Origin: a virus
IMG/VR virus record: IMGVR_UViG_3300042988_000477
Span: 1 to 25,577 of that record
Strand: one strand, 5' to 3'
Length of the DNA stretch: 25,577 nt
Shown: piece by piece, positions 1 to 25,577 of the stretch
Numbering within the stretch: the stretch's first letter is position 1
Layout of the letters: the number at the start of each line of letters is the position of its first letter
Made by a program: the position numbers and the translations under genes
The notes under the pieces: generated by a model
Told to the model about the DNA's origin: nothing
The model's input: the letters and a program-made list of their open reading frames with translations, nothing else
Database searches by the model: none

Positions 1-2
1 GC

Positions 3-452
3 AGCAGCGTGGTCGTTAGCGTTGCATCGTTGGGTGTTGGCCGCGCCGCAATGCGGAAGCAGAAAGACCCGTCCTCGTTGGACTACCTGAACATCATGCC
101 GCGCACGCTGCTGGTGCCGGTAGTGCTTGAGGACAACGCACGGACGATCATCTCGTCCGACTTCAACACCGACACCACCGCGCAACTCAAGCGCAACATC
201 GTCAAGGACTGGGGTCCGCTGACCGTGGTCTCCGATCCCGTCATGGATGCGACCAGCACCACCGCCTGGTATCTGATCGCCGACCCGATGGATGCACCGT
301 TGCTGGAAGTGCGGTTCCTGGATGGACTGCAGACGCCGTACATCGGACAGGATGAAGAGTTCCTGACCGATGCCATTCGCTGGAAAGTCCGCCTCGACTA
401 CGGGGTCGCGGCGAATGACTACCGCGGCGGATTCAAGAACGCGGGCGCGTAA
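3..452 (+). CDS. Major capsid protein, C-terminal part (5' partial)
   Basis: The reading frame is open to the left edge, so the GTG at 9 is internal and this is only the last ~149 residues of a larger protein. The text resembles the C-terminal region of Mu gpT-like major head subunits, including those fused to a ClpP-type prohead protease: a conserved RxAMRKQK segment, an LLVPVVLE strand, an aspartate-rich VSDPVMDATSTTAWYL segment, and a closing segment with LDYG and RGGFKNAGA. These proteins form the icosahedral shell around the DNA. It is followed by decoration and head-tail joining genes, as expected in a head module. The protease half, if present, lies outside the window. The family call rests on remembered sequence patterns; that it is the major head protein is likely, the exact subfamily less so. 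Confidence 0.8.
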   Translation, partial: SSVVVSVASLGVGRAAMRKQKDPSSLDYLNIMPRTLLVPVVLEDNARTIISSDFNTDTTAQLKRNIVKDWGPLTVVSDPVMDATSTTAWYLIADPMDAPLLEVRFLDGLQTPYIGQDEEFLTDAIRWKVRLDYGVAANDYRGGFKNAGA

Positions 453-464
453 ACCATGGTTCAA

Positions 465-486
465 GGCCGGGTCACCCGACCCGGCC
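465..486 (+). other. Perfect 9-bp hairpin between capsid and decoration genes
   Basis: GGCCGGGTC (465-473) pairs perfectly with GACCCGGCC (478-486) around an ACCC loop. No T-run follows on either strand, so it does not look like an intrinsic terminator. It sits just after the capsid stop codon and just before the Shine-Dalgarno AGAGGA of the next gene. A role as mRNA 3'-end stabiliser or processing site for the highly expressed capsid message is an inference. Confidence 0.55.
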
Positions 487-509
487 CAACCTGACACAGA
501 GGAACAACC

Positions 510-1274
510 ATGGCGACCAATCAAGTTTACGAAGGCGAGGTGCTGAGCCTGCTCGAATCAGCACTGACTCATCCGGCGCGGACTGGCAATCTGGTCGAAT
601 CCGGCGACCCGGTGTTCGTCGGATCGCTGGTCGGGGTCGCGCTCGACTCGGCCGCTGCGGACACCGACACCGTGCGCGTCGCGACCGAGGGCGTGTGGGA
701 ACTGGCTGTGACGGCAACGACCGCAACGGCTGACAGTGCCATCGCGGTTGGTGACAAGTTGTATTTCCAGAACGCCGAAACCAAGGCGACCGGCACGATC
801 ACCTCCGATGCAACGGCACCGTCCGACGGTGACACTGTGACCATTGGGACCACGGTCTACACCTACAAGACGGCGCTGACCACCGACCCGGCGGCGGTGC
901 CCTACGAAGTGCTGATCGGCGTGTCGGCGGCGGTTGCGCTGGACAATCTGAAGCTGGCCATCAACGCCACCGAAGGCGGCGCCGGCAGCACTTACGGCAC
1001 CGGCACCGAGGCACATCCGACCGTCGAGGCCACGACCAACGCCAACACTACGCAGGTGGTGCAGGCGCTGACCGCAGGCCAGGCCGGCAACGACATCGCC
1101 ACCACCGAAACATCGTCACACCTCGCCTGGGGCGCCACGACGATGGGCGGCGGAAGTTCGGCATCGACACTCACCAAAACATCCACCGACCTGGGATTCG
1201 GCGTGGCGCTTGGCACGGTTGCGGCCGGCGTGCAGGCCACGATCCCGGTCAAGCTGAAGAGGAAGCAAATCTGA
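510..1274 (+). CDS. DUF2190-type capsid decoration protein with an inserted domain
   Basis: Predicted 254-residue capsid decoration protein that would bind the outer shell. Residues 1-95 (YEGEVLSLL, then VATEGVWEL and VGDKLYF) and the end (FGVALGTVAAGVQATIPVKL, about 229-248) together make one DUF2190-like fold as in the 113-residue neighbour. Between them, roughly 96-222, lies an extra module: DGDTVTIGTTVYTYK, LDNLKLAINA, then AGNDIATTE and TMGGG. Similar modules recur in phage virion proteins. The start is supported by AGAGGA about 8 bases upstream. The stop overlaps the next ATG (TGATG). The protein is more than twice the usual length because of the insert, which probably projects from the capsid surface (inference). 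Confidence 0.78.
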   Translation: MATNQVYEGEVLSLLESALTHPARTGNLVESGDPVFVGSLVGVALDSAAADTDTVRVATEGVWELAVTATTATADSAIAVGDKLYFQNAETKATGTITSDATAPSDGDTVTIGTTVYTYKTALTTDPAAVPYEVLIGVSAAVALDNLKLAINATEGGAGSTYGTGTEAHPTVEATTNANTTQVVQALTAGQAGNDIATTETSSHLAWGATTMGGGSSASTLTKTSTDLGFGVALGTVAAGVQATIPVKLKRKQI

Positions 1275-1615
1275 TGGCTACCAATTACGTCCAAGAGGGT
1301 GAGGTGCTCGCACTGGTGGCACCATATACCCGCACCGCCGGCCAGGGCGCCAAGGTCGGCTCGATCTTCGGTGTCGCGCTGGTCGATGTGACCAGCGCCG
1401 CGACGGCATCGTTCGCGACTGAGGGAACGTGGGATCTGACCAAGGCCGGTTCGCAGGCCTGGGCCACGATCGGGCTGCCGATCTACTGGGATGACTCGGC
1501 CAAGGCCTGCACGACCACCGATTCGGGCAACACCCTGATCGGTGTCAACGTGGCAACCGTCGGCAGCGGGTCGGGTGAGACGACCGGCCGGGTCCGACTC
1601 AACGGCGTATTCTGA
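1274..1615 (+). CDS. DUF2190-type capsid decoration protein (short form)
   Basis: A 113-residue protein of the compact DUF2190 type: YVQEGEVLALVAPYTRTAGQG at the start, VALVDVTSAATASFATEG in the middle, then IYWDDSAKACTT, NTLIGVN and a terminal VRLNGVF. Such proteins decorate or cement phage heads. It overlaps the preceding decoration gene by one base and is probably translationally coupled to it. Two adjacent decoration genes, one with an inserted domain and one without, suggest tandem duplication followed by divergence. Its C-terminal half is strikingly close, also in DNA, to the start of the fibre gene at 7310. Confidence 0.8.
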   Translation: MATNYVQEGEVLALVAPYTRTAGQGAKVGSIFGVALVDVTSAATASFATEGTWDLTKAGSQAWATIGLPIYWDDSAKACTTTDSGNTLIGVNVATVGSGSGETTGRVRLNGVF

Positions 1616-1616
1616 C

Positions 1617-1925
1617 ATGTTCGATTCCGCCGCCGCCGCCTGCAACGCATCCGTGCTGTCCACCATGGGCCGCGCGGTGACCGTTGCGGTCTGTGGTGTC
1701 GAAACGGTGCTAACCGGGGTCTACACCGCCCCGTTCGCATCGGGGATCGACCAGGGCACGTCCTACCAGCGGCCGGACCACTCGGTGCTGTTCCTGTCCG
1801 ACGAGTTCGCGGATACCGGAGCGGCCGAGGGTGATCTTGTGTCGATCGGCGACCGTGATTTCTACGTCGCCGACATTGCCGCCGATGATGGCGGCATGAC
1901 CAACGTGACGCTGAGGGCCACCTGA
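1617..1925 (+). CDS. Head-tail joining protein, lambda gpFII-like
   Basis: A 102-residue protein starting at the ATG one base after the previous stop; an in-frame upstream ATG at 1542 is rejected because it overlaps the decoration gene. The pattern follows lambda gpFII: MFDSAAAACNASVLSTMG at the start, a VLTGVYTAPF strand, HSVLFLSDEF, a LVSIGDRDFYVADI segment and a final ADDGGMTNVTL. FII-type proteins attach to the portal/connector after packaging and form the site where the finished tail docks. It is followed directly by Z-like and U-like genes, the usual order in this module. I judge family membership from the conserved length and the PDDGG-type ending. Confidence 0.75.
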   Translation: MFDSAAAACNASVLSTMGRAVTVAVCGVETVLTGVYTAPFASGIDQGTSYQRPDHSVLFLSDEFADTGAAEGDLVSIGDRDFYVADIAADDGGMTNVTLRAT

Positions 1926-2488
1926 TGGCTGTCGCCGCGACCATCGATGTCAACGGACTCGAAAAGCTGCGCGCTGCGCTGGCCGAGATGCCGTTGCAGG
2001 CGATGCGTGCCGCCAAGCGGGCGAACCGCAAGGCGGCCACCTATGCCGAGGGACGGTTCGCGAAGCATTTGAGTGCGAAGTCCGGCATCCCGCAGAACAT
2101 CCTGCGGACGCACGAGGAGCGAGGCCGGCAAGTCGGTCGCGTCAAAACCTACCTCTCCGACGACGGACCCGGCGCCTACAAAATTTGGCTCGGCTACAAC
2201 CCGCTGAAGGCTGCCTATGTTGGCGGGCTCAAGCAGGACGAATCCGGCGCCTGGGCGCGCGAATACTACTGGGCTGGCGCTTTCATCGCGCAGTTTGCAT
2301 CCGGTCACCGCGGCATCTTCAAGCGGGGCACCACGCGCACCGCCTCCGGCCGGCTGGCTCTGGTCGAGCAAGTGGTCATGTTCCCGTATGCCGCCGAATT
2401 GGCCGACACGGTCGCCACCGAGACGCTGGACCGGCTCGGCACGCTGATCGATCAGGAACTCAAGTACGAGATGAGCAAGCAGCAATGA
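1925..2488 (+). CDS. Tail completion protein, minor tail protein Z-like
   Basis: A 187-residue basic, helix-rich protein of the gpZ type. Residues 1-45 hold a beta-hairpin opening (VAATIDVNGLEKL) followed by a long amphipathic helix rich in Ala, Arg and Lys; the middle has KIWLGYNPLKAAYVGG and an aromatic AREYYWAGAF segment; a C-terminal helix ends in EMSKQQ. Z-type proteins act late in tail assembly, at the head-proximal end, to make the tail competent for head joining. Its ATG overlaps the previous stop (TGATG), and its own stop overlaps the next start (ATGA), so the head-tail genes appear translationally coupled. Confidence 0.75.
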   Translation: MAVAATIDVNGLEKLRAALAEMPLQAMRAAKRANRKAATYAEGRFAKHLSAKSGIPQNILRTHEERGRQVGRVKTYLSDDGPGAYKIWLGYNPLKAAYVGGLKQDESGAWAREYYWAGAFIAQFASGHRGIFKRGTTRTASGRLALVEQVVMFPYAAELADTVATETLDRLGTLIDQELKYEMSKQQ

Positions 2489-2913
2489 TCGGTTTATTCG
2501 ACGCCGAGCGATCGATCACCGGACGGCTGGAGCTGTCGCTGTCGGGTATTCGGACGATCGGGTCAAGCTCGCTGATCGCGGGCAGCAACGACATCAGCGG
2601 CATGCTGCCGGCGGTGTTCGTGGAGCCGGGACCGGGAACGGTGGGAGACGGCAGCGGCTACGGGGTCGCCGGCATCGTCCAGTCGTGGAGCATCGTCGTC
2701 GCCGTCAAGCACTGGCTGACCGCGCGCGGCGACAGTTCGGCGGCGCAGTTGGCCGGCGGCATCATGCTGCAGATCGTGACCGCGCTCGATGGTTGGTCGC
2801 CGGGTGAGGCGTATGAGCCGATGGTGTTCGTCGGCTATGCCGACCCGATCAGCAACGCCGGGTTCGCGGCGTTCGAGATGAGTTTTTCCGTGAACTTTTC
2901 GCTGCCTGAGTAG
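2485..2913 (+). CDS. Tail terminator protein, U-like
   Basis: A 142-residue protein beginning MIGLFDAERSITGRLE; the open frame extends upstream to 2185, but that part only shadows the Z-like gene, and the ATGA overlap at 2485 is the natural start. Length, position between Z and the tail-tube gene, and the pattern AVFVEPGPG, a central SWSIVVAVKHWL strand and a closing FEMSFSVNFSLPE strand fit the tail terminator group. These proteins cap the growing tail tube when it reaches the length set by the tape measure and provide the surface that docks on the head. The assignment leans on gene order as much as on sequence. Confidence 0.65.
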   Translation: MIGLFDAERSITGRLELSLSGIRTIGSSSLIAGSNDISGMLPAVFVEPGPGTVGDGSGYGVAGIVQSWSIVVAVKHWLTARGDSSAAQLAGGIMLQIVTALDGWSPGEAYEPMVFVGYADPISNAGFAAFEMSFSVNFSLPE

Positions 2914-2934
2914 CAGCATCAAGAGGATAGAACG

Positions 2935-3918
2935 ATGGCAATCAGCAGCAACGCACAAATTGAATTTGAAGCCGGTCAAGTGCTGGTCACTCTCGCCGCA
3001 CTCACCGACAGCGGTGACCACACTGTCTACGAAGGCGCTTCGGCACCCTGGTCGCAGGCCAGCGGGTATACCCCGACCATCCGGCCGAATGGATTGGCGA
3101 CGGGCGGCGCCGTGGTTCCGGCCATTTCTGGAACGAATGACAAGGTCGATGGTGGCGCGCTCACCTGTTACCTGGCGGGCGTTCTCACCACCGTCGCCGA
3201 GGATACTGACTTGGCGGTGACTCGCGGCGCTGATGCCAACACCCACTGCATCACCAGCATCACCATCACCAACGCGGGCGCTTATGCCTCCGTCGCCGGC
3301 ACCGCGCACACCCATTTCGTGGAAACGCGCGATGCAGCCGGTGGGCCTCCGCTGATTCCGGTGGGGTCCATCGAGATCGCACAGGTACGCACAACCAGCA
3401 CGTCCGCCGCGGCCATCACTGCCGACGAGATCTTCGACGTGATTGGCCAACATACCGAGCGTTACGACTACCCGGCATGGACGATCGACGCCTTTGACGG
3501 TGCGATCGAGTTCAGCGCGGCACTGCCGCTAATCCATACCGGCGCCGTGACCAAGGCTGTCTATGCCTCGTACTACACGCCGATTTTTCAGACCGTCGCC
3601 AAGGCGATCGACTTCAAGCCGATCGAGGCGAGCTACAGCGTGACGAGCCAGGAATACTACGGCGGCGTCATCGGCGGGTCATCGTCCAGCCTCGGACAGG
3701 GAGGGTTCACCGCCATGCTCGAAGACGGTCACACCGACTCGCTTCTGGCGCAGGCAGGAAACAACATCCTGATCCGGTTCAAGCAGGATCGCAACCGCAC
3801 GCCGTACTCGCTGACGCAAGGCATCCTGGGCATCACCCGGACGTTCCCGAAGACCCAGCAAGTGCAGGCCTCCTGCACGGTGACGGGTGAGCATGTGACG
3901 GTGGACTATACGGGCTGA
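2935..3918 (+). CDS. Major tail (tube) protein
   Basis: A 327-residue protein with a strong ribosome-binding site (AGAGGA) before the ATG, as expected for an abundant structural protein. It is rich in beta-strand sequence, with many Thr, Ala and Gly residues and few charges. Its place between the terminator and the assembly chaperone is the normal place of the tail tube gene. The segment from about 60 to 130 (variable, Thr/Ala-rich, then HTHFVETRDAAGGPPLIPVG) could be a surface insert; the end (RTFPKTQQVQASCTVTGEHVTVDY) looks like tube-protein strands. It should polymerise in rings around the tape measure. I did not recognise a specific Pfam-type signature beyond this. Confidence 0.7.
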   Translation: MAISSNAQIEFEAGQVLVTLAALTDSGDHTVYEGASAPWSQASGYTPTIRPNGLATGGAVVPAISGTNDKVDGGALTCYLAGVLTTVAEDTDLAVTRGADANTHCITSITITNAGAYASVAGTAHTHFVETRDAAGGPPLIPVGSIEIAQVRTTSTSAAAITADEIFDVIGQHTERYDYPAWTIDAFDGAIEFSAALPLIHTGAVTKAVYASYYTPIFQTVAKAIDFKPIEASYSVTSQEYYGGVIGGSSSSLGQGGFTAMLEDGHTDSLLAQAGNNILIRFKQDRNRTPYSLTQGILGITRTFPKTQQVQASCTVTGEHVTVDYTG

Positions 3919-3922
3919 TCCC

Positions 3923-4435
3923 ATGGCGTTCGACGCGGCGAAGTTTTCTCGGCTGTCCTTATCCCCTAGAACCGCGAGGGTCCATCTACCTGCTCTCGCG
4001 GGCTTTTTTGAAAAAGGGGAAAAGCCTGAGTTCGAGGTCCGCGGCTTGGAAGGCGTCGAGTTGAGCCGCTGCCATGATGCCGTCCGAACGAACCGCGACA
4101 TCGCTGAGCTGGCCGGACAGATCCTGGCCGGCGATTCGGCGGATAAGGTGACCGCGATCCGGGAGGCGATGGGCATCGGCGAACGCGTGCCGGACGAGAT
4201 CGCGAAACGGGTGGAGATGCTGGTGATCGGGTCTGTCGAACCGAAGCTGGACCGGGAGGCCGCGCTGAAGCTGTGCAAGGCGCTGCCGATCGAGTTTTAC
4301 CAACTGACCAACGAGATCACGAGACTCACCGGGGAGGGCGCCCGATTGGGGGAGTCGACCGGCTCTGGGGCGAGCCGACCGTCAAAGCAGCCTGTTCCCT
4401 CGGGTGGAAGCAAGGCCGCTGCCTCTTCGAGTTGA
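3923..4435 (+). CDS. Tail assembly chaperone (gpG-like, unshifted form)
   Basis: A 170-residue protein with a conserved-looking body to about residue 140 (FEVRGLEGVELSRCHDAV, then a helical AELAGQILAGDSADKVTAI, and LCKALPIEFYQLTNEITRLTGEG). After that comes a low-complexity tail rich in Ser, Gly and Pro that ends SKAAASSS. It begins five bases after the tail-tube stop. Proteins of this type keep the tape measure soluble and recruit tube subunits during assembly, and are absent from the finished virion. The low-complexity end and the open -1 frame beneath it are what is usually seen for the short product of a G/GT frameshift pair. Confidence 0.7.
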   Translation: MAFDAAKFSRLSLSPRTARVHLPALAGFFEKGEKPEFEVRGLEGVELSRCHDAVRTNRDIAELAGQILAGDSADKVTAIREAMGIGERVPDEIAKRVEMLVIGSVEPKLDREAALKLCKALPIEFYQLTNEITRLTGEGARLGESTGSGASRPSKQPVPSGGSKAAASSS

Positions 4436-4518
4436 TTCCGCAGTGGTTCCCTTTCGGGTTTCTCACTGATGTTGAAACCGCAGTCTGGGGGCGTTACATC
4501 GAGACGCTGCAAAAGTAG
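3923..4518 (+). CDS. Tail assembly chaperone, probable -1 frameshift product (gpGT-like)
   Basis: The frame one base back from the chaperone is open from before 4273 to a TAG at 4516-4518, just ahead of the GTG of the next gene. It has no plausible start or ribosome-binding site of its own, and it fills what would otherwise be a gap of about 90 bases. A -1 slip in the stretch 4330-4400 would replace the Ser/Gly-rich tail by about 55 residues including DRLWGEPTVKAACSLGWKQG and FLTDVETAVWGRY, giving a product near 198 residues. The best slip candidate is the GGGGG run at 4348-4352 within codons TTG GGG GAG, where the Gly tRNA can re-pair; it is not a textbook heptamer. The gene order and direction of shift match lambda G/GT, but the exact site is uncertain. 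Confidence 0.5.
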
Positions 4519-4526
4519 GGTGCAAC

Positions 4527-4892
4527 GTGAGCAACTATCGAATGGACTTTCGGGCCGGTGAGACGGTCAAGGTCCGCATCCAGTACCCGACCGGAACCGA
4601 CATCACGGGCTATCGGTTCATCCTTTCGCTAAAGTCATCCATGGCGGATGCGGACGCGTCCGCCGTTCTCCGCGAAGAAACGACCGCGGGCGACTACGCC
4701 GCCGACGATCCCGAGACGGGGCTTGCTTACCTGGTCGTCGATGCCGCTGACACGCTGATTGCGATCGGCCAGTATTTCTGGGACATCACGGCGGTCGATG
4801 CCGACGGCGAGGTGTTGACGCTGCTGCCGCCCGCCACTCACTGGGACGACAAGATCATCGTCGCCCCGAAAGCCACCCAGTCCGTGCTGTGA
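4527..4892 (+). CDS. Baseplate/fibre-associated beta protein, BppU-like N-domain
   Basis: A 121-residue protein with GTG start at 4527, eight bases after the frameshifted chaperone frame ends; the ATG at 4542 is a possible alternative but lacks a ribosome-binding site. The composition and strand pattern (MDFRAGETVKVRIQY, TGYRFILSLKSSM, GLAYLVVDAADT, GQYFWDITAVDADGEVLTLL) resemble the immunoglobulin-like N-terminal domain of baseplate upper proteins and similar tail anchoring modules. It is the first gene of a block of fibre-like genes before the tape measure and may anchor them to the tail. The stop overlaps the next start (GTGA). Function is inferred from fold-like pattern and context only. 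Confidence 0.5.
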   Translation: MSNYRMDFRAGETVKVRIQYPTGTDITGYRFILSLKSSMADADASAVLREETTAGDYAADDPETGLAYLVVDAADTLIAIGQYFWDITAVDADGEVLTLLPPATHWDDKIIVAPKATQSVL

Positions 4893-5449
4893 GCGTACAA
4901 CCCGACATCTCCGTGACCGTTGCGGCGGATGTGTCGATCGCTGTCGATACGCGGGCGGATATTACCGTCGCACCGTTGGCAGTGATTCCGCTCTCGGTGT
5001 CTCCGATCACCGCCGAAGTCGTCGCCGACCCTGAGGTCCGCGAAGTGACCGTGGTGGGCGCGCCCGGGCCGATGGGTCCAAAAGGCGCAGACGGCAGCGG
5101 CATTGTCTCGCTGACCAAGACCGCCGCCGAGGCGATTGGCGGGCATCGTGTCGTCCGCGCATCGGGGTCCGGCGAGGTGTCGTATGCATCATCCGACCAG
5201 CTATCGCACCAGGGGTGCATCCTCGGGATCACCACCGGGGCCGTCGCTCTCGGCGCCGATGTCGACGTTGTCGTTGCGGGCGAAGTTACGGAGCCATCCT
5301 GGCAGTGGACGCTCGGGTCCGTCTACCTCGGAGTCAACGGGTTGCTGACGCAGACACCCCCGAGCACAGGGTTTTTACAGATCATCGGGACCGCGACGGA
5401 GCCTACGAAGCTGCTCGTCGCGATCGAGGACACCATCAAGTTGCACTGA
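4889..5449 (+). CDS. Collagen-like tail fibre protein
   Basis: A 186-residue protein, GTG start overlapping the previous stop. Residues 1-55 are a beta-rich, Val/Thr/Asp-rich stalk with repeated VSVDI-like strands. A short collagen-type Gly-X-Y run, GAPGPMGPKGADGSG, follows at about 58-72. The C-terminal part (AIGGHRVVRA to LVAIEDTIKL) looks like a compact trimeric fibre tip, including GTATEPTKLLVAIEDTI. Gly-X-Y repeats commonly form the trimerising stalk between anchor and receptor-binding head in phage fibres. Together with the two following genes it forms an adhesin-like cassette. The receptor is unknown. Confidence 0.6.
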   Translation: MSVQPDISVTVAADVSIAVDTRADITVAPLAVIPLSVSPITAEVVADPEVREVTVVGAPGPMGPKGADGSGIVSLTKTAAEAIGGHRVVRASGSGEVSYASSDQLSHQGCILGITTGAVALGADVDVVVAGEVTEPSWQWTLGSVYLGVNGLLTQTPPSTGFLQIIGTATEPTKLLVAIEDTIKLH

Positions 5450-5459
5450 GGGCACCGCC

Positions 5460-6047
5460 ATGGCCGCGCATAAGTTTCTCACCCTGTCTGCCGGTCGTAA
5501 GACCGAAGAGGCCGCGATCAGCACCTCTGGCGGCGGCACCGATGAAGGCAAGATCCCTTGCCTCAACGCGTCGGGGATTCTGGATGACTCGATCACTAAC
5601 GCCTCCGCGACGGCGGTGGCTGGCAAGCTCGCCAAGCTAGACGGCACGGGTCGTCTTAGCTCGGACATGATGCCGGTCGGAATCGGCGCGGACACCTTGT
5701 CAATCGTGGCCAGCGAGGCGCTCAGCGCCGGGAACTGGGTCAACATCTGGAACGACACCGGAACGCCGAAAGTGAGGAAGGCCGACGCGACGACGAGCGG
5801 CAAAGAGGCCGACGGCTTCGTGCTGGCGGCGTTCGACAGCGCCGCGACGGCGCTCGTCTACTTCGAAGGGTCGAACACGCAGAAGACCAGCCTGACGATC
5901 GGTGCTCGCTACTATTTGAACACCACAGCAGGCGGCGAAGTCGCAACCGCACCCAGCGCAAGCGGCAACGTCGTGCAGTATCTGGGCCGCGCGGTGAGTG
6001 CGACGCAGATCGTGTTCGAAGGCGAAGACGGCGTGATTTTGGCCTGA
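5460..6047 (+). CDS. Tail fibre-like structural protein
   Basis: A 195-residue protein with a good ribosome-binding site (GAGGG eight bases before ATG). The opening HKFLTLSAGR is related to the opening PKFLKMLSGR of the next gene, suggesting a shared N-terminal attachment peptide. It continues with GKIPCLNASGILDDSI and AKLDGTGRLSSDMMPVG, a pattern of short target-like peptides typical of fibre shafts, then a beta domain from about 80 to the end. That domain resembles capsid or tail decoration folds (ALSAGNWVNIWNDTG, GARYYLNTTAGG, YLGRAVSATQIVFEGEDGVIL). I infer a trimeric shaft plus tip; no enzymatic motif is visible. Confidence 0.55.
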   Translation: MAAHKFLTLSAGRKTEEAAISTSGGGTDEGKIPCLNASGILDDSITNASATAVAGKLAKLDGTGRLSSDMMPVGIGADTLSIVASEALSAGNWVNIWNDTGTPKVRKADATTSGKEADGFVLAAFDSAATALVYFEGSNTQKTSLTIGARYYLNTTAGGEVATAPSASGNVVQYLGRAVSATQIVFEGEDGVILA

Positions 6048-6050
6048 GTC

Positions 6051-6920
6051 ATGGCGATCCCGAAGTTCCTCAAGATGTTGTCGGGCCGCGTGCAAGAGGC
6101 GGTCATGACGGCGCTTGAGGTGACGGACACGCTGGGCTACGTGCCAAGGGAGAAGCTGTCAGCAGCCCGCACTTACTACGTCCGCACGGACGGCAACGAC
6201 AGCAACACCGGGCTCGTAAACAACTCCGGTGGGGCGTTCCTGACGATTCAGAAGGCCATCGATGTCGCCTCGAACATCGACAATAGCGGGTACGAGATCA
6301 CGATCCAAGTCGCGGACGGCACCTATAGCTCAGGTACGATCACGCTGAAGTCGTTCGTCGGTTCCGGCGGTATTTCAATCGTCGGCAATACGACGACGCC
6401 AAGCAACTGCTACATCGACAATAGCGCAACAGCAGGCAACCACTGTTTCTATGCCGCGAGCGTAATCGGCGTCTGGTCAGTTAGCGGCTTTAAACTGAAG
6501 CCGGGGTCCAGCGGGACCGCTCTCTACGCCCTGGGGTCGCCGACGCGGTTGAACTTTGCCGCTATCGATTTCGCGGCGGCTAACCGCCACATCTTCAGTT
6601 GGATGGGCGCGCTAATAGCAGGGCTCGGGAACTACTCCATCAGCGGCAGCGCTACCTATCACGCATACGTCGGCTACAGCGCCATTCTCACTGCGAATGG
6701 CGTCACCGTGACGCTGAGCGGCACACCCGCGTTCACGGCGTTTGTCAACGCGGTCTACCTCGGCACCGTTTCGTTAGGGGCCAACACCTATAACGGCTCA
6801 GCTACCGGCACCCGGTATCTGGCCAGCATGAACGGCGCGATTTCCACCAACAGCGCCGGCGCCACCTACTTCCCCGGCAACGCATCGGGCTCCACTTCAA
6901 CAGGAGGCCAATACGCATGA
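6051..6920 (+). CDS. Beta-helix tailspike-like protein
   Basis: A 289-residue protein, starting three bases after the previous stop. After the shared opening (PKFLKMLSGR) and a linker comes RTYYVRTDGNDSNTGLVNNSGGAFLTIQKAID, which is the characteristic entry of pectin-lyase-like parallel beta-helices in phage tailspikes. Repeated short strands rich in Ser, Gly, Asn and Thr follow to the end. Such spikes bind and often cleave surface polysaccharide. I cannot pick out catalytic acids with confidence, and at 289 residues the helix would be short, so it may only bind. The stop overlaps the next ATG (ATGA). Confidence 0.65.
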   Translation: MAIPKFLKMLSGRVQEAVMTALEVTDTLGYVPREKLSAARTYYVRTDGNDSNTGLVNNSGGAFLTIQKAIDVASNIDNSGYEITIQVADGTYSSGTITLKSFVGSGGISIVGNTTTPSNCYIDNSATAGNHCFYAASVIGVWSVSGFKLKPGSSGTALYALGSPTRLNFAAIDFAAANRHIFSWMGALIAGLGNYSISGSATYHAYVGYSAILTANGVTVTLSGTPAFTAFVNAVYLGTVSLGANTYNGSATGTRYLASMNGAISTNSAGATYFPGNASGSTSTGGQYA

Positions 6921-7297
6921 GCAACTACAGAGAGACTACGATCAACGGCGCCTCCTGGATTCGCGCCTACCGCGTCACCGCCGAGAACCCGCTACAGGGT
7001 CAGCCGTACGTCCGCTACGACGAGGAGTGGGCGATCAACCCGCCGGAAGGCGCGCCGATCACCCGCAAGTTGGGCGCGCTGGATGTGCCGTTCACCGCCG
7101 AGAACGCCGGCACCAGCTTCAATCTGATCAACCCGATCACGATGGAGCTGATCCCCGGCGCGAGCGCCAGCTATCAGGATCTCTACGTGCTGCTCTACTC
7201 GCTGTACTGGGCACTCGCCGAGGCGCGCGACAACGCGGGGGGCACGCCGTTCCCGGTTGACCCGGTTCAAGCCGCCTCGCTGACCCCGCCGCTGTAA
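6917..7297 (+). CDS. Conserved phage tail-cassette protein of unknown function
   Basis: A 126-residue protein starting in an ATGA overlap with the tailspike gene. Its text (NYRETTINGASWIRAYRVTAENPL, YVRYDEEWAINPPEG, then a helical LYVLLYSLYWALAEARDNAGG) resembles small proteins that phages carry beside fibre or tape-measure genes, but I know no function for them. There is no signal peptide or membrane segment. Its position between the spike and the DUF2190-fibre fusion suggests a virion or fibre-assembly role. Most of the length is plausible soluble protein of mixed alpha/beta type. Confidence 0.5.
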   Translation: MSNYRETTINGASWIRAYRVTAENPLQGQPYVRYDEEWAINPPEGAPITRKLGALDVPFTAENAGTSFNLINPITMELIPGASASYQDLYVLLYSLYWALAEARDNAGGTPFPVDPVQAASLTPPL

Positions 7298-7309
7298 CCG
7301 GAAGCAATC

Positions 7310-8281
7310 ATGGAAACCCAGACCGGCAACATCCTCACCTTTACCGCTCCGTATGCCGTCACGCCAGGCGATGGCGCGCTGGTCGGCGCGTCATTCGGCG
7401 TCTCGACCGGCGCGTTCGCCCTCGGTGCGCGTGGCACGTTCGACCTGTCCGGCGTGTTCGAGTTGGCGAAGGCATCCGCGCAGGCCTGGGCCGAGGGAGC
7501 GGCGATCTACTGGGACGACTCGGCCAAGGTCTGCACGACCGTCGCGACAGCGAACACCCTGATCGGTGCGGCTGCCGCTGCTGCTGCTAACCCGTCGAGC
7601 ACCGGATCGGTGCGGTTGAATGGCGGGGCTGTGCCCATCACTTCGCTGCTGGACGGGAAGGCCGACGCTGACCACGATCACGATTCAGCGTATGCGGCGA
7701 TCGATCACGACCATGATTCGGCGTATCTGGCGATCGGCGCGCCTCCGGTCCTCACTGGCGCGAATACCGTGTGGGAGGATCTACGCTTTCCGGCGCAGGC
7801 CATCAACCCGCCTGGTAACGTCGACGATGCGGACATCGAGCCCGCGACCGGCTGTCTGCTGTTCGACGCGAGCGCCACGGAAGTGTGCATGGGCGTCGCT
7901 CAACTGCCGCACGCATGGAAGCAAGGCTCAACGATTCGCGCGCATGTTCACTGGACACCGACCAGCACAAACACCGGGAACGTCTATTGGCGGATCGACT
8001 ACCAGGTGAAGAACATCGGCGAGACGTTCGACTTCTCGGCCGGCTGGACGACGGCGAACACACTGGACGCCGCGGATGGCGTGTCCGGCAAACATCAGAT
8101 TCATCAACTGGCCGAGATCACGATGACCGACAAGACGGTCAGCTGCATGATGCACTGGAAGCTCTCCCGCATCGGTGGCGACGGGACGGACACCTACACG
8201 GCGGACGCCCGGCTGCTGGAATTCGACATCCACTACGAGGTGGACTCGATGGGCTCCGATGAAGAATTGACGAAGGCCTGA
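7310..8281 (+). CDS. Tail fibre protein with N-terminal DUF2190 decoration domain
   Basis: A 323-residue mosaic. Residues 1-105 are a DUF2190-like domain closely matching the decoration protein at 1274 (IYWDDSAKVCTT, NTLIG, VRLNGG). Residues 121-142 are two 11-residue repeats of the form DHDHDSAYxAI, a His/Asp-rich motif of phage fibres that can bind metal between chains of a trimer. The rest, from about 145, is a beta-sandwich-like region (NTVWEDLRFPAQAI, then RAHVHWTPTSTNTGNVYWRI and FDIHYEVDSMGS) of a kind found in phage fibre tips. Start supported by GGAAG nine bases upstream. It seems that a head-decoration module has been reused as the anchor of a fibre. Confidence 0.65.
   Translation: METQTGNILTFTAPYAVTPGDGALVGASFGVSTGAFALGARGTFDLSGVFELAKASAQAWAEGAAIYWDDSAKVCTTVATANTLIGAAAAAAANPSSTGSVRLNGGAVPITSLLDGKADADHDHDSAYAAIDHDHDSAYLAIGAPPVLTGANTVWEDLRFPAQAINPPGNVDDADIEPATGCLLFDASATEVCMGVAQLPHAWKQGSTIRAHVHWTPTSTNTGNVYWRIDYQVKNIGETFDFSAGWTTANTLDAADGVSGKHQIHQLAEITMTDKTVSCMMHWKLSRIGGDGTDTYTADARLLEFDIHYEVDSMGSDEELTKA
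7670..7735 (+). repeat. Two tandem 33-bp coding repeats (DHDHDSAY motif)
   Basis: Two adjacent 33-base units, 7670-7702 and 7703-7735, each encode DHDHDSAYxAI. The protein repeat is exact except for one residue, while several codons differ (for example CAC/CAT, TCA/TCG), so the protein sequence rather than the DNA is being kept. This suggests purifying selection on a metal-binding or trimerising motif. Confidence 0.8.
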
Positions 8282-8283
8282 CG

Positions 8284-10995
8284 ATGGCTGACCAGAAACT
8301 CGCCGTCGAGATCATCTTTGACGCGGTCGACAACGCGTCGAAGACTCTCGGCACGCTATCGGGCCAGTTCGGCGACCTGGATCAGAAAGCGCGCGGCATG
8401 GCGCAGCCGTTCGCGGAATTCGCCTCGGGTCTGCTGAAAACCGAGGCGGCACTCCTCGCTGTCGGCGCCGCGCTGGTGGGCGTGGCTGTCGACAAGGCCG
8501 GCAAGTTCGGCGACCAAATCGCCGAGATCGGCACCCTGTTCGGCGGCACGACCGAGCAGATGGCCGGCTTCTCCGCCGGCGTGCTGGAATACGGCGAAAG
8601 CTCGACCCAGTCGCTGGAGTCGGTCAACAACGCCGTGTACTCGGCCATCTCGGCGGGCGTGAAATACGACGACGCGCTCGGCCTGGTCGCCGAATCCGAG
8701 AAGCTCTCGGTTGCCGGCCGTGCGGAACTGGGCGAAGTCACCAAGGTTTTGACGGGATCGCTCAACGCCTACGGCGCTGCGACCTCCGACGCTGGCAAGT
8801 TCTCAGACATCCTGTTCGCCACCGTCAAGGGTGGCCAGACGACGCTCCCGGAATTGTCCGCATCGCTGGGCCAGGTCACATCGATCGCCGCGACGGCCGG
8901 CGTGCCGTTCGGAACATTGGGCGCAGCAATCTCGACCCTGACCGCCTCCGGTGTCGGCACGTCCGAGGCGATCACCGGCATCAAGAGTGCGCTGTCGAAC
9001 ATCATCCAGCCGACCAGTGAGGCGGAAAAAGCTGCGGCCGCGCTCGGCGTCAACTTCGGCGTGGCTGCGCTGAAGTCCGAAGGCCTGGACGGTATGCTCA
9101 AGCAGCTGATGGCTGCGACCGGCGGCAACATCGACCAGATGGCGCAGTTTTTCGGGTCCGTCGAGGCGCTGAATTCCGTGATGGCGCTCGGCCAGGACGG
9201 CGCCGGCAAGTTCTCCGGCGCGATCGCCGACATGGCCAACTCGACCGGGGCGACCGAGAAGGCATTCGCCGCGATGGCTGAGAATTACTCGCTGTCGATG
9301 CAGAAGATGGCCAACGCGGCAGACGTTGCGCTGATCAAGATGGGCAAGCCGCTCATGGATGAGTTCGGCGGCGTGGCCGATGCCATCTCGAACGTCTTCA
9401 AGGGATTGGGCACCGGCCTGGATGCCGGAGCGTTCGACCCGATCATCGGCATGCTCGAATCGTTTGGCCAGAAAGCCGCGGACACCCTGAACGCGATCGG
9501 GCAAAACCTGCCGGCAGCGCTGGAGACGCTGGATTTCACCGACCTGGTTCGCAGCCTGGAGGATCTTGGAACGACCGTCGGTGACCTGTTCGAGAAGATG
9601 TTCGGCGAGGTCGATTTGTCGACCCCCGAAGGTCTGTCGGAGGCGCTGCAGAAGGTCGTCACCATCGTCACCAGCCTGGTCGACGTGACGCGCGGCATCG
9701 CCACCCAGTTCGGGCCGTTCTTCGATGTGCTGGGCGGACTCGCGGATGGCGCCGGCAAGCTCGGCGAAGAGTCGTCGGTCAGCCTTGGCAAGTTCCTGGG
9801 CGCGATGGAGATGCTGTCGAGCTTCGGTGCCGGCATCGCCACCGTCAACGCCATCATCGTGGAACTCGGCACGGATATCAGCGGCATCGCGGACGTGGTC
9901 ATCGGGTTGTCTAAGGCCATCGTCAACGGCTTTCAGGTCGCGTTTGATACGGTCGTTGGCGTTTTGGTGTCCTTCGCCAAGGACTTCGTGGACGTCATGG
10001 AAGGCATCACGCCGGACGTGCTCGGCGACCCGTGGAAGGACATGTCCAAGGAGTTGGGCTACGTGCTCGACGGAGTGAGCGCCAACTGGGAGAAGAACAA
10101 CGGCGAGTTCGTGGCCGGTATCAACCAGATCGGCGCCGGCCTTGGCTTCGTCGGCGACAGCGCCAGCGATGCGGCCAAGGGCGCGGAGGAGTTGAAGACC
10201 CCGATCACCGAAGCGGCGACCGCTTCAAAAGGGTTCGAGCCGATCGACCTGGGCGATGTCGATTTCGTCGCGGAGGCCGCGAAGCGGTTGGGCGTCAACC
10301 TGACCGAGGCCAAGGTGGCGACCGAGGCGCTCACCGGCTCGGCGGACCTGATCGCACCCGAGTGGGCCAGCGCCGAAGACAAGGCGCGCGGCTACAAGAT
10401 CGTCATGGACGAGCTGGGCAATGTCTCGTACAAGCAGGTCGGCGCGGCGGCGAAGGAGGCCGGCGGCGCTGTCACCGAGTCGATGAAGGAGCAGCAGGAC
10501 CAGATCGACAAGGCGGCGAAAGCCGCGCAGGACTGGGCGCTCAAGATGGAAGAGATCGCATCGAACGAGCGCATCAAGACCATCGAGGCGGTCATCTCGC
10601 TCAACGTCGCCGAACTGGAGGCGCAGACGGCGATGGTCGAGGCCTCGTTCGATTCCATCAACACCACCATCGAATCGACCGGCAGCCTGATCGGCGACCT
10701 GTTCGGCCAGATGGACGGCAAGACGCTCGGCGAGAAGTTCGACATCCAGGCGCAGATCTCCCTGGAAAACAAGCGCCGCCAGGATGCGCTCGATTTACAG
10801 AAGAAGTTGGTCGAGGCTCAGGTCGACTACCTGACCAAGCGCGCGTCCGCGCTGGATCGTGGCGATGCGCTGATCCGCGTCGAGGCGGATGGACTGCAAC
10901 CGGCGCTTGAACAAATCTGGTACGAGATCATGCGATCCATTCAGGTCAAAGCCGCTGACGAGGGTCTTGAACTACTGCTGGGAGTGCTCTCCTGA
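8284..10995 (+). CDS. Tape measure protein (TP901 type)
   Basis: A 903-residue, largely helical protein. It starts with the short strand KLAVEIIFDAVDNASKTLG, then a TP901-type core at about 70-330: QIAEIGTLFGGTTEQM, a repeated TLGAAISTLTASGVGTSEAI pattern and PTSEAEKAAAALG. Hydrophobic helices occur near 56-70 and at about 500-560. The C-terminal 150 residues are charged and coiled-coil-like (DQIDKAAKAAQDWALKMEE, ENKRRQDALDLQKKLVE). Tape measures set tail length and line the tube, and may help DNA cross the membrane. At the usual rule of about 1.5 Angstrom per residue this predicts a tail near 135 nm. The next ATG overlaps its stop. Confidence 0.92.
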   Translation: MADQKLAVEIIFDAVDNASKTLGTLSGQFGDLDQKARGMAQPFAEFASGLLKTEAALLAVGAALVGVAVDKAGKFGDQIAEIGTLFGGTTEQMAGFSAGVLEYGESSTQSLESVNNAVYSAISAGVKYDDALGLVAESEKLSVAGRAELGEVTKVLTGSLNAYGAATSDAGKFSDILFATVKGGQTTLPELSASLGQVTSIAATAGVPFGTLGAAISTLTASGVGTSEAITGIKSALSNIIQPTSEAEKAAAALGVNFGVAALKSEGLDGMLKQLMAATGGNIDQMAQFFGSVEALNSVMALGQDGAGKFSGAIADMANSTGATEKAFAAMAENYSLSMQKMANAADVALIKMGKPLMDEFGGVADAISNVFKGLGTGLDAGAFDPIIGMLESFGQKAADTLNAIGQNLPAALETLDFTDLVRSLEDLGTTVGDLFEKMFGEVDLSTPEGLSEALQKVVTIVTSLVDVTRGIATQFGPFFDVLGGLADGAGKLGEESSVSLGKFLGAMEMLSSFGAGIATVNAIIVELGTDISGIADVVIGLSKAIVNGFQVAFDTVVGVLVSFAKDFVDVMEGITPDVLGDPWKDMSKELGYVLDGVSANWEKNNGEFVAGINQIGAGLGFVGDSASDAAKGAEELKTPITEAATASKGFEPIDLGDVDFVAEAAKRLGVNLTEAKVATEALTGSADLIAPEWASAEDKARGYKIVMDELGNVSYKQVGAAAKEAGGAVTESMKEQQDQIDKAAKAAQDWALKMEEIASNERIKTIEAVISLNVAELEAQTAMVEASFDSINTTIESTGSLIGDLFGQMDGKTLGEKFDIQAQISLENKRRQDALDLQKKLVEAQVDYLTKRASALDRGDALIRVEADGLQPALEQIWYEIMRSIQVKAADEGLELLLGVLS

Positions 10996-11348
10996 TGTTC
11001 TCCGTGTCGCTTTGTGCTGCCGTGTTCGATCCCGAAGGCGATGTGCTGATCCCGGCCACTGCCGACTCCGAACTGTCCGCCGCGCAACGCCGGGTCAGTC
11101 GCACGGCCACCCTGGATGGTGCCGCCACGCTGGAGGATCTGGGGTACACCGCATCCGATGCGACGATCAAGGTCGCATTCAAACTGGCGGATGCCGACTT
11201 TGAGTCGCGCATTCTGCGGCTGATCCAGATCTACCCGCTGCTGACGATTTCGACCCGCTACGGCTGCTTCCTCGGGGTTGCGGACAAGTACATGCCCACG
11301 GCGCAGGGCGCGACCCTGCAGTTTCTGGTTCAACAACAGATCTCATAG
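10995..11348 (+). CDS. Minor tail protein, small, next to tape measure
   Basis: A 117-residue protein starting in a TGATG overlap with the tape measure stop. The pattern (FDPEGDVLIPATADSEL, TATLDGAATLEDLGYT, then IKVAFKLADADFESRILRLI and LTISTRYGCFLGVADKY) is that of a compact beta protein. Similar small genes follow the tape measure in many lysogenic phages of Proteobacteria. By position it could be a distal tail or tube-adaptor protein, but I have no direct domain evidence. The function call is inference from synteny. Confidence 0.55.
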   Translation: MFSVSLCAAVFDPEGDVLIPATADSELSAAQRRVSRTATLDGAATLEDLGYTASDATIKVAFKLADADFESRILRLIQIYPLLTISTRYGCFLGVADKYMPTAQGATLQFLVQQQIS

Positions 11349-11357
11349 GACGCCATC

Positions 11358-12140
11358 ATGGCCAACAACCTCGCCTACCTCGAACTGCGGCTTTCCGGCG
11401 GCGCCAGCAACACGGACCCGGATGCCAGCCTCGGCGGCATCAAGTCGTCGGAGCGGATCTACTCCAAGAGCGGCACCGGCATCAGCAACATCACCGGCGT
11501 GGTCGTGGACGATGCACCCGGCAGCGCCGATGGCGCCGGGACGCTGACGTTCACGGCATCCGGCCAGACGCTGACTTGGGCTCCGAATGGCGGCACGGCC
11601 GGCGCGGCGACTGCGGTCGGCACCAGCGGACGCTACGCGATCCCCGGCAGTATCGGCTACCTGTTCGTGACGGTCACCGCAGAGAGCCTCCCCGTTGGCA
11701 ATCAGTCCGACACCATCACCGTCGCGCAGCTCGCGAATGAGCTATTCGATGACATTGGCAAGGCGGAAAGCTACGACGGTGACATCGAGTACCGCGCGTT
11801 CTACGTCCACAATGGACACGCGACCGATCCGTTTGTTGGCATCAAGGTCTACATTGGCTCCGATGCCTCCGGGGCGGATGCGCTTGCCATCGCGCTCGAC
11901 CTTGCAGGGACCGGCGACGGCGCATCGACCGGCGTGGCGGACACCGTCGCGGACGAATCCACCGCACCGAGTCCGGCGCTGACATTCACGGCGCCCGCCG
12001 CCATCGGCACCGCGCTGAGCATTGGGCAGCTGGATGCCGGTGAGAGTGCTGCCGTCTGGATGCGGCGGACAGTGCCAGCGGCGACCGTTACCAGCACGGC
12101 CAGCGACCTGTCGTCGCTGACCATCAACGCGGGTTATTGA
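11358..12140 (+). CDS. Virion surface/tail protein with Ig-like beta domains
   Basis: A 260-residue protein with a good AGGA ribosome-binding site. It opens LELRLSGGASNTDPDASLGGIKS, a formula I associate with a conserved phage tail protein family, followed by beta-sandwich-like text (GTLTFTASGQTLTWAPNGG, SIGYLFVTVTAESL) and a second such domain from about 120 (YRAFYVHNGHATDPFVGIKVYIG to AAVWMRRTVPA). Very few Lys and no Cys suggest a secreted-type or virion-surface sheet protein. It lies between tape measure and hub genes, so attachment at the tail tip is likely. The exact role is not known to me. Confidence 0.55.
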   Translation: MANNLAYLELRLSGGASNTDPDASLGGIKSSERIYSKSGTGISNITGVVVDDAPGSADGAGTLTFTASGQTLTWAPNGGTAGAATAVGTSGRYAIPGSIGYLFVTVTAESLPVGNQSDTITVAQLANELFDDIGKAESYDGDIEYRAFYVHNGHATDPFVGIKVYIGSDASGADALAIALDLAGTGDGASTGVADTVADESTAPSPALTFTAPAAIGTALSIGQLDAGESAAVWMRRTVPAATVTSTASDLSSLTINAGY

Positions 12141-12147
12141 TTCCGCC

Positions 12148-13197
12148 ATGGCCGACATCACCGGCACCGTCACCGAATCGCTCGACCCGGAAGATTGGAT
12201 CGTCCGCGCGCACGTGCTGGAGACAGGCGCCTATGCGACGGAAGCGGCGGTTTCGGCAGGGAATTACACTTTGTCGGGTCTCGCGTCGGGCACGCCTTAC
12301 ATGCTTTCCTGCCACCCCAAGATGGGCAGGAAGTGGGTGGCGAGCACTGGGTTCGACTTGAATGACTACTGTATCCCGACAGCGCCCGCGACCACGCCTT
12401 ACCTATTCAAGGCGACTGGGGTATCGGACAGCAACATCAAGTTCTGGATGCCGTGCAACGGGACCAACGCGTCCACCTCGATGACCAACAAGGAGATCAC
12501 GGGTAAGACCGTGACCCGGTACGGTGATCTTCAGTTCAGCACGGCACAGTCGAAGTTCGGCGGGTCGTCTTTGTTGTCTGACGGGACAGGTGACTACTTC
12601 ACCTGCACGCACAGTGATCTCGACATCTCGACCGGGGATTTCACCTTCGAGTTCTGGTATCGGACGACCTCGCTCGCCACGATCCAGGGCCTGATCTTCT
12701 GGGGCGATATCAGTTCCAACCTCAACCGGCAACAGATCACCGTCGCGACAGACGGGTCAATCGCCTGGTTTATCGCAGACGGATCAACATCTGAAGCGAT
12801 CAACAGTTCAGCGGCAGCGATCTCGATCAACACGTGGCATCACGTCGCGGGTTCCAAGTCCGGCAGTTCGGTGCGCATGTACGTCGACGGGAATCAAGTC
12901 GGAACTACGCTAACCCAAACGCTGACGATCGCTTCGGGAACCACGATGTATGGCATGAGCGCCAGAAACGGCGGCGTGCAGCGTCTGATCGTCGGCAATG
13001 TCGATGACATCGTTCTCACCAAGTCGGCGAAGTACACCGGAGCCAGCTACACAGTGCCGACCGTGCCTTATGGGACAGGAACGACGGAACCGACGTGGGA
13101 CACCACCACCGGCAACGCCACCAATGACGGCGAGTTGACCTGGAGCTGCAAGGGTCGCATGGTGCAGCCGATTATGAACGGCCCGGTCGTGGCGTAG
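12148..13197 (+). CDS. Tail protein with LamG/concanavalin-like lectin domain
   Basis: A 349-residue protein. Residues 1-75 are a small beta domain (ITGTVTESLDPEDWIVRAHVL) of the carboxypeptidase-regulatory type that often opens distal tail proteins. From about 90 to 310 runs a LamG-type jelly roll: SDGTGDYFTCTHSDLDISTG, FTFEFWYRTTSL, INTWHHVAGSKSGSSVRMYV, DGNQVGTTL, and VDDIVLTKSAKYTG. Such domains bind sugars in animals, bacteria and phages. It probably contacts host polysaccharide early in adsorption. The stop shares a base with the GTG start of the next gene. Confidence 0.7.
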   Translation: MADITGTVTESLDPEDWIVRAHVLETGAYATEAAVSAGNYTLSGLASGTPYMLSCHPKMGRKWVASTGFDLNDYCIPTAPATTPYLFKATGVSDSNIKFWMPCNGTNASTSMTNKEITGKTVTRYGDLQFSTAQSKFGGSSLLSDGTGDYFTCTHSDLDISTGDFTFEFWYRTTSLATIQGLIFWGDISSNLNRQQITVATDGSIAWFIADGSTSEAINSSAAAISINTWHHVAGSKSGSSVRMYVDGNQVGTTLTQTLTIASGTTMYGMSARNGGVQRLIVGNVDDIVLTKSAKYTGASYTVPTVPYGTGTTEPTWDTTTGNATNDGELTWSCKGRMVQPIMNGPVVA

Positions 13198-14156
13198 TGG
13201 CCGTCTACACGCCAACGCCGGATTTCGAGTTCTTCGCCTCGGCATATACGCCAACCTCTGATTTTGTCGTCGGCAAATCGGCCGATCTCTCATTCAGCGA
13301 GCAATGGCTGCTCGATACGCTGCAATCGGCAAGCCTGTCTGCATCGTTCGGATGGTCGCTCTCGTCGAGCGTCACAAAGGACGTGACGCACGGCTTTGCC
13401 TGGATTCAATCCGCCCCGACCTTCGGCAACCGCACGGCCAACTTTGCCTATGGCCTGCAAGTTCCAGCATTCGCCGACACAGTGTCGAGCCAGTCATGGA
13501 AGCTCACGACCTACGACTACGCCGACCGATCGGCGGATATCGCATGGGCGATGGATGCCATCGATGCGGTTGAGGACTTGGCCTTCCGGCACCTCTGGCG
13601 CCTGCAGGCGACGGCGGTCTGGACGCGCGTCATCAGCGCGACGACGTACACGCTGACACTGACCGGCGAGGCCGACAGCACGACCGACCTGACGCTGCCG
13701 ATGGCGTCCTTCTCGTCCAGGCTGCGATCCGGCAACACCAGCTACCTGCAGGTATCCGTCCCCAACGCGCGCGCCTACGCGGCCGAGATTGCCGCACGAC
13801 CGAATGGCGAACTGGTTGTCGAGCGTGGGCTCCGCTGGTCCGACGGCACGGTCGAGGTGTCCGAGATCGCCCGGGGCACGATCTCACGCATCGATATCGA
13901 CACGGGCGCCAGATCGTCCACGGCCTCGCTGCAGGCCGGCGGCACGACCACCAACAGCACGCCCAAGACCGTGGCACTGTCCGGCGTCTCGTACAAAGCC
14001 AACGCCAACGGCTCGCGCCGGGTCCGGTCCAGCATCGACAATACCCTCCGGCCGGGTGACACCGCGACCTATGACGGCGAGACGATGGTGGTCGGCGACC
14101 TGGTGCATGTCGTCTCATCGCGTCAAGGCTACATGGAGCTGACGGAGGCGACCTGA
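13197..14156 (+). CDS. Baseplate hub-like protein with aromatic N-terminal repeats
   Basis: A 319-residue protein with GTG start sharing one base with the previous TAG. Residues 1-30 contain two similar peptides, YTPTPDFEF and YTPTSDFVV; residues 30-145 are an irregular series of Trp- and Phe-containing strands (FGWSLSSSV, HGFAWIQSA, ANFAYGLQV, ADIAWAMDA, FRHLWRLQA). From about 150 comes a domain I recognise from tail hubs of proteobacterial siphophages: YTLTLTGEADSTTDLTLPMA, YLQVSVPN, VVERGLRW, then VALSGVSYKA and LRPGDTATYDGETMVVGDLV. It precedes and overlaps the large hub gene. A structural role at the tail tip is likely. Confidence 0.6.
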   Translation: MAVYTPTPDFEFFASAYTPTSDFVVGKSADLSFSEQWLLDTLQSASLSASFGWSLSSSVTKDVTHGFAWIQSAPTFGNRTANFAYGLQVPAFADTVSSQSWKLTTYDYADRSADIAWAMDAIDAVEDLAFRHLWRLQATAVWTRVISATTYTLTLTGEADSTTDLTLPMASFSSRLRSGNTSYLQVSVPNARAYAAEIAARPNGELVVERGLRWSDGTVEVSEIARGTISRIDIDTGARSSTASLQAGGTTTNSTPKTVALSGVSYKANANGSRRVRSSIDNTLRPGDTATYDGETMVVGDLVHVVSSRQGYMELTEAT

Positions 14157-17100
14157 TGGGCCGCGCGACGGTCATCTCACACCTCGGCGATGGCGAGTAC
14201 CTGATCACACCCGATCCCGACCAGGCCTATCTGGACGAGGAGATCCAGCGGCTGACCGAGCAGCTCGCGACCGACACCCCGCGGCTTGAGGCGGCGATCA
14301 TCGCCGAAACCACCGCACGCGCCGCGCTCGATGACGCGCAGGCCGGCATCGACACCATCATCCGCGAGGCGCAGGCTGCGAACAACGCGTTGCTGCTCGC
14401 GCTCCAGGCTGCAATGGACGATCTGGACGACGCGACCGCCGCGGAGCAGGACCAGCAGACCGCGATCAACGGCATGGTCGCCGACCAGACCGAGCAGCTG
14501 GCAGTCTACGACCAGACGATCGAGGATCTCGAGCAGCAACTGGCCGAGGCGTCGACCCCGGAGCAACGCGCCGCGATCCAGTTGCAGATCGATGAAACCG
14601 AGACGGAGAAGACCGCCTACGAACTCAACACCAACACCGCCATCACCGCCGCCTATAACGACCTGAAGGCGCTGAAGGCGACCACCAAAGCCAAGCTCGG
14701 CGTCGTCAACGGTGCCCAGCAGACCTGGAACGATCGCGACCAGAAGCTCGCCGAGATCCGCGCGGCGATGGATGCGGCGGAGCCGCTTAAGGTTGCCTGG
14801 TACAAGGCGCGCGATGATCGGGCCGCGCTGCAACTCCAGCTGGCGGCGATGGCGCAGGACATCAAGTGGCTGGAGGCAAAGCGCAAGACGCCCGCTGACA
14901 CATCCGCCTGGTGCGCGGATCTGACCGAAACCCTCACAGGCGCCGTCGCGACCGTCGAGATCCCGGGCGAAACGGCCGGCGTGCCGGTGCTGATCCGTCC
15001 CGGGTATGAAGGCCGCGCAGTCTGGCAGGCGCAGGAGCAGCACGCCGCGCTGGTCGATGCCGTGCTGGCCGCGCAGGACGGGTGCCTATCGGCGCAATCG
15101 CTGGCCGACCTCGCGCGTCTCAATCTCGATGCCGCCAAGCAGCGCCGCGACGGGGCCGCGTCGACGCTTGCGCTGCTGCAGGCCGACCCCGACACGCTGC
15201 CGGCACTGATCGTCTCCGCGCAAGCACTGCTGGAGGCTGCCGAAACGACGGTGACGACCGCCGAGGCGTCGGTCACGTCCGCCGAGCAACGCATCGTCAC
15301 GACACGCGCCACGGCAACCGCTGCCCGGGCTGCACTACAGGCCGCGAGGGATGCCGCGGCGGCCGATGGTGCGACACCCGATCCGCGCATGGCAGACGGC
15401 AGGATGCAGCCGGTGGCGTCATCCTCACCCTGGGCCAGTTTCTGGAATCGCGCCGTGCTGCCGGCCTGGCAGAAATGGCGCCCGATGTACCGCCTGGGCG
15501 AGATCACCGAACTGTCCGGCGATACCTGCACCGTCATGCTCGACGCGGCCTACTCCAGCCAGCAGGCGATCGACCTCAATCGCGAAACCGAGCTGACCGG
15601 CGTGCCGATTGTCTACATGGAGTGCAACGGCGACGCGTTCGAGGCCGGCGACCGGGTGGTCGTTGAGTTTGCCTACCACGACCAGACCAAGCCGCGTGTG
15701 GTGGGGTTCGAGTCACATCCGAAGGCGTGCGGCACCGATCATGGCATGTTTATCACACCCATGTCGGACCTCTCATGTAACGGCTGGGGCTACCCGCTGA
15801 CGCAAGGCGAGCCGGACTGGGGCACTCCCGGCATGTCGACCGGCAGCGCGGTCGACCTGACCGGCTACACCGGACTGCTCGACGGTCGCGGCTATCAGGT
15901 CGGGCTGCTGAGTCTGACGGTGGACGGTATCCCATCGCCCGAGCTAGTGGTGAGGCACGGGGAACCGCTGTGGCCGGTCGTCGGGTCGACGTCGGTCGTC
16001 TCCGGGTCGGGTCAAACCGAGATCGCCGGCGGGCCTGTCGCCGTGACCGGCGTGTTGCCAGAGTCCGCGACCCAGCCGGACGGTTCCATCATCGTGCCGC
16101 GTTCCATCCCGGTCTGGTCGGTCAAAGGCTACCAGCCCCCATGGATCATCCCCTGCCAGCGGCAGCTGGCGGTTTATGAGACCGACGGGCTGCAGCTCCA
16201 GCTGCGCGACTACGACAACCTCTATGAGTCGTGCCGCTTCTCGTTCTACGGGCTGGCATCGGGGTCGCCGGTCTACCGTAACGGCAAGCCGGTGGCGTGG
16301 ACATCATCCCCGGTCGGCGACGGCGCGTTCCTGGGTGTCGGCGTGCGGCAGGTGACCGTGTCGGGGCAGACATTCCGCCGGCTGCTGGTCATTGGCGGCG
16401 ATCTCGACGCCTACTATGCCTGCTACTCCGACCCACCGTATAACACGCTGACCGTCTGCGGCACCTGTACCCGCGACAGCATCTCTAACCTGGCTGATGA
16501 ACAGCACAAGATGGAGACCGGCCAGGATGCCGGCTATGTCGCTTGGTATTTCAACGAGTCGGGCACGATCGCCTCATGCGTGGCGGCCTACGTCCGCGAT
16601 GCCGGCGAGTTCGCTGACAACGACCTGATCAACAGGGCGATCGACTTTCGTGTGCATCATATCGACTTCACCCTCGACGGCACGTCGGCGACTTTGCGAT
16701 CCGAGGCCGAAGGCGCACTGGGTGCGTATTATCGCGACGACGAGCACTCATCGCACAGCACGCCGGTCGAGCGGACCATCGCGATCGGCTACGTCGGCGA
16801 CGCAGAGAAAAGGTTGTCGTTCTGGTATAGCGGCCTTGTGACAGTCGGCTCCGGGGCGGGGCTGGACGAGGACGGACCAAGCCCTCAGTTTATAAGTAGC
16901 GCCTCCGACTCCACGGCCACAGGCCGCTACAAGATCAACGGCAGGACCGTGACCGGCGACATCGTCATGTACGACTACCACTACACGGGCGCTGCCACAT
17001 CCATCAAGGACTGGGTCGGCCACTGGAAATGGGTGACGCAGGTCGGTGACTACACTACGGCGGAGACGACCGGCTACCTGCAGTTGATTGCCGTGGACTT

Positions 17101-17293
17101 CCGAAATGAAGCGGTGTTCTTCGCGCATAAGCGGCAGGCCAACGACTACACCCGGCACCGGGAGTGGTACATCGACACGTTCAACTATACAGACCGATCG
17201 ATCAGGCTGGACGTGCTGTGCAACGCCGACATCCTCTATGCGGGCGGCGGCGAGATCTTTAACGGCGAGACGCCACCGGAGTGGTCCGTATGA
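14156..17293 (+). CDS. Large central tail hub/fibre protein with long coiled coil
   Basis: A 1045-residue protein. Residues 24-420 are almost continuous heptad-like Ala/Glu/Gln/Asp-rich helix (EEIQRLTEQL, IEDLEQQLAEA, DRAALQLQLAAM, AEASVTSAEQRI), interrupted near 255-300 by a small segment with VEIPGETAGVPVLIRPGYEG. From about 440 follow YRLGEITELSGDTCTVMLDA, TGVPIVYMECNGDAFEAGDRVVVEF and VVGFESHP, an OB-fold-like domain used in tail hubs. The C-terminal 500 residues are beta-rich with many Tyr and Trp and no obvious enzyme motif. It probably forms the tail tip or central fibre. The start overlaps the previous stop (TGATG); the end overlaps the next gene (ATGA). Confidence 0.65.
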   Translation: MGRATVISHLGDGEYLITPDPDQAYLDEEIQRLTEQLATDTPRLEAAIIAETTARAALDDAQAGIDTIIREAQAANNALLLALQAAMDDLDDATAAEQDQQTAINGMVADQTEQLAVYDQTIEDLEQQLAEASTPEQRAAIQLQIDETETEKTAYELNTNTAITAAYNDLKALKATTKAKLGVVNGAQQTWNDRDQKLAEIRAAMDAAEPLKVAWYKARDDRAALQLQLAAMAQDIKWLEAKRKTPADTSAWCADLTETLTGAVATVEIPGETAGVPVLIRPGYEGRAVWQAQEQHAALVDAVLAAQDGCLSAQSLADLARLNLDAAKQRRDGAASTLALLQADPDTLPALIVSAQALLEAAETTVTTAEASVTSAEQRIVTTRATATAARAALQAARDAAAADGATPDPRMADGRMQPVASSSPWASFWNRAVLPAWQKWRPMYRLGEITELSGDTCTVMLDAAYSSQQAIDLNRETELTGVPIVYMECNGDAFEAGDRVVVEFAYHDQTKPRVVGFESHPKACGTDHGMFITPMSDLSCNGWGYPLTQGEPDWGTPGMSTGSAVDLTGYTGLLDGRGYQVGLLSLTVDGIPSPELVVRHGEPLWPVVGSTSVVSGSGQTEIAGGPVAVTGVLPESATQPDGSIIVPRSIPVWSVKGYQPPWIIPCQRQLAVYETDGLQLQLRDYDNLYESCRFSFYGLASGSPVYRNGKPVAWTSSPVGDGAFLGVGVRQVTVSGQTFRRLLVIGGDLDAYYACYSDPPYNTLTVCGTCTRDSISNLADEQHKMETGQDAGYVAWYFNESGTIASCVAAYVRDAGEFADNDLINRAIDFRVHHIDFTLDGTSATLRSEAEGALGAYYRDDEHSSHSTPVERTIAIGYVGDAEKRLSFWYSGLVTVGSGAGLDEDGPSPQFISSASDSTATGRYKINGRTVTGDIVMYDYHYTGAATSIKDWVGHWKWVTQVGDYTTAETTGYLQLIAVDFRNEAVFFAHKRQANDYTRHREWYIDTFNYTDRSIRLDVLCNADILYAGGGEIFNGETPPEWSV

Positions 17294-17760
17294 GCACGCA
17301 AGGAGGCACGACTACGCTGCCGTGCGAGGGTGCTGTCACCGCCGGCACCAACCTGCAGGTGCTGGGTCGGCCGCTCGGGCTGATCAACTTCAACTACGAT
17401 CCGCGCGGACACTTCGACACGATCCGCGGCAATGGCGGCCCAGAAGCCGGACTTGGGGAGAGCATGATCCCGCGCGCCAGCGTTGTCATGGATGCGGGCG
17501 GCAATGTGCTGGTCAGTTTCTACATCCAGGAATTCACGCAGCACGGTCTACATGGTCTTGGGCAGTTCGACATGACCGGCCTGCCATCCTGCACGCGATT
17601 CTCGTCTAGCGGGCAATGGACGGCGGCGCCCATCAACCAGCGTCCGCGCGGCCTCAAGTTCGCCAGATACTACGCGACAAACGGTGACATCACCGACCTC
17701 TCGACGGTGGTCGACCCGCCCGGCGCCGACAATGGCTGGAAACTCGGAGGAGTCTTCTGA
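17290..17760 (+). CDS. Small tail-tip protein of unknown function
   Basis: A 156-residue protein. The in-frame GTG at 17281 is possible, but the ATG at 17290 overlaps the hub stop as ATGA, the pattern used throughout this genome, so I prefer it. It reads as a soluble beta protein (TNLQVLGRPLGLINFNYD, GNVLVSFYIQEFTQHGLHGLG, RGLKFARYYATNGDI) without signal peptide or membrane segment. Its place between the hub and the membrane proteins of the lysis region fits a minor tail component. It does not resemble a lysozyme, amidase or peptidase. Confidence 0.5.
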   Translation: MSTQGGTTTLPCEGAVTAGTNLQVLGRPLGLINFNYDPRGHFDTIRGNGGPEAGLGESMIPRASVVMDAGGNVLVSFYIQEFTQHGLHGLGQFDMTGLPSCTRFSSSGQWTAAPINQRPRGLKFARYYATNGDITDLSTVVDPPGADNGWKLGGVF

Positions 17761-17990
17761 TGAACGTTGACCATCTGATCGAGCACCTGACCGAACCCAG
17801 CACCATCCGGGGCATCATCTGGACCGCAGGCGCCTCGCTGGCGCTGCTGTGGATACACAAGGGCGACTACGAGGGCGCGCTGCAAGTCATCACGCAGACC
17901 GGTCTGGCTGTCGGCGCGGTCGGCATGCTGACGAGGGACACGCCTTGCGACAAGGAACCCGACGAAGGAGGCGACGGCGATGCCGGATGA
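17760..17990 (+). CDS. Holin-like small membrane protein
   Basis: A 76-residue protein whose ATG overlaps the previous stop. It has two hydrophobic stretches, about 17-32 (RGIIWTAGASLALLWI) and 41-57 (LQVITQTGLAVGAVGML), and an acidic, hydrophilic C-terminus (DKEPDEGGDGDAG). Size, two membrane passes and position after the tail genes fit a class II holin or a related lysis-cassette protein that permeabilises the inner membrane. No family signature is certain, and no endolysin is seen nearby to confirm a lysis cassette. Confidence 0.55.
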   Translation: MNVDHLIEHLTEPSTIRGIIWTAGASLALLWIHKGDYEGALQVITQTGLAVGAVGMLTRDTPCDKEPDEGGDGDAG

Positions 17991-18411
17991 ATGGGATGGG
18001 TACGATCGGCGCAAAGGGCTGGAACGACGCAGCGGTTATGACAGAAGGGGGAACATCTTGATTGACGACGAGAAAGCCGCGCCAGGGTTCACCATCAACA
18101 GTTGGCAGCAAGTACAGTCCATCCTCTACGTGCTGGTGATGTTGGTGGCCGGCATCGCCTGGGGCTTGAAGCTCGAAGCGCGCATCGACCGGGCCGACGA
18201 CGGCATCAAGAACGCCGAGCAGCAACTGGCGCACGGCATTCTCCCGATCACCGAGGAGCGAATGTCGCGGATGGATACCGAAAACCGGCGACTCCTGGCA
18301 GACCTGGAAGGCCTGCGCGCACAAGTCCAGAAGCTGGAGCTGGAGTTCGCAGGCCACCGCAGCAACAACGGCGGGAAAATGGCCGCGCCTGCGACCGGCA
18401 GAAGGCTTTGA
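17980..18411 (+). CDS. Membrane-anchored coiled-coil protein, possible spanin or lysis accessory
   Basis: A 143-residue protein overlapping the holin-like gene by 11 bases. Residues 8-23 repeat the peptide YDRR (GYDRRKGLERRSGYDRRG). One membrane helix lies at about 46-64 (QSILYVLVMLVAGIAWGLKL). A charged, heptad-like helix follows at about 66-125 (EARIDRADDGIKNAEQQL, ENRRLLADLEGLRAQVQKLE). A single membrane anchor plus coiled coil is the layout of inner-membrane spanins, but the long N-terminal part before the helix argues against a simple spanin. Its TGA stop lies inside the -35 element of the RNA promoter described next. Confidence 0.5.
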   Translation: MPDEWDGYDRRKGLERRSGYDRRGNILIDDEKAAPGFTINSWQQVQSILYVLVMLVAGIAWGLKLEARIDRADDGIKNAEQQLAHGILPITEERMSRMDTENRRLLADLEGLRAQVQKLELEFAGHRSNNGGKMAAPATGRRL

Positions 18412-18435
18412 CGCGTCCGCGCGTGCTGGTATAAT
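18408..18435 (+). promoter_or_regulatory. Near-consensus sigma70 promoter of the structured RNA
   Basis: TTGACG (18408-18413) and TATAAT (18430-18435) are separated by 16 bases, and a TG pair at 18427-18428 gives an extended -10 element. This is the best promoter visible in the window and needs no phage activator. Transcription should start near A18442. It overlaps the stop of the preceding gene, so the RNA is set up independently of late transcription. Confidence 0.8.
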
Positions 18436-18441
18436 TCACGC

Positions 18442-18618
18442 ACCTATCGGATGGCTCGCCATGCGAGATGGTCCCCGCGGCTAACCCCGCGGCCAGGGGG
18501 AGGACCCTGGATCTCTGGGCCACGACGCCGACAGCGATGTCGCCGAAACGAGTCTGGGGCGGGGCGACGGTTTAGGCTCGCTGTCCCGGTAAGAGAACCC
18601 GCTCCGGCGGGTTTTTTT
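18442..18618 (+). ncRNA. Structured phage RNA of about 177 nt, unknown family
   Basis: The RNA is bounded by the strong promoter and an intrinsic terminator and contains no convincing open frame with a ribosome-binding site. Three foldable parts are visible. First, a 5' hairpin CTCGC/GCGAG. Second, an arm pairing GAGATGGTCC (18465-18474) with GGACC (18502-18506) and, beyond a CTGG bulge, ATCTC (18511-18515); it encloses the hairpin CCGCGG-CTAACC-CCGCGG (18475-18492) and a purine-rich GGGGGA strand. Third, a long arm pairing GACAGCGA (18530-18537) with TCGCTGTC (18578-18585), stacked on TGTCGCC (18538-18544) with GGCGACG (18563-18569), leaving an 8-base bulge GTTTAGGC. I do not recognise a known family. 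It lies between the lysis genes and attP. Confidence 0.65.
18596..18618 (+). terminator. Intrinsic terminator of the structured RNA
   Basis: AACCCGC (18596-18602) pairs with GCGGGTT (18607-18613) around a TCCG tetraloop; a run of seven T (18612-18618) follows and overlaps the stem end. It is oriented for the plus strand and would also stop late-gene transcription reading through from the tail genes. Confidence 0.9.
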
Positions 18619-18694
18619 ACGCCTAGCGTTTGGCGGTCGGTGTCATAGACGATGGCAGGGGCCGGTGATGGATGCCATGCAAGCTCTTGAATTA

Positions 18695-18744
18695 TGGCGC
18701 CCCGGATACGATTCGAACGTACGGCCTTCCCCTTAGGAGGGTGA
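18695..18744 (-). other. attP core candidate: 3' half of a tRNA-Arg(CCT) gene
   Basis: Read on the minus strand this is an anticodon arm with loop CTCCTAA (anticodon CCT, 18737-18735), variable loop AGGCC, a T-arm with loop TTCGAAT and paired stem GTACG/CGTAT, acceptor strand CCGGGGC, discriminator G and encoded CCA (18697-18695). No matching 5' acceptor strand (GCCCCGG expected) exists upstream, and one anticodon-stem pair (A-G) is broken, so it is not a whole tRNA. Phages that integrate into tRNA genes carry precisely such a 3' half so that the host gene is restored. It lies 126 bases beyond the 3' end of the integrase gene. The stem mismatch suggests identity with the host begins at or 3' of the anticodon loop. 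Confidence 0.7.
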
Positions 18745-18804
18745 AGGCCTGACACTAGGCCGCTGATCTGCATGGATTTGTTGGCTGCCTATGACGACAT
18801 GCGC

Positions 18805-18845
18805 GCCAGCGGCGCCCCAGCGTTCATGCGCCTGCCAGCGGCGCC
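18805..18845. repeat. Direct repeats GCCAGCGGCGCC beside integrase, possible arm-type sites
   Basis: The 12-mer GCCAGCGGCGCC occurs at 18805-18816 and again at 18834-18845, 29 bases apart, between the attP core and the integrase stop codon. Tyrosine integrases of phages bind short direct arm-type repeats flanking the core, so this is a candidate. The second copy also lies in a weak hairpin CCTGCC/GGCAGG (18831-18851) that lacks a T-run and so is not a good terminator. Confidence 0.4.
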
Positions 18846-18870
18846 GGCAGGGGGATTGTCATAGTGGATG

Positions 18871-19851
18871 TTATAGCCGGTCAATAGCCGCGCGCAGATT
18901 CTCGGGCGCGAGGTGAGCATAGCGCTCGGTGACCTTGATGCTGGAGTGGCCGAGGAGGTCACGCACCTCGGGCAGCGGCACGCCAGCCATCACAAGCCAG
19001 GAGGCGCAGGTGTGGCGCATGTCGTGGGGCCGGAAGTTGGCGATCCCGGCGCGTCGGCAGGCGGCCGCGAATCCTTTCTTCAGATCCACGACGTGCCCCG
19101 CATCGCTGCAGAACACGAACGGCGAATGCCCGCAGCGCTCGCGCCTGCGTTCCAGCGCCTGCGCGACGACCGCATGGATGGGGATCGTTCGGCGACGTCG
19201 CGACTTAGTGTGCTCGGCTTCGAGGGTGATGATGCCCCGGTCCCGGTCGACCCGTGACCATTCGAGCGCGAAGATTTCGCCCGTCCGCATGCCGGTATAG
19301 AGCCCGATGGCGACGAGGTCGGCGATCATGTCCGACGAGGCGTCCAGCAGCCGCTGCGCGTCCTGCCGCGTGATCCAGCGGATGCGGCCTTCGGGTTCGC
19401 GGAGCTTGGCCCTGCTGACGTGGTTCTGGAGTTCGATGCCGCGGTCCCGGGCATACTCGTTGATGGCGGCGGATAGCAGGGTTAATTCCTTGTTGATCGT
19501 CCCGGCGGCGATGCCGGCCGTCTGGCGGGTTTCGATGTACCGGAGGACGGCAGGGCGGGTCAGTTCGTGGATGGATTGGCCGGCAAGATGCGCGGCGAGG
19601 ACGCGGACGGTCGATTGGTTGCGCTTGTGCAGGCGACCCGGTTTGGACAAATAGGCGGCTAGGACTTGATCAAGTGCAGCGATGGCGCCGCCGGATCGCT
19701 GGCGGGCTTTGAATCCTGAGGCGCGGAGGCCGTCTTCGAGCGCCTTGGCCTCGGCGTATACGGCTGTCCCAGCAGAGCGTCTAATCCGCTGGCCGGTGGC
19801 GTCGGTGTAGCTGATCCACCAGAGCGCGGTGTTTTTCTGTCTGTACGGCAT
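18871..19851 (-). CDS. int: Phage integrase, tyrosine recombinase
   Basis: A 326-residue site-specific recombinase that would join attP to a host attB, probably in tRNA-Arg(CCT). The start MPYRQKNTALWWISYTD at 19851 is chosen because it matches usual phage integrase openings; the open frame further upstream shadows the excisionase gene. Residues 1-60 form the arm-binding type beta domain, about 60-150 the SAM-like core-binding domain, 155-320 the catalytic domain. Catalytic residues visible are Arg189 (TGMRTGE), Lys216 (HTKS), His276 and Arg279 (HDMRH), His302 (LLGHSS) and nucleophile Tyr311 (ERYAHL). It is the last gene of the leftward early operon and points at attP. It overlaps the preceding gene by 193 bases in another frame. 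Confidence 0.95.
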   Translation of the reverse strand: MPYRQKNTALWWISYTDATGQRIRRSAGTAVYAEAKALEDGLRASGFKARQRSGGAIAALDQVLAAYLSKPGRLHKRNQSTVRVLAAHLAGQSIHELTRPAVLRYIETRQTAGIAAGTINKELTLLSAAINEYARDRGIELQNHVSRAKLREPEGRIRWITRQDAQRLLDASSDMIADLVAIGLYTGMRTGEIFALEWSRVDRDRGIITLEAEHTKSRRRRTIPIHAVVAQALERRRERCGHSPFVFCSDAGHVVDLKKGFAAACRRAGIANFRPHDMRHTCASWLVMAGVPLPEVRDLLGHSSIKVTERYAHLAPENLRAAIDRL

Positions 19852-20006
19852 CGATCGATGAAGGCATCCAGGTCGGTCTGATCGACGCGCACGATAGACC
19901 CGATCTTGATCGACGGCAACAGACCATCGCTGCACCAGCGGTAGGCGGTGCGCTCGGCGACCCGCATCCGGGCCGCGACTTCGGGGATGGTGAGGTAGGC
20001 GGTCAT
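19659..20006 (-). CDS. Excisionase-like HTH_17 (MerR-type) DNA-binding protein
   Basis: A 115-residue protein. Residues 1-55 form a winged helix-turn-helix of the HTH_17 type: YLTIPEVAARMRVAERTAYRWCSDG, then LLPSIKIGSIVRVDQTDLDAFIDRC. This is the usual form of small recombination directionality factors, which bend attachment-site DNA to favour excision. The rest, about 60-115, is Pro/Ser/Arg-rich and lies over the start of the integrase gene in another frame, so it is probably disordered. The start is fixed by an ATGA overlap with the preceding Lar-like gene. Position directly before int supports an Xis role, although a transcriptional regulator is possible. Confidence 0.7.
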   Translation of the reverse strand: MTAYLTIPEVAARMRVAERTAYRWCSDGLLPSIKIGSIVRVDQTDLDAFIDRCRTDRKTPRSGGSATPTPPASGLDALLGQPYTPRPRRSKTASAPQDSKPASDPAAPSLHLIKS

Positions 20007-20326
20007 TCCATCGTCGCCTTGATCGCATCGGCAACCTGTAGCGCGGTGCCGTCGAGCCCGGCCAGCCCAAGTGCCAGGTCTTCGCATTCCAGTCGAGCCG
20101 CGAGGTCGACTGATTTGACGCCGCGCATGTCGTTCCATTCATTCATTGCGTCAGACCGCGCTCGTTGTTCCCACTCTTCCGGCGTACCGTCGCCAAGCGT
20201 CTGAATCCGTACTTCCCCGCACCGTGCGCCGCAACCGTCGCACTCAGCCACGCACCAGCGGAAGGTGGAGCCTTCGACAACGCTGACAGAGGTGGAACCG
20301 CACCACGGGCATGGCTTCGTGGTCAT
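20003..20326 (-). CDS. Lar-type zinc ribbon protein with C-terminal extension
   Basis: A 107-residue protein. CPWCG (Cys6, Cys9) and CDGCGARCG (Cys29, Cys32, with Cys25 and Cys36 near) form a zinc ribbon like that of the Lar restriction-alleviation family, ending in the typical DAMNEWN helix at about 60-65. Lar of the Rac prophage protects DNA by modulating a type I restriction-modification system; most family members are untested. After the ribbon comes an extra 40-residue helical, acidic tail (VDLAARLECEDLALGLAG) not usual for the family. It overlaps both neighbours by ATGA. Confidence 0.65.
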   Translation of the reverse strand: MTTKPCPWCGSTSVSVVEGSTFRWCVAECDGCGARCGEVRIQTLGDGTPEEWEQRARSDAMNEWNDMRGVKSVDLAARLECEDLALGLAGLDGTALQVADAIKATME

Positions 20327-20523
20327 TTCTGCGACCTCATATACTCCTCCCGCTCCTCGGCCGTGTACTGCCGGACTTCGCCATGCTCGTACAGGTCCGG
20401 CCGGATCCTGGCCGCGGCGTTATAGCCGCGGCTGTATTGCTTCCGCGCGCGGTATTCCTCGCCGTTATCGCTGACTCGGGTGATGTGTTGGCTGGGGCCG
20501 GCGAGGTTGTCGGGTTGTTTCAT
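20323..20523 (-). CDS. Small hydrophilic early protein, unknown
   Basis: A 66-residue, strongly charged protein (PDNLAGPSQHITRVSDNGEE, then YEHGEVRQYTAEEREEYMRSQK) with no Cys and no membrane segment. The start follows the clamp stop by one base and the end overlaps the Lar-like start, so it is a genuine member of the operon by packing. I do not recognise its family. Confidence 0.55.
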   Translation of the reverse strand: MKQPDNLAGPSQHITRVSDNGEEYRARKQYSRGYNAAARIRPDLYEHGEVRQYTAEEREEYMRSQK

Positions 20524-20524
20524 G

Positions 20525-21637
20525 TCAGATCCTCATCGGCATGACGACGGAGCGCCAGTTCGCGTTCGCGACGTCTTCGATGACACAGGCGCCATTGTCC
20601 GAGATCAGCAGCGCGACGCTGTCGCCTTCGGCGATGTTGAGGCCGTCGAGCAGATACCGGCCGCAGTAGCCGTCGCGTCGGGGTTCGCCGTCGAGCTCCT
20701 GGGTGGCGACGGTGTCGTCTGCGGATTCGGTCGCCGAGTTGCCGAGCGAGAGTTCGATGGCGTCGTCCCCGGTTCGGAGCGCAACGGCCGATTTATCATC
20801 GGCCAGGACGAGCACGCGCTGCAGCGCGGCGGTGAGGTCGAGCCGGCCGGCGCGACATCGCAGCACGTGCGTGTTGGGCATCACCCGCCGGTAGTCGGGA
20901 AACCGTCCTTCGATGAGCCGGCTCGAAAGTTCGACATGGCCAATGGTGGCGGTGATGCTGTTGTCGCCAATGCCGAGGCTGACGATGCGGTTCGGCGGGA
21001 CCTTGGCATCCTCGCGCAGCAGCCGCGACAGTTCATCGATGCCTTTGGCGGGCACGATGACCATCGGGCACGTCGCATCGGTGTCGAGCGGCATTTCGCA
21101 CAGGGCCAGCCGGTGACCATCGGAGGCGACGGTGCGCAGCATGCCGGGCTGGATTTCGAGCGCGAGGCCGTTGAGGTAGAACCGGACGTCGCCGCGCGCG
21201 ACGGCGAATCGCGTCTTGCTGATCGCAGTCAGCAGCGCCGAGGCGGGCAGTTCGATCCGCTGCGTGATCGCGCCACGGTCGAAGGCCGGATAGCCCTCGG
21301 CCGGCATCGTCGCGAGGCTGTACCGGCTGCGGCCCGACTTGACGATCACCCGCTCGCCGGCCGATGCGTCGATCGACACGGCGGCGACATCCGGCATCAG
21401 CCGCAGGATCTCGGTGAGCTTGCGGGCGGGCACCGTCGTCAGGCCTGGCGCCTCGACGTCGACCGTGGCCATCGCGGTGATCTGGATCTCGAGGTCGGTG
21501 GCGGTGATGCGCAGCTGGCCGTGAGCGTCCAGGTCGATCAGGAACTGGTCGAGGATCGGCAGCGTCGTGCGGCCGATGGCGCCCATCGAGCGGAGCAGGG
21601 CGGGGAGCATGCCGCCAGGAGTCGTCGTGAATTTCAT
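20525..21637 (-). CDS. dnaN: DNA polymerase III beta sliding clamp homologue (phage DnaN)
   Basis: A 370-residue full-length beta clamp (E. coli DnaN is 366). The start MKFTTTPGGMLPALL is chosen over the longer open frame because it matches the DnaN opening and overlaps the preceding gene by ATGA. Conserved features are TTLPILDQFLIDL and LRITATDLEIQI (about 24-53), GEYP-like AEGYPAFD (113-120), SDGHRLAL (172-179), EGRFPDYRRVMP (243-254) and the C-terminus VVMPMRI. The protein-binding groove residues known from E. coli (DGHRL near 173-177 and the final MPMR) are kept at matching places, so it should bind clamp-binding peptides of polymerases and repair proteins. It would form a dimeric ring tethering a polymerase during phage replication. 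Rare in temperate siphophages, to my knowledge. Confidence 0.93.
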   Translation of the reverse strand: MKFTTTPGGMLPALLRSMGAIGRTTLPILDQFLIDLDAHGQLRITATDLEIQITAMATVDVEAPGLTTVPARKLTEILRLMPDVAAVSIDASAGERVIVKSGRSRYSLATMPAEGYPAFDRGAITQRIELPASALLTAISKTRFAVARGDVRFYLNGLALEIQPGMLRTVASDGHRLALCEMPLDTDATCPMVIVPAKGIDELSRLLREDAKVPPNRIVSLGIGDNSITATIGHVELSSRLIEGRFPDYRRVMPNTHVLRCRAGRLDLTAALQRVLVLADDKSAVALRTGDDAIELSLGNSATESADDTVATQELDGEPRRDGYCGRYLLDGLNIAEGDSVALLISDNGACVIEDVANANWRSVVMPMRI

Positions 21638-21966
21638 GAGAGTGGTTTGCCGAGAATGAAGGCCTGTTGGAGTTTGCCGAGGTCGGTGTTGCGGAATCCT
21701 TCGCCGGGTATCCATTCGATGCCGATGTCTCGCGGCGCGTCGGGGTCCGCGCTGCTGCTGGCGGTGCCGCGCGAGATGTACGACCGGCAGGCCGCGCATT
21801 TCATCGTCTCGTTCGAGCGGGCCGCGCGGAGGGCGTCGTGGTTGCGATGGTATTCGGTGCCGCACTGGGTGCAGCGCACGCGGTAGACGTTGGAGTGGAC
21901 GTGGCTGACGACGTGATAGCACCCGTAGCATTCGCCGATGCGGTCGGCCGGAGGGATTTTTCGCAT
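21634..21966 (-). CDS. Zinc protein with three CxxC pairs
   Basis: A 110-residue protein with Cys13/Cys16, Cys32/Cys35 and Cys57/Cys60, each as CxxC, plus several His between them (YHVVSHVHSN, EYHRNHDAL). The first four Cys could make one zinc ribbon, with the third pair and a His making part of a second site. The C-terminal 50 residues are not Cys-containing and end GKLQQAFILGKPLS. It overlaps the clamp gene (ATGA) and the kinase gene (TGATG). Nucleic-acid binding is a reasonable guess from the zinc pattern; no family is recognised. Confidence 0.6.
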   Translation of the reverse strand: MRKIPPADRIGECYGCYHVVSHVHSNVYRVRCTQCGTEYHRNHDALRAARSNETMKCAACRSYISRGTASSSADPDAPRDIGIEWIPGEGFRNTDLGKLQQAFILGKPLS

Positions 21967-22514
21967 CAGTCCGCCTCAAGCAGCCGGGCGACGCGCTGGT
22001 GGAGCGTCGGGAGGTCGCAGTCGTTGTCGAGGGTCCGGTCATGCGCGGCGACGGACAGTCCGTCCTCGGAGATGTGCGCTTGCACCTGATGGCCAGGGCG
22101 GCTCAGGTGCCAGAGTTCGCCCCGGCTGCGGACCCAGTCGGCCTCGTTGGCGAATCGCACGTCGGACACGACCGCGCCGACCACGCGGGTGATGACGCGG
22201 CATTCCCGCATCTCGATCAGCCAGTTCGCCTCCCGCTCGACGCGCCGGACCCAAAGATCCTCGCCGATCAGTTCACGCCCGAATTCGGTTCCGAGCAGCT
22301 GCATCAGTTCGCGCGGACTCCGCCCGCACAACGCGTCCTGCGGCTGTTCCTTGATGTCCTGGAGCTGTTCCGACGAGATGCCGAGCAGCTGTCGCACGAA
22401 TCGCCGCAGCGGATCGCCGAAGGACAGTTCGTGGTAAGCATGCCGATCGACGAGGATGCTCGCGACGGTGCTTTTGCCTGATCCGGCGGGGCCGGTGAGT
22501 CCGATGATTTTCAT
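21966..22514 (-). CDS. Deoxynucleoside monophosphate kinase
   Basis: A 182-residue P-loop kinase. The Walker A loop is GPAGSGKST (8-16); the following helix and HELSFGDPLRRFVRQLLGI (about 28-46) match phage dNMP kinases. Later segments include SPRELMQLLGTEFGRELIGEDLWV (near 66-90), the typical substrate-side region, and VVSDVRFANEADWV (about 116-129). Such enzymes phosphorylate dNMPs to supply dNTPs for replication, consistent with the clamp two genes downstream. The start is the ATG at 22514, which overlaps the preceding stop (ATGA); the longer upstream frame shadows that gene. Confidence 0.85.
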   Translation of the reverse strand: MKIIGLTGPAGSGKSTVASILVDRHAYHELSFGDPLRRFVRQLLGISSEQLQDIKEQPQDALCGRSPRELMQLLGTEFGRELIGEDLWVRRVEREANWLIEMRECRVITRVVGAVVSDVRFANEADWVRSRGELWHLSRPGHQVQAHISEDGLSVAAHDRTLDNDCDLPTLHQRVARLLEAD

Positions 22515-22876
22515 GGGTTGCTTGATGGGCCAACGAGCGCCGATGGCGGGCGCGGAATGTCCACGCCGATCGGGCGCCAAAGGTGGAGCGTATAAGGGTG
22601 AAAGTTCACGTAGGCGGACTCGGGCGGGTGAAATTGCAAGACCATATCCTCCGGGCCCCAGAACAGCGCCTTGACGTGGCACATCTCGGCCCACCTCGGT
22701 GTGCGGTTGTTACATGACACGGAGACGTGTTCCCACCCTTCGCCATCGGAGGCGATGACGCGCAGCAGCAGCCCTCTGGCCGGATTCCTGAGAATGAATG
22801 CGCCGTTATTGCCCATCGTGGAATCTGAGCCAAGCGGACCGTCCTTGAGTCGGAATTTCTCTGGCACGTGGAACAT
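22511..22876 (-). CDS. Conserved phage protein, DUF7694-like
   Basis: A 121-residue protein starting MFHVPEKFR, preceded by a purine-rich GGGAGAGGGTGAGG ribosome-binding stretch. It has the conserved phage pattern WEHVSVSCNNRTPRWAEMCHV followed by LFWGPEDMVLQFHPPESAYVN and HPYTLHLWRP. This small protein is common in early regions of proteobacterial phages, and no activity is known to me. The His/Pro/Trp-rich end could bind metal or nucleotide. It is coupled to the kinase by an ATGA overlap, which hints at a role in nucleotide or DNA metabolism but does not prove it. Confidence 0.75.
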   Translation of the reverse strand: MFHVPEKFRLKDGPLGSDSTMGNNGAFILRNPARGLLLRVIASDGEGWEHVSVSCNNRTPRWAEMCHVKALFWGPEDMVLQFHPPESAYVNFHPYTLHLWRPIGVDIPRPPSALVGPSSNP

Positions 22877-23085
22877 CACCTCACCCTCTCCCGCCTGATC
22901 GCAGGCGGTATGGCAGGCAATCCGGCGAAGGGCGGGCGTGCATCCCATGCGGCGACCGCGGCCTCCTGACGCTCCCGGCCCGGGCCGACCGATCCGCAGC
23001 CTTGGCAGACGACCGCATAGATGGGCCAGGTCGCGACGCCGACCTCTTCGACTTCACCCTCGTCGCCGCAGAATGGGCACCGCAT
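22876..23085 (-). CDS. Lar-type zinc ribbon protein (second)
   Basis: A 69-residue protein. CPFCG (Cys3, Cys6), a strand WPIYAVVC, then CQGCGSVGPG (Cys27, Cys30) and AVAAWDARP form a complete Lar-type zinc ribbon. A GGAGG Shine-Dalgarno lies about eight bases before the ATG, which decides the start within a much longer open frame. The last 18 residues (AIPPAIRRERVR) are basic. It overlaps both neighbours. Restriction alleviation is the family-level guess. Confidence 0.7.
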   Translation of the reverse strand: MRCPFCGDEGEVEEVGVATWPIYAVVCQGCGSVGPGRERQEAAVAAWDARPPFAGLPAIPPAIRRERVR

Positions 23086-23309
23086 CAGTGCATCCTCCGA
23101 TCGGGCACGCGCGGGAGGTGAACGAAGTTCATGCGGACCTGAATCTGACCCTGTTTCACGTTCTCCCGGTGCTCGCCTTCGATCTCGGCGATCAGGGCGT
23201 CGATGTCGGGGTCGGGGTAGTGTCGGTCGACCCAGCAGATGCCGCGCATGCCAACGTCTTCGAGCCAGACGAACAGGGCTTCGAGCCCGCGAAAGATCAG
23301 TCGCTTCAT
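23085..23309 (-). CDS. Small early protein with amphipathic N-terminus, unknown
   Basis: A 74-residue protein that starts KRLIFRGLEALFVWLEDVGM, an amphipathic helix that might lie on a membrane. Then DRHYPDPDIDALIAEIEGEH, an acidic helical part, and a basic end (HLPRVPDRRMH). It overlaps the genes on both sides. I do not recognise it. Confidence 0.55.
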   Translation of the reverse strand: MKRLIFRGLEALFVWLEDVGMRGICWVDRHYPDPDIDALIAEIEGEHRENVKQGQIQVRMNFVHLPRVPDRRMH

Positions 23310-23491
23310 CGGTCAGTCTCCGGGAGGTTCCAGGCGCGGATCGCGTCTTCGTAGGGTTGGGTTCGGTCGCTCGGGTGCGGACCGACGGCGCCGCAGTGCG
23401 GGCAGACGACCGCCCAGACGTGCGGCTGGACTTCGGCCATCTGCAGGCCTTCGGCGGGCGTGTTACACCAGGGGCAGGGCTCAAGGCGCAT
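23306..23491 (-). CDS. Lar-type zinc ribbon protein (third)
   Basis: A 61-residue protein with CPWC (Cys6, Cys9), VWAVVCPHCGAVGP (Cys30, Cys33) and the closing EDAIRAWN helix, all hallmarks of the Lar-like zinc ribbon. I prefer MRLEPCPWC at 23491 as start over the ATG at 23542, because the added N-terminus (RRYSGPTAPPSTTERS) looks like shadow sequence of the next gene. It overlaps that gene by 11 bases. It is the shortest and most canonical of the three Lar-like proteins in this operon. Confidence 0.7.
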   Translation of the reverse strand: MRLEPCPWCNTPAEGLQMAEVQPHVWAVVCPHCGAVGPHPSDRTQPYEDAIRAWNLPETDR

Positions 23492-23726
23492 CGAGCGCTC
23501 CGTGGTCGAAGGGGGAGCCGTTGGTCCGGAATAGCGCCTCAAGCCGCTCGGTATCGCCGGCGTGCTGATAGCCGACGGTTGCGGCGTACCAAAGATCCCA
23601 GACGCCCAATGCCATCGCTTGCGCGGTCGGCTCGCGGCGCGCCATCAGCGCGCGGATGCGGTGCTCGGCGACCTCGGTGAGTTCGTCATAGGTTCCTGCC
23701 AGCCGCTCCCGGCATTCGCGGTTCAT
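23481..23726 (-). CDS. Small helical early protein, unknown
   Basis: An 81-residue protein, mostly helical by composition (AGTYDELTEVAEHRIRALMA, then MALGVWDLWYAATVGYQHAG). No Cys pairs or membrane segment. It overlaps the first gene of the operon (ATGA) and the Lar-like gene after it. The family is not recognised. Confidence 0.55.
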   Translation of the reverse strand: MNRECRERLAGTYDELTEVAEHRIRALMARREPTAQAMALGVWDLWYAATVGYQHAGDTERLEALFRTNGSPFDHGALDAP

Positions 23727-23908
23727 CGCTGCGCCGTGGCGACGGGGCGCACGGTGTCGGCCAGCATGCCGTCGCAGGCGCCGACCAGGACAAAGGAGAC
23801 CATGGCGACCATGACGGCCACCATGAGGTAGTCATGCCACCGGCATTCGGCATGCAGCCCGGACGGGCGCAATATGTTGCGGTTGGCGTAGTCGGTTCGG
23901 GTGTTCAT
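23723..23908 (-). CDS. Small membrane protein, first gene of the leftward early operon
   Basis: A 61-residue protein with one hydrophobic helix at about 28-45 (YLMVAVMVAMVSFVLVGA), an N-terminal hydrophilic part with His and Arg, and a short C-terminal tail. It is the first gene after the presumed PL promoter and would be the earliest leftward product. Lambda-like phages often place host-takeover or exclusion proteins here, but nothing in the sequence proves such a role. Confidence 0.55.
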   Translation of the reverse strand: MNTRTDYANRNILRPSGLHAECRWHDYLMVAVMVAMVSFVLVGACDGMLADTVRPVATAQR

Positions 23909-23944
23909 GGCGGGCTCCGTCGTGTGCGTCGTTCACGGTAAAAG

Positions 23945-23959
23945 TACACGAAAAGTGTA
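23945..23959. promoter_or_regulatory. Operator OL1 candidate (TACAC-N5-GTGTA)
   Basis: A perfect 5-bp dyad TACAC GAAAA GTGTA. It shares the CAC-N5-GTG form with three other sites around the immunity region and overlaps the presumed -10 of PL. Its centre, 23952, is 33 bp from that of the next site. Confidence 0.6.
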
Positions 23960-23982
23960 TAAAAAAGCAAGAGGCGTTTCAC
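23954..23982 (-). promoter_or_regulatory. Presumed PL promoter of the leftward early operon
   Basis: On the minus strand, GTGAAA (23982-23977) can serve as -35. For -10, TACACT (23959-23954) gives 17-base spacing and TATACA (23961-23956) gives 15-base spacing. The region is AT-rich, unlike the rest of the window, and lies about 40-75 bases before the first gene. Both boxes overlap operator-like dyads. Exact boxes are uncertain. Confidence 0.45.
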
Positions 23983-23993
23983 AGTTTGTGGAT
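23978..23993. promoter_or_regulatory. Operator OL2 candidate (TTCACAGTTTGTGGAT)
   Basis: CACA GTT TGTG is a perfect dyad. The 16-mer matches the OR2 site TTCACGATTCGTGGAT at 13 of 16 positions although the two lie 1.26 kb apart. It overlaps the presumed -35 of PL. Confidence 0.65.
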
Positions 23994-24055
23994 TGCCCTT
24001 TAACCGGGGCCGTTTGAGGCTATGTTTGTAGGGGAATCACTCACCGGGGCACGCC

Positions 24056-24703
24056 ATGACCGCCGCATCCTTGATCGTCGGGTTTTCGATCCTGATCCTT
24101 TTCTTCCTGCCGGCTGCGCTGGCCTATCAGCGGCACCACGTCAACTTCGTGCCGATCCTGCTGGTCAATCTGATCTTCGGCGCGTCGGTCATCGGTTGGT
24201 TTGTCGCGCTGATCTGGGCGCTATCGGCCAACGTCAAGGAGATCGTCAAGCGGGAACTGCAACCGGACTCTGAGCAATCGGCCGGGTCGGGGTCGCGATG
24301 GGTGAACGATGCGCGGGCCGAGGCGGAGCAGTTCGTGGAGGAGATCCGAGCGGCCAAGACGCTGCAGCTGGAGATGACGCAGGGGGAGGATGGCGTGCTG
24401 CTGCATACGCCGAATCGGGCACCCTCATCGGCGCAGAATCTGTCGAGGCTTTATGTGTACAAGATCGACGCTTACCGCAAGGCCGTTGCGATGGCGCGGT
24501 CCGGCGGGTTCGAGACGTTGCTGCTGTTCGTGGACGGGGGCTACAGGCCGCGCGGGGATGTGGACCTGGGCGCGCTGACGGTCGAGGTGTGCGATACCTC
24601 ATCGCCGTCGGGCCGGATCATCAAGCGGCTGCTGTGGCCGCGACCGGCGGGCATTTCGGTCATCGGCGCCAGCCATTCCGCGACCACGTCGGGCGCCGTC
24701 TAG
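24056..24703 (+). CDS. Superinfection immunity protein (Imm_superinfect type) with C-terminal domain
   Basis: A 215-residue protein. Residues 4-55 hold two membrane helices in the pattern FFLPAALAYQRHHVNFVPILLVNLIFG then IGWFVALIWALS; the LPxxxA, RxHxN, LNLxxG and GWxxALIWA elements match the superinfection-immunity family named for T4 Imm, which blocks DNA entry of related phages. Usual members are only about 60-100 residues. Here residues 56-215 add a charged helix (ARAEAEQFVEEIRAAKTLQL) and a mixed domain (LYVYKIDAYRKAVAMARSGG, FETLLLFVDGGY) of unknown function. It lies inside the immunity region opposite to the repressor, whose stop it shares in a CTAG. Probably expressed in lysogens (inference). 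Confidence 0.75.
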   Translation: MTAASLIVGFSILILFFLPAALAYQRHHVNFVPILLVNLIFGASVIGWFVALIWALSANVKEIVKRELQPDSEQSAGSGSRWVNDARAEAEQFVEEIRAAKTLQLEMTQGEDGVLLHTPNRAPSSAQNLSRLYVYKIDAYRKAVAMARSGGFETLLLFVDGGYRPRGDVDLGALTVEVCDTSSPSGRIIKRLLWPRPAGISVIGASHSATTSGAV

Positions 24704-25167
24704 CGTGGCTTGCCTGTCGTCGGCTGGTTTTTGGGCTCCCACACCACGTAGGTGGCGTCCTCGGTTTCATGGATCGTCAACGGATTCTGCGGGGTTCCGT
24801 TCTCGCGCGCATAGTCATGACGGTCCGCATCCCCATGGGCGGCTTCCGCCTCCGCGATCCGCAGGATCGACTGCCTTCCTCGCTCATCCGCCCGCCTGAA
24901 TAGCGTCCGCAGCGTCGCGATCCACTTATCGTCCGGGTCGTCATCCAGCGTCAGCAGGTACGCAGCGCTGCAGCCGTAGATCTTCGCGAGCTGCTTGGCG
25001 ATGTCGATGTCGACCAGCCGCAGTCCCTTCTCGTAGTTGCACAGGCGCGAGGGCTCCAGACCGTCGACCATCGCCGCGGCTTCCTTCTGCTTGATACCTG
25101 CCCGCTCCCTGGCGATGCGGAGGCGTCGGCCGATCTCGGCGGTGAGGTGTCGCGACGGTTGAGTCAT
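24700..25167 (-). CDS. XRE-family repressor (cI-like), no peptidase domain
   Basis: A 155-residue regulator. Residues 8-70 form an HTH_3 domain: EIGRRLRIARERAGIKQKEAAAMV, the recognition region LEPSRLCNYEKGLRLV, and DIDIAKQLAKIYGCSAAYLL. After a helical middle (WIATLRTLFRRADERGRQSIL) the protein ends in a short polar tail. The S24/LexA-type autocleavage domain of lambda CI is absent, so SOS cleavage in the lambda manner is not expected. The start is the ATG at 25167 rather than an upstream GTG in the operator region. It diverges from the Cro-like gene across the OR sites and is the obvious candidate to bind the four dyads. Confidence 0.85.
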   Translation of the reverse strand: MTQPSRHLTAEIGRRLRIARERAGIKQKEAAAMVDGLEPSRLCNYEKGLRLVDIDIAKQLAKIYGCSAAYLLTLDDDPDDKWIATLRTLFRRADERGRQSILRIAEAEAAHGDADRHDYARENGTPQNPLTIHETEDATYVVWEPKNQPTTGKPR

Positions 25168-25204
25168 GCCGCGTTTTTTGCCACACCCCCGTCGAACCTT
25201 CACG

Positions 25205-25219
25205 GAACGATTCGTGGAT
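25205..25219. promoter_or_regulatory. Operator OR1 candidate (AAC-GATTC-GTGGAT)
   Basis: It holds the 13-mer ACGATTCGTGGAT (25207-25219), repeated exactly in OR2 at 25240-25252. One half-site differs from CAC by one base (AAC), so it may be the weaker site. Its centre is 33 bp from that of OR2. Confidence 0.6.
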
Positions 25220-25228
25220 TGAATGTAT

Positions 25229-25258
25229 TTGACGACTTCACGATTCGTGGATAATAAT
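25229..25258 (+). promoter_or_regulatory. Rightward early promoter (PR-like)
   Basis: TTGACG (25229-25234) is a near-consensus -35. The overlapping run GATAATAAT (25250-25258) offers -10 elements GATAAT (15-base spacing) or AATAAT (18-base spacing). Transcription would begin at about 25262-25265, at or just before the ATG of the Cro-like gene. Confidence 0.65.
25237..25252. promoter_or_regulatory. Operator OR2 candidate (TTCACGATTCGTGGAT)
   Basis: CACG ATT CGTG is a perfect dyad placed between the -35 and -10 of the rightward promoter, where a bound repressor would exclude RNA polymerase. It shares 13 of 16 bases with OL2. Confidence 0.7.
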
Positions 25259-25264
25259 TGCGCC

Positions 25265-25468
25265 ATGGACCTGTTCATCGAGTACATCAAGACGCATGGC
25301 GACGAGCACTGCGCGGAGCAGTTCGGGGTAACTCGCCGCGCTGTCGCCAGTTGGCGCCACGGGGAACGCCGCCCGCGACCTGCAAAGGCCAAGGACATTT
25401 CCGCTCGCTGCGGCATCCCGCTGCACAGCATCCGGCCCGATGTCTGGGATCCGCCGCCGAACCATTGA
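25265..25468 (+). CDS. Cro/YdaS-like HTH regulator
   Basis: A 67-residue protein. FIEYIKTHGDEHCAEQFGVTRRAVASWRHGERRP is the helix-turn-helix, with recognition helix TRRAVASW; KAKDISARCGIPLHSIRPDVW is the typical YdaS/Cro ending (hxLRPDxW). The ATG at 25265 is chosen; the longer frame from 25223 would read through the operators and promoter. It diverges from the repressor gene, the standard Cro position, and would counteract the repressor at the same sites to open the lytic programme. The message seems to begin at or very near the ATG. Confidence 0.85.
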   Translation: MDLFIEYIKTHGDEHCAEQFGVTRRAVASWRHGERRPRPAKAKDISARCGIPLHSIRPDVWDPPPNH

Positions 25469-25475
25469 TGTTGTC

Positions 25476-25504
25476 CGCCGCCGGCCTCGGCGGCGCTGGA
25501 TTTT
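25476..25504 (+). terminator. Weak terminator-like hairpin after the Cro-like gene
   Basis: CGCCGCCG (25476-25483) pairs with CGGCGGCG (25488-25495) around GCCT, followed five bases later by TTTT (25501-25504). The short, displaced T-run makes it a partial terminator at best, as lambda has after cro (tR1). Confidence 0.35.
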
Positions 25505-25548
25505 GGCAAGAACAACCGGAAAACCGGTAAGGACTGGCATTGCTCTGC

Positions 25549-25577
25549 ATGGCTGAACCTCTCGACGTTGAGCAGAA
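25549..25577 (+). CDS. Possible start of the next rightward early gene (3' partial)
   Basis: An ATG at 25549 opens a frame (MAEPLDVEQ) that runs off the window. The nearest Shine-Dalgarno-like AAGGA is 15 bases away, farther than usual, so the start is tentative. In this position one would expect a CII-like or replication gene; nothing in these nine residues tells. Confidence 0.3.

Follow-up and report, generated by a model that had tools for sequence, protein, structure and literature searches.

A candidate small RNA gene at the prophage end of an uncultured temperate phage

Main

Small RNAs (sRNAs) of phages with roles in lysogens are known (PMC12803456, PMC12197685), so the prophage-sRNA class is a plausible one for the locus reported here. 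The closest described systems are svsR, an sRNA of the lambdoid prophage NC-SV in E. coli NC101 (PMC12803456), and VpdS, 24B_1, sar and OOP, which are phage-derived sRNAs with known roles (reviewed in PMC12197685). The description of prophage sRNAs that alter the host surface or phage susceptibility is only beginning.

Here we analyse a 25,577-base virus record (IMG/VR IMGVR_UViG_3300042988_000477, positions 1 to 25,577; hereafter the window), in which a short unit between the late genes and the integrase had been predicted to encode an undescribed, strongly structured RNA. We give about even credence to the reading that this unit is a stand-alone sRNA gene at the prophage end (moron-like), a member of a known heterogeneous kind. 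That reading draws on the promoter and terminator sequences, the position of the unit, its conservation in one sister phage and the lack of a good open reading frame (ORF), all observed here; from these we infer transcription, activity in the lysogen, action in trans and a target.

Gene order and attachment site

On the + strand, head and tail genes are followed by a fibre-like large protein (14156-17293) and by small lysis-type genes (17281-18411). The candidate unit comes next, ahead of a tRNA-like stretch; the tyrosine integrase gene after it is on the - strand, as are the early genes that follow. The features that flank the unit are:

17980-18411, + strand: last late gene, upstream of the unit (143 aa)
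18641-18654, + strand: arm-type direct repeat TGTCATAGACGATG
18695-18744, - strand: attP core, the 3' half of tRNA-Arg(CCT), matching chromosomal genes at 94% over 50 nt
18857-18870, + strand: arm-type direct repeat TGTCATAGTGGATG
18871-20142, - strand: tyrosine integrase

The product of the last late gene has, by eye, an apparent membrane helix and a coiled-coil-like tail, and is of lysis type. The chromosomal tRNA-Arg(CCT) genes matched by the core belong to genomes in the family of a Dokdonella MAG, and the window lacks the 5' portion of the tRNA, as expected for an attP core. The repeats TGTCATAGacGATG (18641) and TGTCATAGtgGATG (18857) bracket this core and resemble integrase arm sites, and two integrases 34-37% identical to that of the window adjoin tRNA-Arg(CCT) in two other genomes. 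The tRNA half, the flanking repeats and the integrase alongside thus confirm the position next to attP given by the original prediction, and the unit has the prophage-end location of a moron-like stand-alone sRNA.

In a Marinobacter guineae prophage (L033, on a contig shared with L030), tRNA-Arg(CCT) lies ~8 kb from related tail genes and is perhaps the same integration site. Elsewhere in the window, a phage DNA polymerase III beta clamp is encoded at 20525-22042 (- strand), with all three Pfam domains matched; its N-terminal extension probably reflects a mis-called start. Two early ORFs on the - strand (20003-20326 and 22876-23484) weakly match Lar restriction alleviation (Pfam PF14354) and are possible anti-restriction proteins, and the phage cement protein domain PF09956 occurs in two separate genes (510-1274 and 7310-8281).

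Promoter, terminator and predicted transcript

The boundaries of the unit are set by two elements, from which the transcript is predicted:

18408-18435, + strand: extended -10 sigma70 promoter, TTGACG-N16-TATAAT with TGn before the -10 (11/12)
18442-18618, + strand: predicted transcript of ~175 nt, with its start placed 7 nt after the -10
18596-18618, + strand: intrinsic terminator, AACCCGC-TCCG-GCGGGTT followed by T5 (z -3.6)

The near-perfect promoter was found exactly as it had been described, and its -35 shares bases with the upstream gene's stop codon. It is the sole site scoring at least 11/12 on either strand of the window, and neither the window nor the related loci scanned contained another such promoter with a terminator within 450 bases. 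The terminator, ~160 nt downstream of the -10, also proved to be where it had been claimed, and its hairpin is more stable than 99.7% of shuffles; its sequence is generic and is the source of blastn matches to many other phages. The unit thus carries its own host-type promoter and terminator, as a stand-alone prophage sRNA gene would. Host RNA polymerase with sigma70 would initiate near 18442, phage factors being unneeded, and transcription would halt at 18618, shortly before the integrase arm site. Integration would place the unit at the prophage's tail-gene end, where it would be expressed even with the lytic genes switched off.

It might also be transcription itself that matters, with a promoter that faces attP and converges with int serving to insulate or tune integration and excision. 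The predicted transcript does converge with int and stops 23 bp before the first arm-type repeat, but the terminator would block transcription before attP and the conservation within the transcript (see below) would be left unexplained; we regard this account as very unlikely.

Folding of the predicted RNA

The structural elements considered, all on the + strand, are:

18455-18467, + strand: 5' hairpin CUCGC-CAU-GCGAG, present in both the MFE and the centroid structure
18469-18522, + strand: three-way domain, with an outer stem UGGUCC/GGGCCA around two hairpins (z -1.8)
18475-18492, + strand: hairpin CCGCGG-CUAACC-CCGCGG, inside the three-way domain
18493-18510, + strand: hairpin CCAGGG-GGAGGA-CCCUGG, inside the three-way domain
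18530-18585, + strand: two-helix arm of the original prediction, which competes with another fold and is no better than shuffles

The whole transcript folds at -86.5 kcal/mol (z -2.1), mostly owing to the terminator, because the transcript minus the terminator hairpin (18442-18591) yields a z of about -0.6 against shuffles. The strong structure that had been claimed is therefore mostly unsupported, the folding being ordinary for the base composition: elsewhere in this genome, 38% of 256 stretches of 150 nt fold at least as well as 18442-18591, relative to shuffles. The exceptions are the terminator and the twin hairpin (18475-18511), with a z of -2.6 equalled by 1.3% of shuffles, this being one of nine stretches tested and uncorrected for that choice.

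The other structural claims fared unevenly. An arm of stacked 8-bp and 7-bp helices is present as sequence, but its pair probability is 0.02-0.06 in a 3' region with a z of 0.0; it lies 1.6 kcal/mol above the optimum and is therefore possible, not special. The proposed switch between alternative pairings of GGACC finds the complementarity in place, yet the GGUCC/GGACC pairing has a probability of 0.00 and lies 9 kcal/mol above the optimum, so a two-state switch is unsupported. The suggested pseudoknot between the CUAACC loop and UUAG would depend on the 3' arm, whose folding is at chance. The hairpin that displays GGAGGA does exist (pair probability 0.99-1.0), but the special GGA-binding role suggested for it is unsupported, with four GGA motifs against 3.6 expected by shuffling and no ANGGA.

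These counts bear on whether the RNA is a sponge for CsrA/RsmA, or an anti-Shine-Dalgarno sponge, acting through the GGAGGA loop. The stability of that hexaloop hairpin would suit such a role, as would a weak match to rsmX (Rfam RF02144); this match reaches 22.4 bits where 56 are needed, and is carried mainly by the terminator. The transcript has a single such loop, GGA motifs at chance, which disfavours a CsrA sponge, and neither the several ANGGA loops nor the Rfam gathering score of a CsrA/RsmA-binding sRNA. We consider a sponge highly improbable.

Conservation in a sister phage

One homologue was found, on IMG/VR contig 3300042988_000227 (L006), from a sister phage with a tape measure protein 97% identical to that of the window. 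This contig ends (L006:20256) at the base matching 18521, that is, inside the predicted RNA, possibly since the sequence beyond is common to several phages in that metagenome. From 18404 to 18521 the two phages differ by one substitution in 118 bases, whereas 37 of 422 positions (about 9%) are changed in the upstream gene; at that rate, one change or fewer in 118 nt has a P of about 2e-4. In the upstream gene 28 of the 36 counted changes fall at third codon positions, with a third-position divergence of about 20%. The single substitution in the unit, at 18511, is unpaired in the model and adjacent to the twin hairpin.

The identical run of 110 bases at the unit is the second longest in the ~12 kb compared with L006. 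The longest, 111 bases (1883-1993), crosses the junction of ORFs that end and start at 1925, and may be a recombination patch or a constrained site. Because a comparable run exists elsewhere, a recombination patch is also possible at the unit. The unusual conservation of the promoter and 5' part in this one sister phage is therefore suggestive, not proof.

Coding potential

The original prediction saw no credible open frame, which is nearly right. Four ATG ORFs begin within the transcript, at 18451 (no stop before the terminator), 18461 (7 codons), 18468 (35 codons) and 18537 (12 codons), and none has a ribosome site at proper spacing. The third of these had been overlooked:

18468-18575, + strand: 35-codon ORF MVPAANPAARGRTLDLWATTPTAMSPKRVWGGATV, with no Shine-Dalgarno at proper spacing

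The unit could accordingly be read as a mini-gene, with leader and terminator, for a 35-aa small protein. The ORF closes ahead of the terminator and its third-position GC (0.83) resembles that of the phage's genes, but its second-position GC is 0.69 against 0.42-0.54 in genes. In the 18 codons that can be compared with L006 (two sequences only), third-position changes number zero against ~3.6 expected from the upstream gene, and the sole change is nonsynonymous (D15G). The ORF is probably not a gene, and we judge the mini-gene account distinctly unlikely.

Searches for relatives

No Rfam 15 family matched at the gathering threshold, in agreement with the claim that the RNA is undescribed. At E up to 10, all matches were sub-threshold, and the best ended in the terminator. 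An HDV-like ribozyme and 6S RNA were dropped on this ground, and attC was dropped because, by eye, the sequence does not match its core motifs. The longest exact complement to the phage's own genes, in an antisense search with no null comparison, is 12 nt.

Relatives were equally scarce. Blastn of phage and plasmid records yielded only terminators and GC-rich noise, and 300 genomes from the order to which the Dokdonella MAG belongs again gave GC-rich noise. When IMG/VR was scanned for patterns of the loops, the 5' hairpin, the twin hairpin and the 3' arm, the end-cut sister contig or nothing was recovered; a pattern scan of GTDB contigs gave no match. A covariance model (R1) built on the single sequence gave nothing above chance when run on sets of 234 and 39 genomes, on the tail-module relatives and on regions beside related integrases; distant relatives may be missed because a single-sequence model has limited reach. 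Across these searches, the genomes sampled represented the order and family to which the Dokdonella MAG belongs, together with that of a Competibacter MAG at family level. Among the tail-module relatives (Marinobacter PS3, Competibacter and Dokdonella prophages, and IMG/VR contigs), no promoter-terminator unit this good was seen, an absence that applies to loci whose late region could be read to its end, since some loci end before the matching place.

This distribution would also fit an ordinary late-operon end, made up of a 3' UTR and the late terminator, in which the promoter is fortuitous or minor and any sRNA is a 3'-UTR by-product. The terminator at 18596-18618 is the first to be seen beyond the lysis-type genes, the RNA as a whole folds no better than chance, and tail-module relatives have no homologue at the matching position. 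Set against this, no promoter scoring at least 11/12 arose when one strand was dinucleotide-shuffled 40 times, and the promoter region is unchanged over 38 nt in L006. We hold this account possible but not likely. Counting against the reading as a stand-alone sRNA gene, besides the possible recombination patch, are a fold at chance except for the twin hairpin and terminator, and a single homologue that is cut by a contig end.

Discussion

If the unit is a stand-alone sRNA gene, its RNA would most likely act in trans through the conserved 5' twin-hairpin domain, whose exposed loops (CUAACC or GGAGGA) would base-pair with a target RNA, or which would itself bind a host protein. A bolder version, which we think rather unlikely, is that of an undescribed, lysogen-expressed phage sRNA confined so far to a small tRNA-Arg(CCT)-integrating group, reprogramming RNAs of the host or of competing phages via the twin-hairpin loops; its roles may then include host control, superinfection exclusion or counter-defence. 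The candidate is modest overall and unproven. If transcribed, it would contribute an orphan sRNA of a temperate phage group that is uncultured and unstudied, and the defined promoter, terminator and prophage-end position would make its expression and phenotype directly testable.

Compared with known systems, the candidate shares a terminator hairpin with istR, isrK and isrB, but scores well below the Rfam gathering threshold for them, with matches that end in the generic terminator. It resembles the CsrA sponges of the RsmX/RsmY/RsmZ type (RF02144) in being GC-rich, with a GGA-bearing loop and an intrinsic terminator, and differs from them in its score (22 bits of the 56 needed, mainly terminator) and in a GGA count at chance. 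VpdS, 24B_1, sar and OOP are likewise short noncoding phage transcripts, some active in lysogens, but they have known targets, and no Rfam relation of the candidate to them was found. Whereas svsR is encoded at the 3' end of cI and has a 77-nt alignment to co293, homologues across Enterobacteriaceae and a phenotype (PMC12803456), the present candidate is positioned at the attP end, with a single known relative, and is known here from its sequence. What it would share with svsR is the character of a small RNA of a temperate phage that acts on the host from the prophage.
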